Assembly (NCBI RefSeq): GCF_000023065.1
Contig: NC_012691.1
Coordinates: 2,772,501 to 2,836,500, forward strand
DNA from: Tolumonas auensis DSM 9187
Lineage (GTDB): Bacteria; Pseudomonadota; Gammaproteobacteria; Enterobacterales; Aeromonadaceae
Direction: 5' to 3'
DNA: 64,000 nucleotides
The translations under genes were made by a program, and so were the position numbers. Shown here piece by piece: positions 1 through 64,000 of this stretch (positions within the stretch are counted from its first letter, which is position 1; each line of letters opens with the position of its first letter). A model generated the notes under the pieces. That model made no database searches, was not told the origin of the DNA, and saw only the letters and a program-made list of their open reading frames with translations.

Positions 1-10
1 GATAAGCAAA

Positions 11-1429
11 TTACAGCTTGCTGATATCCAGCGCCTGCCAGTGCGGGAAGTGTTTACGCACCAGCGCATTGAACTCCAGTTCAAACTCGCTGAACTCGGC
101 TTTACCGGCTGTTTTTCCGGCTAACGCTTCCACTACCATGCCGGCACCAATCGTCACATTGCTCAGGCGATCGATAATGATAAAGCTACCGGTATCACGC
201 ACAGTGTTGTAAGGATCAACACCAACGGCATTGGTCAGCGACAATTCCAGCAAACCGATTTCGTTCAGTTTCAGCTCGGTGGCATCATGTTTTTCCAGCG
301 TATTCACATCAATACGGTGACGGATCGCATCAACATGACCGCGGGTTTTACGGGTTGCCAGCTTGATATCGTACTGACGATTCGCCTGCAATGGCTCTTC
401 CGTCATCCACACCACATTGGCCAGCACGTGCTGTGTCACCTGCGTTTCCGCATCCGGTGCGACCAGCAGATCACCACGGCTGATGTCGATTTCATCTTCC
501 AGTGTGATGGTTACGGCCTCACCCGGCAGGGCGTAATCCAGATCACCATCGAAAGTGACAATACGTTTAACTTTGCTCTCTTTACCTGACGGTAATACTT
601 TTACCACATCACCTGGTTTAACCACGCCCGCAGCCACTGTGCCCATGTAACCACGGAAATCGAGGTTAGGACGAGACACCAGCTGTACCGGCATACGGAA
701 CGGCAGATCCAGATCACGCGTGCCGACTTCGGCATTTTCCAGCATGGTCAGCAGTGGCTCGCCCTGATACCATGGCGTCAGTTCACTGTTTACCACCAGA
801 TTTTCGCCGTCCAGTGCCGAGATTGGTACCACGCGGATATCGGTTTTCGGTAAGCCGGAAGCAAATTCCAGATACTCTTTTTTGATACTGTCGAAGACCT
901 TCTCATCGAAGTTCACCAGATCCATTTTGTTGACCGCCACGATGAACTGACGGATCCCCAGCAGGCTGGCGATAAAGCTGTGACGACGGGTCTGCTCCAA
1001 TACACCGCGACGCGCATCGATCAGGATGATCGCCAGATCACAGGTGGAAGCACCGGTCGCCATGTTACGGGTGTATTGCTCATGGCCTGGCGTATCAGCA
1101 ATGATAAATTTACGTTTGGGCGTCGAGAAATAACGGTAAGCCACATCAATGGTGATGCCCTGCTCACGCTCCGCCTGCAGACCATCCACCAGCAGGGCGA
1201 AATCGAGTTTCTCACCGGTGGTACCGATCTTCTGACTGTCAGAATGCAGCGTTTTCAGCTGATCTTCATACACCTGACGGGAATCGTGCAACAGACGGCC
1301 GATCAGGGTGCTTTTACCGTCATCCACGCTACCGCAGGTGAGGAAACGCAACAGGCTCTTGTGCTGCTGATTTTTCAGGTAGTTCTCAATACCTTCTTCT
1401 TTGATCGCTTCGGCAATGGTGCTGTTCAT
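11..1429 (-). CDS. cysN: Sulfate adenylyltransferase, GTPase subunit CysN
   Basis: Large subunit of cytoplasmic ATP sulfurylase. With CysD it makes adenosine 5'-phosphosulfate from sulfate and ATP, driven by GTP hydrolysis, as the first step of assimilatory sulfate reduction. The 472-residue length matches the family (E. coli 475). The P-loop GSVDDGKST is at residues 33-41, followed by the switch II motif DTPGHEQY and the guanine-specificity motif NKMD, then EF-Tu-like beta-barrel domains. The ATG is preceded by AAGGAA. It is the last gene visible of a leftward cysG-cysD-cysN unit, 39 bases after cysD; cysC may follow beyond the left edge of the window. Identification is firm. Confidence 0.97.
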
Positions 1430-1468
1430 AATGTTCTGTTCCTTAATCCGTAGTAATAACCCGACGCC

Positions 1469-2383
1469 TTAGAAATAACCCTGACGTTTCTTCTGCTCCA
1501 TTGAGCCGGCCTGATCGCTGTCGATCAGACGCCCCTGACGTTCACTGGTGGTGGAAACCAACATCTCTTCGATGATTTCCGGCAGTGTGGAGGCTTCGGA
1601 ATCAATGGCACCGGTCAGCGGGTAACAACCCAAGGTACGGAAACGCACGGATTCCATGGACGGGGTTTCACCCGGATTAAGCTGCATACGATCATCGTCC
1701 ACCATGATCTTCACGCCATCACGTTCCACAACCGGACGTTTGGCAGCGAAGTACAACGGTACGATTTCGATGTTTTCCAGATAGATATATTGCCAGATAT
1801 CCAGTTCGGTCCAGTTAGACAACGGGAACACACGGATGCTCTCGCCTTTATTCACCTGACCGTTATACAGACGCCACAGTTCCGGACGCTGATTTTTCGG
1901 ATCCCAGGCATGGTTTTTATCGCGGAAGGAATACACACGCTCTTTCGCACGTGATTTCTCTTCATCACGACGGGCACCGCCGAAAGCAGCATCGAAACCA
2001 TACTGGTTCAGTGCCTGTTTCAGACCTTCGGTTTTCATGATGTCGGTGTGTTTGGCACTGCCATGCACGAACGGGTTAATGTCCATCGCCAGGCCATCCG
2101 GGTTTTTATGTACCAGCAGTTCCAGACCAAACTTCTTCACGGTTTCATCGCGGAATTTGATCATGTCACGGAACTTCCAGTTGGTATCGACGTGCAGCAG
2201 CGGGAACGGCAAGGTGCCCGGATAAAAAGCTTTACGTGCCAGATGCAGCATGACGGATGAATCTTTACCAATGGAGTAGAGCATCACCGGATTCTGAAAC
2301 TCGGCGGCCACTTCACGGATGATATGGATGCTTTCCGCTTCCAACTGCTTCAAATGGGTTAAGCGCTCGATGTCCAGTTGCAT
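1469..2383 (-). CDS. cysD: Sulfate adenylyltransferase, small subunit CysD
   Basis: Catalytic ATP-pyrophosphatase-type subunit of ATP sulfurylase, partner of CysN. The PP-loop motif [10 protein letters not shown] lies near residue 36-45, and the protein ends in the family's RQGYF. The open frame extends 12 codons further upstream, but the ATG at 2383 is chosen because AAAGGAG lies about 10 bases before it and the N-terminus then matches known CysD (304 residues against 302 in E. coli). It sits 47 bases downstream of cysG and 39 bases upstream of cysN, so the three are very likely one transcript. Confidence 0.96.
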
Positions 2384-2430
2384 ATGATTACTACTCCTTT
2401 TTCCGCCCTGCCTGACCATGCAGACTTTTA

Positions 2431-3837
2431 TCAGGCAAGATTGATCAAATGTTCTTTGCCGGAGGCAGTGTCACCGCCAAACCAGCTTAATGTGTCGGCC
2501 AGTGCGGCAACCTCGCCAATCACAATCAGTGACGGGCTGTGTGCATCTTTGGCCAGTTCAGGTAACTCCTGCAGCGTACCGCGCAACACGCGTTGTCTGA
2601 CGGTAGTACCGCGTTCAATCAGGGCGACCGGGGTCTCCGGACGACGGCCATGCGCAATCAGCCGCTCAGTAATAGCTGGGGAACCAATCAGGCCCATGTA
2701 AATCACCAGTGTCTGGTTGCTGGCAGCCAGTGCCGCCCAGTCCGGCTCTTCACCATCCTGTTTGCAATGCCCGGTGATAAACACCGCACTCTGCGCGCTG
2801 TCACGGTGGGTCAGCGGGATACCTGCGTAAGCGGTTGCCCCTGCAGCCGCTGTAATGCCCGGTACTACCGAGAACGGAATACCTTCTGCCCGCGCGGCCT
2901 GCAGCTCTTCAGCACCTCGCCCGAACATAAACGGGTCACCGCCTTTCAGACGAACCACGCGTTTACCAGCGCGGGCATGGCTTAATAACAATTCATTGAT
3001 TTCATGTTGCGGCACACTGTGGTGGCCCGCTTTTTTACCCACGCTGATACGTTCCGCATCGCGACGCACCAGATTCAGCACTTCCGGCGATACCAGCTGG
3101 TCATACAGCACCACTTCGGCTTGCTGGATCTGTTGCAGCCCTTTCAGTGTCAGCAGACCGGCATCGCCCGGACCTGCCCCCACCAGCACAATTTCGCCAC
3201 CGGCGTAATCATCTGCCTGTAACTGATCAGCCATCCACTGTTCAGCAGAATCATGTTGTTCAGTTTCCAGCAAGGTGGCCAGTTGCGGTGAGGCAAAGGC
3301 TTTCTCCCAGAAACGGCGACGGGAGGTAATGTCACCGAGTTTTTGTTTGATCTGGTTACGCCATTCACCGGATAAATTGGCTAACGCACCCAGATGTTTC
3401 GGCAATAACGCTTCCAGACGTTCACGCAGCATGCGCACCAGTACCGGCGCTTTTCCGCCGCTTGATACCGCCACCATGATGGGAGAGCGGTCGATAATCG
3501 ACGGGAAAATAAAGCTGGAGCGGTCCGGATCATCGACCACGTTTACCCAGATATTGGCCGCATCCGCTGCCGCAGCTACTTCTGCATTCACTTCTTCATC
3601 ATCGGTCGCCGCAATGACCAGCATCTGGTCATTCAGATACGCCGCAGTAAAACGGGATGGGATATAAGTATGCCCAACCAGTAATTCCGTCAGCTCTTCG
3701 TGCAGTGAAGGAGCAACCACTGTCAGATTGGCGCCGGCATCCAGCAACAAACGCGCTTTTCGCAGGGCGATATCACCACCACCAACCAGTAGGACGGCGC
3801 GATTATTTAATCTGGCAAACAGCGGAAGATAATCCAT
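2431..3837 (-). CDS. cysG: Siroheme synthase CysG (multifunctional)
   Basis: Makes siroheme, the prosthetic group of sulfite and nitrite reductases, from uroporphyrinogen III. The N-terminal half (about 1-210) is the precorrin-2 dehydrogenase/ferrochelatase module, with a Rossmann start around [10 protein letters not shown]. The C-terminal half (about 215-460) is the SAM-dependent uroporphyrinogen III methyltransferase, with [15 protein letters not shown] and the SAM-site motif [13 protein letters not shown]. Length 468 (E. coli 457). AAGGAG lies five bases before the ATG. Its place as first gene of cysG-cysD-cysN ties cofactor supply to sulfate activation. The substrate, uroporphyrinogen III, is the branch point before HemE, which is also in this window (62.4-63.5 kb). 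Confidence 0.96.
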
Positions 3838-4144
3838 GTTGACTCCTTCTATTTCTGGAATATGAATATAGAGATGTAATTGGTAGATGTAAAATAATAA
3901 AAAGGCACTTTCTATAGCTAAAAAGTAATATGCTTATCTGGTTTTTTGATATAGAAAATAAAGAGATATTTTGAATGATATTTTCGCTCATTATTGGGGT
4001 TCTGGTAAGGCTTTTGCCAGACAAGGCGAACCCACAGTCATACAGCTTTCCTGTTCATATCAATACGTCCTGTCACGCGAATGTTCTATACTTTTGATTG
4101 TAAGTGAAAAAATATAATCAGAAAGCGACTTCAGGGAGATTGTG
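3838..4144. other. Divergent intergenic region cysG / qmcA
   Basis: This 307-base AT-rich gap holds the leaders of two divergent units. Towards qmcA there is a TATAAT at 4113-4118, about 27 bases before the start codon, but no convincing -35 at the right distance, so the promoter is only a candidate. Towards cysG a CysB-dependent promoter would be expected for a cys operon, but CysB sites are too degenerate to call by eye. No RNA gene or repeat was seen. Confidence 0.4.
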
Positions 4145-5065
4145 ATGGATTTAAGTTTACCGCTACTCGTTATTTTTATTGTGCTGGTATTGGTGTCACT
4201 CGGTTCCGTAATCAAGGTTGTGCCTCAGGGCTATAACTGGACAGTGGAACGATTCGGACGCTATACCACGACGCTTTCACCCGGGCTGAACCTGATTGTG
4301 CCTTTTGTTGATCGCATTGGTCGCAAGATCAATATGATGGAACAGGTGATGGACATTCCGCCGCAGGAAATCATTTCCCGTGATAACGCGAATGTGACCA
4401 TTGATGCCGTGACATTTATTCAGGTGGTCGAAGCGCATAAAGCCGCTTATGAAGTGAATGATCTGATGTCCGCAATCAAGAATCTGACGATGACCAACAT
4501 CCGTACCGTATTAGGTGCCATGGAACTGGATCATATGTTGTCGCAACGTGACACCATCAATGAAAAACTGCTGGTCACCGTCGATGCCGCCACCAGCCCC
4601 TGGGGTGTGAAGGTGACCCGTATCGAAATTAAAGACGTGCGGCCACCACAGGATCTGATCGAGGCGATGAATGCTCAGATGAAAGCTGAACGTCAGAAAC
4701 GCGCGGAAATCCTGGAAGCGGAAGGGATCCGGCAATCTAAAATTCTGAAGGCGGAAGGGGAAAAACAGTCACAGATCCTGAAAGCGGAAGGTGAACGTCA
4801 GGCTGCCTTCCTCGCCTCGGAAGCACGTGAACGTCAGGCAGAAGCGGAAGCCAAAGCCACTCAGCTGGTTTCTGATGCGATAGCTAACGGCAACACCCAG
4901 GCCATCAATTATTTTATCGCACAAAAATATACTGAAGCGCTGGCTAAAATTGGTGATGGGCAAAACAGTAAGCTGGTCTTGATGCCGCTGGAAGCCTCAC
5001 AGCTGATTGGTTCGATCGGTGGGATCAGTCAACTGCTTAATGAGATCTCTCCGAAGAAGGGGTAA
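4145..5065 (+). CDS. qmcA: SPFH/band-7 membrane protein, QmcA type
   Basis: Membrane-anchored stomatin/prohibitin-like protein. It has one N-terminal hydrophobic segment (about 5-24), a band-7 domain (about 25-180), then a charged coiled coil in which the heptad-like unit ILKAEGE recurs (about 185-240). At 306 residues it matches E. coli QmcA (305). A GTG at 4142 is also in frame, but AGGGAG at 4133-4138 is better spaced for the ATG at 4145. The downstream nfeD-type gene starts two bases after the stop, the usual pairing of SPFH and NfeD proteins. The family acts in membrane microdomain organisation and protein quality control; the exact role here is unknown. Confidence 0.9.
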
Positions 5066-5067
5066 TT

Positions 5068-5538
5068 ATGCATAGCTGGGCATGGTTGTCATTGTCTGAC
5101 TGGAGTTACTGGCACTGGCTGATTTTGGGCGCGGTATTATTACTGCTGGAACTGTTCGGTACGGCCGGTCTGTTACTCTGGACCGGCATATCCGCCCTGC
5201 TGACCGCGTTAATGGTTTTTGTTTTCGAACCGGGACTGTTTGCTCAGTGGAGTCTGTTTGCGGTTTTCAGCATCATCACGACCTGGTTCTGGTTTCGGCT
5301 TAACAAACAAGATAAACCAACAACTGAAGTAAAAGCGCTGAATCAACGCACCACTCGCTGTATCGGTGCACAAACCACGCTGCTGGAAGATGTCAAACTG
5401 GGGAAAAGCCGGGTAAGAATTGAAGATACTGTCTGGGGCGTGTTATCCAGCGAAACATTACCGGCAGGCACTGCGGTCAAAGTCGTTGCTGCCGAAGGAA
5501 CAACACTGATCGTCAAAGCATTACCAGTTCACCATTAG
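5068..5538 (+). CDS. ybbJ: NfeD-family membrane protein (YbbJ-like)
   Basis: Short NfeD-type partner of the SPFH protein encoded just upstream. It has two to three hydrophobic segments (about 15-70, including LILGAVLLLLELFGTAGLLL), then a soluble OB-fold-like C-terminal domain (about 85-156) with the typical G-x-V/I-R-I-x-D pattern. Length 156, close to E. coli YbbJ. AAGGGG overlaps the qmcA stop region, consistent with translational coupling. A direct function beyond partnering QmcA is not established by the sequence. Confidence 0.85.
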   Translation: MHSWAWLSLSDWSYWHWLILGAVLLLLELFGTAGLLLWTGISALLTALMVFVFEPGLFAQWSLFAVFSIITTWFWFRLNKQDKPTTEVKALNQRTTRCIGAQTTLLEDVKLGKSRVRIEDTVWGVLSSETLPAGTAVKVVAAEGTTLIVKALPVHH

Positions 5539-5539
5539 A

Positions 5540-5561
5540 CAAGGGAGCCATGGCTCCCTTG
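5540..5561 (+). terminator. Perfect hairpin after the nfeD-type gene
   Basis: A 22-base perfect palindrome (CAAGGGAGCC and its mirror) starts two bases after the stop codon. There is no T-run after it, so it is either a weak terminator or an RNA-stabilising hairpin. The arms resemble those of the mdh terminator at 5767-5788. Confidence 0.4.
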
Positions 5562-5645
5562 CCGGCCGGGATCAGTTATTAGGCCCGACGGAATAAAGCT
5601 GATAGGCTAAAAGAAGAAAAACAATAACCCTCTTAAAAATGGGGT

Positions 5646-5743
5646 TGACCCGTCCTATATATGGTTGACACTTTCCGATAACTCATCAGGAGAGTGTTAT
5701 GACATCAAGCATTAAGCGCACACAACGCGGTTATTCTCTGGCC
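5646..5743 (+). mobile_element. Probable remnant of an IS3-family left end
   Basis: Starting at TGACCCGTCC, a leader with a Shine-Dalgarno-like CAGGAGAG precedes an ATG at 5699 that opens a 15-codon frame, MTSSIKRTQRGYSLA, ending in TGA at 5744. From memory, this peptide looks like the N-terminus of an IS3-group OrfA transposase (which would continue with a helix-turn-helix), here cut off after 15 residues. No rest of an element and no right end are visible nearby. A database search of the 98 bases would settle it; a match to an IS left end at this exact boundary would support the call. Confidence 0.45.
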
Positions 5744-5766
5744 TGACATGAACTGGCTTAGAGCAA

Positions 5767-5788
5767 AAAGGGAGCCAGCGCTCCCTTT
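5767..5788 (-). terminator. Rho-independent terminator of mdh
   Basis: Nine-base stem AAAGGGAGC/GCTCCCTTT with a four-base loop. On the minus strand it runs into a T-run (CCCTTTTTG), 17 bases after the mdh stop. Confidence 0.75.
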
Positions 5789-5805
5789 GTATCAATTTAT
5801 AACGA

Positions 5806-6795
5806 CTAGTTTTTTTCCGCTTTCCCGGCTTCTGCCGGTTGATCCTGAAACAGCTCGGGCTTCAGCACAAAGTCCTCACCCATCCGGATTTCATCACGTA
5901 ACGTTGGCAGCATCAGATCCAGTGAATCTTTTTCTGCCTGAGTCAGCGGACCATACGGCAATACCTTGTACCAGCCCTCTTTACCCAGACGCATCGGCTG
6001 TGAGAAGAACCGGCTGTGCTGACTGCCACCTTCCACATAGGCGCACTCGATCACGTTCTCTTCTTCCATCAGCCCACGGACTACCGCGTTAATGAAGCGG
6101 TATCCCGCAGCCGCCATCGCCAGCGTGGCAGAACCATTCCCCGCTTTCGCATCTACCACCTCGGTACCGGCATCCTGAATGTGGCGGACCAGGGCAGCCG
6201 CTTCTTCGTCAGTAAATTCAAAGCCACCCACCTGCGACATCACCGGCAGAATGGTTTTGCCACTGTGACCACCAATCACATTGACCCGGATTGTACCTGC
6301 AGCCCGACCTAAAAAATTCGCAACGAACGTTTCTGCCCGGATCACATCCAGCATGGTGACACCAAACAGTTTCTGCGGGTTATACACCCCGGCTTTTTTC
6401 AGCACTTCCGCCGCTATCGGCACCATGCTGTTCACCGGATTGGTGATAATGCAGAAACAGGCATTCGGACAGATAGCCGCTCCGGCAGAAATCAGATCGC
6501 GGGTCACTCCGGCATTAAACTTGAACAGATCAGCCCGGTGCATGCCCGGCTTACGCGCAATTCCGGCACAAATCACCACCACATTACTGGCTTCCAGTGC
6601 TTTGGGAAGATCGTCACCGGTAAACCCTTTCACGGCAACATCAGTAGGAATATGACTCAAATCAACTGCAATACCCGGAGCCACCGGCGCCACGTCATAC
6701 AATGCCAGTTTAAATCCTGCAGGCAATTTCATTTTCAATAATAAAGACAAGGCTTGGCCTATACCACCAGCAGCACCGAGAACAGTTATTTTCAT
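5806..6795 (-). CDS. mdh: Malate dehydrogenase
   Basis: NAD-dependent malate/oxaloacetate interconversion in the TCA cycle, and in the reductive branch under anaerobiosis. The Rossmann motif [10 protein letters not shown] is at the N-terminus, the substrate-binding arginine region [11 protein letters not shown] follows, and the catalytic histidine is in [10 protein letters not shown]. The ATG at 6795 is used rather than the upstream in-frame TTG, because GGAG lies just before it and it gives the family start MKITVLG. At 329 residues it is longer than E. coli Mdh (312), with a C-terminal tail ending [14 protein letters not shown] that is extra. Divergent from argR, as in enteric bacteria. Confidence 0.95.
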
Positions 6796-7000
6796 AGCAA
6801 GCTCCAAATTTTATTGTTGTGATGGTAGTTATCAGCTAATCCTTATCTGAAAATAGTAGAAAGTTATGCCTCCACCAAGCGCACGCTTATGAAGTGTGAG
6901 CTGCGTTTCACTCTTTATTATTTCGGACTGAATCGTTTAACTCGCTTCTTATGCCATTTTTACATATCAGCGAATGCAAACTGCGGCACAGATCCTTTAT

Positions 7001-7018
7001 TTGAATATCAATTTTTAT
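7001..7018. promoter_or_regulatory. Candidate ARG box upstream of argR
   Basis: TTGAATATCAATTTTTAT has one good TGAAT half and a poor ATTCA half. A second TGAAA/TGCA-like stretch follows at 7029-7043. Autoregulation by ArgR is known in relatives, but these matches are weak. Confidence 0.25.
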
Positions 7019-7089
7019 GCAGCAATCGTTGAAATATATGCAGCCAGACTGCAAAATTGTTTTTATCAACGATTCATCTCGGATTTTAC

Positions 7090-7560
7090 ATGAAACCCGG
7101 CGAAAAACAGGAACAACTAGTTAAGGCTTTCAAGGCCTTGTTGCGGGAAGAGCGGTTCGGCTCACAAGCCGAAATAGTGACTGCACTGAACGAAATCGGT
7201 TTTGAGAATATCAACCAGTCCAAGGTCTCCCGCATGCTGAGCCGGTTTGGCGCAGTGCGTACCCGTAACGCCAAAATGGAAATGGTCTACTGTCTGCCCG
7301 TCGAACTGGGGATCCCGACCATCAACAGCCCGCTGAAGAATCTGGTGCTGGATGTGGATCACAATGGCGTGATCCTGGTGATCCATACTACGCCGGGCGC
7401 AGCACAACTGATTGCCCGGATGCTGGATTCATTAGGTAAAGCAGAAGGAATTCTCGGCACCATCGCCGGGGATGACACGATCTTCATCACCCCGACCGCA
7501 GAATCAGATATTGATGAGTTGTACGACTCGGTGCTGGAACTGTTCGAACATACGGGTTAG
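7090..7560 (+). CDS. argR: Arginine repressor ArgR
   Basis: Arginine-dependent DNA-binding hexamer that represses arginine biosynthesis and takes part in site-specific recombination in relatives. The N-terminal winged helix (about 1-70) contains [20 protein letters not shown]. The C-terminal domain has the arginine-binding and trimer motif [15 protein letters not shown] and [10 protein letters not shown]. With the ATG at 7090 the protein is 156 residues, the E. coli length. The upstream extension to 7057 does not resemble the family. The Shine-Dalgarno is weak. It faces mdh across a 294-base gap. Confidence 0.95.
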
Positions 7561-7570
7561 AAGCCTGCGC

Positions 7571-7603
7571 CCTTCCCCGTTCTGAATGAAAGAAGGGGGA
7601 AGG
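7571..7603 (+). terminator. Terminator after argR
   Basis: Stem CCTTCCCC/GGGGAAGG with a 17-base loop, followed by AACCTTTTATC, lying between the convergent argR and dcuS ends. The T-run is short. Confidence 0.5.
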
Positions 7604-7631
7604 AACCTTTTATCAACCGTGAATACCAGAG

Positions 7632-9242
7632 TCACGATTCCGTCTCCTTGCCGGCATAAGGCAGGGTCACGATAAAGCTGGCACCCCGGTCCGGGTTGTT
7701 CCGGCATTCAATCGAACTGTCTTCCAGCTTTGCCAGACTTTGTTTGACCAGATAGAGACCCAGCCCCCGCTGTGTTCCCTTGGTGGAAAAACCGCGCTCG
7801 AAAATATGGGGGATCACTTCCGGTGGAATACCCTTCCCGTTATCTTTGACAACACAAAACAGGGAACCCTCTTCGTAATCCAGTGCCACCGTGATGGTCG
7901 GATCCGGGACGCCTTCCAGAGCATCAATGGCATTTTCCAGCAGATTGCCGAGAATCGTCACCAGAGCATGAGGCTGATCCAGCTGGCTGGATTCTGGCAG
8001 GAAACTATCCTCGGTGACGATCACTGTAATTCCCGCTTCACGCGCCCGGTTGATTTTACCCAGCAGAAATCCGGCAATGACCGGGTCTTTAATTTGACGG
8101 ATCAATGCACCGACATCACTGTGATATTGCCCTGCAATCCCCATGATGTAATGTTCCAGCTGCTCAAAAGCCCGGATATTCACCATGCCCAGAATGACTT
8201 GCAACTTGTTCATAAACTCGTGCGCCTGCATACGCAGCGCTTCCGCATAATTCGACATGCCGCTGAGGCGTTGAACCAGCTGACTGACCTCTGTTTTGTC
8301 ACGGAACGACATGACAGCCCCGACGATCGTTCCGTTCACCCGCACCGGTACACTACTGCTCAGCAAAACCAGCCCGTTAAACTTCAGTTCTTCATCATAC
8401 TGAGCAACGCCCGTCTGCAGTACTTCTTGTAAATGCAGACGCTTCGGCCAGTTTTTACTGCCCTGCTCCTGCAGCAGTTCATCGGACGAACCGCTCAGCC
8501 GTAACAGACGTTTTGCCTCATCATTGATCAGCGTAATTTCAGACTGCGCATTGACGGCAATCACACCCTCACGAATCGATTGCAACATCGCACTGCGTTG
8601 CTCCAGTAAACTGGCGATTTCGGAGGGTTCCAGGCCAAACATGATCGCTTTGATTTTACGGGCCAGATAAAACGCACCTACCGCGCCGACCAATCCGCCA
8701 AATAACAACGCCAGATAAGCAAACAGGAGGTTGGCCGAGATAATCGCCTCTACTTTAGCGGTCGAGATCCCTACCGCGATGGCCCCAACCTGTCGGCCAT
8801 TATGATAGAGCGGGCTAATCACACGCACTGAATTACCCAGTGTGCCTTTCGCTTCTGAAATGTATTCCTCTCCGTGCAGAGCTTTTATCTGATCCCCCCC
8901 CTGAAAACGCAGACCTATCATTTTGGGATCAGGATGTGTATGACGGATCGCATCCATGTCCATCACCACAATAAACAGCAGTTCATTCCGCTTGCGTACC
9001 GATTCGATATAGCCCTGCAAGGCTTGCTGCTGTTCCGGAATAGTGAGCGCCGCACCGACAAAAGGTGTTTCGGTCAGTGTACGGGCCACGCCCCGGGCCT
9101 TTTCTTCCAGACTGTTTTTACTGAGCGCCGTCGATTGCGTGACAAATATGGCATGCACCACCAGTAAAACCAGTGCAATCACGGTACAAACAAGCAAAGT
9201 AATTCGGGTACGAAGTTTCAGAGGAGAAGACAGTCCGAGCAC
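7632..9242 (-). CDS. dcuS: C4-dicarboxylate sensor histidine kinase, DcuS type
   Basis: Membrane sensor kinase of the CitA/DcuS family. It has a transmembrane helix (about 13-34), a periplasmic PAS sensor, a second helix (about 171-194), a cytoplasmic PAS domain (about 215-320), and a kinase domain with the phospho-acceptor His in AHEFMNKLQV (about residue 341) plus N-box NLLENAIDAL and G-boxes DNGKGIP and GLGLYLVKQ. The fumarate-site residues known in E. coli DcuS (Arg and His in a RxxHP motif, and a later Arg in RVxxP) are present here as RHTHP and RVISP. AAAGGAG is placed better for the GTG at 9242 than for the TTG at 9245. The matching regulator is not adjacent but lies at 17.5-18.2 kb; fumarase, transporter, reductase and apbE lie between. 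Confidence 0.9.
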   Translation of the reverse strand: MLGLSSPLKLRTRITLLVCTVIALVLLVVHAIFVTQSTALSKNSLEEKARGVARTLTETPFVGAALTIPEQQQALQGYIESVRKRNELLFIVVMDMDAIRHTHPDPKMIGLRFQGGDQIKALHGEEYISEAKGTLGNSVRVISPLYHNGRQVGAIAVGISTAKVEAIISANLLFAYLALLFGGLVGAVGAFYLARKIKAIMFGLEPSEIASLLEQRSAMLQSIREGVIAVNAQSEITLINDEAKRLLRLSGSSDELLQEQGSKNWPKRLHLQEVLQTGVAQYDEELKFNGLVLLSSSVPVRVNGTIVGAVMSFRDKTEVSQLVQRLSGMSNYAEALRMQAHEFMNKLQVILGMVNIRAFEQLEHYIMGIAGQYHSDVGALIRQIKDPVIAGFLLGKINRAREAGITVIVTEDSFLPESSQLDQPHALVTILGNLLENAIDALEGVPDPTITVALDYEEGSLFCVVKDNGKGIPPEVIPHIFERGFSTKGTQRGLGLYLVKQSLAKLEDSSIECRNNPDRGASFIVTLPYAGKETES

Positions 9243-9401
9243 CAACGCTACTCCTTTCAGAGAGACAAACCGGATGGTTCGCTAAAATAGTGAACATGAA
9301 GATACGGAAAATAATGAGAAACCGTGAACAACTCCAGCTGAATTTTACGAATATTCAGCAAGACGATACGGAGAAGCAACTTCGGCGAGGCTTAGTTAAA
9401 A

Positions 9402-9430
9402 AAATCCAGTGACTTGTGGTCACTGGATTT
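9402..9430 (-). terminator. Strong terminator after the fumarase gene
   Basis: Twelve-base perfect stem AAATCCAGTGAC/GTCACTGGATTT with a five-base loop, continuing into seven Ts on the minus strand. Confidence 0.9.
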
Positions 9431-9459
9431 CCGTCTGATTTACAGGTCAATCCGACTGA

Positions 9460-11109
9460 TTACTTCATCGTACAGTTGGCACACTGTTTGTTCAGGATCT
9501 GCTGGTAGAAATCATTGCCTTTATCATCGACCAGAATAAACGCCGGGAAGTTTTCCACTTCAATCTTCCAGATCGCTTCCATACCCAGTTCCGGATATTC
9601 CACACATTCCAGGCTCTTGATACTCTCCTGCGCCAGAACGGCAGCCGGGCCACCAATGCTGCCCAGATAGAAGCCACCGTGTTTATGGCACGCATCTGTA
9701 ACCTGCTGGCTACGGTTGCCTTTCGCCAGCATGATCATGCTGCCGCCATGTGACTGCAGCAGATCAACGTAAGAATCCATACGACCTGCCGTAGTCGGGC
9801 CTAAAGAACCAGAGGCGTAACCAGCCGGAGTTTTGGCCGGGCCAGCGTAATAGATTGGATGATCTTTCACGTATTGCGGCAGACCTTCGCCTTTATCCAG
9901 ACGCTCTTTCAGTTTCGCGTGGGCAATGTCACGACCTACGATGATAGTACCGGACAGAGACAGACGAGTAGCCACCGGATATTGAGAAAGCTGAGCCAGG
10001 ATCTCTTGCATCGGACGGTTCAGATCAACCTGAACGGCATCACCTTCCCCTTGCTGACGCAGTTCTTCAGGGATGTACTGCGCCGGATTGCTTTCCAGTT
10101 TCTCAATCCAGATACCATCGCGGTTGATTTTCGCTTTGATATTACGGTCAGCAGAGCAGGAAACACCCATACCAAGCGGACAAGATGCACCGTGACGCGG
10201 CAGACGGATCACGCGGATATCATGCGCGAAATATTTACCACCAAACTGAGCACCCAGACCCAGATTCTGCGCTTCTTTCAGCAGTTCCTGTTCCAGCTGA
10301 ACATCACGGAATGCCTGACCATGCTCGTTACCTTCGGTTGGCAGCGCATCATAGTAATGCGTAGAAGCCAGTTTCACGGTTTTCAGCGTGCTTTCCGCAG
10401 AGGTGCCACCAATTACAAATGCAATGTGGTATGGCGGGCAGGCTGCAGTTCCCAGCGAACGCATTTTATCGACCAGGAATTTTTTCAGTGTGTCCGGAGT
10501 CAGCAGTGCTTTAGTTTCCTGATACAGGTAGGTTTTGTTGGCTGAACCACCACCTTTGGCGACACACAGAAATTTGTATTCATCGCCATTGACGCTGTAA
10601 AGGTCGATTTGAGCCGGCAGGTTTGTCCCTGTATTCACTTCTTTGTACATATCCAGCGCGGCATTCTGGGAGTAACGCAGATTGTCTTCTGTATAGGTAT
10701 TGTAAACACCCCGGGTCAGGGCTGCTTCATCATCACCACCGGTCCAGACACGCTGGCCTTTTTTCCCCATGATGAGGGCTGTACCGGTATCCTGACAGGT
10801 AGGCAGAACGCCTTTGGCTGAAATTTCTGAGTTACGCAGGAATTGCAGCGCAACATATTTGTCGTTTTCGCTGGCTTCCGGATCATGAAGAATAGCGGCA
10901 ACCTGCTTCTGGTGGGACGTCCGCAGCATGAAGGATGCATCATGAAAAGCCTGCTGAGCCAGTAAAGTCAGACCTTCAGGTGCGACTTTCAGGATCTCCT
11001 GACCTTCGAATTCGCTCACGGAGACATGATCTTTCGTCAGCAGATAGTATTCGGTTTCATCTTTAGCGAGCGGGAACGGATCCTGGTAATAAAAAGGTTT
11101 ATTTGGCAT
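9460..11109 (-). CDS. fumB: Class I fumarate hydratase (FumA/FumB)
   Basis: Iron-sulfur fumarase that interconverts malate and fumarate in the cytoplasm. Length 549, against 548 for E. coli FumA and FumB. Candidate cluster cysteines lie in [10 protein letters not shown], in [11 protein letters not shown] and in GASCPLGMG. The C-terminal beta-domain carries [20 protein letters not shown] and GPTTAGRMD. FumA and FumB cannot be told apart by eye; FumB is suggested only by the setting, with dcuS downstream, a dicarboxylate antiporter upstream and fumarate reductase divergent. In that setting it would feed malate-derived fumarate to the reductase. A hairpin at 11195 separates it from the transporter gene, so it may be expressed partly by readthrough. 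Confidence 0.93.
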
Positions 11110-11194
11110 TTCTCTATTCTCTCATCATTATTTATCGCCGCTTTAGCAAGAATACATCTACATGCGTGGCAGCACAGATTCACATATAGAAACA

Positions 11195-11213
11195 GCCGCC
11201 CCGGAGGGTCGGC
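11195..11213 (-). terminator. Hairpin between antiporter and fumarase genes
   Basis: GC-rich stem GCCGACCC/GGGGCGGC with one mismatch and a three-base loop on the minus strand, followed by TGTTTCT. It may attenuate transcription between the two leftward genes. Confidence 0.5.
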
Positions 11214-11223
11214 CGTTCACTGA

Positions 11224-12735
11224 TCAGAACATCATGACCATCCATGGGTAACCGATGACTAACAAGGCTACCAGGAAGATGGCACCAAAAATGGTTCCCA
11301 GTCGCCAGTAATCGGCGGTTGGCAGGTAACCACTACCATAGTAAATCGGGCTCGGACCAGTGCCGTATGGGGTGATAATGCCCATCACACCCAGCGATGT
11401 CACCATCAGCATACAGAAGACTTCCATATTCATTCCCGGAATCGTCGATGCAATGGTCAGCATCGCAGGAAGCAGCGCCGTGGTGTGCGCTGTTGCGCTG
11501 GCAAATAAATAATGTAGCAGGTAGAACGCCACCAACAACATAACTGTCGCGGTGCCGGCGGAGATACCGCTCATCAGCATGCCGCCTTCTTTACCCAACC
11601 AGGCAATGAAACCGGTCGATGATAATCCGCCCGCCAGTGCAACCAGTGTCGCGAACCAGAAAAAGGTGTTCCATGCGGCTTTGTTACTGGTGATGTCGTT
11701 CCACTCCAGAACCCCCGTCCACAGCATCAGACCGATGATCAGCAGTGCAGCCATCGCAGGTTCAATCACGCTGGCAGCGAAGATCCACATGATCAGCGCA
11801 GCACAAACGAAGACCAGCAGCAGAATTTCATTCCGGGACAGACGACCCAGTTTAACCAGCTCGGCACTTGCCCAGCGAGGTACTTCATCGTTGAATTTCA
11901 CTTCTGGCGGATAGAACCAGTACGCCAGCAGCGGCATGGTCAGAAGAAACAGAATGCCCAGCGGGAGGAAGGCAACAAACCAGTTTCCCCAGCTGATGCT
12001 GATACCCACGGTACTTTTTACCAGTGCCAGTGCCAGCAGGTTCGGTGCCAGCGCAGACAGGAACATCGAACTGGTGATACAGGTCGCGGTGATCGCCACC
12101 CACATCAGGTAAGAGCCGATTTTACGTGCACTCGGATCGTTCGGTTTAGAGCCGTACAGCGGTGGCAGGTTGGCAATAATCGGGTAGATAGTTCCCCCAC
12201 TGCGTGCGGTATTCGATGGTGTAAACGGTGCCAGCAGCAGATCCGCAAACATGATCGCATAACCCAGTGTCAGGCTGCGACGTCCCAGATACTTCACCAG
12301 AATCAATGCCAGACGGCGTCCGAGGCGGGTTTTATCGTAGCCCGCGGCAAACATGAACGCACCAAAGATCAGCCATACCGTGGAATTACCAAATCCACTG
12401 ACGGCCCATTTGAATGATTCAGCAGCCAGTTTGAATTTAGGGGCAGCCATATCTTCAGGACTGAACAGCACCCACTGACTGGTCAGTGCGATCGCGACCA
12501 CCCCGGTCAGGCCAATGACCGCGCCTGGTAGCGGTTCAAAGATCAGACCGACGATAACCCCAACGAAAATGGCAAAGTAATACCATGCGTAGGGTTGTAA
12601 TCCTTCGGGGACTGGCATCAACAGCAATAGAGCCGTCACCACGAACGGAGCCAACATAAAGAAGAGGCGGTTTAACTTACCATCTGATGCTTTATCGACC
12701 AACTGAGTGTCGATTGGTATACTCATTTCTTTCAT
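11224..12735 (-). CDS. DASS-family dicarboxylate antiporter (CitT/TtdT-like)
   Basis: Inner-membrane anion transporter of the DASS (SLC13-like) family, 503 residues with about a dozen hydrophobic segments. Two family signature loops are visible: APFTPSNTARSGG in the first half and ASATAHTTALLPA in the second. Bacterial members close to this one (CitT, TtdT) exchange citrate, tartrate or other dicarboxylates for succinate. In this setting, malate or fumarate uptake against succinate export is the likely job; the substrate cannot be read from the sequence. ATGs at 12735 and 12726 are both possible starts, neither with a good Shine-Dalgarno. It is divergent from the fumarate reductase gene across an 877-base regulatory gap. 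Confidence 0.87.
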   Translation of the reverse strand: MKEMSIPIDTQLVDKASDGKLNRLFFMLAPFVVTALLLLMPVPEGLQPYAWYYFAIFVGVIVGLIFEPLPGAVIGLTGVVAIALTSQWVLFSPEDMAAPKFKLAAESFKWAVSGFGNSTVWLIFGAFMFAAGYDKTRLGRRLALILVKYLGRRSLTLGYAIMFADLLLAPFTPSNTARSGGTIYPIIANLPPLYGSKPNDPSARKIGSYLMWVAITATCITSSMFLSALAPNLLALALVKSTVGISISWGNWFVAFLPLGILFLLTMPLLAYWFYPPEVKFNDEVPRWASAELVKLGRLSRNEILLLVFVCAALIMWIFAASVIEPAMAALLIIGLMLWTGVLEWNDITSNKAAWNTFFWFATLVALAGGLSSTGFIAWLGKEGGMLMSGISAGTATVMLLVAFYLLHYLFASATAHTTALLPAMLTIASTIPGMNMEVFCMLMVTSLGVMGIITPYGTGPSPIYYGSGYLPTADYWRLGTIFGAIFLVALLVIGYPWMVMMF

Positions 12736-13612
12736 AGTGTTTATCTACAGTAGTTGAGAATCTGGTTTCATCGACATATGCAATGCATGGTCTTACTGCT
12801 TAAAAGACGCACACATAACCTGCTCCCGGAAATATTCCAAATCAGGAAACATGCCGGATTATTATTAAAATAAGCCCGCTTTGATTAATTTAATTTATTT
12901 ACTTAGTTTAGTTTCAAAAGTGATGACAAATTAATTTTCATTAACACTGATTTTGGCATTTAACAATGCAAAATCATTTAGCGCGTATATTGTGCAGTAT
13001 AATCACTTTTTAAAAAAACAGCAGGTGATCTTGATCAAAGTTTAATAAAAACGTTCGATTGGCTCGTATCGCAAAATAACAACCAAACGTTTATCCGATT
13101 TTATTCCCAGAAATATAATTTACGATTCAGTCGATAACCAATCGTCTTACCATAGATTAGACTTAAATGATCTCTCTGTATATTGAGCCATGCAGACTCA
13201 CCACAACACACTTATAAGATATTGATTTTATTACTTATTAAATTTTATTGTTATATTTGTGTTATTTATTTGAAAACACTTTATTAATGAATTTATGAAT
13301 AATTGTGATTAATGTGAAATATTTACCCTTAGTAAAAAAAGAAGTGACAAACACATATTAACGATAACAAACAATAGTTATTTAACTAATGTAAGCAAAC
13401 TTATCGCTAAAAATAAAATACTATGTTTGTGTGAGTTGATTAAATTTAACCAATGCTAATCAAATCTCGCTAAATCACGTGAGTTAAACCTAGTTAAAAA
13501 ATAGTTTTTATTGCAATAAGAATTAACCTAATACCAATCCAGAAATAATAAAAATATCCAACGGGAACCTATTTCTTAAATCTCTGAGTTTTTTAGTTTG
13601 GAGCTTATATTT
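12736..13612. promoter_or_regulatory. Large AT-rich divergent control region (antiporter / fumarate reductase)
   Basis: An 877-base non-coding region, clearly more AT-rich than its surroundings. It contains an FNR/CRP-like site at 13025-13038, a 12-base palindrome TTATTGCAATAA at 13508-13519, and repeated GTGAGTT words near 13431 and 13480. No open frame with a credible start and no classical hairpin terminator was seen. Its length and composition suggest binding by several regulators (DcuR, FNR, CRP or H-NS are candidates by analogy), but specific DcuR sites cannot be assigned by eye. A small RNA cannot be excluded. Confidence 0.55.
13025..13038. promoter_or_regulatory. FNR-like site (overlapping a CRP-like pattern)
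   Basis: GTGATCTTGATCAA matches the FNR consensus TTGAT-N4-ATCAA at nine of ten positions. The same bases give GGTGA-N6-TCAAA, a weaker CRP pattern. It lies about 290 bases before the antiporter start and about 575 before the reductase start. Confidence 0.5.
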
Positions 13613-16393
13613 ATGTACTCTAAAAATGACATTCTGAGTCCATTTACTTTACCGAATGGCACACAACTGAAAAACCGTCTTCTGATGGCACCAATGACCA
13701 CTTGTACCGGCTATTTCGATGGTAGTGTCACCAGTGAACTGGTTGAATACTACCGTGAACGCGCTGGCAGCATTGGTACGGTGATCGTTGAATGTGGTTT
13801 TGTTGATGACAGAGGCTTGGCTTTTCCTGGCGCGATCGGTATCGATCACGACAACAAAATTGAAGGTCTGGCAAAAATTGCTGAAGCCATTCAGGCCAGA
13901 GGCTCGAAAGCTGTTCTGCAGATCTATCACGGCGGCCGGATGGTCGAACCTGAACTGATTGGTGGCCGTACCCCGGTTGGCCCAAGTGCAATTGCAGCAC
14001 CACGTGAAGGCGCGGCGACTCCCGAAGCACTGACTGCGGAAGAAGTCGAAGCGATGGTCACCAAGTTTGGTGAAGCGACCCGCCGCGCGATTAAAGCCGG
14101 ATTTGATGGCGTCGAGATCCACGGTGCCAATACTTACCTGATCCAGCAGTTCTTCTCCCCCAATTCAAACCAGCGTGACGATCAATGGGGTGGCAGCCGT
14201 GAAAACCGCGCCCGCTTCCCGCTGGCGGTGCTGGAAATCACCCGGAAAATGGTTCGCCAGTATGCCGATCCATCCTTCATCATCGGCTACCGTTTCTCTC
14301 CGGAAGAGCTGGAAGTGCCAGGTATCCGTTTTGATGACACCCTGTATCTGCTGGAAAGACTGGCTGAACAGGGGCTGCATTACCTGCACTTCTCGATGGG
14401 CTATACACTGCGTCCATCCATTGTTGACAAGCACGATCCAACACCGCTGATCCGGAAATATACTGCGCTGCGTTCTGAAAAACTGGCGCAAATCCCGATG
14501 ATCGGGGTGGGTGGTATCGTCAACAAATCCGATGCTGAACTCGCCATCGAGCATGGCTACGATCTGGTTGCCGTCGGTAAAGCCTGCATTGCCTATCCGG
14601 ACTGGACCGATCGCATTGCCCGTGGTGAAACAGTGGAGCTGTTCATCGACAGCACGCAACGCGAAGCATTAACCATTCCTGAACCGTTATGGCGCTTCTC
14701 GCTGGTCGACGCGATGATCCGCGATCTGAGCAGCATGCCAACCGGCAAATTCAAGAGTGGCATGTTCCGGGAAACAGTTCAGGACGAAAACAATGAACTG
14801 GGAATCAATGTCAGTCTGGAAACTGACCGGATTACAGATATCGTACTGGAATCGCAGGAAGGTCTGGATGTTACTTTTGTTTCCAGTTTCGAAGAAATCC
14901 GTACCCGTATTCTGGATGCCAACACCCCTCACGTTGATGCTGTTTCTGGTGCAACCACGCAGAGTGAAGCGGTGAAAAAAGCTGTGACCAAAGCGATGGC
15001 GAAATCCTGCAAAGCGCTGGTACTGGAAGAAGGTGGCAGTCTGGAGCCGCCTCGTTACGACGTTGTGGTGATCGGTAGTGGTGGTGCTGGTCTGGCAGCA
15101 GCCATCCAGGCCAGCGACCGTGACACCAAAGTTCTGATTGTCGAAAAGATGTCCAGCATTGGCGGGAATACCATCAAAGCGTCTGTCGGCATGAATGCCG
15201 CAGGTACCCGTTTCCAGAAAATGAAAGGTATCGATGACTGCAAAGAGAAGTTCTATCAGGAAAGTCTGAAAGGCGGTCAGGGGCTGAATAACCCGGAATT
15301 GCTGCGCAGCTTTGTCGACAATGCGCCTGAAGCGGTTGAATGGCTGGCGGATCGTGGCATTGTCCTGAATGACATCACGATTACTGGCGGGATGAGCATT
15401 GACCGTACCCACCGTCCGGCTGACCGTTCTGCAGTAGGTGGCTTCCTGATCAGTGGTCTGGTGCGGAACATCAGCCAGCGCGACATCGACGTCATGCTGG
15501 ACACCGATGTCATCGATATCCTGATGGAAAACGGTGCCGTCAGCGGTCTGCGGGTGAAAAATGAAGAAAATGAAATTCTGACCATTTATGCGAAGAGCAT
15601 CGTGGTCGCAACCGGTGGCTTCAGTGCCAATCAGGAAATGGTGGTCAAATATCGCCCTGAACTGAAAGACTTTGTCACCACCAACCACAAAGGCGCAACC
15701 GGATCAGGGATCGCGTTACTGGAAAACATCGGTGCCGGTACTGTGGACATGGGTGAAATCCAGATCCACCCGACTGTGGAACAGACCACTTCCTACCTGA
15801 TTTCTGAAGCAATCCGTGGTGGTGGTGCGATTCTGGTCAGCCAGAAAGGCGAACGTTTCTTCAATGAAATGGAAACCCGCGACAAGGTTTCTGCAGCGAT
15901 CATCGGTCTGCCGGAACACTATGCCTACATCGTTTTCGATGAGCAGGTTCGTCTGAACAACAAAGCGGCAGACGAATACATTGGCCGTGGTTTTGTAGTC
16001 AGTGCTGACAGCCCCCGTCAACTGGCCGACAAACTGAATATGGATATGCATGCCTTCCTGGCTACACTGGAACGCTACAACGTCTTTGTTGAGAAACAGA
16101 ATGATGAAGACTTTGGTCGTAAGACTGCATTACGTCATCCGATCCACGAAGGTCCGTTCTACGCGATTCAGATCGCCCCGGGTGTGCATCACACCATGGG
16201 CGGGGTCACCGTCAACACCAACACCGAAGTGCTGGATGTGAACAATCAGGTGATTCCGGGCGTATTCGCTGCCGGTGAAGTGGTTGGTGGTATCCATGGC
16301 GGGAACCGTATCGGTGGTAATGCGGTTGCTGATATCATTATCTTCGGTACGATGGCCGGACGAAACGCCGCTAACCTGGCGCGTTGTTCATAG
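13613..16393 (+). CDS. NADH-dependent fumarate reductase, three flavin domains (OYE / FMN_bind / FAD)
   Basis: A 926-residue protein without a signal peptide, so cytoplasmic. Residues about 1-370 form an old-yellow-enzyme-type barrel (HGANTYLIQQFFSPNSN, WGGSRENR), the likely NADH-oxidising FMN domain. Residues about 380-470 are an FMN_bind domain whose DAVSGAT motif carries the threonine (about 448) that ApbE would flavinylate. Residues about 483-926 are a flavocytochrome-c-type FAD domain (VVVIGSGGAGLAAA, ending near GGIHGGNRIGGNA). Fumarate-reductase active-site residues are present: His in IHPT (about 719), Glu in SEAIRG (732) and the proton-donor Arg in ETRDKVS (756). Serine replaces the Thr usually before that Glu. 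Enzymes with this architecture are known as NADH:fumarate oxidoreductase in Klebsiella and as acrylate reductase in Vibrio. Fumarate is favoured here by the neighbours. GGAG at 13600 supports the ATG at 13613. Confidence 0.88.
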   Translation: MYSKNDILSPFTLPNGTQLKNRLLMAPMTTCTGYFDGSVTSELVEYYRERAGSIGTVIVECGFVDDRGLAFPGAIGIDHDNKIEGLAKIAEAIQARGSKAVLQIYHGGRMVEPELIGGRTPVGPSAIAAPREGAATPEALTAEEVEAMVTKFGEATRRAIKAGFDGVEIHGANTYLIQQFFSPNSNQRDDQWGGSRENRARFPLAVLEITRKMVRQYADPSFIIGYRFSPEELEVPGIRFDDTLYLLERLAEQGLHYLHFSMGYTLRPSIVDKHDPTPLIRKYTALRSEKLAQIPMIGVGGIVNKSDAELAIEHGYDLVAVGKACIAYPDWTDRIARGETVELFIDSTQREALTIPEPLWRFSLVDAMIRDLSSMPTGKFKSGMFRETVQDENNELGINVSLETDRITDIVLESQEGLDVTFVSSFEEIRTRILDANTPHVDAVSGATTQSEAVKKAVTKAMAKSCKALVLEEGGSLEPPRYDVVVIGSGGAGLAAAIQASDRDTKVLIVEKMSSIGGNTIKASVGMNAAGTRFQKMKGIDDCKEKFYQESLKGGQGLNNPELLRSFVDNAPEAVEWLADRGIVLNDITITGGMSIDRTHRPADRSAVGGFLISGLVRNISQRDIDVMLDTDVIDILMENGAVSGLRVKNEENEILTIYAKSIVVATGGFSANQEMVVKYRPELKDFVTTNHKGATGSGIALLENIGAGTVDMGEIQIHPTVEQTTSYLISEAIRGGGAILVSQKGERFFNEMETRDKVSAAIIGLPEHYAYIVFDEQVRLNNKAADEYIGRGFVVSADSPRQLADKLNMDMHAFLATLERYNVFVEKQNDEDFGRKTALRHPIHEGPFYAIQIAPGVHHTMGGVTVNTNTEVLDVNNQVIPGVFAAGEVVGGIHGGNRIGGNAVADIIIFGTMAGRNAANLARCS

Positions 16394-16463
16394 CCACGTG
16401 TTTGCCAGTGCGCTCCGGGTGAGTGCACTGGCTTTCAACCACTATTCAACCGGGGTGATCCCT

Positions 16464-17429
16464 ATGTCATCCGTAGAACGGGTCTATTCTTACTCCGCTG
16501 TCCTGATGGGCTCCCCCATCCTCCTGAAACTCTTCGAAGATAATCAACAAGCCGCCCAGGCCGTCTTTCACCTGATCAAGCAACAGGAAGATATGCTGAC
16601 GGTGAATCGTGCACACTCGCAACTGATGACCATCAATCATGCCGCCGGTTTGCACCCGGTGGTAGTCAGTCGTCCGGTGTTTGAGCTGATCAGCAAAGCG
16701 AAAACCGTCAGTCTGATGCAAGACAGCTGTTTTAATTTCACCATTGGCCCGCTGGTCAAGCGCTGGAAAATCGGTTTTCACGGCGACACCGTGCCGTCTC
16801 CGGCAGAAATCCAGTCTCTGTTGCCGCTGACCCGTCCGGATCAGGTCATGCTCGACCCGCAGGCCTGTTCCGTTTATCTGGCACAGGCAGGCATGGAAAT
16901 CGATCTGGGTGCGATTGCCAAAGGCTATATTGCCGATCGGGTACGGGATCTGCTGCAGCAGATGGGCATTCATCAGGCGCTGATTAATCTGGGTGGAAAC
17001 GTCCTGACACTCGGAACCCCTCGCTATGGAGATCAGAGTGCATGGGGAGTCGGGTTAAAAAAACCGTTTGCCGCCCCGGATGCGCTGATTGGCATCATCG
17101 AAGTGGCCGGCAAGTCGGTGGTCACATCCGGCATTTATGAGCGTTATTTTGAGCAAGAGGGAAAGATCTACCACCATATTCTGGATCCGGAGACCGGCTA
17201 TCCGCTGGATAACGAACTGCTCAGTGTCACCGTGATCTCAGACGACTCGGTGGATGGCGATATTTACACCACGTTGCTGTATGGCATGGGCGTAAAGAAA
17301 GCCCTGCACTATCTCACCACCGTGCCCCATATTGAGGCGATCTTTGTCACCCGAACCGGTCAGGTGATTCTGTCGTCACAACGCCAGTTCCGCTTCACCT
17401 TACAGGATAGCGACTACCAGCTGGCGTAA
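16464..17429 (+). CDS. apbE: FAD:protein FMN transferase ApbE
   Basis: Flavin transferase that attaches FMN from FAD to a threonine in the D-x-x-(S/T)-G-A-T motif. Its obvious client is the FMN_bind domain encoded just upstream. Family motifs are the glycine-rich stretch with MEIDLGAIAKGYIAD, then NLGGNVLTLG, and the metal-site region HHILDPETGYP. Length 321 with the ATG at 16464, preceded by GGGGTG at 16452-16457; the frame runs further upstream into the reductase gene, but that extension is not ApbE-like. No lipobox or signal peptide is visible, so it should act in the cytoplasm, which fits a cytoplasmic client. The 70-base gap suggests co-transcription with the reductase. Confidence 0.92.
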   Translation: MSSVERVYSYSAVLMGSPILLKLFEDNQQAAQAVFHLIKQQEDMLTVNRAHSQLMTINHAAGLHPVVVSRPVFELISKAKTVSLMQDSCFNFTIGPLVKRWKIGFHGDTVPSPAEIQSLLPLTRPDQVMLDPQACSVYLAQAGMEIDLGAIAKGYIADRVRDLLQQMGIHQALINLGGNVLTLGTPRYGDQSAWGVGLKKPFAAPDALIGIIEVAGKSVVTSGIYERYFEQEGKIYHHILDPETGYPLDNELLSVTVISDDSVDGDIYTTLLYGMGVKKALHYLTTVPHIEAIFVTRTGQVILSSQRQFRFTLQDSDYQLA

Positions 17430-17453
17430 TCTGTCGGCAGGCTCAGTCAGCGG

Positions 17454-18188
17454 TTAATCCTGAGCATACTGTTTCAACCGGGCATGCAGTTCCGGCTGTA
17501 AGCGGTAACGGTAAACCGGTCTGCCGGTCATGCCGTAATGGACACTGGTGTGCAGGATCTTGATCTCTTCCAGCCAGACCAGATATTTTCGGCAGGAGAC
17601 GCGTGAAATCAGTACCGAGCTGGCAAGATCTTCCGTCGAGAAATCAATGCCTGAATGACTGTCAATCCACTGACAGATGGTGCGCAGGGTTTGCGGGGTT
17701 AAGCCCTTCGGTAACCGTTTGGCTTCACCTTCCGGACGCTGTGCCTGCATCGGGGTACCGTGGATGATGCGATCCAGTTCCGACTGCTGATAATTCTGCT
17801 GATTGTCCATCAGCGTCTTTTTCTTTGCCCAGCTGGTTAATGCTTCCTCAAACCGGGCAAACTGGAAAGGCTTGATCAGATAATCGACCACACCGTAATG
17901 CAGTGACTTCTTGATGGTTTCCGCATCGGAAGCGGAAGAAATCATGATCACATCAATCGGACGATGCGCGTTACGCAGCACCGGCAGCAGATCCAGACCA
18001 TTTTCCTGCTGCATATAGACATCCAGCAGGATCAGGTCGATTGGATGCTGATGGTTTAACACCAGCGCTTTCGCCTGTTCCAGAGTTGAGGCCACACCAC
18101 AGCATTGAAACCCACGAAGCTGGGTAACATAGCGGTGGTTCAGCTCGGCAACCATGGCATCATCATCGACAATTAAAACATTGATCAC
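17454..18188 (-). CDS. dcuR: Response regulator of C4-dicarboxylate metabolism, DcuR type
   Basis: CitB/DcuR-family response regulator, 244 residues (E. coli DcuR 239). The receiver domain (1-120) has the acidic pocket VDDDAM, phospho-acceptor Asp56 in LILLDVYM, the Ser-Ser pair in MISSASD, and Lys106 in LIKPFQF. The C-terminal helix-turn-helix (about 165-235) contains FSTEDLASSVLISRVSCRKYL. It starts at a GTG with GGGAGG upstream. It is convergent with apbE (24-base gap). The only matching sensor in the window is dcuS, 8.2 kb away at the other end of the same functional block, so the pair is physically split. Confidence 0.9.
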   Translation of the reverse strand: MINVLIVDDDAMVAELNHRYVTQLRGFQCCGVASTLEQAKALVLNHQHPIDLILLDVYMQQENGLDLLPVLRNAHRPIDVIMISSASDAETIKKSLHYGVVDYLIKPFQFARFEEALTSWAKKKTLMDNQQNYQQSELDRIIHGTPMQAQRPEGEAKRLPKGLTPQTLRTICQWIDSHSGIDFSTEDLASSVLISRVSCRKYLVWLEEIKILHTSVHYGMTGRPVYRYRLQPELHARLKQYAQD

Positions 18189-18295
18189 TTGCTTTTCCTC
18201 CCACCATTTCCGGAGGATTTTACAAAAAAAACGAGGAAAACGCTCGATATCCCTGATAAAGCATACAAATCAATGTTTCAGAATGAGACGAACAT

Positions 18296-19330
18296 TCAAG
18301 CCTGCTCACAACGAAAGATCACCGGCTGATGCGGGCGCAAGCGTAATGATACGGCCGTGGTACTGATCGGCATTGAATCAGCGTGCCAGGCGTCCAGCTC
18401 CATCCCCTGCCAGTGAATGCGGCAATGGGCATGCGTGCCGAGAAAATGCTGCTCAATTAACCGGCCATCACCCCCTTCCACAATCTCAAGCCATTGCGGC
18501 CGGATAAACATCATCAGATCGGGGTGATCCGGTACCTGATTCACCGGTATGACGCCCCACGGGGTGAGCACCGACTGATCACTCTGGCGGGTCACGGGTA
18601 CGCGGTTCCCTTTGCCGAGAAATTCAGCCACGTACAGGTTAGCCGGCTGATGATACACGGCACTGGCCTCCCCTTGCTGGACAATGTTGCCTTGCTGAAA
18701 CACCGCCAGCTCATCGGCCAGACTAAACGCTTCTTCCTTATTGTGCGTCACAAAAATCGCGGTAATGTGCTGTGATTTCAGTAAATCGCGGATCTCGCGG
18801 ATCAGCGGGATCCGTAACTGGCTGTCGATATTGGAAAATGGTTCATCCAGCAACATCAGTTTCGGACGACAGACCAGTGAGCGGGCAATCGCCACCCGCT
18901 GCTGCTGGCCGCCGGACAACTCATGCGGATAACGTTTGTCCATGCCGGACAGCCCGACAGTCGTCAAGGTAGAGGCGATGCGTTCTTCGGCATCCTGTTT
19001 TTTCAGGCGTAACGGCCGCAACCCGAACATCAGGTTGTCATGCACAGTCATGTGCGGAAACAGCGCATAATCCTGAAAGATAAAACCCACACCGCGCTCT
19101 TCCGGATCCAGCCCTTTATGCCCATCCTGTACCTGCTGGTCATGCAGATAGATCTGCCCGTGATCAATGGGGATCAGTCCGGCGATCGCTTTCAGCAAGG
19201 TGGTCTTGCCACAGCCACTCGGGCCGAGCAGCGCCAGTATTTTCCGTTCTTCCAGAACAAAGGAGACATTCTGCAGAATAGCCTGCTCCTGATAGCCGCA
19301 CTGCAGGTTGTGAATTTCAATGGCGTTCAT
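18296..19330 (-). CDS. fbpC: Ferric iron ABC transporter ATPase, FbpC type
   Basis: Cytoplasmic ATPase of a ferric-iron-type ABC importer, 344 residues. Walker A GPSGCGKTT, signature LSGGQQQRVAIAR and Walker B LMLLDEPF are all present, with a switch His in FVTHNKEEA, followed by a C-terminal TOBE-like regulatory region (about 240-344). Its start overlaps the end of the permease gene by four bases (ATGA-type coupling). It is the last gene of fbpA-fbpB-fbpC. Polyamine or sulfate ATPases are similar, but the partner proteins point to iron. Confidence 0.9.
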   Translation of the reverse strand: MNAIEIHNLQCGYQEQAILQNVSFVLEERKILALLGPSGCGKTTLLKAIAGLIPIDHGQIYLHDQQVQDGHKGLDPEERGVGFIFQDYALFPHMTVHDNLMFGLRPLRLKKQDAEERIASTLTTVGLSGMDKRYPHELSGGQQQRVAIARSLVCRPKLMLLDEPFSNIDSQLRIPLIREIRDLLKSQHITAIFVTHNKEEAFSLADELAVFQQGNIVQQGEASAVYHQPANLYVAEFLGKGNRVPVTRQSDQSVLTPWGVIPVNQVPDHPDLMMFIRPQWLEIVEGGDGRLIEQHFLGTHAHCRIHWQGMELDAWHADSMPISTTAVSLRLRPHQPVIFRCEQA

Positions 19331-20961
19331 GTTATTCCCCGTTCCAGCGAGCGGTTAAAGAAAATCAGCGGTAATAACCCCACCAGCACGATCATCAGCG
19401 CCGGTAAGGCGCCCAGCTGTAACTGCTCGGTTTTGACATACTGATAAACAATGGTCGGTAACGTTTCAAAATTAAACGGGCGCAGTAATAACGCGGCAGG
19501 CAGCTCTTTCATGGATTCAATAAAAATCAGCACGATCCCCGCCATGATGCCGCGCCACATCAGCGGTAAATGTACGCGGGCGAACATCGGTAACGGGTAA
19601 TAACCCAGACTGCGGCTGACCATGTCCAGACTGAAGGAAATGCGGGCCAGTGAGCTTTCCTGACTGCCCAGGGCAATCGCAATGAAACGCACCACATAGG
19701 CACAGACCAGCGCAAAAATAGTTCCGGTCAGGATCAACCCCGGCTCTTGCCAGCCGAAGGCTGCGATAACGTCATTCAGCAGGAAATCACCCAGCGTAAA
19801 CGGGATCAGAATACCAATCGCTAACACCGTACCCGGCATGGCATAACCGATACCCGCGATTTGCAGCGCCTGTACGCCCGGCTTATTGGGTAACAGACGA
19901 CGGGTCAGCACCAGCGGCAAGGCCAGAATGGCTGCCAGTGCTGCAACCGCCAGCGCGATTTGCAGACTGTTAAAACTGTATTGCAGCAGTGCCGGCCAGT
20001 CCTGTTCCGCCAGTGCCGACAGGGCATAATCCAGCAACACCAGCACGGGCAAGAAGAAACCCAGAAACACAATCAGCCAGCAATATCCCAGCGACAGCAT
20101 CAATTTGCTGCCTGCCAGACGGGGACGATTATGAACGGGAATACCGTTTCCTTTCTGAAAGATCTGCTGCCGGCGGCGGCTCATCTTTTCCAGCAGGATC
20201 AGGAGCACCACTATCGAGATCAGGCAGACCGAAAGCTGTGCGGCGGAAGGCAGGCTGCCATAACCCAGCCAGGCATCGGTGATCGCCGTCGTCAGGGTAT
20301 TCACGGCAAAATAGGAGACCGTGCCAAAATCGGCCAGCGTTTCCATCGCCACCAGAATCATGGCGCCGATTAATGCCGGCCGGACCAAGGGCAGACTGAT
20401 GCGGAAAAAACGCCGCCAGTGATTGGCACCCAGCATCCGGCCGGCATCCTGCAGATTGATCGATTGTTCCAGAAAGCCGGCGCGGGTCAGCAGATAGACA
20501 TACGGATAGAGCACCAATGCCAGCATGGCAGCGGCACCGCCTAAGGTCCGCAGATCCGGAAACCAGTAATCGGCGGCCGATTGCCAGCCAAACAAGTCAC
20601 GCAGCTGTATTTGTAACCAGCCGGTGTAATCGAGTAAATCGGTGTAGATATAGGCCACAACATAAGCCGGCATCGCCAGCGGCAGGATCAGCGCCCATTC
20701 AAGATAGCGGTGCCCCGGTAACTGATAATTCGCCAGCAACCAGCCACAAGGCAATCCCAGCAATACGGCAAAGATAACCACCAGCGTAACCAGGGCCAGA
20801 GAATTGAAAAGATAGGTGGGTAATACCGTCTGCCAGAGCTGTTGCAGCAAGCCGGCATCCGTACTGAAGGCTTCAATCAATAAAGCCATTACAGGTGAAA
20901 ACAGCAGCAGAGCTAGTGCTCCGCTGCCAGCTAACCAGCGACGATGGCGTACAACTGCCAT
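19327..20961 (-). CDS. fbpB: Ferric iron ABC transporter permease, FbpB type (fused double permease)
   Basis: Inner-membrane permease of 544 residues made of two homologous halves, each ending with an EAA-type ATPase-contact loop: one in QDAGRMLGANHWRRFFRISLP and one in SLDMVSRSLGYYPLPMFARV. About twelve hydrophobic segments are visible. The fused two-domain layout is typical of the FbpB/SfuB iron family. It lies nine bases after fbpA and overlaps fbpC by four bases, so the three are one operon under the Fur box at 21984. Confidence 0.9.
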   Translation of the reverse strand: MAVVRHRRWLAGSGALALLLFSPVMALLIEAFSTDAGLLQQLWQTVLPTYLFNSLALVTLVVIFAVLLGLPCGWLLANYQLPGHRYLEWALILPLAMPAYVVAYIYTDLLDYTGWLQIQLRDLFGWQSAADYWFPDLRTLGGAAAMLALVLYPYVYLLTRAGFLEQSINLQDAGRMLGANHWRRFFRISLPLVRPALIGAMILVAMETLADFGTVSYFAVNTLTTAITDAWLGYGSLPSAAQLSVCLISIVVLLILLEKMSRRRQQIFQKGNGIPVHNRPRLAGSKLMLSLGYCWLIVFLGFFLPVLVLLDYALSALAEQDWPALLQYSFNSLQIALAVAALAAILALPLVLTRRLLPNKPGVQALQIAGIGYAMPGTVLAIGILIPFTLGDFLLNDVIAAFGWQEPGLILTGTIFALVCAYVVRFIAIALGSQESSLARISFSLDMVSRSLGYYPLPMFARVHLPLMWRGIMAGIVLIFIESMKELPAALLLRPFNFETLPTIVYQYVKTEQLQLGALPALMIVLVGLLPLIFFNRSLERGIT

Positions 20962-20970
20962 TAAATATCC

Positions 20971-21969
20971 TTACAGATCAAATTTAACTTTGTCGATCAG
21001 GGTTATCGCTTGTTTACGATAAGAAGCAATCTGAGCGATTGGCAGCGCATCGGCCTTGTATTCGCCCCATGAAGCGACCAGCCTGGATGGCGCGACACCC
21101 GCCTTCACCGGATACTCCATGTTCAGTTCGGCATACATCTGTTGTGCTTTATCCGCCGAGAGGTATTCCATCAGCTTGACTGCCGCGTCTTTGTTCTTGG
21201 CATATTTGGTCATCACAACCCCGCTCACGTTGACATGAGCACCACGATCTTTCTGGTTCGGGAAGTTGATATAAACAGCGTCAGCCCAGGTTTTCTGCTC
21301 TTCATCCTGCAGCATTTTGCCCAGGTAATAGCTGTTACCCAGTGACAGATCACACACGCCTTCCTTGATGGCTTTAACCTGATCGCGGTCATTGCCCTGT
21401 GGTTTACGCGCCAGGTTGGCCTTCAGCCCTTCCAGCCATTGTTCCGCCTTTGCTTCACCGTGATGAGCAATCATCGAAGCAACCAATGCGACGTTATAAG
21501 AGTTTTTACCGCTACGGGTACAAATCTTACCTTTGTATTTCTCGTCAGCCAGTGACTCGTAGGTAATATCATCTGGCTTGCCGACACGCTCTTTAGAGGT
21601 GTAAATATTGCGGACACGGGTAGTCAGGGCAAACCAGCGGTTGTCCGGATCACGGTACTGAGCCGGAATATTACTGTTCAGCGTTTGGCTATTAACAGGT
21701 TGCACCAGATCCTGCTCGACCAGTTCCATCAGGCGACTAATGTCGACCGTCAGTACCAGATCAGCCGGCGTATGTTTCCCTTCACGGGCCAGACGCTCTG
21801 CCAGACCATCTTCGGCATACACCAGATTCACTTTGATACCCTGTTCTTTTTCAAACGCCTGAACGATAGGCTCAATCAGATAAGCCTGACGGGCAGAATA
21901 AACATTAATTTCTTCCGCCGCCTGAACAGAACCCGCCACCAGTAAAGCCAACAACGCTACTTTTGTCAT
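20971..21969 (-). CDS. fbpA: Periplasmic ferric iron-binding protein, FbpA type
   Basis: Periplasmic solute receptor of the iron importer. The signal peptide is MTKVALLALLVAGSVQA with cleavage before AEEINVYSAR. The mature protein has the family start NVYSARQAYLIEPIV and the iron-ligand region around GNSYYLGKML, where tyrosines of the YY pair coordinate iron in relatives. 332 residues from the ATG at 21969; an upstream in-frame TTG at 21984 is disfavoured because the signal peptide then starts oddly. First gene of the operon, directly downstream of a strong Fur box. Confidence 0.9.
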   Translation of the reverse strand: MTKVALLALLVAGSVQAAEEINVYSARQAYLIEPIVQAFEKEQGIKVNLVYAEDGLAERLAREGKHTPADLVLTVDISRLMELVEQDLVQPVNSQTLNSNIPAQYRDPDNRWFALTTRVRNIYTSKERVGKPDDITYESLADEKYKGKICTRSGKNSYNVALVASMIAHHGEAKAEQWLEGLKANLARKPQGNDRDQVKAIKEGVCDLSLGNSYYLGKMLQDEEQKTWADAVYINFPNQKDRGAHVNVSGVVMTKYAKNKDAAVKLMEYLSADKAQQMYAELNMEYPVKAGVAPSRLVASWGEYKADALPIAQIASYRKQAITLIDKVKFDL

Positions 21970-21983
21970 TACGTATCCATCCA

Positions 21984-22002
21984 ACTAATGAGAATCATTA
22001 TC
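21984..22002. promoter_or_regulatory. Fur box controlling fbpABC
   Basis: The 19 bases ending AATGAGAATCATTATC match the GATAATGATAATCATTATC consensus at about 16 positions. Further ATAATGAT and GATATCATTTG words follow to about 22030, suggesting overlapping sites. It lies 15 bases before the fbpA ATG. Confidence 0.85.
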
Positions 22003-22126
22003 ATAATGATATGAGAACGGATATCATTTGTAAATAAATGAAAATAAATATCGTTTGTATTGACTTCAGTGTCCGGCTTGACCAAAAAGAAGACGACAGC
22101 GATGCAAAACAGCTTTCAGAAGGCAA

Positions 22127-22150
22127 TAAAAAAGGGACCATAAAGGTCCC
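22127..22150 (-). terminator. Terminator of the PII gene
   Basis: Stem GGGACC/GGTCCC with a five-base loop, followed by a T-run on the minus strand (CCCTTTTTTAT), 32 bases after the PII stop. Confidence 0.85.
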
Positions 22151-22181
22151 AACATGTCTGGACGAACAAGCAGAATCAAGC

Positions 22182-22520
22182 TTAGATGGCTTCACCATCC
22201 ACTTCGCCGGTACGGATACGCACTACGTGCGCCAGATCGTACACGAAAATCTTACCGTCACCAATTTTACCGGTATAAGCGGCTTTGCTGATGGCTTCAA
22301 TGATGCTTTCCACGTTGTCGTCAGAGGTAGCGATATCCAGTTTTACCTTTGGCAGAAAATCGACCTGATATTCAGCACCACGATACAGCTCGGTGTGGCC
22401 TTTCTGACGACCAAACCCTTTCACTTCGGACACGGTCATACCGTCCACGCCAAGTGCCGCAACGGCTTCACGTACGTCATCCAGTTTGAACGGTTTAATG
22501 ATTGCACTGATAAGTTTCAT
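22182..22520 (-). CDS. glnB: Nitrogen regulatory protein PII
   Basis: 112-residue PII signal protein that reports glutamine, 2-oxoglutarate and ATP/ADP to its partners. The T-loop KGFGRQKGHTELYRGAEY contains uridylylation target Tyr51, and the C-loop region TGKIGDGKIFV is intact. Asp54 is as in GlnB (GlnK of enterics has Asn), although SKAAYTGK is more GlnK-like, so the GlnB name is a preference. It stands alone: no amtB, glnA or nadE is next to it, and it has its own terminator. Confidence 0.9.
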   Translation of the reverse strand: MKLISAIIKPFKLDDVREAVAALGVDGMTVSEVKGFGRQKGHTELYRGAEYQVDFLPKVKLDIATSDDNVESIIEAISKAAYTGKIGDGKIFVYDLAHVVRIRTGEVDGEAI

Positions 22521-22683
22521 AGTTAAACTCCCACTCCCTGGTTAATTGGGCTTGACTGAAACAATTCAATGTCTGTGCCATCTATTGAAAATTATTAATT
22601 TTCAGTTAGTTACAGCAAGGAACTGACAATCTGCTGATATTGGTGTGTTGAATTGTGCACTTCACTTCAGCACTGCTGCAAAA

Positions 22684-22702
22684 ACGCCCCAAAAAGGGGC
22701 GT
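22684..22702 (-). terminator. Terminator of yacL
   Basis: Stem ACGCCCC/GGGGCGT with a five-base loop and TTTTGC following on the minus strand. Confidence 0.88.
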
Positions 22703-22722
22703 CATTGTGGGTCGTTTGCCTG

Positions 22723-23091
22723 TTATTGCTCGCTGATAAATTCACGCCAGGCCAGCAATAGTTGTTCAAAGTCATCCAGGCCACAGGCGGCAAACAATTC
22801 ATCGTCGTAATAACTTAATCCCGCTTCATTATCTTCAATTTCTGTCTCAAATTGCAGTTCCCGTGCACTGACTGTCGCGGCTTCCTGATCCAGATGAAGA
22901 GAAAAATCCTTGCCCGGTAACGTATACTCATCACCACCATGAAGTAATCGTGCCGTTATTTTAAGTAACTCATTACAACGGGCGACATCGGCTCCCAGCT
23001 CATCTGTCAGCCATAAACCAAACGCTTCATGCCCCATTGACAGACGGGCCCGGCAACGGCCATCCGTATTCCGGACAAATTGATGATCCAT
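22723..23091 (-). CDS. yacL: UPF0231 family protein YacL
   Basis: Small acidic cytoplasmic protein of 122 residues. It matches E. coli YacL in length and in conserved words such as RLSMGHEAFG near the N-terminus and LSYYDDELFAACGLDDF near the C-terminus. Function unknown. It follows acnB in the same direction after a 191-base gap, the same neighbour relation as in E. coli, and has its own strong terminator. Confidence 0.85.
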   Translation of the reverse strand: MDHQFVRNTDGRCRARLSMGHEAFGLWLTDELGADVARCNELLKITARLLHGGDEYTLPGKDFSLHLDQEAATVSARELQFETEIEDNEAGLSYYDDELFAACGLDDFEQLLLAWREFISEQ

Positions 23092-23235
23092 ATATTGTGC
23101 TCCTGAACAACGGCAATACGGGTCACTCCCTTTACCATTCAGTCTGCCAGCAGACTGCGTTTGCCTGATTAGTTCTTACTTATTAACAATAGCTGAAAAC
23201 TTATTCCAAGTAGCCAAACTAAATAACTAAAAAAA

Positions 23236-23262
23236 GAAGGGCAAGTCTGTGACTTGCCCTTC
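23236..23262 (-). terminator. Terminator of acnB
   Basis: Twelve-base perfect stem GAAGGGCAAGTC/GACTTGCCCTTC with a three-base loop, followed by seven Ts on the minus strand. Confidence 0.92.
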
Positions 23263-23282
23263 ATATCGCAGTAAATCGATGT

Positions 23283-25880
23283 TTATACCGGTACTTGCAG
23301 GATCACTTTATCCGCTTTGTCGGTGTAGCTGGCGATCTGATCAAAGTTCAGATAGCGGTAAACATCAGCTGCCATCGCATCCAGCTCTTTCGCATACGAC
23401 TGGTACTCTTCCACGCTTGGAATACGTCCCAGAATCGCCGCCACAGAAGCCAGTTCTGCGGAAGCCAGATACACGTTCGCGCCCTGACCCAGACGGTTCG
23501 GGAAGTTACGTGTAGAGGTAGACACGACCGTGGTGCCGTCACCGACACGTGCCTGGTTACCCATACACAGTGAACAGCCCGGGATCTCGATGCGGGCACC
23601 GACACGACCGAAAATACCGTAGTAGCCTTCTTCGGTCAGCTGATCGCGATCCATCTTGGTCGGTGGTGCAATCCACAGACGGGTATGCAGCTGGCCTTTG
23701 AACTGGTTCAGCAGTTTACCGGCAGCACGGAAGTGACCGATGTTGGTCATGCAGGAACCGATGAACACTTCGTCGATCTTGTCACCGGCAACGGTCGACA
23801 GCAGACGCGCATCATCCGGATCGTTCGGCGCACACAGGATCGGCTCTTTGATTTCGCTCATGTCGATTTCAATGATCGCTGCGTATTCCGCATCCGCATC
23901 GGCTGACATCAGTTTCGGATCCGCCAGCCACTCCTGCATACCGGCAATACGACGCTCGATAGTACGTTTATCGCCATAGCCTTCTGCCAGCATCCACTTC
24001 AGCATCACGATGTTGGAGTTCAGGTATTCAGCGATTGGCGCCTCATCCAGCTTGATGGTACAGCCGGCAGCAGAACGCTCGGCACTGGCGTCGGCCAGTT
24101 CAAACGCCTGCTCTACCTTCAGATCTGGCAGACCTTCGATTTCCAGAATACGGCCGGAGAAGATGTTCTTCTTGCCCGCTTTCTCTACAGTCAGCAAGCC
24201 CATCTGAATGGCCTGATAAGGGATTGCATGTACCAGATCACGCAGGGTGATACCTGGCTGCAGTTCGCCTTTGAAGCGCACCAGCACAGATTCCGGCATA
24301 TCCAGTGGCATCACGCCGGTCGCAGCAGCAAACGCCACCAGACCAGAGCCCGCCGGGAAAGAAACACCGATAGGGAAACGGGTATGTGAGTCACCACCAG
24401 TACCAACAGTATCCGGCAGCAGCATGCGGTTCAGCCAGCTATGGATAACACCATCGCCCGGACGCAGTGCAACACCGCCACGGTTCATTATGAAGTCTGG
24501 CAGCGTGTGGTGAGTCTGTACGTCAACCGGCTTCGGATAAGCTGCGGTGTGACAGAAAGACTGCATCACCAGGTCAGCCGAGAAGCCCAGACAGGCCAGA
24601 TCTTTCAGCTCGTCACGGGTCATCGGGCCGGTAGTATCCTGAGAACCCACGGTAGTCATCTTCGGTTCACAGTAAGTGCCCGGACGAATACCGGTTACGC
24701 CGCAGGCTTTACCAACCATTTTCTGCGCCAGAGTGTAACCTTTACCGGTATCAGCCACTGGTTTCGGACGGTTGAACACGGTGGATGCAGGCAGACCCAG
24801 CATTTCACGTGCTTTGTCAGTCAGACCACGACCCACGATCAATGGAATACGGCCACCAGCACGCACTTCATCCAGCAGTACGTCAGTTTTCAGCTCGAAA
24901 GTGGCAATCACTTCGTCGCTGCCGTGACGGGTCACTTTCCCGGCATACGGATAGATGTCGATCACATCACCGGTATCCATCTTGCTGACATCCAGCTCGA
25001 TTGGCAGTGCACCGGCATCTTCCATAGTGTTGAAGAAAATCGGTGCAATTTTACCGCCCAGTACGAAACCGCCCGCACGTTTGTTCGGCACGTTAGGAAT
25101 ATCGTCGCCCATAAACCACAGCACGGAGTTCGTCGCTGATTTACGGGATGAACCGGTACCGACTACGTCACCCACATATACCAGCGGGAAACCTTTCTGT
25201 TTCAGGGCATCCAGTGTGGTGATTGGGCCAACAGCGCCTTCCTGATCAGCAGTAATGCCAGGACGGCTGTTTTTCAGCATTGCCAGCGCATGCAACGGGA
25301 TATCCGGACGTGACCAGGCATCCTGTGCCGGTGACAGGTCATCGGTGTTGGTTTCACCGGTGACTTTGAAAACGGTCAGCGTGATTTTGTCAGCCAGTTG
25401 CGGACGGTTCAGATACCATTCGGCATTCGCCCAGGATTCCATGACCTGCTTAGCGTAGGCATTACCGGCTTGCAGTTTTTCCTGTACGTCATGGAAAGAA
25501 TCAAACAGCAGCAAGGTGTGAGACAGTGCTTTCGCGGCAATCGGTGCCAGTTTGGCGTCATCCAGCAGATCGATCAGCGGCTGAATGTTGTAGCCGCCCT
25601 GCATGGTACCCAGCAATTCAGTGGCTTTCTCAGCACTGATCACCGGTGAAGAGACTTGTCCTTTCGTCAGCGCAGCCAGGAAACCGGCTTTCACATAAGC
25701 CGCTTCGTCCACTCCGGGTGGTACGCGATCAGCCAGCAGTTCCAGTAGGAAAGCTTCTTCGCCTGCCGGTGGGTTTTTCAGTAATTCAACCAGTGCAGCA
25801 ACCTGTTCGGCTGATAATGGTTTTGGCGCGATACCCTGCGCAGCACGTTCAGCGACGTGTTGACGATAGTTTTCCAGCAC
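23283..25880 (-). CDS. acnB: Aconitate hydratase B
   Basis: TCA-cycle aconitase (citrate to isocitrate) with a [4Fe-4S] cluster; in relatives it also acts as 2-methylisocitrate dehydratase. At 865 residues it is the same length as E. coli AcnB. The N-terminal HEAT-like domain (about 1-160) begins [13 protein letters not shown]. Cluster cysteines are in [16 protein letters not shown] (about 710) and in [13 protein letters not shown] (about 769 and 772). The ATG is preceded by AAGGAG. Single-gene transcription unit with its own terminator, yacL following. Confidence 0.97.
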
Positions 25881-26028
25881 AATGCACTCCTTTTCGAAAA
25901 TCAGCCCCGCAGCTCTTCCCTGAACAGATTTCAGTGACTTAACTTATTGCAGTGAGTCAACTTGGCTATATAAGCAAACGGGGACAACTATAGTGAATTT
26001 ATATGCAAAATAAAAACATATCTGCTAA

Positions 26029-26235
26029 TTAGCAGCGGCCTTTCTTCGCTTGGCCCGGAGGGCAGAAACGTCCGCCACCTGAAGGATACTGTTCACCACC
26101 GCCACCCAAAATCACACGGGCACCACCCACGTCGACATCGGCCCGGTTAACACGAACCGGCTGATGATACGGTGCGACACAACCGGTCATCACCGTTACC
26201 GCGACTGCCACTATGAGGTAAGACAAGTTTTTCAC
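26029..26235 (-). CDS. Small putative lipoprotein
   Basis: 68 residues. An N-terminal hydrophobic stretch ends in the lipobox VMTGC (Cys19), predicting a lipid-anchored mature peptide of 50 residues. The rest is glycine-rich (VILGGGGEQYPSGGG) and ends in a Cys-containing basic tail FCPPGQAKKGRC that recurs in small enterobacterial lipoproteins as far as I recall. GTG start, with AGAGGAA seven bases before it. A palindrome CTGCTAATTAGCAG overlaps the stop and may act in termination. Function unknown. Confidence 0.7.
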   Translation of the reverse strand: MKNLSYLIVAVAVTVMTGCVAPYHQPVRVNRADVDVGGARVILGGGGEQYPSGGGRFCPPGQAKKGRC

Positions 26236-26497
26236 AGTTATGTTCCTCTGTAGTTGTTATTGTTAAACGACGGGCTAAGCATAATCGTTACCAGCCGAAA
26301 AAACACCAGCAGGCAATTAACGAAGAAAAATTTTCGCAAATTCCGGATCGGTTGCAACCCTCGTAATCGTTCCTGCTGTCAGGTATTCAGCCATTCATGC
26401 TAAGGCTATAATAAATGAAGCGATAACATATCGCATTTTATTGCGGTCAGGAGAGCAACAACGCGTCCTGTCCGGTTTTCATATTAAGGACAGTGTC

Positions 26498-26881
26498 ATG
26501 TTGTATTCGGTTTTGGCTATCAGTCTCGGCGCTTCTGCCGGTGCTGTCAGCCGCTGGCTGCTGGGTTTAGGATTTAATACTCTGTTCCCGACTATTCCGC
26601 CAGGAACCCTGCTCGCCAATCTGCTGGGTGGTTATCTGATTGGTATCGCGGTGACCTTCTTTGCTGCCAATCCGAATTTACCACCGGAATGGCGTTTACT
26701 GGTGATCACCGGTTTTCTCGGTGGCCTGACCACGTTTTCGACTTTCTCTGCCGAAGTCACCACGTTATTGCAGCAAGGCCGCCTGCTCTGGGCAGGTGGC
26801 GCCATTGCCGTGCATGTGATCGGTTCACTGGTCATGACGTTACTGGGTATGGCAACGATGAGTCTGTTACAACGCAGCTGA
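26498..26881 (+). CDS. crcB: Fluoride channel CrcB/Fluc
   Basis: Small inner-membrane fluoride exporter channel, 127 residues with four hydrophobic segments. Family motifs [27 protein letters not shown] (with the conserved channel Asn) and [13 protein letters not shown] are present. AAGGA seven bases before the ATG at 26498 fixes the start; the open frame extends upstream without family resemblance. It is followed 24 bases later by a DUF190 gene, a pairing seen with CrcB elsewhere. No fluoride riboswitch could be recognised upstream. Confidence 0.92.
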
Positions 26882-26905
26882 TTACACGTTCCTCCGGAGG
26901 TGTTT

Positions 26906-27223
26906 ATGCAAGGCTTCAAGCTTACATTTTTTACGCAGCAGGATCGTTCGGTTCACGGACAGTCGCTGGCGCTCTGGCTGATCCAGCAAGCGAAAGAAAT
27001 GGGTATCCGGGGCGCAACGCTGACCGCTGCCAGCGAAGGTTTCGGTCATGACAGGAAACTGCATTCAGCTCATTTTTTTGAACTGACGGATCAACCGCTG
27101 CAGGTCACCATGGCAGTGACAGCGGAAGAAGCGGAACAGATGTTTGCCTTGCTGAAAAAAGAAGGCGTCAATATCTTCTACACTCAGGCCGCGATCGAAT
27201 TCGGTATGTCCGGAGAGCGCTGA
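26906..27223 (+). CDS. DUF190 family protein (CrcB-associated)
   Basis: 105-residue soluble protein of the DUF190/UPF0166 family, with a PII-like ferredoxin fold predicted for the family. Conserved patterns are LTFFTQQDRSVHGQSLALWL, the glycine-rich RGATLTAASEGFG and a late VTMAVTAEEAEQMFALL. The ATG at 26906 is five bases after CCGGAGG. Its position directly after crcB suggests a role in fluoride resistance, perhaps as a sensor or modulator of the channel; that is inference. Confidence 0.8.
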   Translation: MQGFKLTFFTQQDRSVHGQSLALWLIQQAKEMGIRGATLTAASEGFGHDRKLHSAHFFELTDQPLQVTMAVTAEEAEQMFALLKKEGVNIFYTQAAIEFGMSGER

Positions 27224-27247
27224 TACTTCGGCATCTGCGCTCTCCGG
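27210..27247. terminator. Long hairpin between the DUF190 and sqr ends
   Basis: Eleven-base perfect stem CCGGAGAGCGC/GCGCTCTCCGG with a 16-base loop, overlapping the DUF190 stop codon, between convergent genes. There is no T-run on either side, so it is a candidate bidirectional terminator or barrier only. Confidence 0.5.
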
Positions 27248-27257
27248 TCTGAGGCGA

Positions 27258-28529
27258 TTATTCCAGTTTGTCGATCCCCAGCGACTTCAGTACAACCCGT
27301 TCATACACCGGTTCGGTATCCCCGGTTTGCATCTTGTGCAGGAAATATTTTTCAAAGGCCACTTTGGCCAGATGCACCCATTTACCTTTCTTAAACCAGG
27401 CCACATTACGTGGCGGGATCTGCGGCATGGCCACAAAGGCTGCACCGGTATCCCCCATATCGGCCAGACAAATCGCATTCCAGGTGGCCTTGGCCGTGGG
27501 CTGCATGCCTTCCAGCTCCGCCTTGATATTGACCGTCAGTGCCCGCACCATGGATTCGATCATATAGCCGGTTTTCGGTACCCCGGTGGGCACCGGGGTT
27601 TTAGTCTGCGGCGCAATAGCTATGCAAACCCCGGCCGCATAGATCTGCGGATATTTCGGATTCCGCTGATGTTCATCCACAATCACAAAGCCTCGCGGAT
27701 TGACTAATCCCTCAATGCCGCGTAACGGTGCAATACCGCGGAAAGCCGGTAACATCATGGCATGTTTGTACGGCAGACTATGGTGTTTTTTGACATTGCC
27801 CTCGTCGTCTAATTCATCGATTTCCATTTTGCCGTCAACGATACCGACAGTTTTCGCATTACAGATCCACTGAATATCCCGCTGGCGCAGCTCACTTTCC
27901 AGCATGCCTTTGGAATCCCCCACGCCATTCAGCCCCAGATGTCCGATATAGGGTTCACTGGTGACAAAGGTCATCGGTACCGATTTTTTGACTTTTTTGT
28001 CGCGCAGGTGTTTGTCCAGAATAAAGGCATATTCATAAGCAGGGCCAAAACAGGAAGCGCCCGGCATCGCGCCGACGATAACGGACCCCGGTGCTTCAAT
28101 CAGTGCATGCACACTGTCACGGCAATGCTCGGCATGACTGAGGGTACAGACACTGACGGTACCGCCGGCATCCGGCCCGGCGCCAGGAATTTCATCAAAG
28201 GCCAGTTCAGGACCGGTGCAAAGCACCAGAAAGTCATAACCGAGTGTCTGCCCATCCATTAACGTGATCTGTTTTTGTTCTGCATCCAGTGTCTGCAGAC
28301 CGGATGCAATAAACCGGATTGATTTCTTGCTGACATGCGGTTCGATAGGGAGCGACGTATCTTTGCGCTGGCGCCACTCCACCGCGATCCAGGGATTAGA
28401 GGGGGTAAATTCAAAATCAGGCTTGTTGTTGATCAGTATGACTTCGTGCTGCTTACCCAGTTCTGCCTTAAGTTCATAGGCTGCCGACATACCACCCAGA
28501 CCGGCGCCAATTACAATCACAGTCGCCAT
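27258..28529 (-). CDS. sqr: Sulfide:quinone oxidoreductase (type I)
   Basis: FAD enzyme of the two-dinucleotide-binding-domain family that oxidises sulfide at the membrane and passes electrons to quinone. 423 residues. FAD motif VIVIGAGLGGMSAAYEL is at the N-terminus. The three redox cysteines known in the Acidithiobacillus ferrooxidans enzyme appear at matching places: Cys128 (SVCTLSHAE), Cys160 (GASCFGPAYEY) and a third near 354 (WNAICLADMGD). TPVPTGVPKTGYMIESM is also conserved. GGAG suits the second of two tandem ATGs. It lies downstream of a DUF2892 gene and is probably controlled by the palindrome at 28852. Confidence 0.9.
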   Translation of the reverse strand: MATVIVIGAGLGGMSAAYELKAELGKQHEVILINNKPDFEFTPSNPWIAVEWRQRKDTSLPIEPHVSKKSIRFIASGLQTLDAEQKQITLMDGQTLGYDFLVLCTGPELAFDEIPGAGPDAGGTVSVCTLSHAEHCRDSVHALIEAPGSVIVGAMPGASCFGPAYEYAFILDKHLRDKKVKKSVPMTFVTSEPYIGHLGLNGVGDSKGMLESELRQRDIQWICNAKTVGIVDGKMEIDELDDEGNVKKHHSLPYKHAMMLPAFRGIAPLRGIEGLVNPRGFVIVDEHQRNPKYPQIYAAGVCIAIAPQTKTPVPTGVPKTGYMIESMVRALTVNIKAELEGMQPTAKATWNAICLADMGDTGAAFVAMPQIPPRNVAWFKKGKWVHLAKVAFEKYFLHKMQTGDTEPVYERVVLKSLGIDKLE

Positions 28530-28652
28530 CATTTTTCTCCGCTTGTTCAGCTCCGAGCCAGATGCCGTTCACTGTTTTTGGCAGAGAAAATACTTTTCCG
28601 CTGGCGGGAACTGTCTTATCAACTCAACAGGTATGGCTGGTGATCCGGGCGA

Positions 28653-28838
28653 TCACTTCAGTCCCATTTTTCTGAAAAACATTTCTGCCGGGCAAAATCC
28701 GGTAAATGCACTTTGCAGCAGGTTGGCCCCGACAAACAATGTCAGTAACACAAACCATGGGCTGACCCAATATGTCAGTGCGACAGAAAGTAAGACCATA
28801 ATGCCGGCAAATGCTCGCACAGCTTTATCCGCAGTCAT
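28653..28838 (-). CDS. DUF2892 inner-membrane protein
   Basis: 61 residues with two hydrophobic segments, matching the YgaP-type C-terminal membrane module: CPAEMFFRKMGLK at the end and a conserved TGFCPAE. AGGAGAG lies four bases before the ATG. Such small proteins commonly accompany rhodanese and sulfide-oxidation genes; here it leads the sqr unit (123-base gap to sqr). The 13-base-arm palindrome at 28852-28883 is only 13 bases upstream of the start. Confidence 0.85.
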   Translation of the reverse strand: MTADKAVRAFAGIMVLLSVALTYWVSPWFVLLTLFVGANLLQSAFTGFCPAEMFFRKMGLK

Positions 28839-28851
28839 GATGCTCTCCTGA

Positions 28852-28883
28852 AATATTTAATTAGAGATACCTAATTAAATATT
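28852..28883. promoter_or_regulatory. Perfect palindromic operator before DUF2892-sqr
   Basis: AATATTTAATTAG, six bases, then the exact reverse complement CTAATTAAATATT. It ends 13 bases from the DUF2892 start codon. The core ATTAG-N6-CTAAT recurs at 29007-29022 in front of the divergent RND genes. AT-rich palindromes like this are typical of ArsR-family sulfide or persulfide sensors (BigR, SqrR, YgaV); that identity is inference. Confidence 0.8.
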
Positions 28884-29006
28884 AATCACTTTTGTCTGCC
28901 CCGCCACTGCGGCCAGTAATAAAGATCCAAACTGCCCGATTTCTTACCATAACCCCTGAACAGGACTAGAATTTTAAGTAGTTGCAGGATATTCATAAAA
29001 ATATAT

Positions 29007-29022
29007 ATTAGTTAAATCTAAT
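29007..29022. promoter_or_regulatory. Second ATTAG-N6-CTAAT operator before the RND genes
   Basis: ATTAGTTAAATCTAAT has the same five-base arms and six-base spacing as the core of the palindrome at 28852-28883. It ends 16 bases before the adaptor start and just ahead of its AAAGGAG. Confidence 0.7.
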
Positions 29023-29038
29023 TTAAAGGAGCTGGGCC

Positions 29039-30067
29039 ATGCGACATCTTCTGGGTCTCCTCATTCTCTGTGCCGGACTGACTGGTACCGGATACACCTT
29101 AGCTGCAGATGAAACACTGACGGTACAGCCCACCGATATCCCGGACTGGTTTGTCATGGATGGCCGGCTGGAACCGGTGGATCAGGGTACTGTTTCTGCT
29201 CAGACCAGTGGCCGGATCAGTGCCATCACCGTTGATGTGAATGATGTGGTTCCCGCTGGGCATCTGTTAATTGAAATCACCAACACCTCGCAGACGGCCG
29301 GTCAGGATCAAGCTAAAGCGGCTGTCAAAGCAGCGGAAGCCAGATACAACGATGCGGAACGGCAACGGGCACGGTTAGTCGATCTGGTGAAAAAAGGTTC
29401 TGTTTCAAGACGGGAATATGACAGCGCCGCTACCGAAGCGGAAGCGGCGGCTAATGTGCTGAAACAAGCGAAAGCAGAATTAGTGCAGGCAGGGGAAAAT
29501 CTGGGGTATACCCGCATCGTCGCACCTTATGCCGGGGTCGTTTCTGCCCGCCATATTTCACTGGGTGAGACTGTCAATCCGGGGCAACTGTTACTGAGTG
29601 GTTATGCTTTTGAAAACATGCGTGTCGTCGCGTCATTACCTGCCCGCTACCTGTCCCAGCTGAAAGAAACCACACCGCTGCAGATCACCTTCCCGGACGG
29701 TCAGAGCCTTACACTACCGCAGCACCAGCTGTTTCAGTTTGCTGATCCGGCAAGTCACAGTTTCACATTACGGGCCAACCTGCCAAAACAGGAAACCCCC
29801 GTCTGGCGTAATGGCACCTGGGTCAAACTGGCCATGCCGCTGACAACCAAACCGAAGTTGCTGATCCCGGAAAACTCAGTGTTACGGCAGAATGAATTAT
29901 CGGCGGTCTATCTGGCTGAAAAGAATGGCTATGTGCTGCGGCAGGTCCGTCTGGGCCGTAACTATGATGGCCGGATAGAAATTCTCTCCGGTTTGAAAGT
30001 GGGTGAAGTGATTGCCCGCGATGCCTATGCCGTCATCGCTGCACAGGGAGGCCACTATGCACCCTGA
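29039..30067 (+). CDS. RND efflux periplasmic adaptor (membrane fusion protein)
   Basis: 342 residues with a cleavable signal peptide (LLILCAGLTGTGYTLA, then ADETL). A biotinyl-lipoyl-like region (GRISAITVDVNDVVPAGHLLIEI) is split by a coiled-coil hairpin rich in Ala/Glu/Lys (about 85-150), followed by the second lipoyl half (YTRIVAPYAGVVSARHISLGETV) and beta-barrel. It is the adaptor for the RND permease whose gene overlaps it by 11 bases. AAAGGAG seven bases upstream. Transcription probably responds to the operator at 29007. Confidence 0.9.
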   Translation: MRHLLGLLILCAGLTGTGYTLAADETLTVQPTDIPDWFVMDGRLEPVDQGTVSAQTSGRISAITVDVNDVVPAGHLLIEITNTSQTAGQDQAKAAVKAAEARYNDAERQRARLVDLVKKGSVSRREYDSAATEAEAAANVLKQAKAELVQAGENLGYTRIVAPYAGVVSARHISLGETVNPGQLLLSGYAFENMRVVASLPARYLSQLKETTPLQITFPDGQSLTLPQHQLFQFADPASHSFTLRANLPKQETPVWRNGTWVKLAMPLTTKPKLLIPENSVLRQNELSAVYLAEKNGYVLRQVRLGRNYDGRIEILSGLKVGEVIARDAYAVIAAQGGHYAP

Positions 30068-33000
30068 ATCCGGTATCTCCGGACGGATTGCCCGTCAGTT
30101 TCTGCATTCCCCCATTACGCCGTTACTGGCGCTGCTCGGGCTATTGCTCGGTATCGCGGCAGTCCTGATCACGCCGAAAGAGGAAGAACCGCAGATTGAA
30201 GTAACCTTTGCGGATATTTATATCCCCTTCCCCGGCGCCAGCCCGCAGGAGGTTGAAAAGCTGGTGACACTGCCTGCCGAGCAGGTGTTATCCGAAATGA
30301 AAGACATCGACACCATGTATTCGTTTTCACAGCCGGGTGGTGCCATGCTGATTGTGGCCTTCAAGGTCGGTAAACCGCGGCAGCAGGCACTGGTCGATCT
30401 TTACAATCAGCTGGATTCGAACAAGGACTGGTTACCCGCAGGTTTAGGTGTCGGTGAACCGCTGGTGAAACCGCGGGCGATAGATGATGTCCCCATTCTG
30501 AATTTAACCCTGTGGAGTAAACAGGCCGGCATCACCGCAGAACAGCTGACGCAGGTGGCGCACGGCCTGGAAACCGAGCTGAAACGGTTGCCAGGTACCC
30601 GCCAGATCCAGACCGTGGGTCGTCACGATCGCGTCATGCAGGTGACGATAGATCCGGTGAAAATGAATGCGTTCGGGCTGAGCTGGCCGCAGATATCTCA
30701 GGTATTGCAAACCGCGAATCAGCAGCAGACGAACCTGTCGCTGACCCAGGATAATCGCCAGATCAGCCTGCAGGTCGGTTCATTTTTAACTTCCGCCGAT
30801 GAAGTGAGTCAGCTGATTGTCAGCACACAGCACAACCATCCGATTTATCTTGCTGATATTGCAGAGATAAAGGAAGGTGCGGACGTTCCCGCAGCGAATG
30901 TCTGGATGAGTCAGGACGGAAAAATTTATCCGGCGGTGACGCTGGCGATCGCCAAACAACCCGGCATTAATGCGGTAGATTTAAGCCGGGCCATCACCAG
31001 CCGGCTGGAAGAGGTGCATAACATCCTGATCCCGCAGGGGGTTGAGGTCAGCGTAACCCGTGATTACGGTCAGACGGCCAATGAAAAGGCCAATAAGCTG
31101 ATCAGCAAACTGATTTTTGCTACCGCGGCAGTGGTGGTGCTGGTCTGGATCAGCATGAGCTGGCGTGAAGCAGTGGTCGTCGGTGGCGCGATTCTGCTGA
31201 CTCTGGCGATGACATTGTTTGCCTCCTGGGTGTGGGGATTTACCCTCAACCGTATCTCGTTATTTGCACTGATCTTCTCCATCGGCATACTGGTGGATGA
31301 TGCCATTGTGGTCGTGGAGAATATCCACCGGCATCAGAAGGACGGCGGGAACTGGAAAGAAGCCATCCCGCAGGCGGTCGATGAAGTCGGAGGCCCGACC
31401 ATTCTGGCGACCCTGACGGTCATCGCGGCGCTGCTGCCGATGGCCTTTGTCAGCGGCATGATGGGGCCGTATATGAGCCCGATCCCGATCAATGCCAGTA
31501 CCGGGATGCTGATTTCACTGGCCGTCGCTTTTATTGTGACGCCATGGCTGGCACTGCATCTGCTGCGTTCTCATCACAAAGAAGGTGAAGCGGAAGCCGA
31601 GGAACATAAAGCTGTCCGGTTTTTACGGCATTTCCTGAGTGGTTTCCTGCTGGGCGATAAAGCAAAAAATACCCGGCGGAAACTGGCACTGGTCGTCGGC
31701 TTACTGCTGGTTGGTTCACTCGCGTTGCCAGTGGTTCAGCTGGTGGTGCTGAAAATGCTACCTTTTGATAACAAATCCGAATTTCAGGTGATGATGGATA
31801 TGCCGGAGGGCACATCACTGGAACAAACCCAGTCGGTATTACATCAGCTGGCCACTGAAGCGGAAACTATTCCGGAAGTCACCTCCGTACAAATTTATGC
31901 CGGCACTTCTGCGCCGATCAATTTTAACGGACTGGTGCGTCACTATTTTATGCGGCAATCCGCCGAGCTCGGTGATCTGCAGGTCAACCTGAAAGGCAAG
32001 GATGAACGCGATCGGGCCAGTCATCAGATCGCCCGGGATGCCCGTGAACGGCTAACTCCGGTGGCAGAGAAAACCGGCGCAGCGATCAAAGTCGTGGAAA
32101 TTCCACCCGGCCCGCCGGTCTGGTCACCGATTCTGGCGGAAGTGTATGGTCCGACGCAGGCCATGCGGGAACAGGCGGCACTGATAGTCCGTGATACCTT
32201 CAAAGCGACAGCCGATATCGTGGATATTGATGTTGATGTTCCGGCCACACAGCAGCACTGGCAGATCAGCATTGATCGCGCACGGGCGGCACGGTTAGGG
32301 ATTTCCGAAGCGCAGATCCGGCAGACACTGGCCGGCGCACTGAATGGTGAAGATGTCAGCTATCTGCATGCGCCGGATCAGAAATATGCCAAACCTATCC
32401 GGCTGCGGCTGGATGACGGCGAGAAAGTCGATCTGACCGGGATCCTGAGCCTGACCCTGCCCTCTTCCGCCGGTAAAGCCATTGCACTGAGTGAGCTGAT
32501 AAATATCAGCGAAAGCAGCAAGCCTCACAGCATTGTGCACAAAAATATGCAGCCGATGGTCATGGTCACCGCCGATATGGCCGGCAAGCTGGATAGCCCG
32601 CTGTATGGTATGGCGGATATTGCCGGCACGCTCAGTGATCAACATCCGGCCTGGGAACAGTCGCTGATCGGTCAGCCCGATGGGCTTTCCGGCGTCGCCA
32701 TCAAGTGGGATGGCGAATGGAAGATCACCTATGAAACCTTCCGGGATATGGGGATCGCCTATTCCGTGGGGATCCTGCTGATCTACTTCCTGGTGGTGGC
32801 ACATTTTAACTCTTACAGCGTACCGCTGATCATCATGGCGCCCATTCCACTGACACTGGTCGGGGTTATGCCGGGGCATGCGCTGCTCGGTGCACCCTTC
32901 ACGGCCACGTCGATGATTGGCATGATCGCGCTGGCCGGGATCATTGTGCGCAACTCGATCCTGCTGGTCGATTTTGTGAACCAGCAACGTGCTGCCGGGG

Positions 33001-33218
33001 TGGAACTGGCGCAGGCAGTGATCAACAGCGGTGCGGTGCGGGCAAAACCAATCATCCTGACTGCGCTGGCCGCGATGATCGGCGCGATGTTTATTCTGGA
33101 CGACCCGATCTTTAACGGACTGGCGATCAGCCTGGTGTTTGGCCTGTTTGCCTCGACCATGCTGACGCTGGTGGTGATTCCGGTACTGTATTTTCTTTAC
33201 CTGAGGCACAAAGGGTAA
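30057..33218 (+). CDS. RND family efflux permease
   Basis: Large inner-membrane proton-driven efflux pump, 1053 residues with the usual 12 membrane segments in two halves, each with a long periplasmic loop. The TM4 motif GILVDDAIVVVENIHRH keeps the paired proton-relay aspartates of HAE-type pumps. In TM10 the lysine of AcrB (Lys940) appears replaced by Arg in VRNSILLVDF. The start is the ATG at 30057, preceded by GGGAGG at 30046-30051; it overlaps the adaptor gene. No outer-membrane channel gene is nearby, so a TolC-type protein encoded elsewhere is needed. Substrate unknown; the shared operator with sqr hints at sulfide or reactive sulfur stress. Confidence 0.9.
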   Translation: MHPESGISGRIARQFLHSPITPLLALLGLLLGIAAVLITPKEEEPQIEVTFADIYIPFPGASPQEVEKLVTLPAEQVLSEMKDIDTMYSFSQPGGAMLIVAFKVGKPRQQALVDLYNQLDSNKDWLPAGLGVGEPLVKPRAIDDVPILNLTLWSKQAGITAEQLTQVAHGLETELKRLPGTRQIQTVGRHDRVMQVTIDPVKMNAFGLSWPQISQVLQTANQQQTNLSLTQDNRQISLQVGSFLTSADEVSQLIVSTQHNHPIYLADIAEIKEGADVPAANVWMSQDGKIYPAVTLAIAKQPGINAVDLSRAITSRLEEVHNILIPQGVEVSVTRDYGQTANEKANKLISKLIFATAAVVVLVWISMSWREAVVVGGAILLTLAMTLFASWVWGFTLNRISLFALIFSIGILVDDAIVVVENIHRHQKDGGNWKEAIPQAVDEVGGPTILATLTVIAALLPMAFVSGMMGPYMSPIPINASTGMLISLAVAFIVTPWLALHLLRSHHKEGEAEAEEHKAVRFLRHFLSGFLLGDKAKNTRRKLALVVGLLLVGSLALPVVQLVVLKMLPFDNKSEFQVMMDMPEGTSLEQTQSVLHQLATEAETIPEVTSVQIYAGTSAPINFNGLVRHYFMRQSAELGDLQVNLKGKDERDRASHQIARDARERLTPVAEKTGAAIKVVEIPPGPPVWSPILAEVYGPTQAMREQAALIVRDTFKATADIVDIDVDVPATQQHWQISIDRARAARLGISEAQIRQTLAGALNGEDVSYLHAPDQKYAKPIRLRLDDGEKVDLTGILSLTLPSSAGKAIALSELINISESSKPHSIVHKNMQPMVMVTADMAGKLDSPLYGMADIAGTLSDQHPAWEQSLIGQPDGLSGVAIKWDGEWKITYETFRDMGIAYSVGILLIYFLVVAHFNSYSVPLIIMAPIPLTLVGVMPGHALLGAPFTATSMIGMIALAGIIVRNSILLVDFVNQQRAAGVELAQAVINSGAVRAKPIILTALAAMIGAMFILDDPIFNGLAISLVFGLFASTMLTLVVIPVLYFLYLRHKG

Positions 33219-33227
33219 ATCGTGAGT

Positions 33228-33256
33228 GCTGCCAGCATTGCGCTGGCAGCTTTTTT
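33228..33256 (+). terminator. Terminator of the RND operon
   Basis: Nine-base perfect stem GCTGCCAGC/GCTGGCAGC with a five-base loop and six Ts. It overlaps the last bases of the convergent chrA. Confidence 0.93.
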
Positions 33257-34466
33257 AGATCAGGGAAAAAAGCCAACCACCGGCACCACAACCAACGACC
33301 ACCAGCCAGGGCGGCACTCGCCAGATCATTAATGCCATCAGAGCCATCAGCCCCAGCACAAAATCGCTGGCATGCTGGACAGCGCTCGTCCAGACCGGCT
33401 GATAGAGTGCTGCCAGCAACATGCCAACGACTGCCGCATTAATACCGCTCAGTGCGGCCTGAACCGGCGCAAAACGACGTAACTGCTCCCAGAAAGGCAA
33501 CACACCCGCTACCAGTAAAAATGACGGCAGGAAAATCGCGGTCAGCGCGATGAAGCCACCAAGCCATCCCTGCTCCGGAACTGACGCACCGAGAAAAGCA
33601 GCGAAGGTAAAAAGCGGGCCCGGTACCGCCTGAGCAGCGCCATAGCCAGTCAGAAAGGTTTCATTACTGACCAGACCAGTGGGCACCACTTCTGCCTGCA
33701 ACAGTGGCAGAACAACATGACCACCACCAAAAACCAGCGCACCGGTCCGGTAGAAAATATCCAATAACTGAATGGCCATATCAGAAGACGCACTAGCCAG
33801 TATGGGTAAACCAAACAGTAATACGACAAACAGCAGCAGCCAGAACACCCCATGCCGGTGATTAAACCGGTTGATCTCCGGTTCAGCCACGGCTGCGGGC
33901 GTAGCCCGGAAAAGCAGATAGCCGGTGACGGCGGCAACCAGAATGACAACCAGCTGAGTCAGCACAGCAGGCCACAACAAAGAGAAAGCCGTCGCCATCA
34001 GCATCAGACTGATATGACGTTTATCGCGGCAAAATTGTCCGGCCATTCCCCAGACGGCCTGTATAACAACAGCCACGGCTACTACTTTCAATCCGTGCAG
34101 CACGCCGGCCGGGATCTGGTTTTGCCAGTGTGCGAGACCCGATGCAAACAGGATCAGCATCATCGCAGAAGGCAAGGTAAACCCGCACCAGGCAGCCAGA
34201 GCACCGCGATACCCTCCCTGAGCCAACCCCAGCGCCATCCCTACCTGACTACTGGCAGGTCCGGGCAGAAACTGACACAACGCCACCAGATCCGCATACC
34301 GCTGCGGACTCAGCCAATGACGCCGGACAACAAACTCTTCCCGGAAATATCCCAGATGGGCAACCGGCCCGCCAAATGACGTCAGTCCCAGTCGCAGGAA
34401 AATCAGAAAGATCATCCATGGACGGGTTGCTGTTGCTGAATTATCACCGTTTTTTATCAATACCAT
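33255..34466 (-). CDS. chrA: Chromate transporter family protein ChrA
   Basis: Two-domain CHR-family inner-membrane protein of 403 residues. The first half has LRLGLTSFGGPVAHLGYFREEFV and QFLPGPASSQVGMALG; the second repeats the pattern with GALVFGGGHVVLPLL and GYGAAQAVPGPLFTFAAFLG. Members export chromate, sometimes only weakly, and the natural substrate is uncertain. The ATG has a distant AAGG. The gene overlaps the RND terminator by two bases. Confidence 0.9.
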   Translation of the reverse strand: MVLIKNGDNSATATRPWMIFLIFLRLGLTSFGGPVAHLGYFREEFVVRRHWLSPQRYADLVALCQFLPGPASSQVGMALGLAQGGYRGALAAWCGFTLPSAMMLILFASGLAHWQNQIPAGVLHGLKVVAVAVVIQAVWGMAGQFCRDKRHISLMLMATAFSLLWPAVLTQLVVILVAAVTGYLLFRATPAAVAEPEINRFNHRHGVFWLLLFVVLLFGLPILASASSDMAIQLLDIFYRTGALVFGGGHVVLPLLQAEVVPTGLVSNETFLTGYGAAQAVPGPLFTFAAFLGASVPEQGWLGGFIALTAIFLPSFLLVAGVLPFWEQLRRFAPVQAALSGINAAVVGMLLAALYQPVWTSAVQHASDFVLGLMALMALMIWRVPPWLVVVGCGAGGWLFSLI

Positions 34467-34583
34467 CGTTATGAAACCTTACCCATTCTGACCTTTTTTC
34501 ACAAAAAACGGGCAAAAAAACACCCCAATGAATCTCACTAACTATACTGAAAAAGCGAGTTCTGAAAACAGAGAGGATGTCAT

Positions 34584-35000
34584 ATGTTACCGATCCTGTT
34601 GTACGAACCATTACCCCTGATCTATCTTTGCGGCGGAGCAACCCTGCTGGCTACCGGAGAAAATGGGCTACTGTTAATGTCAGCGTCCCTTTTCTACTGG
34701 GCCGGAGCACTTATCTGGGTCATTCGGTCGAAAAACCGGCGGACTGATGTGCTTGCCAGTCGTGGCTATCCGACCCATAAGTTCCTTCTATTTCCTGAAT
34801 CCTTATATGAGTTCAGACCATTTTTTTATTCCTTTGTTGGTATTTTATTACTCAGGAATACAGGTCAGACGATATGGCTTGTCACAGGTGCGTTATTGAT
34901 TTTATGGGCGATATATTGTCTGTACAGACGTTCTGTTAACAGACGGCATCTGAACAGATATCAGTATAAAAGTGCGAAGCTGAAAACCAGGCTGTTCTGA
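34584..35000 (+). CDS. Hypothetical membrane protein
   Basis: 138 residues that I do not recognise. There are about four hydrophobic segments (roughly 8-27, 30-47, 78-91, 94-113), with a positively charged loop between the second and third (RSKNRRTD) and a strongly basic, Tyr-containing C-terminal tail (RRSVNRRHLNRYQYKSAK). GAGAGGATG lies just before the ATG. It is followed by a terminator at 35011. No neighbour suggests a role. Confidence 0.6.
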   Translation: MLPILLYEPLPLIYLCGGATLLATGENGLLLMSASLFYWAGALIWVIRSKNRRTDVLASRGYPTHKFLLFPESLYEFRPFFYSFVGILLLRNTGQTIWLVTGALLILWAIYCLYRRSVNRRHLNRYQYKSAKLKTRLF

Positions 35001-35010
35001 TTAAAATATT

Positions 35011-35036
35011 ACAGGCGCAGGAGTGACTGTGCCTGT
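35011..35036. terminator. Bidirectional terminator
   Basis: Ten-base stem ACAGGCGCAG/CTGTGCCTGT (one G-U) with a six-base loop. TTTTA follows on the plus strand and TAATATTTTAA on the minus strand, between the convergent hypothetical gene and the MocR-type gene. Confidence 0.75.
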
Positions 35037-35042
35037 TTTATA

Positions 35043-36398
35043 TCAGCAATGCACATAGTCAAACCGGGTATCCCGCTTCAGCAGTTCAGCCAGCTGGTTC
35101 AGCGTCGACACCAGCGCCGGTTCATTTTCGATCGCCATCAGTGACAGACGGATCGCATCCGGCGTCACTGTCAGTGGATCGGCTTTAAAATAAGAAGCGC
35201 TGCTGACCAGAATCCCTCTGTTTTTCGCCGCCAAGGTAAAGGCATCCGCCTGCCAGTACGCCGGTAATTCCAGCCATAGATGATAACTGTCTGGCTGACT
35301 GTACAGCGTAAATCCCGCTAACTGTTCTCTGGCTAATTGCTGACGATGAAGAGCAATCTGTCGTTGTTCTTCCGCAATACGGAATGCTTCGCCGGAATGG
35401 ATCAGGAGCGCGGCTGCCGCAAATGGAATCGGCGATGGTAACCAGATCGTGGCACGGATAAATGCCGCCAGCCGGTCACATTCTGTTGCCGGTGTTTTGA
35501 TAAAAGCACAGCGCATACCCGGACTGACCGCTTTTGACAGGCTGGTAATGTGAAAACTGTATTGAGGTGCAAAATTAGTGATCGCCGCGATCGGCTGCGG
35601 ATTGAGAAATCCGTAAATGTCGTCCTCTACCAGCCAGACACGATGACGATTGATCACAGCGGCTATCTGTTCCCGCCGTTCAGCCGGCATTGTGGCTGCG
35701 GTCGGATTCTGATGCGATGGCACAATCATCACCATGGCTATATCTGATGATTGACATAGGTCATCCAGGACATGCGGTAACATCCCCTCGCCATCCATGG
35801 CGACCGCGACCACTTTCCTGCCCAGCATATTCGCCATCGACAAAATGCCGGGATAGGTCAGTGCTTCCACCGCAATCGTGTCACCGGGTTGCGTATAGCA
35901 CTGGATCAAAGCGGATAACGCATGCTGAGCCCCGCTCGCCAGAACGACCTCATTATGATCGGTGACCTCAAGACCATAATGCCGGGCCCACATCGCGCCC
36001 ATCAAACGGTGCCGGGCCAATCCGGTATGTTCGACATAACCGTAGAGTGCTTCATTGCCCCGGTTCAGTATTTGTGAAAAAACCTGATTTAACCGCTCGC
36101 TGTGCTGCGACAGACAAGGTTGCAGAATAGAGAGATTTTTCTCCGGTTCACTGCTTTCCGCACGGATCACATCCGACAGCTGACTGTGGTTGCAGACAAA
36201 ACTACCGCGTCCGACAAACGATTCAATCAGCTTTCTCTCAGCCAGTGTCTTATACGCTTTCGCCACCGTGATGGGGGTCGTCCCCAGTTGCTGGGCCAGC
36301 TCACGATGCGTTGGCAGCTGACTGCCTTCCTTAAACTGGCCGGAACGGATTAATGCTTCTATCTTTTTTACAATGGCTAAATATTTAGGCGCGCTCAT
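35043..36398 (-). CDS. MocR-type (GntR/aminotransferase) transcriptional regulator
   Basis: 451 residues. The N-terminal GntR winged helix (about 1-70) contains LPTHRELAQQLGTTPITVAKAYKTL, and the C-terminal domain (about 110-450) is a fold-type I PLP aminotransferase-like domain with the cofactor lysine in SLSKAVSPGMR and the Asp/Tyr site in VEDDIYGFL. Members use PLP to sense amines, amino acids or aldehydes. It is divergent from the beta-hydroxyacid dehydrogenase gene at 36588, its most likely target. PdxR, GabR and TauR are well-known relatives; none can be assigned. Confidence 0.9.
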   Translation of the reverse strand: MSAPKYLAIVKKIEALIRSGQFKEGSQLPTHRELAQQLGTTPITVAKAYKTLAERKLIESFVGRGSFVCNHSQLSDVIRAESSEPEKNLSILQPCLSQHSERLNQVFSQILNRGNEALYGYVEHTGLARHRLMGAMWARHYGLEVTDHNEVVLASGAQHALSALIQCYTQPGDTIAVEALTYPGILSMANMLGRKVVAVAMDGEGMLPHVLDDLCQSSDIAMVMIVPSHQNPTAATMPAERREQIAAVINRHRVWLVEDDIYGFLNPQPIAAITNFAPQYSFHITSLSKAVSPGMRCAFIKTPATECDRLAAFIRATIWLPSPIPFAAAALLIHSGEAFRIAEEQRQIALHRQQLAREQLAGFTLYSQPDSYHLWLELPAYWQADAFTLAAKNRGILVSSASYFKADPLTVTPDAIRLSLMAIENEPALVSTLNQLAELLKRDTRFDYVHC

Positions 36399-36531
36399 GT
36401 TGTCTTACCGGATGACTCTCATTGACTAAAGATAACATATATCAATTAACAGATATAACAGAAGAAAATGGGCCGGACAGTGCGCGATAGCGCCAAAATA
36501 CAGGCATATTGAGATTATAGGATAACTTAAT

Positions 36532-36543
36532 TGACATATGTCA
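36532..36543. promoter_or_regulatory. Palindrome TGACATATGTCA in the MocR divergent region
   Basis: Perfect 12-base palindrome about 45 bases before the dehydrogenase start. Related ATATATCA and GATATAAC words lie near 36437-36462, on the regulator side. A candidate operator only. Confidence 0.35.
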
Positions 36544-36587
36544 TTTAAAGATCGATTATCTCCTCATACCACCAATCGGGAGGGATC

Positions 36588-37463
36588 ATGATGGACATTA
36601 ATAAAGTCGCGTTTATTGGCCTCGGCATCATGGGAGCACCCATGGCCGGCCACTTGCAGCAGAAAGGTTTTAACACCACGGCCTATAACCGCACACACAG
36701 TAAAGCCAAAGCCTGGCAAGCCTTGTATAACGGGAAAATTGCCGCAACGCCCCGGGAAGCAGCCCGGGATGCGGACATCGTATTTATGTGCATCGGTAAT
36801 GATAACGACGTGCGCGGCGTCGTTTACGGTGACGACGGCATTCTTGCCGGACTAAAACCCGGTGCCATTCTGATTGACCATACGACTGCCTCCGCCACAC
36901 TGGCGCATGAACTGGAAAATGCCTGCCACAAACAGGGAAATCATTTTATGGATTGCCCTGTTTCCGGTGGTCAGAGTGGTGCCGAAAAAGGCAGTCTGAC
37001 CATCATGTGCGGTGGTGATGAGCAGACGTTTGCTATCGCGAAACCGGTCATGGAAGCCTATGCCCGTCAGATCCAGCTGGTGGGTAAATGTGGTGCCGGC
37101 CAGCGCTGCAAGATGGTGAATCAGATCTGTATCGCCGGTGTCCTGCAGGGCTTAAGCGAAGGTCTGTTGCTGGCAGAAACCGTGGGTCTGGATATTCATC
37201 AGGTGGTCGAAACACTGAAATATGGCGCCGCCGGTTCCTGGCAGATGGAGAACCGCGCCGAAACCATGGCGAAGAATGAATTCAATTTTGGTTTTGCGAT
37301 CGACTGGATGCGTAAAGACCTGGGGATTTGTCTGGAAGAAGCTGAACGGCAAAATATCGATCTGCCGCTGACCAGACAGGTAGATGAACGTTATGCCGAA
37401 CTGCAGCAGGAAGGCTGCGGCCGGATGGATACCTCGGCCCTGATTCTGGCACTGAAAAAGTAA
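36588..37463 (+). CDS. 3-hydroxyisobutyrate dehydrogenase-family oxidoreductase
   Basis: 291-residue NAD(P)-dependent beta-hydroxyacid dehydrogenase. Dinucleotide motif AFIGLGIMGAPMAGHL is at the N-terminus, substrate motif DCPVSGGQSGAEKGSL in the middle, and the catalytic Lys is in CKMVNQ (about residue 172). It is a paralogue of GarR, 10 kb away, but clearly distinct. Two tandem ATGs (36588, 36591) follow GGGAGG; the second has the more usual spacing. Substrate unknown. Divergent from the MocR-type gene, which suggests induction by an amino compound or aldehyde. Confidence 0.85.
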   Translation: MMDINKVAFIGLGIMGAPMAGHLQQKGFNTTAYNRTHSKAKAWQALYNGKIAATPREAARDADIVFMCIGNDNDVRGVVYGDDGILAGLKPGAILIDHTTASATLAHELENACHKQGNHFMDCPVSGGQSGAEKGSLTIMCGGDEQTFAIAKPVMEAYARQIQLVGKCGAGQRCKMVNQICIAGVLQGLSEGLLLAETVGLDIHQVVETLKYGAAGSWQMENRAETMAKNEFNFGFAIDWMRKDLGICLEEAERQNIDLPLTRQVDERYAELQQEGCGRMDTSALILALKK

Positions 37464-37477
37464 CACTGCGCAGAAAC

Positions 37478-37505
37478 AAAAAATCCGGCCTGAGCCGGAT
37501 TTTTT
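37478..37505. terminator. Bidirectional terminator (dehydrogenase gene / lpdA)
   Basis: Twelve-base perfect stem AAAAAATCCGGC/GCCGGATTTTTT with a four-base loop between convergent genes. T-runs are present in both directions. Confidence 0.93.
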
Positions 37506-37520
37506 ATACAAGAAACAGAA

Positions 37521-38948
37521 TCAACGCTTTTTCGCTTTGGCGTTCGGCAGGTCGGTAATCGAACCTTCGTACACTTCCGCAGCCAGACCCACTGACTCAT
37601 GCAGCGTCGGGTGAGCATGGATAGTCAGCGCGATATCTTCTGCATCCGCACCCATTTCGATGGCCAGACCGATTTCACCCAGCAGTTCACCGCCGTTGGT
37701 GCCGACAATCGCACCACCGATCACACGGTGAGTTGCTTTGTCGAAAATCAGCTTGGTCATACCGTCAGCGCAGTCAGATGCAATTGCACGACCGGAGGCA
37801 GCCCATGGGAACACCGCAGTTTCAAAGTTGATACCTTTGGCTTTCGCTTCTTTCTCGGTCAGACCAACCCATGCAATTTCTGGCTCGGTATACGCGATTG
37901 AAGGGATCACTTTCGGATCGAAGTAGTGTTTCTTACCAGCGATAACTTCTGCTGCCACATGACCTTCGTGCACACCTTTGTGCGCCAGCATTGGCTGACC
38001 CACGATGTCACCGATAGCGAAAATGTGCGGTACGTTAGTACGCAGCTGTTTGTCGACTTCGATGAAACCACGGTCAGAAACTGCGATACCGGCTTTCTCG
38101 GCATCCAGCGCTTTACCGTTTGGTACACGACCTACCGCGACCAGCACGCTGTCATAACGAACTGGTTCTGCCGGTGCCTGTTTGCCTTCAAAAGAGACAT
38201 ACAAACCGTCTTTTTTCGCTTCAACGGCGGTGACTTTGGTTTCCAGCATGACGTTGAATTTCTTTTCAACACGTTTTGCGTAAACCTTCACCACGTCTTT
38301 ATCGGCAACCGGAACCAGCTGATCAGCGAATTCAACAACGTCGATTTCCGCACCCAGCGCAGAGTACACAGTACCCATTTCCAGACCGATGATACCACCG
38401 CCCAGAACCAGCATTTTGCCCGGCACTTCTTTCAGCTCCAGCGCATCGGTAGAATCCCAGACGCGTGGATCGTTGTGCGGAATGAACGGCAATTTTACCG
38501 GACGGGAACCCGCTGCGATAATCGCGTTATCAAATTTGACCGTGGTTACTGAACCATCAGTCGCAGTCACATCAATGCTGTTAGGACCGGTGAATTTGGC
38601 CACACCGTTAACGACAGGCACCTTACGCTGCTTGGCCATGCCAGACAGGCCGCCAGTCAGCTTGGTCACTACTTTTTCTTTCCACAGACGGATCTTGTTG
38701 ATATCAGTTTGTGGTTCACCGAATACGATACCGTGCTCCGCCAGTGCCTTAGCTTCTTCGATAACTTTCGCAACGTGCAGCAGTGCTTTAGACGGAATAC
38801 AACCGACGTTCAGACATACACCACCCAGTGTACCGTAACGTTCGATCAAAACGGTTTCCAGGCCCAGGTCGGCAGCACGGAAAGCAGCAGAGTAACCGGC
38901 TGGGCCGGCACCAATTACCACCACCTGAGTTTTGATTTCATTACTCAT
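37521..38948 (-). CDS. lpdA: Dihydrolipoyl dehydrogenase (E3)
   Basis: FAD disulfide reductase that reoxidises lipoyl groups of the pyruvate dehydrogenase complex, and of the 2-oxoglutarate and glycine-cleavage complexes. 475 residues. FAD motif VVIGAGPAGYSAAFRA, redox disulfide GGVCLNVGCIPSKALL, NAD motif GGGIIGLEMG, and the C-terminal active-site His-Glu pair in HAHPTLHESV. GAGG spacing favours the second of two ATGs. Last gene of pdhR-aceE-aceF-lpdA, 75 bases after aceF across a hairpin. Confidence 0.97.
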   Translation of the reverse strand: MSNEIKTQVVVIGAGPAGYSAAFRAADLGLETVLIERYGTLGGVCLNVGCIPSKALLHVAKVIEEAKALAEHGIVFGEPQTDINKIRLWKEKVVTKLTGGLSGMAKQRKVPVVNGVAKFTGPNSIDVTATDGSVTTVKFDNAIIAAGSRPVKLPFIPHNDPRVWDSTDALELKEVPGKMLVLGGGIIGLEMGTVYSALGAEIDVVEFADQLVPVADKDVVKVYAKRVEKKFNVMLETKVTAVEAKKDGLYVSFEGKQAPAEPVRYDSVLVAVGRVPNGKALDAEKAGIAVSDRGFIEVDKQLRTNVPHIFAIGDIVGQPMLAHKGVHEGHVAAEVIAGKKHYFDPKVIPSIAYTEPEIAWVGLTEKEAKAKGINFETAVFPWAASGRAIASDCADGMTKLIFDKATHRVIGGAIVGTNGGELLGEIGLAIEMGADAEDIALTIHAHPTLHESVGLAAEVYEGSITDLPNAKAKKR

Positions 38949-38977
38949 CATGACCTCTTTTGATTATTCAGTTGCTT

Positions 38978-39009
38978 CCGGAAACATACTAAACCTAGCA
39001 TGCTTCCGG
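38978..39009. other. Imperfect hairpin between aceF and lpdA
   Basis: CCGGAA/TTCCGG outer stem, then CAT/ATG and CTA/TAG inner pairs separated by single A/C mismatches, four-base loop. It has no T-run. It may be an RNA-processing or attenuation element setting E3 level relative to E1/E2. Confidence 0.4.
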
Positions 39010-39023
39010 AGAGACAGACAAAA

Positions 39024-40913
39024 TTACAGTACCAGACGACGAATGTCGGACAGCACATCAGTCAGTGTCGTAATGAAACGCGCACCTGCAGCACCGTCGA
39101 TGACGCGATGGTCATAAGACAATGCCAGAGGCAGCGTCAGGCATGGCACGAACTCTTTACCGTTCCACTTCGGCTTCATATCTGATTTAGAGACACCCAG
39201 AATAGCCACTTCCGGCGCATTGACGATTGGGGTGAACTGAGTGCCACCGATACCGCCCAGGCTGGAGATAGTGAAGCAACCACCCTGCATATCCGAGCCA
39301 GTCAGCTTACCGGCACGTGCTTTCTTGGAGATCTCAGCCAGATCTTTCGACAGTTCATAGATGCCTTTCTTGTTCACATCACGAACTACCGGTACAACCA
39401 GACCATTTGGCGTATCAACCGCGACACCGATATGAATGTATTTCTTCATGATCAGTGTAGAACTATCTTCTGACAGCGAGCTGCAGAAACGTGGATGCGC
39501 TTCCAGTGCTTTGGCTGCTGCTTTCAGGATGAACACCAGAGGTGTGATCTTGAAGCCCAGTTGTTGCTTCTCGGCAATCACGTTCTGTTCTTTACGGAAC
39601 GCTTCCATCTCGCCGATATCAGCTTCATCGAACTGTGTAACGTGCGGGATCATCACCCAGTTACGATGCAGATTCGGACCAGAGATTTTCTGAATACGAG
39701 TCAGCGCAACTTCTTCGATATCACCGAATTTCGCGAAATCTACTTTCGGCCATGGCAGAACACCCAGACCAGCACCCGCGCCGCCAGCGGCCGGTGCAGA
39801 AGCAGCACGTTTCAGTGCTTCTTTCACGTAGTTCTGAACGTCTTCTTTCTGGATACGACCTTTACGGCCGGTACCTTTGACGTTTGCCAGATTGACACCG
39901 AACTCACGCGCCAGACGACGAATAGCCGGAGTTGCGTGAACATAAGCGTCACCCGCTACAAATTCACCTTTCTCTTCCACTTTCGCCGCTGCAACAGGTG
40001 CCGGAGCTGAAGCAGGAACCGCTTTGACCGCTGCAGGCGCAGCAGCTTGTGCAGCCACCGGTGCCGGAGCAGATGCTGCGCCAGCCACTTCAAATTCCAT
40101 GATCAGGGAACCGGTAGAAACCTTGTCACCCACCGCAATTTTCAGTGATTTAACCACACCGGCAAACGGTGCAGGCACTTCCATAGAAGCCTTGTCGCCT
40201 TCCACGGTGATCAGAGACTGATCAGCTTCAACGGCATCGCCGACTTTAACCAGAATTTCGGTTACGGCAACTTCGTCACCACCGATATCCGGTACGTTAA
40301 CTTCTTTCACCGCAGCAACCGCAGGGGCTGCCGCAACAGGAGCCGGAGCAGCAGCAACTGGTGCAGCTGCAGGCGCAGCGCCCGCCACTTCGAATACCAT
40401 GATCAGGGAACCGGTAGACACTTTGTCACCCGTTGCCACTTTGATCTCTTTCACTACACCAGCGAATGGTGCAGGTACTTCCATAGAGGCTTTGTCGCCT
40501 TCTACAGTCAGCAGAGACTGATCCGCTTCAACGGTATCGCCCACTTTGACCATGATTTCGGTTACAGCAACTTCGTCACCACCGATATCCGGTACGTTCA
40601 CGTCTTGCAGTGCTGCAGCCGCAGGAGCTGCAACAGGGGCTGGCGCGGCAGCGGCCGGAGCTGGTGCAGCAACTGCCGCACCTTCCGCTTCGAATACCAT
40701 GATCAGGGAACCGGTAGAAACCTTGTCACCTAATGCAATCTTGATCTCTTTAACGATACCGGCTTCAGGAGCAGGTACTTCCATAGAGGCTTTGTCGCCT
40801 TCCACGGTCAGCAGTGACTGGTCAGCTTCAACCTTGTCACCCACTTTAACCAGAATTTCAGTAACGGCTACTTCATCACCGCCGATATCCGGAACGAAAA
40901 TGTCTTTAGACAT
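39024..40913 (-). CDS. aceF: Dihydrolipoamide acetyltransferase (E2) of pyruvate dehydrogenase
   Basis: Core of the pyruvate dehydrogenase complex: transfers acetyl groups from lipoyl arms to CoA. 629 residues (E. coli 630). Three N-terminal lipoyl domains with lipoylated lysines in EGDKASME at residues 41, 141 and 241, an exact 100-residue spacing, joined by Ala/Pro-rich linkers. Then come the E1/E3-binding domain (about 327-366, with [17 protein letters not shown]) and the catalytic domain to the end ([15 protein letters not shown] holds the catalytic His). AGGGG before the ATG. It lies 11 bases after aceE. Confidence 0.97.
40080..40907 (-). repeat. Three tandem lipoyl-domain repeats within aceF
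   Basis: Units at about 40680-40907, 40380-40604 and 40080-40304 encode near-identical lipoyl domains at a 300-base period. Long stretches around the [12 protein letters not shown] coding region and the CCGATATCCGG word are repeated almost base for base, which suggests ongoing gene conversion between units. Confidence 0.85.
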
Positions 40914-40924
40914 GAAATTTCCCC

Positions 40925-43597
40925 TTATGCGTACAGCGGGTTGATCTTGTCAGCGTCGATACCGAATTTGGCAATTGCCTGAGCAACTACTTTCTTATCA
41001 ACGGTGCCTTGTTTCGCCAGTTCAGTCAGTGCAGCGACAACGATATAACCTTCGTTCACTTCGAAGTGACGACGCAGGTTTTCGCGGCTGTCTGAACGAC
41101 CGAAACCGTCAGTACCCAGTACACGATAGCTTTCTGCAGGAACAAAATGACGAACCTGATCCGCGTATGACTTCATGTAGTCGGTCGCAGCGATTGCAGG
41201 TGCAGTTCCCAGAACCTGAGCAATATAAGGAACTTTCTGCTCAGCTTCCGGATGCAGCATGTTGTAACGATCTGCATCCTGACCATCGCGGGCCAGTTCG
41301 TTGAAGCTGGTTACGCTGTACACATCAGAACCGATACCGTATTCATCAGCCAGGATCTTACCGGCACGACGTACGTAGTTCAGAATAGAACCACAGCCCA
41401 TCAGCTGAACCTGGCCTTTCGCGCCTGCGTTAGATTCCAGTTTGTAGATACCTTTACGGATACCTTCTTCAACACCGGCTGGCATTGCAGGGTGATGGTA
41501 GTTTTCGTTCAGTGTAGTGATGTAGTAGTAGATATTTTCCGGATTGTCACCGTACATACGACGCAGACCGTCCTGAATAATGACCGCTACTTCATACACG
41601 AATGATGGATCGTAGCTGACGCAGTTCGGAATAGTGCTGGCCAGAATATGGCTGTGACCATCTTCGTGCTGCAGACCTTCACCGTTCAGTGTTGTACGGC
41701 CGGAAGTACCACCCACCAGGAAGCCACGAGCCTGCTGGTCACCAGCGGCCCATGCCAGGTCGCCGATACGCTGGAAGCCGAACATTGAGTAGTAAACGTA
41801 GAACGGGATCATCGGGCAGTCGTTGGTGCTGTAAGAAGTTGCAGCAGCCAGCCATGATGACATCGCGCCCAGTTCGTTAATACCGTCCTGAATAACCTGA
41901 CCTTTCTGGTCTTCTTTGTAGTACGCCACAAGTTCTTTATCTTGCGGGGTGTACTGCTGACCATGCGGGCTGTAGATACCGATCTGACGGAACAGACCTT
42001 CCATACCGAAGGTACGGGCTTCGTCTGCCAGGATCGGAACGATACGCTGACCAACAGATTTGTCTTTCAACAGCACGTTTAAGCTACGCACAAACGCCAT
42101 AGTGGTAGACACTTCACGGGTCTGTTCACTCAGCAACGCATCAAATGCTGACAGCTCAGGAATATCCAGTTTTACGGAAGTCTGTGGCAGACGAGTTGGC
42201 AGATAGCCTTTCAATGCCTGACGACGTTCGTGCAGGTATTTATACTCTTCTGAACCTTCTTTGATTTCCAGATATGGCAGATCTTCGATCTGTTCATCTT
42301 TAACCGGGACAAAGAAACGATCACGCATGTGACGGACTGAATCCAGATCCATCTTCTTAACCTGATGCGCGATGTTTTTCGCTTCAGCTGCGTCACCCAT
42401 GCCGTAACCCTTGATGGTTTTCGCCAGGATCACAGTTGGTTTGTCTTTCGCAGCAGAAGCCTGTTGGAAGGCAGCGAACAGTTTACGCGGGTCATGACCA
42501 CCACGTTTCAGAGCAAAGATCTGCTCGTCAGTCCAGTCGGCAACCAGTGCGGCAGTTTCAGGGTATTTTCCGAAGAAGTGTTTACGGACATAAGCACCAT
42601 CTTTGGATTTGAAAGTCTGATAGTCACCATCCAGCGTTTCGTTCATCAGCTGGATCAGCTTGCCGGAAGTGTCTTTCTGCAGCAGCGCATCCCAACCGGT
42701 GCCCCACAGAACTTTGATCACATCCCAGCCTGCGCCACCAAACACGCCTTCCAGCTCATTGATAACTTTACCGTTACCAATAACCGGACCATCCAGACGC
42801 TGCAGGTTACAGTTGATAACAAAGATCAGGTTATCCAGTTTTTCGCGCACAGCGATTGTGATAGCGCCTTTAGATTCCGGCTCATCCATCTCACCGTCAC
42901 CCAGGAAGGCATACACTTTCTGTTCTGAACAATCTTTGATACCACGGTTGGTCAGATATTTCAGGAAACGAGCCTGATAGATCGCACCTACCGGGCCTAA
43001 ACCCATAGATACAGTCGGGAACTGCCAGAATTCCGGCATCAGTTTAGGATGCGGATAAGATGACAGACCTTTGCCGTCCACTTCCTGACGGAAGCTGTCC
43101 AGTTGCTCTGCGGTCAGACGACCTTCAGCAAAAGCACGGGCATAAATACCGGGGGAAATATGACCCTGGAAGTAAACCAGGTCGCCACCGTCTTTCTCGT
43201 TACGCGCACGGAAGAAATGGTTGAAGCACACATCGTAAATCGTGGCGGATGAGGCAAAAGACGACATGTGTCCGCCCAGATCCAAGCCTTTCTTCGATGC
43301 ACGCAATACGATCATTACTGCGTTCCAGCGGATGATAGCGCGGATACGTTGTTCCAGTTCCAGTTTACCCGGATAGGCTGGTTGATCGCTGGTTGCGATG
43401 GTATTGATATAATCAGTCAGCACATTACCACCAGTGCCTGTACCCGCAGATAAACCTGCTTTGCTGGCAGCTGATGATAATTGATCCAGAATGTACTGGG
43501 CACGTTCCGGACCTTCCTCCCGCAGCAGTGATTCCAGAGCAGTTAACCACTCGTGAGTTTCTACTGGGTCCACATCATGTTTAAGGAGTTCAGACAT
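40925..43597 (-). CDS. aceE: Pyruvate dehydrogenase E1 component
   Basis: Thiamine-diphosphate-dependent homodimeric E1 that decarboxylates pyruvate and acetylates lipoyl-E2. 890 residues (E. coli 887). The ThDP/Mg motif starts at [14 protein letters not shown] and ends at [11 protein letters not shown], and the N-terminal E2-binding segment and the C-terminal [20 protein letters not shown] are conserved. AGGAAACAGCC precedes the ATG. It is 42 bases downstream of pdhR in the same operon. Confidence 0.97.
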
Positions 43598-43639
43598 GGC
43601 TGTTTCCTGTGTTTGTTGACGGCATGTTGTTTGGTAAGG

Positions 43640-44398
43640 CTAACGCTGATGGATCTGCCGCGAGGGGCGTTGTGCACGCTCATCCTCTCGCTGTATATCC
43701 AGCAGGGTATCCTCGATAAAAGCCAGATGCTCATGGCAAGCATCTCTGGCCTGTTCTGGATGGCCAGCCAGGATCGCCGCAATCAGGTCTGACCTGTGAC
43801 GACGGATCCGGTTAACCACCCCCGGACGCTGATTCAGTACTTCCAGATTGCCGAGAATGTTACGTTCCAGTAACTCCCGGATGGCACGCATCAGGTGCAA
43901 CAGCACCACGTTGTGCGACGCTTCAGTCATGGCGAGATAGAAGGCAGACACAGCTTTGGCCTCTACGGCAACGTTACCGCTGGTCTGGGCTGCTTCGATA
44001 TCATTCTGCAGCTCGCGCATGTGAGCAAAATCAGTTTCATTGCTGCGAAGAGCGGCGTAATAGGCCGCAACCCCTTCAAGAACATGACGGAATTCAAGCA
44101 GATCGAATTGTGAACCGGGATGATTAGCCAGTAATTCAAAGAAAGGGTCTGACAATCCGCGGTTCAGTTCGCTTTTGACATACGTGCCACCGCCCTGACG
44201 ACGGTACAGCAAACCGCGCGCTTCCAGGCGCTGGATCGCTTCGCGCAACGATGGACGTGAAACACCGAACTGCACAGCCAATTCGCGCTCCGGCAGCAGC
44301 TTTTGACCAGGCTGCAGGGTGCCATCGACAATCATCTGTTCCAGTTCGGCAACGATGCTGTCTGAGAGTTTTGGCTGGGTTGGTTTGTATTCAGTCAT
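43640..44398 (-). CDS. pdhR: Pyruvate dehydrogenase complex repressor PdhR
   Basis: FadR-subfamily GntR regulator, 252 residues (E. coli 254), which releases DNA when pyruvate rises. The winged helix (about 10-75) contains ERELAVQFGVSRPSLREAI and GLLYRRQGGGTYV; the C-terminal all-helical ligand domain follows. First gene of its own operon, with a PdhR-type operator 16 bases upstream of the start. Confidence 0.95.
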   Translation of the reverse strand: MTEYKPTQPKLSDSIVAELEQMIVDGTLQPGQKLLPERELAVQFGVSRPSLREAIQRLEARGLLYRRQGGGTYVKSELNRGLSDPFFELLANHPGSQFDLLEFRHVLEGVAAYYAALRSNETDFAHMRELQNDIEAAQTSGNVAVEAKAVSAFYLAMTEASHNVVLLHLMRAIRELLERNILGNLEVLNQRPGVVNRIRRHRSDLIAAILAGHPEQARDACHEHLAFIEDTLLDIQREDERAQRPSRQIHQR

Positions 44399-44413
44399 GT
44401 GATATTTGTTAAC

Positions 44414-44426
44414 TTGGTATTACCAA
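44414..44426. promoter_or_regulatory. PdhR operator
   Basis: TTGGTATTACCAA has both perfect TTGGT/ACCAA half-sites of the known PdhR box, 16 bases before pdhR, implying autoregulation of the whole pdh operon. A lone ACCAAT half-site lies near 44525. Confidence 0.85.
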
Positions 44427-44559
44427 TAAACGAATTGTTAAACAAATTAGCAAAATCATTAACAACTGTCCACGAATTATCTGATTAAAATCAAAAAATG
44501 CGGGAATATTTTATCCTAAGCATTACCAATGAATAACACGGCATTAACAAATGGTTAAT

Positions 44560-45720
44560 TTATGTCGTTTCATCCAGCTGAAGCGCGATATAAAGCAGTA
44601 AACGGTCGTCAAAACTCTCTTTGAGGTCCAGCCCGGTGAGTTCAGCGATGCGATTCAAGCGGTACTCAAGTGTATTTCTATGAATATAAAGCGCTTTTGC
44701 GGTCGCGATCGGCTGCACATTATGTTTGAACCAGGCCATTAATGTGCGTCGCAAGAGTCCGTTTGTATCCATGACTTTGAGCTTTTGCATTGGTCTTACC
44801 AGCTCACTGGTTTGCCAGCTGCCACGCAGGCTATCCAGCAAGACGGGTAACATCAGATCCTGATAGTTGTAACTGCGTTGTTCGGGGTAATAAAGCTTGC
44901 CGATCTGCAGCGTGGTGCAGGCGGTCCGGTATGATCTGGCGATACTGCCATCACCGCTGAAATAGTTACCCAGCGCAATCCGCAGCTTGAGCCCGCCCGA
45001 CATGCTCATATTGGCAAGCAAGGTATCAATCTGTTTTTTCAGCCGGGCAGAATCCCAGCGGCCGGCATTGTTCAGTGCCGGTTTCAGCACCACAATTTCG
45101 GTCAGCGATACTGTCGCCACCAGATTCTGTTTTTCCGGCGTATTCAGTAAATTCTGTAACTGCTGTAATTCAGCAATCGCGGTATCAACACCCAGCTGAC
45201 CACTGTCGATTTCGATCACGGCGGCCACACGCGGTAAGTTCAGATCGATCCCCAGCCGCTGCGCCCATTCAATTTGATCCGAGGATAAGGATTCGGAGCG
45301 GATCAGGTTCAGCACCAGCTCTTCACGCAGACGGCTGTCCTGTGCCAGCATCGACAACAACCGCGCCTGCTCCAGCATCATTTCAGCGGTCATACAGACC
45401 AGCTTACCAAACTGCTGCAGTTGTGAAGGTTCGCCGGTTAAACCGATAATACCGACGATCTGACCATCAATCCGCATCGGCAGGTTAACGCCGGGTTTCA
45501 CACCCTGCAGGTGTTTGACCAGATCAGAATCAATTTCCACCATGCGGCCATGGGATAACGCCAGGAGCGCACCTTCGTGCAATTCACCAATACGCTCCGG
45601 ATCGCCACTACCGATGATGTAGCCTTTGGAATCCATGATATTCACGTTACAGTCGATAATACGCATGGTCCGGGCAACAATTTCCTGTGCCAGACGGGAG
45701 TCGAGAAAATTATGAAACAT
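44560..45720 (-). CDS. cdaR: Carbohydrate diacid regulator CdaR
   Basis: Transcriptional activator of D-glucarate, D-galactarate and glycerate genes. 386 residues (E. coli 385). The N-terminal diacid-recognition domain (about 1-135, MFHNFLDSRLAQEIVARTM) is followed by a GGDEF-like spacer and a C-terminal PucR-type helix-turn-helix (about 325-380) with IATAKALYIHRNTLEYRLNR. It lies downstream of garK in the same orientation and upstream of pdhR. The 134-base leader contains the paired repeats described at 45776-45844, possible sites for autoregulation. Confidence 0.95.
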   Translation of the reverse strand: MFHNFLDSRLAQEIVARTMRIIDCNVNIMDSKGYIIGSGDPERIGELHEGALLALSHGRMVEIDSDLVKHLQGVKPGVNLPMRIDGQIVGIIGLTGEPSQLQQFGKLVCMTAEMMLEQARLLSMLAQDSRLREELVLNLIRSESLSSDQIEWAQRLGIDLNLPRVAAVIEIDSGQLGVDTAIAELQQLQNLLNTPEKQNLVATVSLTEIVVLKPALNNAGRWDSARLKKQIDTLLANMSMSGGLKLRIALGNYFSGDGSIARSYRTACTTLQIGKLYYPEQRSYNYQDLMLPVLLDSLRGSWQTSELVRPMQKLKVMDTNGLLRRTLMAWFKHNVQPIATAKALYIHRNTLEYRLNRIAELTGLDLKESFDDRLLLYIALQLDETT

Positions 45721-45775
45721 GGGCGGGCCTTCGTAAGCGGATAAGCAGAAACTGGTGCTTACGATAACGGATTGG

Positions 45776-45844
45776 TCAAATGCACAAAACCGAGCCGATC
45801 ACAATTGTGACAGTACAATCAAATGCACTATTACAATTGTGATC
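45776..45844. promoter_or_regulatory. Composite repeat array in the cdaR leader
   Basis: Two copies of TCAAATGCAC (45776, 45819) interleave with GATCACAATTGT (45797-45808) and its exact reverse complement ACAATTGTGATC (45833-45844). The order word-palindrome-word-palindrome, in the gap before cdaR, suggests a cooperative operator. Confidence 0.6.
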
Positions 45845-45854
45845 GTAAACAATT

Positions 45855-46991
45855 TCAGCGTGGCAGCAGCCGTAATGTGGCGGCAATATTGCGGGCGGTC
45901 AGACGTACATTTGCAGCCGCATCGTTCAGTGCCTCATCCAGAGAACAGACTTTATTCAGCACACTGAACACGCAGTCGATACCATGTTCATAGACCACGG
46001 CAACATCCGCACTCAAACTACCTGCGATGCCAATCACCGGTTTATTGTGCCGTTTCGCCAATCTGGCGACACCAACCGGTACTTTACCCTTGATGCTCTG
46101 ACTATCAATGCGTCCTTCCCCGGTGATCACCAGGTCGGCATCCATGATGGCCTTTTCCAGCTCAACCGCTTCGGTCACGATCTCAATACCAGAACGTAAT
46201 TCTGCATTCAGGAACGCCAGCAATGCGGCCCCTAACCCACCGGCTGCACCGGCGCCGGGAGCAAACTCCACATCTTTTCCGGTCTGACGGGCAATAACTT
46301 CCGCATAGTGTTTCAGGTTTTCATCCAGGAAGCGCACCATGGCCGGATTCGCCCCTTTCTGCGGCCCGAAGATGGCAGAAGCGCCTTGCGGTCCGGTCAG
46401 CGGATTCGTTACATCACAAGCCACGGTAATGCGGCATTGCTTCAGGCGGGGATCCATTCCGGAAACATCAACATATTCCAGTTCAGATAAGCATTGCCCG
46501 CCTTTGCCAATATTATGGCCCGCCTTATCCAGCAGATGGATACCCAGCGCCTGCAACATACCGGCACCACCATCATTGGTGGCACTTCCCCCCAGACCGA
46601 TAATAAATTCAGTCACACCAAGGTCTAATGCTGCCTTGATTAACTCACCGGTGCCGTAACTGGTGGTGATCAGCGGGTTACGTTCTTCCGGCGGAATGCA
46701 TTCCAGACCACTGGCCGACGCCATTTCGATCACCGCACATTGCTGATTACCGGTAATACCAAAATGGGCCAGTACGGGTTTACCGGTCGGACCAGTTACA
46801 CTGACGTTGATCTGACGACCACCGGTCGCGGCAACCATGGCATCAACGGTACCTTCACCACCATCAGCAACCGGTAACTTGATATATTCCGCATCCGGAT
46901 AGATTTCGCGAAATCCGGCTTCAATCTGAATGGCTACTTCCATAGCACTCAGACTTTCCTTGTACGAATCGGGGGCAATGACTATCTTCAT
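45855..46991 (-). CDS. garK: Glycerate 2-kinase GarK
   Basis: Phosphorylates D-glycerate to 2-phosphoglycerate, the last step of the aldarate pathway. 378 residues (E. coli 381). N-terminal IAPDSYKESLSAMEVA, central IGLGGSATNDGGAGML and FAPGAGAAGGLGAALLAF are family signatures, with TGEGRIDSQSIKGKVP near the C-terminus. Weak Shine-Dalgarno. Last structural gene of the gudP-gudX-gudD-garL-garR-garK unit. Confidence 0.95.
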   Translation of the reverse strand: MKIVIAPDSYKESLSAMEVAIQIEAGFREIYPDAEYIKLPVADGGEGTVDAMVAATGGRQINVSVTGPTGKPVLAHFGITGNQQCAVIEMASASGLECIPPEERNPLITTSYGTGELIKAALDLGVTEFIIGLGGSATNDGGAGMLQALGIHLLDKAGHNIGKGGQCLSELEYVDVSGMDPRLKQCRITVACDVTNPLTGPQGASAIFGPQKGANPAMVRFLDENLKHYAEVIARQTGKDVEFAPGAGAAGGLGAALLAFLNAELRSGIEIVTEAVELEKAIMDADLVITGEGRIDSQSIKGKVPVGVARLAKRHNKPVIGIAGSLSADVAVVYEHGIDCVFSVLNKVCSLDEALNDAAANVRLTARNIAATLRLLPR

Positions 46992-47096
46992 AATTCACTA
47001 CTTCGCGAAATAATCGCGTCCTCGGTCATTCATCTTACGTAAAAAGGTCAGCCCGGCGTTGGGTGTTGGGTACGGTCGCCACCGGGCTGTTTTCCC

Positions 47097-47987
47097 TTAA
47101 CGAGAAATCTCTACTTTTGCCAGTTTTTCGTAATAGCGGGCCAGTGCACTGTGGTCACATTCACCCATGCCATCAGTTTTCAGCGCCTGCATCATTTCCA
47201 TTACCGCAGCAGTCAATGGCAGTGATGCGCCAACACCGTGCGAGGTATCCAGCGCATTCGCCAGATCCTTGATGTGCAGATCGATACGGAAACCCGGCTT
47301 GAAATTACGATCCATGATCATCGGCGCTTTCGCTTCCATCACGGTGCTGCCAGCCAGACCACCACGGATCGCCTGGAATACCAGCTCAGGGTTCACGCCG
47401 GCTTTGGTCGCCAGAGACAGTGCTTCTGACATCGCAGCGATGTTCAGTGCCACAATCACCTGGTTGGCCAGTTTAGTGACGTTACCGGCACCGATATCCC
47501 CGGTATGAACCACAGAGCCAGCCATCGCTTTCAGCACGTTGTAACAACGATCAAAGACACCGATGTCGCCACCCACCATCACCGACAAAGTACCGTCGAT
47601 CGCTTTTGGCTCACCACCACTCACTGGTGCATCCAGCATCGCGATGCCTTTTTTCGCCAGTTCAACGGCGATTTCACGGCTGGCCAGTGGAGCGATAGAG
47701 CTCATATCGATCACGATAGTGTCTTTCTTAACACCTTCAATGACACCGTTAGGACCAAGAATAACCGCCTTCACATGCGGAGAATTCGGCAGCATGGTGA
47801 TAACCACATCCACCTGCTCAGCAACTTCTTTTGGTGATTTGGCTGACGTAGCGCCTGCCAAAACCAGTTCACCAACTGCTACCTGATTCAGATCAGAAAC
47901 TACCAATGAATAACCGGCTTTCAGCAGGTTTTTGCTCATTGGTTTGCCCATAATTCCCAGACCAATAAAACCGATTTTCAGACTCAT
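47097..47987 (-). CDS. garR: Tartronate semialdehyde reductase GarR
   Basis: NAD(P)H-dependent 2-hydroxy-3-oxopropionate reductase making D-glycerate. 296 residues. Rossmann motif IGFIGLGIMGKPMSKNL, substrate loop DAPVSGGEPKAIDGTLS, catalytic Lys in TKLANQVIVALNIAAMSEAL. AAGGAAAA precedes the ATG. It lies between garL and garK, matching the order of the reactions. Confidence 0.95.
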   Translation of the reverse strand: MSLKIGFIGLGIMGKPMSKNLLKAGYSLVVSDLNQVAVGELVLAGATSAKSPKEVAEQVDVVITMLPNSPHVKAVILGPNGVIEGVKKDTIVIDMSSIAPLASREIAVELAKKGIAMLDAPVSGGEPKAIDGTLSVMVGGDIGVFDRCYNVLKAMAGSVVHTGDIGAGNVTKLANQVIVALNIAAMSEALSLATKAGVNPELVFQAIRGGLAGSTVMEAKAPMIMDRNFKPGFRIDLHIKDLANALDTSHGVGASLPLTAAVMEMMQALKTDGMGECDHSALARYYEKLAKVEISR

Positions 47988-48074
47988 GTTCTTTTCCTTC
48001 TTTATGTTCCAGCGGTGTTTTCCATCGTTCAGCCAGACAAGGGATCTTTCCCAGTCTGGGTAAACGGCGAATCA

Positions 48075-48845
48075 TCATTTCTTGAATTTGTCGCATAACG
48101 CCTGAGTGGCACCACGGAAGACCCCGAGATCACTGCCAACAGCAACAACTGTTGCACCCCATTCGATATAACGACGGGCATCAGCTTCGTTAGGCGCCAA
48201 AATGCCGCAGGCCTTGCCGTGCACTTTCGCGCGGTCGAAGACATATTTGATGGCTTTTTGCACTTCAGGGTGATTTGGCTGGCCGATATAACCCATGCCG
48301 GCAGACAAGTCGCCCGGGCCGATAAAGAGGCAATCCACACCCTCGACCGCGGCGATTTCATCGATGTTATCGACCGATTTCTGCGTTTCGATCTGCACAA
48401 TGACGGAGATGTTGTCATTGATGGTGGCGAAGTAATCCGGCAGTGTGCCGTAAGCATTGTTACGGTGAGCAACAGACACACCGCGGATACCTGCTGGCGG
48501 ATAACGGGTCGATGCCACCGCCTGTTTTGCATCTTCTGCCGATTCAATAAATGGGATCAGCAGGTTATAAAAACCGATATCCAGTAAGCGTTTGATAGTG
48601 ACCGGTTCGTTAACCGGAGGGCGCACAACCGGCGCACTGACGCTGTCTTTCAGCGCCATCAGCTGAGGGATGAAGGTGGTGATGTCATTTGGCGCATGTT
48701 CACCATCCAGCAGAATCCAGTCAAAACCAGCCAGACCTAAAACTTCGGTAGTGATAGGGCTTGCCAGTGCAGACCAGCACCCAATCTGTACTGATTTACT
48801 CTGAATGCTGCGACGAAACTGATTGGGTAAATACTTAGTGTTCAT
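48075..48845 (-). CDS. garL: 5-keto-4-deoxy-D-glucarate aldolase GarL
   Basis: Class II, metal-dependent HpcH/HpaI-family aldolase that splits 5-keto-4-deoxyglucarate into pyruvate and tartronate semialdehyde. From the ATG at 48845, with AAGGAAG before it, the protein is 256 residues, the E. coli length; an upstream in-frame start is rejected. Motifs: [32 protein letters not shown] (metal-site Glu) and [14 protein letters not shown] (metal-site Asp). Confidence 0.95.
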
Positions 48846-48896
48846 ACTACTTCCTTTCTGAATACGGGCCGGGAACGGATCCCGGCCATAAGGCAA

Positions 48897-50234
48897 TTAA
48901 CGAACCATGCAAGGACGTTTGTTATCGAAGGTCCAGCCAGGGATCAGATACTGCATACCGGCAGCATCGTTACGGGCGTTCAGATCCATACTCTTGTACA
49001 GTTCATGTGCTTTCAGCACCTGGTCCATATCGATATCGACACCCAGACCTGGTTTCTCAGGCACTTTCACCATGCCGCCTTTGATTTCCAGCGGTTGCTG
49101 GGTCAGACGGTCAATGCCTTCCTGCCAGATCCAGTGGGTATCAATGGCAGTAATTTTGCCCGGCGCCGCTGCTGCCACCTGGGTAAACATCGCCAGAGAG
49201 ATGTCGAAATGGTTGTTAGAGTGTGAACCCCAGGTTAAGCCCCACTCGTGGCACATCTGCGCCACACGAACAGAACCCTGCATAGTCCAGAAATGTGGAT
49301 CAGCCAGCGGGATGTCGACAGAGTTCAGTTGTACTGAATGACCCATCTGACGCCAGTCGGTGGCAATCATGTTGGTTGCAGTTGGCAGACCAGTCGCACG
49401 GCGGAATTCAGCCATGACTTCACGGCCGGAGAAGCCTTGCTCTGCACCGCAAGGGTCTTCCGCATAAGCCAGCACACCTTTCAGGTCTTTACCGATTTCA
49501 ATCGCCTCAGCCAGTGACCAGGCACCGTTAGGGTCCAGTGTCACACGTGCTTCAGGGAAGCGTTTAGCCAGCGCTTTGATGGCTTCCGCTTCTTCAACAC
49601 CGCGCAGTACACCACCCTTCAGTTTGAAATCGTTGAAACCGTATTTTTCATAAGCTGCTTCCGCCAGACGAACTACCCCTTCCGGCGTCATGGCTTCCTC
49701 ATGACGCACGCGATACCAGTCGCAGGATGCATCCGGATTGCTCAGGTATGGCAGATCGGTTTTGTTACGGTCACCGACGAAGAACAGATAACCCAGCATT
49801 TCTACCGCATCACGTTGCTGACCATCGCCCAGCAGCGCACAAATCGGTACATTCAGGAACTGACCCAGCAGGTCCAGCATTGCTGATTCCACCGCAGTCA
49901 CGGCATGGATCGCAGTACGCAGATCGAACGTCTGCAAGCCACGGCCACCAGAGTCACGTTCCGCAAACTCTTTGTGCATGCGGGTCATGATGTTTTTGTA
50001 TTCACCCAGTGATTTACCAATGATCAGTGCTTTGGCATCTTCCAGTGTCTGACGAATTTTTTCGCCACCCGGCACTTCACCCAGACCGGTGTTACCCGCG
50101 CTGTCTTTCATGATCACAATGTTGCGGGTGAAGAATGGCGCATGCGCACCACTCAGGTTCATCAGCATACAGTCATGACCAGCAACCGGGATAACCTGCA
50201 TTTCGGTAACAACAGGGGCTTTAGAAACACTCAT
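48897..50234 (-). CDS. gudD: Glucarate dehydratase GudD
   Basis: Enolase-superfamily enzyme that dehydrates D-glucarate (and L-idarate) to 5-keto-4-deoxy-D-glucarate. 445 residues (E. coli 446). Catalytic residues by analogy with E. coli: Lys in FKLKGG (about 206), metal ligands Asp in LDPNGAW (234), Glu in YAEDPCG (259) and Asn in [10 protein letters not shown] (288), and the Asp/His dyad in LADPHFW and [10 protein letters not shown]. It is distinguished from the neighbouring paralogue by [11 protein letters not shown] and [12 protein letters not shown], which match known GudD. Confidence 0.95.
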
Positions 50235-50287
50235 TATTAATACTCCATCCAGAAGGCGCTCTCACAGAGAGCGCTAAATCAAATTGA

Positions 50288-51622
50288 TTAACGAATCATG
50301 CAAGGACGTTTGCGATCAAACTTCCAGCCAGGGATCAGATACTGCATTGCCATCGCATCATTACGGGCACCGGTAGGCAGCTTTTTATGCAGCTCATGGG
50401 CCTTCATTACCTGATCCATATCCAGTTCAACACCTAAACCAGGTTTGTCAGGCACAGCGATCTTACCGTTGACGATCTGCAGTGGTTCTTTGGTCAGATG
50501 CTGACCTTCCTGCCAGATCCAGTGGGTATCAATCGCCGTAGGATTACCCGGTGCAGCAGCGCCAACCTGAGTGAACATCGCCAGTGAAATGTCGAAGTGG
50601 TTGTTAGAATGACAACCCCAGGTCAGACCCCAGTCGTTACACAGTTGTGCAACCCGAACTGCACCGGTCAGTGTCCAGAAATGCGGATCCGCCAACGGAA
50701 TGTCGATCGCATTCAGCATCACGGTGTGCGCCATTTCACGCCAGTTGGTCGCAATCATGTTGGTTGCAACCGGCAGACCGGTCGCACGGCGGAACTCAGC
50801 CATAATCTCGCGACCAGAGAAGCCCTGTTCCGCCCCGCAAGGATCTTCCGCATAAGCCAGAATACCGTGCATGTTTTTACACAGGCGGATGGCTTCATCC
50901 AGTGACCAGGCACCGTTAGGATCAACCGTGATCCGCGCATCCGGGAAACGTTTTGCCAGTGCTGTTACCGTTTCAATTTCTGTCTCGCCAGCCAGTACGC
51001 CGCCTTTCAGTTTGAAATCTTTAAAGCCATAACGATCTTTGGCGGCAGCAGCCAGTTCGACGACTGCATCCGTGCTCATCGCTTTTTCATGACGCAGGCG
51101 ATACCAGTCATGCTTACCGGTTTCCGGTGTCTGATATGGCAAATCAGTTGCTTCACGATCACCGATATAGAACAGATAGCCTAATACGGTTACTTCATCA
51201 CGTTGCTTGCCCGGACCTAATAACTCACAGACCGGTACATTCAGGAATTTACCCATCAGGTCTAATAATGCAGCTTCTAAAGCAGCCACCGCATTAACAC
51301 GTAATTCAAATGTCCAGGCACCTTTACCAAAGGTTTCAAAATCGGAACTTAAATTACCCTGATGCATCTGACTGACAATTTTATTTAAAATTGAAATCTG
51401 TTTTCCATGAACATGCGGAATAGCATCAGTCAGTGTTTTATAAATTACTTCACCACCCGGGGCTTCACCAACGCCGGTATTTCCGGCGTTGTCTTTCAGA
51501 ATAACAATATTACGAGTGAAATAAGTTCCGTGTGCGCCACCGATATTCATTAACATACTGTCATGACCGGCGACCGGAATAACCTGCATCGAAGTAATGA
51601 CTGGTGTACTTTGAGAATTCAT
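50288..51622 (-). CDS. gudX: Glucarate dehydratase-related protein GudX
   Basis: Paralogue of GudD, 444 residues, encoded between the permease and GudD as in E. coli gudP-gudX-gudD. It matches known GudX words such as [24 protein letters not shown] and HWIWQEG. The Lys (FKLKGG), Asp (VDPNGAW), Glu (YAEDPCG), Asn (ATNM) and Asp/His positions used by GudD are all kept, while TDWR becomes TNWR and GSHS becomes GCHS, and the loop before TFELR differs. GudX in E. coli is reported with little glucarate activity, so the true substrate is open. Confidence 0.92.
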
Positions 51623-51653
51623 TATTAATTCCTTTTATAACTTTATTGGCGAA

Positions 51654-52994
51654 TTAATATTTCAGTTCAATACGTTTGATGGTGCCGACGATGAATATGA
51701 AACTCACGATTGCCAGCAATGCATGCATACCGACGTAAACCAATGCACCATTGAATGAGCCGGTTGCGCTGATTATGTAGCCAATCGCAATCGGAGTCAC
51801 AATACCGGAGATGTTACCGAACATATTGAACAGACCACCGCTCAGACCACTGATCTCTTTCGGTGCTGTGTCTGCCATTACCGCCCAGCCCAGTGCGCCA
51901 ACACCTTTACCGAAGAACGCTGCAGCCATAATTGCAATGACCATGAACTCAGAATCAACGTAGTTACAAATTACCATCGACATGGAGAGCATCATCCCTA
52001 ATACGATGGGTGTTTTACGGGCAATCGTCAGGCTGTAACCACGACGCAGCATGTGGTCAGAGATAATGCCGCCCAGCACACCACCGGTGAACCCACAGAT
52101 AGCCGGAATTGATGCAATGAAACCGGCTTTCAGAATCGACATACCACGTTCCTGAACCAGATAGACCGGGAACCAGGTAATAAAGAAGTAAGTCAAAGCG
52201 TTGATACAGTACTGACCTAAATAAACACCTACCATCATGCGGGATTGCAGTAATTGTTTAATCGCATCCCATTTTGATATTGTCATCGCAGCTTTCTTCG
52301 CGGGCTGATCCATATTGGTCAGCGCACCGCCCTGCTCGATATATTCCAGCTCTGCACGGTTCATGCTTGGATGGTCTGTTGGATTTTTAATTACTTTCAA
52401 CCACACAAAGCTCAGCAGAATACCTAAACCACCCATGAAGAAGAACACATGGGACCAACCCACAGCGTGCGTTAACCACCCCATGATTGGTGCGAAAATA
52501 ACAGTCGCGAAATACTGCGCGGAGTTAAAGATTGATACTGCTGTACCACGTTCCTGCGCCGGGAACCAGGCGGCCACAATACGGCTGTTACCAGGGAATG
52601 AAGGTGATTCACACAGGCCAACCATAAAACGCAAAATAAATAACCCGATAACTGCATTGGAAATACTACCCAATGAACCAACGAAGCCTTGCAATAAGGT
52701 AAATATAGACCAGGTCAAAATACTGACGAAATAAACCCGTTTTGAACCAAACTTATCCAGCAACCAGCCACCCGGAATTTGTCCGATTACGTAGGCCCAT
52801 GAGAATGCGGAAAACACATATCCCATGCCAACTGAATCGAGTCCCAGATCTTTAGTCATGGATGCACCGGCAATAGATAAGGTTGCCCGGTCCCCATAGT
52901 TAAATGCTGTGACGATAAACAGCATTACTACAATCCAATAGCGAACGTTGGTGCGTTTCCCCGCCTCCAGCGTCATTGTATTCACTGATTCCAT
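51654..52994 (-). CDS. gudP: D-glucarate/galactarate MFS permease GudP
   Basis: Major facilitator superfamily anion:cation symporter for hexarates, 446 residues with twelve hydrophobic segments. MFS motif GGWLLDKFGSKRVYF follows TM2, and family words NYGDRATLSIAG and FPAQERGTAVSIFNSAQYFA are present. First gene of the leftward aldarate operon; gudX starts 31 bases after it. GGGAG seven bases before the ATG. GarP is the alternative name in relatives; position beside gudX favours GudP. Confidence 0.93.
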   Translation of the reverse strand: MESVNTMTLEAGKRTNVRYWIVVMLFIVTAFNYGDRATLSIAGASMTKDLGLDSVGMGYVFSAFSWAYVIGQIPGGWLLDKFGSKRVYFVSILTWSIFTLLQGFVGSLGSISNAVIGLFILRFMVGLCESPSFPGNSRIVAAWFPAQERGTAVSIFNSAQYFATVIFAPIMGWLTHAVGWSHVFFFMGGLGILLSFVWLKVIKNPTDHPSMNRAELEYIEQGGALTNMDQPAKKAAMTISKWDAIKQLLQSRMMVGVYLGQYCINALTYFFITWFPVYLVQERGMSILKAGFIASIPAICGFTGGVLGGIISDHMLRRGYSLTIARKTPIVLGMMLSMSMVICNYVDSEFMVIAIMAAAFFGKGVGALGWAVMADTAPKEISGLSGGLFNMFGNISGIVTPIAIGYIISATGSFNGALVYVGMHALLAIVSFIFIVGTIKRIELKY

Positions 52995-53558
52995 TGCATT
53001 CTCCCGGTTTATAGCTTCAGGCTATAAAAAATATGTGAGTGACTTAATAAGTAGCTCTGCATACAAAGTTATTGAACACTACCACTTGGTTTCTAATTGC
53101 CGGGAGACACACGGCGTCACTACAGCAAGCAAAACCAAAACGTCCAACTCGAAGCAAAGTATAAAGAGGTAGGATGGCGGGTTCATCGTGCAAAACCACA
53201 AGGATGATGCACGGGATGCGCAATATACTTGGCATCGGCACAAATATTTAGCGAGCGGATCACAAAAACCAGGATTTTGGGATGGATATAGCAAACCAGG
53301 ATTTACATGAATTTTTACTTTAAAACAGAACAGGACTTTCATCACAGTTCTATTAATCCAACCTTGACGTTTTTGTGAAAAATAAACCGTTAAGTCTAAT
53401 TTGTGGTTAATATCACAAAGCATATGTCATATGACTAAAAATAAAGTCCGGATGGTCTGATTTATTGTCCTTATTAACAATGCACCGTTTAGCCGAATGG
53501 TGATATTTTCAATTTGGTTTAAATTCCCAATTAACAATTTAATAACAAGGCAATAATC
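52995..53558. promoter_or_regulatory. Divergent control region gudP / garD
   Basis: A 564-base gap serving two divergent aldarate units. It contains a near-perfect CRP site at 53402-53417 and a palindrome GTCATATGAC at 53426-53435, beside it. CdaR sites are expected here by analogy but their sequence is not well enough defined to mark. No gene or RNA element was seen. Confidence 0.6.
53402..53417. promoter_or_regulatory. CRP site upstream of garD
   Basis: TGTGG-TTAATA-TCACA matches the TGTGA-N6-TCACA consensus at nine of ten positions. It is centred about 150 bases before the garD start. Confidence 0.75.
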
Positions 53559-55124
53559 ATGTCTGCAGCAGATGAACGAAAGAATCAACCGCACTATATA
53601 AAGGTCCATCCGAACGATAACGTTGCTATTGTGGTAAACAGCAATGGTCTTCCTGAAGGCAGTCGTTTCCCGTGCGGGCTGACACTCACCGAATTCGTAC
53701 CGAAAGGTCACAAGGTCGCCCTACAGGCAATTGCACAGGGTGATGCCATCATCCGTTATGGTGAAGTGATCGGTTATGCCAATCAGGACATCAAACAAGG
53801 TGGCTGGATCAGCGAGCATCAGGTTGATTTACCCAAAGCACCCGCCTTAGAAACCCTGCCACTGGCCACCAAAGTACCGGAACCATTACCAACGCTGGAA
53901 GGTTACACCTTTCAGGGCTATCGCAATGCCGATGGCAGTGTGGGAACAAAAAACCTGTTAGCCATCACCACCAGCGTACAGTGTGTGGCAGGTGTGGTTG
54001 ATTTTGTCACCCGGTTGATTGAACGCGATCTGCTGCCGAAATACCCGAATGTCGATGGTGTCGTGGGCCTGAATCATCTGTACGGTTGTGGTGTGGCGAT
54101 TAATGCGCCCGCTGCGGTGGTGCCAATCCGCACTCTGCACAACCTGACGCAAAACCCGAACTTTGGTGGTGAAGTGCTGGTTGTCGGTCTGGGCTGTGAA
54201 AAATTACAGCCGGAACGTCTGCTGGCTGGCAGCGACGAGCTGCAACAAATCAACGTCGATAAAAGTCAGATCATCATGCTGCAGGATGAAGTGCATGTCG
54301 GCTTTAAAGCCATGGTGGATGATATTCTGCAGCAGGCTGATAAGTTATTGCAGCGACTGAATCAGCGGCAGCGTGAAACTTGTCCGGTATCCGATCTGGT
54401 CGTGGGTATGCAATGCGGCGGCAGTGATGCCTTCTCCGGTGTGACTGCCAATCCGGCGGTAGGTTATGCCTCTGATCTGCTGGTTCGTTGCGGTGCTACC
54501 GTGATGTTCTCTGAAGTGACCGAAGTCCGTGATGCCATTCATCTGCTGACACCCCGTGCCGCCAATGAGGAAGTGGGCAAAGCCTTACTGCGTGAAATGG
54601 CCTGGTATGACAATTATCTGGATACCGGTAAAACCGACCGCAGCGCCAATCCTTCCCCCGGTAACAAAAAGGGTGGCTTAGCCAACGTCGTGGAAAAAGC
54701 GCTCGGCTCGATTGCCAAATCAGGAACCAGTGCCATTGTGGAAGTGCTGTCACCGGGGCAACGACCAACCAGGAAAGGGCTGATCTTTGCCGCAACACCG
54801 GCGAGTGATTTTGTCTGCGGCACGCAGCAGATGGCTTCCGGCATCACCTTGCAGGTATTTACCACCGGCCGTGGTACGCCTTACGGTCTGGCCGCGGTGC
54901 CGGTGATCAAAATGTCAACGCACACATCACTCGCTGATCGCTGGCATGATCTGATTGATATCGATGCCGGCCGTATCGCCTCCGGTGAAGCCAGCATTGA
55001 AGATATAGGCTGGGAGCTGTTCCACTTCATGCTGGATGTCGCCAGTGGCAAGAAGAAACCATGGTCTGATCAATGGGGTCTGTTCAACGCTCTGTCGGTG
55101 TTTAACCCAGCGCCTGTGACCTGA
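53559..55124 (+). CDS. garD: D-galactarate dehydratase GarD
   Basis: UxaA-family iron-dependent dehydratase that converts galactarate to 5-keto-4-deoxy-D-glucarate, joining the GudD route at the same product. 521 residues (E. coli 523). The N-terminal SAF domain (about 15-90) contains NDNVAIVV and QDIKQGGWI; the large domain has [31 protein letters not shown] and [19 protein letters not shown]. Divergent from gudP. Its stop is directly next to the end of the convergent ampD, and its terminator lies within ampD. Confidence 0.95.
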
Positions 55125-55685
55125 TCAGGCTAACAACTGACGAAACCGATCCCAGCTAAATGACGCACCGGGATCGGTTTTTCTTCCCGGTGCTATATCG
55201 GAATGTCCGGCGATTCGTTCAGCGGTAACCGCCGGATACGTCTGCTGAATCGCTTGTGTTACCGCCGCCAGTTGCTGATATTGTTCTTCGCTATAGCCAC
55301 CATCATCCGTACCTTCCAGCTCAATGCCGATCGCAAAATCATTACAATTTTCACGGCCATTAAATTGCGACCGCCCGGCATGCCAGGCGCGATCCAGAAA
55401 ACTGACATACTGCACCACTTCCCCATCCCGGCGGATCAGACAATGCGCCGACACTTCCAGATGCGCAATTTCGACAAAGTACGGATGTGCCTGCGGATCC
55501 AGTTTTCCGGTAAACAATTCATCAATATGCGGCCCACCGAATTGCCCCGGCGGCAAGCTGATGCCATGTACCACCAGCAACGAAACAGGCTCCCCTTGCG
55601 GGCGCTGATTAAAAAACGGTGAAGGACAATGCCGGGCCTCAGTTAGCCAGCCTTGTTCATTAATCGACCACTCTTTATACAACAT
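55125..55685 (-). CDS. ampD: 1,6-anhydro-N-acetylmuramyl-L-alanine amidase AmpD
   Basis: Cytoplasmic zinc amidase that removes the stem peptide from anhydromuropeptides during cell-wall recycling; in relatives its loss derepresses AmpC-type beta-lactamase. Zinc ligands by analogy: His in LVVHGIS, His in RIAGHSDIAPGRKTDPG and the Asp of the same motif; catalytic Glu in IGIELEGTD. ATG at 55685 gives 186 residues and the family N-terminus (MLYKEW); the upstream extension to 55715 is rejected. Divergent from nadC and convergent with garD. Confidence 0.94.
   Translation of the reverse strand: MLYKEWSINEQGWLTEARHCPSPFFNQRPQGEPVSLLVVHGISLPPGQFGGPHIDELFTGKLDPQAHPYFVEIAHLEVSAHCLIRRDGEVVQYVSFLDRAWHAGRSQFNGRENCNDFAIGIELEGTDDGGYSEEQYQQLAAVTQAIQQTYPAVTAERIAGHSDIAPGRKTDPGASFSWDRFRQLLA
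55143..55180 (+). terminator. garD terminator embedded in the ampD coding end
   Basis: Eleven-base perfect stem AAACCGATCCC/GGGATCGGTTT with a 16-base loop and a run of five Ts (55178-55182), lying inside the last codons of the convergent ampD gene. Confidence 0.7.
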
Positions 55686-55709
55686 ACCTGTTTCCCTCTC
55701 TGTTTTTAG

Positions 55710-56633
<924 letters not shown>

Positions 56634-56641
56634 GTAAAAAA

Positions 56642-56670
56642 AAGCCGTCTTTTCAGATGAAAGACGGCTT
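56642..56670. terminator. Bidirectional terminator nadC / yidA
   Basis: Eleven-base perfect stem AAGCCGTCTTT/AAAGACGGCTT with a seven-base loop. A long T-run follows on the minus strand (serving yidA); on the plus strand the stem itself ends in TT. Confidence 0.85.
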
Positions 56671-56692
56671 AATCTCTGTTTTATCAGCAAAA

Positions 56693-57499
56693 TCAGGCGA
56701 GAATAAACTTCTCAATCACATGCGCCACACCATCTTCTTCGTTGGAGTGAGTGACATAATCCGCAATGGCTTTGATATCATCAAACGCATTACCCATCGC
56801 AACAGACAAGCCCGCATATTCCAGCATGTGAGCATCATTACCGGCATCACCCACGCAGATCACTTCTTCCGCCTTAATGCCCAGATAATCAGCCAGCATG
56901 GATACACCATTTCCCTTGTTACTGTTTTTATTCAGAATTTCCAGGAAAAACGGTGCACTGCGCACTACCGTAAAACGGTCGTAATAATCCACCGGAAGCT
57001 GCTCAACACCCGGTGACAGAATTTCCGGCTCATCGACCAGCATGACTTTTATGATCTGATGATCTTCCGCCAGCTCATTAAAATCGATCAGTGTCAGCGG
57101 AATGCCATTGATATCGCGCTCATGCACCGTGTAATGACTTAATTTTGGTGAAATCAGACCCAGCTCAGTAGAAAACGCATGGGTATTAACACCAATCTGC
57201 TGACTCACCGCATACACATCATGCAGATCTTTGCCGCTAATCAGCTGGCTGCAAATATTTTCCCGGGTACCTACGTTTTTAATCAACGCGCCGTTATAAC
57301 TCAGTGCATAATCATCATCTGTGGTCAGCCCCAGTTCAGTCAGGTAGCGCTCCAGCCCTTCGATCGGACGACCGGAAGCCAATACTACCTTTACCCCTTT
57401 CTGCCGGGCCTGTTGAATTGCACTCTTGGTGCGTTCAGAAATCGTACCATCGCCACGCAACAGCGTACCGTCCATATCGAGAGCAATCAGCTTATACAT
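56693..57499 (-). CDS. yidA: Cof-type HAD sugar phosphatase YidA
   Basis: Haloacid-dehalogenase-fold phosphatase of subfamily IIB, 268 residues from the ATG at 57499 (E. coli YidA 270). HAD motif I LIALDMDGTLL (nucleophile and acid Asp), motif II VVLASGRP, motif III Lys in NSNKGNGVSMLADYLG and motif IV VGDAGNDAHMLEYAG. YidA acts on small phosphorylated sugars in vitro; physiological substrate unknown. GTG 57508 and ATG 57505 are alternative starts. Confidence 0.88.
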   Translation of the reverse strand: MYKLIALDMDGTLLRGDGTISERTKSAIQQARQKGVKVVLASGRPIEGLERYLTELGLTTDDDYALSYNGALIKNVGTRENICSQLISGKDLHDVYAVSQQIGVNTHAFSTELGLISPKLSHYTVHERDINGIPLTLIDFNELAEDHQIIKVMLVDEPEILSPGVEQLPVDYYDRFTVVRSAPFFLEILNKNSNKGNGVSMLADYLGIKAEEVICVGDAGNDAHMLEYAGLSVAMGNAFDDIKAIADYVTHSNEEDGVAHVIEKFILA

Positions 57500-57791
57500 C
57501 GTCATCACCGGAGTAGTAAAGTTGCACGTATTTTACCGGATAAACCGGTTACATTCAGCGTTTTTAGCGCTAACTTTCCTGAAAGATGAATTAATGAAAT
57601 TAATGCATAACGTTCTGAACCTTGCGTTTGAGTCTGTCATCCCGCCTATCAGAACTATCTGACTCCAACTACTGCAGCAACCAAGACGGAATGGTCAGAA
57701 AAATATCGTTTTGTAATTTTTTCCGCTGATCTGCAGACAAATCCCGCGATTTTATTTAGGATCCGACCCTACCTTCCAATGTTCGGATGAA

Positions 57792-57955
57792 GGTAGCAGG
57801 AGAGGATGGTTCTACATCCACCGAAGAAGTGAATCTTTCAGGTGCCGCAAGGCGAGGACTGCTACTGGACGATACTCTGGAGAGATCCGTTAAATCGGGC
57901 GCCGAAGGAGCAAAACCTGTCAAAGGTTGAAACTCTCAGGCAAAAGGACAGAGGG
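57792..57955 (+). promoter_or_regulatory. Tandem glycine riboswitch
   Basis: Two glycine aptamers in a row. Aptamer 1 is closed by GTAGC/GCTAC (57792-57865) and contains GGAGAG, CCGAAGAAG and CTTTCAGGTGCC with GGACTGCTAC. Aptamer 2 (57874-57955) contains TCTGGAGAG, GGGCGCCGAAGGAGCAAA, ACTCTCAGGCAAAAGGACAGA. The short linker between them is typical. It lies ahead of an amino-acid:sodium symporter, a known target class. Expression platform is described at 58003-58040. Confidence 0.93.
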
Positions 57956-58002
57956 GATGGAATGGCATATCTGGTGATCCTCACCGGGTAGGCGTTCCTG
58001 TC

Positions 58003-58040
58003 TCCTCCTTTCACGAATGAACAGCTTCGTTTCAGGAGGA
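58003..58040 (+). promoter_or_regulatory. Ribosome-site-sequestering hairpin of the riboswitch
   Basis: TCCTCCT at 58003-58009 is complementary to the Shine-Dalgarno AGGAGGA at 58034-58040, with an inner CGAA/TTCG pairing. This would mask translation of the symporter gene. CTGTCT just before it (57999-58004) can instead pair with GGACAG at the end of aptamer 2, a plausible switch; inference from complementarity only. Confidence 0.6.
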
Positions 58041-58051
58041 TATTTAAAACT

Positions 58052-59425
58052 ATGCTTCATTCATTTCTTACCGCCGTTGATGACTTTATCTGGGGCCCGC
58101 CGCTGTTAGCTTTGCTGATGGGTACCGGACTCTATCTCACCATCCGTTTAGGTCTGTTACAGGTCATTCGCCTGCCGCTGGCACTGAAACTGGTATTCTT
58201 TCCGCCCAAACATGATGACAAAGAAGGTGACGTATCCAGCTTTGCTGCATTGTGTACCGCCCTCTCCGCCACCATCGGTACCGGTAATATTGTCGGTGTC
58301 GCCACTGCGGTAAAACTGGGTGGTCCGGGTGCCATCTTCTGGATGTGGATGGCGGCCTTTTTAGGTATGGCAACCAAATACGCCGAAGGTTTGCTGGCCG
58401 TCCGTTACCGTCAGAAAGATGCCAACGGTCAGATGAGCGGCGGCCCGATGTACTATCTGGAAAAAGGCTTAGGCAGCAAATTTCTGGCAAGTGCTTTTGC
58501 ATTGTTTGGTATCGGCGTGGCGCTGTTTGGTATCGGCACGTTCCCGCAGGTTAACGCGATCGCCGATGCCGCGCAGTTAGCCTTTGAAGTGCCGAAATGG
58601 ACCACCGGATTAATTCTGGCTGTGCTGGTCGCACTGATCACTGTGGGTGGTATTCAGTCTATCTCGCGGATCTCCACCAAAGTCGTGCCATTCATGGCGA
58701 TACTGTATGTGCTGTCCTGCTTTGGTGTCATGTATCTGCATGCCGAACAACTGCCAGCCGTGGTTGATCAGATCCTGAATGCCGCATTCACCACCACAGC
58801 AGCGACCGGCGGTTTTGCCGGTGCCACCATGATGCTGGCACTGCAGGCCGGGGTGGCCCGTGGGGTATTCTCCAATGAATCAGGTTTAGGTTCCGCACCG
58901 ATTGCTGCCGCAGCGGCGAAGACTGATTCCTGCGTAGAACAGGGCCTGGTCTGCATGACCGGTACCTTCTTTGATACCATCATCATCTGCACCATGACTG
59001 GCATCACTCTGGTTCTGACCGGTGCATGGCAATCTGATGTTGCCGGCACGGCGATGACTAATATGGCCTTTACCCAAGGTATTGGCAGCCAGTTAGGCTT
59101 CTATCTGGTCAACATCGGTCTGCTGTTCTTTGCCTTTACCACCATCATTGGCTGGAACTACTACGGTGAACGTTGTACCGAATACCTGCTGGGTGTTAAA
59201 GCGATTAAAGGTTACCGCTGGATATTTGTCCTGCTGGTTGCAGCTGGTGCGTTCCTGCATCTGGATCTGATCTGGATCATTGCTGACATCGTGAACGGTC
59301 TGATGGCAATTCCGAATCTGATTGGTTTGATTGGCTTACGCCATGTCATTGCCGCAGAAACATTTGCCTACTTCAGCGCAAAAGATGCAACGCTGGATAA
59401 TGGTGAAACAGAAGCCAGTCTGTAA
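58052..59425 (+). CDS. Alanine/glycine:cation symporter (AGCS family)
   Basis: Inner-membrane sodium-coupled amino-acid transporter, 457 residues with about eleven hydrophobic segments. Family signatures: ALSATIGTGNIVGVATA near residue 70, GPGAIFWMWMAAFLGMATKY, GGPMYYLEKGLG and ARGVFSNESGLGSAPIAAAAAKT. AGGAGGA 11 bases before the ATG is part of the riboswitch hairpin. Glycine is the likely main substrate because the gene follows a tandem glycine riboswitch; whether it is turned on or off by glycine depends on the expression platform. The family also carries alanine. Confidence 0.93.
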   Translation: MLHSFLTAVDDFIWGPPLLALLMGTGLYLTIRLGLLQVIRLPLALKLVFFPPKHDDKEGDVSSFAALCTALSATIGTGNIVGVATAVKLGGPGAIFWMWMAAFLGMATKYAEGLLAVRYRQKDANGQMSGGPMYYLEKGLGSKFLASAFALFGIGVALFGIGTFPQVNAIADAAQLAFEVPKWTTGLILAVLVALITVGGIQSISRISTKVVPFMAILYVLSCFGVMYLHAEQLPAVVDQILNAAFTTTAATGGFAGATMMLALQAGVARGVFSNESGLGSAPIAAAAAKTDSCVEQGLVCMTGTFFDTIIICTMTGITLVLTGAWQSDVAGTAMTNMAFTQGIGSQLGFYLVNIGLLFFAFTTIIGWNYYGERCTEYLLGVKAIKGYRWIFVLLVAAGAFLHLDLIWIIADIVNGLMAIPNLIGLIGLRHVIAAETFAYFSAKDATLDNGETEASL

Positions 59426-59437
59426 TTGGATGGCATA

Positions 59438-59469
59438 AAAAAACCCGGCCTATCAAAGCCGGGTTTTTT
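59438..59469. terminator. Bidirectional terminator symporter / hupA
   Basis: Twelve-base perfect stem AAAAAACCCGGC/GCCGGGTTTTTT with an eight-base loop between convergent genes. Confidence 0.95.
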
Positions 59470-59487
59470 GTAAACGGAAAAACTGAA

Positions 59488-59763
59488 TTAACCGTTTACA
59501 GCATCTTTTAATGCTTTTCCTGCAACGAAAGTTGGTACGTTAGAGGCAGCAATAGTGATTTCCTGACCGGTCTGAGGGTTACGACCAGTACGGCTTGCAC
59601 GATGATTCACCTTGAAAGTACCGAAGCCAACCAGCTGAACCGGATCACCTTCTTTCAGGCTTTGAGTGATAGTTTCCAAAATCTGTTCCAGTGCCACTTT
59701 AGCCTGGGCTTTGCTCATGTCAGCCTTGGCCGCAATCGCATCAACAAGCTCAGTTTTGTTCAT
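59488..59763 (-). CDS. hupA: DNA-binding protein HU-alpha
   Basis: Small histone-like nucleoid protein, 91 residues from the ATG at 59763 (AAGGATTG upstream). Two helices are followed by the saddle and DNA-intercalating arm with [21 protein letters not shown] (Pro in RNPQTG), ending in [13 protein letters not shown]. The HupA rather than HupB assignment rests on the neighbour yjaG, as in E. coli, and on the sequence [15 protein letters not shown]. Confidence 0.94.
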
Positions 59764-59958
59764 ACGCAATCCTTATTATTTAAGCCGATCAAAAAAGCTG
59801 ACTCAATCTAGTCAAAATTCCGCTGACTGGCAAAAACTTTCTGCCATGTTCTCCGGAAAAACAGCACATTTTCGTTAGGAACCACATTGATGTCACAAAA
59901 CATACTGTTAGTCGATTAAGGTTTATACCATCAGGCAGAGAATCATCCTGTAGGCATC

Positions 59959-60537
59959 CTATTCCAGAGAAATGCCCAGATTGGAAATACCGCCCTGCGT
60001 TGCCAGTGTTTTGATGTTCAGAATAGCAACCGCATCACGGGGCTGAGAGACCTGATCCAGCAATTCAACCTGAAATGCCATCTCTTCTTCTATCAGTGGT
60101 TCAGCATATAATTCATCGGCAGAAAGTTCTTTCCCCTGCTGCATCTCAATAAAGCCAACCACACTGCCCAGCGAGGTCTGGCTGATATCATAAGCTTCAT
60201 CACCCAAACGGAATACAACAGAGTTATATGCCGTCGCCAGAGCCACACAGGCATCTAATGCCGGCCAGGCACCGTAGCACTCTTCATTCTGTGGTTCCGG
60301 CATGCTGGCTTCTACCTGCTCCAGAATAGCGGACAAATCCACTTGCATACTTTTTTCTGTCAGATATTGCCACATTGTATCCAGCGCATGGCGGATGAGT
60401 TTGGTATCACCACGTCCTGTGCTCTCGGCATACAGACAGTAATTGGGATACATTCTTTCACTTAACGCCAGCGCAAATACAGTCTGTTGCCACGGCATCA
60501 GCTTACGCAATTTCTTATAGAATTTGTCACCAAACAC
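59959..60537 (-). CDS. yjaG: DUF416 family protein YjaG
   Basis: Cytoplasmic protein of unknown function, 192 residues. Family words: the ERMYPNYCLYAESTGRGD segment and the YGAWPALDACVALATAYNS segment. The GTG at 60537 is chosen because AAAGGAG lies exactly six bases before it and the N-terminus then lines up with E. coli YjaG; the longest frame would need a TTG at 60564, upstream of that ribosome site. Precedes hupA, as in enterics (195-base gap). Confidence 0.85.
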   Translation of the reverse strand: MFGDKFYKKLRKLMPWQQTVFALALSERMYPNYCLYAESTGRGDTKLIRHALDTMWQYLTEKSMQVDLSAILEQVEASMPEPQNEECYGAWPALDACVALATAYNSVVFRLGDEAYDISQTSLGSVVGFIEMQQGKELSADELYAEPLIEEEMAFQVELLDQVSQPRDAVAILNIKTLATQGGISNLGISLE

Positions 60538-60809
60538 GGTTTTCTCCTTTGAGTGAGAACTCAATTGTAAGCTAGTCTTCCTCTAATGAAAAACTAACTG
60601 ACATACAGATTACAGGCAGAAGGAAAACAATACTGAACAAAAAATAATCAAATGCACCTCATCTCCGCATTTCATAGCCCATTTTATTGTCATGACACCG
60701 CCGTCCGTGATACAAATCTAACTTTGTGCCATCTAGGGTCGATGAAATTATCACCCTGCATTCAGTGATGGTATAACTCATCCATTTTTGACAGAGCGAA
60801 GACAAAACA

Positions 60810-62387
60810 ATGAAACGGATCCTGACACCGTTTACAGGTTTGGCGAATCGTGAATTACCCATTCCCCGACAGCACCTGTACGCCATCATTATGCTGGCAT
60901 GTTTCTCTGTGGCCAGCATCACTCTGTTACCGCCGCCAGGTGAATTACTTTCTGATGAACCGATCCCGGTTTCAAGCGATAATCTCACCATCGATGCTGA
61001 ATTGAGTAAGCAGGCAGCTGATACCGAATTCGTTACCGTACCCCATGATGCATTGCTGGATGACGACGATGGCATCCCTGATGACATTACTGCACCAACC
61101 GGTGAGCTCCAGCTCATGGATTACATCGTTAAAGATGACGATAATCTGTCTTATATCTTTAACACGCTTAACCTTTCCCCGGTGACACTGCAGAAGCTGG
61201 TTGAGGTTGATATCCAGAATTCACTGGTACGTCTGAAACCCGGACAAAAAATCACGTTCTATCTGGATGATGCAAACGTTATCCAGAAACTGGATATTCC
61301 TCTGGAACTTGGAAAGCACGTTGTTTTTGAACGTAAAGATGATAAATATCAGTCCCGCGTTGAGCAGAATGATACTGCAGATGAAGATAATAAACAGGAA
61401 AGTGTCAGTGCCGCTGACACATCAGTTGAAAACAGCAAAACAGATTCGCCTGCTGTAGCAGCAACAAATAGCAAAATCAGTAAAAAAGAAGCTGCACGAA
61501 TTGCGGCAGAAGAAAAAGCAGATAAGAAAGCGGCCGAAAAAGCAAAAGCTCAGGCAGCCGCAAAGAAAGAAGCTGCCCGCACGGCAATTCGTCCTACCCG
61601 CGTGCTGCGTGGCAAAATTGCCGGCTCTTTCGGTGCCAGTGCCCGTAATGCAGGGCTGAGTGCCGGACATATTCACCAGGTTTCCCGTCTGTTCCAGGGG
61701 CAAATCGATTTCCGTCGTGATCTGAAAAAAGGCGATACCTTCAAAGTATTGTTTGATCGTAACGCGATAGCAGGCAAAGCAGGCAGTGATGCGCGCGTTC
61801 TGGCCGTGATGATCACCGCGAAAGGGAAAACCTATTCCGCTTTCCGCAGTTCAAAAGACAACCAGTTTTATGATGATGATGGCAGTAGCCTGAGCATGAC
61901 CAAAGGTGGCAAGTTCCTGCGTTACCCTATTCCGTCATCCACCAAAGTCAGTTCCGGTTTCAACCCTCACCGGGTTAATCCGGTAACACGTCGTGTCATG
62001 GCACATAACGGTACTGATTTCTCTGTCCGTGTTGGTACGCCAGTGCAGGCAACTGGTGACGCCGTGGTCGTGAAAGCAACCCGCCATAGAGATATGGGGA
62101 TCTATATTGTTTTACGTCACAGTGGCCGTTACAGCTCGGTATACATGCACCTGAGCAAATCGATGGTGAAACCGGGTCAGAAAGTGAAGATGGGGCAGAT
62201 CATTGGATTGTCCGGCAATACCGGCCGTTCAACCGGTCCACATCTGCATTATGAATTCCATGTGAACAATCGTGCAGTGAATGCCATGCGCGTTGATTTG
62301 CCAATGAACGAGCCAATGCAGCAAAAAGCACGTAAGTCACTGGTTGCCAAAATCAATGAATATAAGCGCATGCTGAATGACAGCTAA
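60810..62387 (+). CDS. mepM: Murein DD-endopeptidase MepM-like (M23 family)
   Basis: Cell-wall hydrolase that cuts peptide cross-links so new murein can be inserted. 525 residues, longer than E. coli MepM (440). One N-terminal membrane helix (about 23-41), a LysM/OapA-like domain (about 100-185, with YIVKDDDNLSYIFNTLNLS), then a Lys/Ala/Glu-rich predicted coiled coil (about 190-265) that accounts for most of the extra length. The C-terminal M23 domain has zinc ligands in MAHNGTDFS and the HxH in GPHLHYEF, with another His in VYMHLS. Weak Shine-Dalgarno. Single gene, flanked by a bidirectional terminator. Confidence 0.88.
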   Translation: MKRILTPFTGLANRELPIPRQHLYAIIMLACFSVASITLLPPPGELLSDEPIPVSSDNLTIDAELSKQAADTEFVTVPHDALLDDDDGIPDDITAPTGELQLMDYIVKDDDNLSYIFNTLNLSPVTLQKLVEVDIQNSLVRLKPGQKITFYLDDANVIQKLDIPLELGKHVVFERKDDKYQSRVEQNDTADEDNKQESVSAADTSVENSKTDSPAVAATNSKISKKEAARIAAEEKADKKAAEKAKAQAAAKKEAARTAIRPTRVLRGKIAGSFGASARNAGLSAGHIHQVSRLFQGQIDFRRDLKKGDTFKVLFDRNAIAGKAGSDARVLAVMITAKGKTYSAFRSSKDNQFYDDDGSSLSMTKGGKFLRYPIPSSTKVSSGFNPHRVNPVTRRVMAHNGTDFSVRVGTPVQATGDAVVVKATRHRDMGIYIVLRHSGRYSSVYMHLSKSMVKPGQKVKMGQIIGLSGNTGRSTGPHLHYEFHVNNRAVNAMRVDLPMNEPMQQKARKSLVAKINEYKRMLNDS

Positions 62388-62416
62388 TCAGCATAGCTGA
62401 TGATTGAAGATGATTA

Positions 62417-62446
62417 AACAAGACCGGCCTGAGTGCCGGTCTTGTT
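62417..62446. terminator. Bidirectional terminator mepM / hemE
   Basis: Twelve-base perfect stem AACAAGACCGGC/GCCGGTCTTGTT with a six-base loop, between convergent genes. Confidence 0.85.
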
Positions 62447-62449
62447 ATT

Positions 62450-63517
62450 TCAGGACTGATGATAAGGGGCAGAAAACCGATGCACCGCATCGACAAATGT
62501 TTTTACCCGCGCAGGTTCAATATCAGGCGTAATCCCATGTCCCAGATTAAATACATGACCGGAACCGTTGCCATACTGCTGTAATATTTCCTGTACTTTA
62601 GCTGTCACAACCGCATCATCGCCCTGTAAAACAGCCGGATCCATATTACCCTGCAATGCCACTTTGTGCCCGACACGCGCTCTGGCCGCTGAAATATCCG
62701 TAGTCCAGTCAATACCAATTGCATCACAACCGGATGCCGCGATGGCTTCCAGCCACTGCCCACCGCCTTTGGTAAACAACGTCACAGGTATCGTGCGGCC
62801 ATCATACTGACGATGAATACCCTGAACGATCGCGGTCATATACTGCAGTGAGAATTCCTGATAATCCTGATGTGATAACACCCCGCCCCAGGTATCAAAA
62901 ATCATGACCGCATCCGCACCGGCAGCGATCTGAGCATTCAGATACTGCGTCACACTGGCAGCAAGCTTGCTCAGTAACCCATGCAACAGCTTCGGCTCAC
63001 GGTACATCATTTGTTTGATACGGCTGAATTGCTTGCTGCTGCCACCCTCCACCATATAGGTTGCCAGTGTCCAGGGGCTGCCGGAGAAACCAATCAACGG
63101 CACCTGCTGTGCCAGCGCTTTCTTGATGGTCCGGACCGCATCCATGACATAGCGCAATTCGCCTTCCGGATCCGGTAACGGCAATGCATCAACATCCCGC
63201 TGATGCTGAATGGTCTTGGCAAACTTTGGCCCTTCGCCTGCACCAAAGGTCAACCCCAGCCCCATGGCATCCGGGATGGTCAAAATATCAGAAAATAAAA
63301 TGGCCGCGTCTAACTCAAAGCGCCGCAATGGCTGCAGAGTCACCTCACAGGCGAGTTCCGGGGTTTGACACAGCGTCATAAAATCACCGGCTTCAGCACG
63401 CAGCTGACGGTATTCAGGCAGATAACGTCCGGCCTGACGCATTAACCAAACGGGAGTGCGATCAACGGGCTGACGTAACAACGCGCGCAGGTAACGATCA
63501 TTTTCTATCTTAGTCAT
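62450..63517 (-). CDS. hemE: Uroporphyrinogen decarboxylase HemE
   Basis: Heme pathway enzyme that removes four carboxyls from uroporphyrinogen III to give coproporphyrinogen III. 355 residues (E. coli 354). Signature 1 [16 protein letters not shown] near the N-terminus, the active-site Asp in [14 protein letters not shown], and signature 2 around [17 protein letters not shown]. The pairing with rsd resembles the enteric rsd-nudC-hemE neighbourhood, but here the two genes diverge and nudC is absent from the gap. Confidence 0.96.
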
Positions 63518-63735
63518 TTATCTGTTCTGGTTGGTCGATATTAAATAATTCTAACATTCCGCCGGTTAACATGCTGCTAACAATCAGAGAACTGTTTAAA
63601 GCGTAAACGAGATGCAATCGGAAAAGAGACATGGTTAACAGTTGTAATATTCATTTGTGTGTCATTTTCACCAAAGGTCGCACAATGGGATCAGAAGGGA
63701 CATGAACTATCTGAATAGTTAACCAAGGAGGCAAC

Positions 63736-64000
63736 ATGCTGGTTACTCTCGATAAAATCCGCGAACAAGTCGCAGGGAAACACCCGGCAATAGATGCATG
63801 GCTGGATGTCCGTCGCACCTTGTTAGTCGAATATATGCAACTAGCCGGGTTGATGCCTCCATACAGCAAAACTTTGCCCAGCAAAGAGGCATTGTCTGAC
63901 TTTTGTGATCGCCTGGTAGACTACATCTCTGCCGGACACTTTGAAATTTATGAAATTCTGATTGATGCCTATGAAAAGGTGCAGGAGAAAGAGCATCACC
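63736..64000 (+). CDS. rsd: Anti-sigma-70 factor Rsd (partial, runs off the window)
   Basis: The first 88 residues of an Rsd/AlgQ-family protein, cut by the right edge. Rsd binds RpoD in stationary phase and frees core polymerase for other sigma factors. Visible family features: AWLDVRRTLLVEYMQLAGLMPP near the start and LSDFCDRLVDYISAGHFEIYE, both close to E. coli Rsd. AAGGAGG five bases before the ATG. Divergent from hemE across 218 bases. Confidence 0.9.
   Translation, partial: MLVTLDKIREQVAGKHPAIDAWLDVRRTLLVEYMQLAGLMPPYSKTLPSKEALSDFCDRLVDYISAGHFEIYEILIDAYEKVQEKEHH

Follow-up and report, generated by a model that had tools for sequence, protein, structure and literature searches.

The locus considered here raises the question of whether six neighbouring genes of Tolumonas auensis form a route by which NADH can be reoxidized with fumarate in the cytoplasm, and whether the sensor kinase and the response regulator that stand at its two ends belong together. 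The window, that is, the whole stretch of DNA that was analysed, comprises 64,000 nucleotides (C1:2772501-2836500), and the genome, 3,471,292 bases in length, consists of one contig; in the comparisons below, Tolumonas denotes the 11 genomes listed under the same genus. The preliminary description had named a block of a sensor kinase, a fumarase, a DASS transporter, a fumarate reductase (FRD), an ApbE and a DcuR, and this block is confirmed, since all six reading frames are open at the positions given in the following paragraphs and each scores above its family cut-off. The G+C content of the six genes (51-54%, against 51% for the window) is uninformative, and scans for promoter-like sites (8, against 11.5 in shuffles) and terminator-like sites (15, against 10.9) were not used.

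The FRD gene lies on the plus strand at 13613-16393; its frame was listed from a TTG at 13598, but the ATG at 13613, which stands behind a GGAG, is the more likely start. A profile search finds three domains in the single chain, in the order OYE (Oxidored_FMN, 256 bits, cut-off 27), FMN_bind (27.5 bits against a cut-off of 22, weak but above it) and FAD_binding_2 (275 bits, cut-off 20). The sequence DAVSGAT, which includes Thr453, fits the flavinylation motif D-x-x-[ST]-G-A-[ST] as it is given in the excerpted text of PMC12052999. The ApbE flavin transferase follows on the same strand (16464-17429, the ATG at 16464 being the best candidate start) with a family score of 277 bits (cut-off 26). 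Judged from the N-termini and hydropathy, the local ApbE and the FRD have no signal peptide; the second ApbE of the genome has a lipoprotein-like N-terminus. Two ApbEs, one cytoplasmic and one lipoprotein-like, are described for K. pneumoniae in the available part of the review PMC12052999.

The order of these genes was compared by a script across 36 loci, one of which (L093) gave no row under the coverage filter. The counts that follow refer to the 20 non-Tolumonas loci with a fumarate-type FRD at a level of at least 66% (L042, L046-L063 and L098), and because most loci come from a contig search of which the best 80 matches were kept, they hold among the matches listed. The apbE gene lies 3' of FRD in 18 of the 20 loci (the exceptions are L053 and L054), and the DASS and fumA genes stand divergently upstream in 16 (L053 and L054 have the DASS gene only, L060 has neither, and L062 is cut by the contig end). 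Past apbE, dcuR and then dcuS are found in 14, the remaining six being without dcuR-dcuS. The arrangement fumA-DASS <- -> FRD-apbE thus also occurs outside Tolumonas, and the K. michiganensis locus contains the whole gene set, with an FRD 76% identical to that of T. auensis. This conserved order in other genera speaks against a chance arrangement; the earlier idea of a dedicated ApbE is supported by the cytoplasmic character of the local protein, its position next to FRD and its recurrence there. Among 61 neighbourhood genomes (11 Tolumonas, 26 others of the same family and 24 others of the same order), FRD is present in 9 of 11 Tolumonas genomes, that of G008 being partial and the two genomes without it (G001 and G007) being fragmented drafts, and a fumarate-type FRD is found in 0 of the 26 other same-family genomes and in 1 of the 24 other same-order genomes (G054). 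This patchy distribution fits a horizontal spread of FRD, and horizontal acquisition is suggested for the Gilliamella frd in the excerpted text of PMC11325843.

The substrate of the enzyme can be approached through its active site. The FAD domain aligns with that of flavocytochrome c3 (Fcc3) over 443 residues, and H724, E737, R740, R761, H864 and R904 of FRD align with H365, E378, R381, R402, H504 and R544 of Fcc3. The roles of these Fcc3 residues are treated in the accessible portion of PMC7921117, those of H504 and R544 in part. In a residue table of 22 fumarate-type rows and 7 others, from which the FRD rows of L054 and L061 were left out because of a stop in the translation, the fumarate residue set is kept in 22 of the 22 fumarate-type rows, one of which is truncated before R904 and its neighbour column. 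Four of the 7 other rows (L064, L066, L067 and L016) have M/G/P at three of these places, where FRD has H/E/R; they are made up of Vibrio, Photobacterium and Endozoicomonas enzymes, 39% identical to FRD, and one enzyme from genome G012, and we take them to be acrylate-reductase-like. The Streptococcus and Enterococcus rows differ in their letters at the active-site columns, where the alignment is unsure. Specificity for acrylate, the M/G/P set of which is absent from FRD, and specificity for urocanate, for which the Tyr of the UrdA type is replaced by His (H724), both appear unlikely from these residues and were set aside. More generally, FRD might work chiefly on a different unsaturated acid, with fumarate as a side substrate: substrate residues vary among its close architectural relatives, and Leu and Ser stand in FRD where Fcc3 has M375 and T377. 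This is very improbable, however, given the full fumarate residue set, the His in the place of the UrdA Tyr, and a fumarase and C4 transport gene that adjoin FRD in 16 of the 20 loci. A soluble, cytoplasmic, quinone-free transfer from NADH to fumarate, as claimed in the preliminary description, thus draws support from domain architecture, active-site residues and gene order, and is predicted on that basis.

The two genes that diverge from FRD would supply its substrate. The class I fumarase (fumA, 9460-11109, minus strand) scores 1213 bits against a cut-off of 1094 and is 88% identical to both FumB and FumA of E. coli. The DASS dicarboxylate transporter (11224-12735, minus strand; 490 bits, cut-off 199) is TtdT-like, being 57% identical to E. 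coli TtdT, which is annotated as an L-tartrate:succinate antiporter. The exchange mechanism that had been proposed can be put forward only tentatively, since sodium-coupled symporter is the label both of the DASS family models and of 6wu1/6wtw (presumably LaINDY), which, together with two chloroplast dicarboxylate transporters, are the solved structures most closely related to it. The rest of the genome also bears on C4 metabolism. A membrane fumarate reductase, frdABCD, is encoded at about C1:2.722-2.725 Mb, some 47 kb before the window (its FrdC, at 135 bits, is under the NCBIfam cut-off of 143 and over that of Pfam), so the candidate explanation of a genome lacking this enzyme was rejected; the soluble system does not replace an absent membrane enzyme, and FRD is an addition to it. 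A search of the genome gave no match to DcuA or DcuB; one DcuC-family protein and one further, weaker DASS protein are present. Of the self-contained redox sink envisaged earlier, the soluble route without quinone is supported, but the term self-contained is an overstatement, as frdABCD and the DcuC-family protein are encoded in the same genome.

The region between the DASS and FRD genes (12736-13612, 28% G+C) contains an FNR-box-like candidate site at 13025-13038, with one mismatch to the FNR-box consensus that we assume here. This comparison covered 24 divergent DASS-FRD regions (those of the window, five other Tolumonas, G054 and 17 others), G004, G008, G010, L060 and L062 not being counted because the full region is absent from the set. 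Exact TTGATNNNNATCAA is found in 18 of the 24, a number that rises to 21 of the 24 when one mismatch is allowed, compared with random expectations, from first-order sequences, of 0.004 and 0.088 per region, respectively; the one-mismatch hit of L059 lies at a different position, and L053, L054 and L057 have no FNR-type site. Since the copy in the window is mismatched and one-mismatch sites within the window occur at the chance level (4 found, 3.3 expected), the weight rests on the conservation. A CRP site in the divergent region had no consistent match among 15 loci. The conserved FNR-type candidate adds a testable control element to the cluster.

Control by dicarboxylates, another part of the preliminary description, would be exerted by the proteins at the two ends, and both their scores and the gene order support it. 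The DcuS-type kinase (7632-9245, minus strand) scores 672 bits to the DcuS/MalK kinase model (cut-off 520) and 486 bits to the MalK malate kinase model (NF038334), below its cut-off of 800; the DcuR response regulator (17454-18188, minus strand) scores 414 bits to its equivalog (cut-off 262). The pocket residues R107, H110 and R147, which are named in the available part of PMC12772337, are kept in DcuS, and F149 is replaced by Ile, as it also is in 8 of 8 core DcuS; we infer from the sequence a possible signal preference toward malate. A terminator-like hairpin 3' of fumA (9404-9428, minus strand), spotted by eye and absent from the terminator-scan list, suggests that dcuS forms its own transcription unit. 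Close DcuS and DcuR proteins are each encoded twice in the genome, once at the ends of the locus and once as a core pair with adjacent genes (C1:239797-242093), next to which lie a malic-enzyme-like gene and the gene of a CCS-type symporter (498 bits, cut-off 549). Since dcuS and dcuR are not adjacent at the locus, their pairing has to be presumed.

The relationships of the two proteins point in different directions. The locus DcuR shares, on average, 67% of its residues with the cluster DcuR of Enterobacterales, 67.5% with that of E. coli and 54% with core DcuR; the corresponding values for the locus DcuS are 43%, 45% and 63%. Trees were computed without far outgroups from 33 DcuR rows and 34 DcuS rows, in which the split set includes the orphan DcuR of G002 and two extra DcuS of G008, and from which L172, the DcuS of G007 with its two stops, and the DcuS of the draft G010 were left out. 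In the DcuR tree the split set groups with Enterobacterales (100/100), and its grouping with the core is rejected (p 1.5e-5); in the DcuS tree it groups with the core (100/100), and its grouping with Enterobacterales is rejected (p 1.1e-4). Locus DcuS and DcuR thus seem to represent two separate family lines and no single inherited pair. It is unlikely, by comparison, that the two proteins share one history and that the conflict arises from uneven rates, long branches or a swap in Pectobacterium, in whose rows it could in principle sit once the far outgroups are left out. With far, long-branched outgroups, the core grouping of DcuS is weaker (88/93) and its alternative, at p 0.055, falls above 0.05, and a long-branch warning attaches to both far-outgroup trees as well as to the DcuR tree without far outgroups; but DcuR rejects the core grouping even with the far outgroups (p 0.0076), the locus position of DcuS differs too, and the identities conflict in kind, the locus DcuS being as distant from E. 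coli (45%) as core DcuS is (46%), and the locus DcuR as close (67.5%) as cluster DcuR (69.6%).

If the two lines are separate, then the origin of the present combination has to be explained. The reading that we favour, with some reserve, is that the cluster arrived with a two-component pair of its own, lost the kinase of that pair in Tolumonas and came under a kinase from the malate-operon-like lineage of the host, which then took up its place at the opposite end of the locus. Living relatives may represent the steps: neither a cluster DcuR nor a locus-type DcuS is found in G003, G006, G009 and the draft G010, an orphan cluster regulator without a second close DcuS is found in G002, and the last step, the regulator together with the swapped kinase, is found in G000, G004, G005 and G008, where dcuS lies between argR and fumA. 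A different wiring, in which the DcuS at 7632 answers to core DcuR and the DcuR at 17454 is driven by core DcuS or by both kinases, is conceivable but less likely. It would agree with the core lineage and core-like phosphoacceptor helix of this DcuS, with the retention of cluster DcuR in G002 and with the hairpin between dcuS and fumA. It is opposed by the fact that all four genomes with the locus DcuS also carry cluster DcuR, and by the first helix of DcuR, which is much alike across all groups, so that either kinase-regulator pairing is possible; together with the core-like kinase helix, this likeness makes crosstalk between the two sets likely. Should the partner change be confirmed, the genus would provide a natural series of two-component partner change, with several states within one genus. 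Among the matches listed in the open-licence literature, no description of the Tolumonas locus or of the DcuS swap was found.

Taken together, it is quite probable that the locus is an NADH:fumarate oxidoreductase cluster of the KPK_2907 type with DASS, fumarase, ApbE, FNR/DcuR control and a swapped DcuS, through which the cell probably disposes of excess electrons by passing them to fumarate in the absence of oxygen. The cluster would be switched on anaerobically by FNR and, with C4-dicarboxylates, by DcuR, presumably driven in the T. auensis group by the core-lineage DcuS after the loss of the cluster's own. Malate, fumarate or similar acids would enter through the DASS carrier in exchange for succinate. 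Class I fumarases convert malate to fumarate, and the local one would do so here. The OYE domain would accept hydride from NADH. The electrons would then travel over the FMN that the local ApbE is predicted to attach to Thr453 and reach FAD, at which fumarate is reduced to succinate, a step for which architecture and residues are observed and the activity is extrapolated from the Klebsiella enzyme; NAD+ would thus be regenerated without quinone.

The closest known system is that of Klebsiella. KPK_2907 is said to have been described by Bertsova in 2014 and 2020 as a soluble NADH:fumarate oxidoreductase with a cytoplasmic ApbE. Enzymes of this type have OYE, FMN_bind and FAD_binding_2 domains in one chain, and KPK_2907 is reportedly induced without oxygen by fumarate or malate. 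The T. auensis FRD has the three domains, the covalent-FMN motif, a chain without signal peptide and the Fcc3 residues of the type, and a cytoplasmic ApbE; KPK_2907 is known here by description, the sequence compared being that of K. michiganensis. The systems differ in host, and in Tolumonas dcuS stands at the other end and belongs to another lineage. The Vibrio NADH-dependent acrylate reductase, of which we take L064 to be an example, shares the three domains and the adjoining ApbE, but is 39% identical and has M/G/P at three fumarate-residue places. In E. coli, dcuS-dcuR likewise adjoins a fumarase and a C4 carrier gene, as an adjacent pair beside dcuB-fumB, whereas in Tolumonas the pair is split and the carrier is a DASS protein. 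Fcc3 shares the FAD domain and catalytic set with FRD, and UrdA the FAD domain; Fcc3 has a haem domain, however, and UrdA, a periplasmic enzyme, carries an FMN domain (accessible portion of PMC7921117), and the OYE domain of FRD has no counterpart in the matched chains of either. Gilliamella has an NADH-dependent Frd as here, but according to the excerpted text of PMC11325843 it has no fumarate transporter and has lost frdAB, whereas Tolumonas has a transporter and frdABCD. The K. pneumoniae NADH:fumarate oxidoreductase is treated in the available parts of PMC4348036, PMC12052999 and PMC11325843, so the enzyme type is already published and the Tolumonas locus would add one member to it. Because enzyme and gene cluster are of an established kind, the metabolic idea extends the Klebsiella finding to Tolumonas; the less ordinary part is a sensor and a gene switch that appear to come from separate family lines.

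The three genes at 18296-21984 of the window adjoin dcuR and, judged by eye, look like those of an ABC importer of the iron(III) type; the first of the three also adjoins dcuR in the other Tolumonas genomes G004, G005 and G008. Elsewhere in the window's own genome (G000 C1:234000-248000, locus L197) there is a second dcuS-dcuR pair, preceded by two genes, one for a CCS-type symporter and one resembling that of malic enzyme; the set is perhaps a malate operon. Genome G008, a draft that is 70% complete, holds two more, similar DcuS copies (L136 and L145), which may reflect a strain mixture.

The Winslowiella and Pantoea loci (L053 and L054) both carry DASS and the fumarate reductase, and no apbE, fumA or FNR box was found within the sequence stretch examined at either. 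Three-domain proteins from Streptococcus and Enterococcus (L065, L068 and L069) show Ser at the FMN-acceptor position in the residue alignment and are without the catalytic letters of flavocytochrome c3, at active-site columns where the alignment is unsure; their neighbourhoods contain no ApbE match.

The three-domain reductase of G012, a genome of the same family (L016 / L043), has 43% overall identity to the window's predicted fumarate reductase and is accompanied by its own ApbE. In the residue alignment its fumarate residues are replaced by M/G/P, as they are in the Vibrio-type enzymes L064, L066 and L067; it probably acts on an acid other than fumarate.
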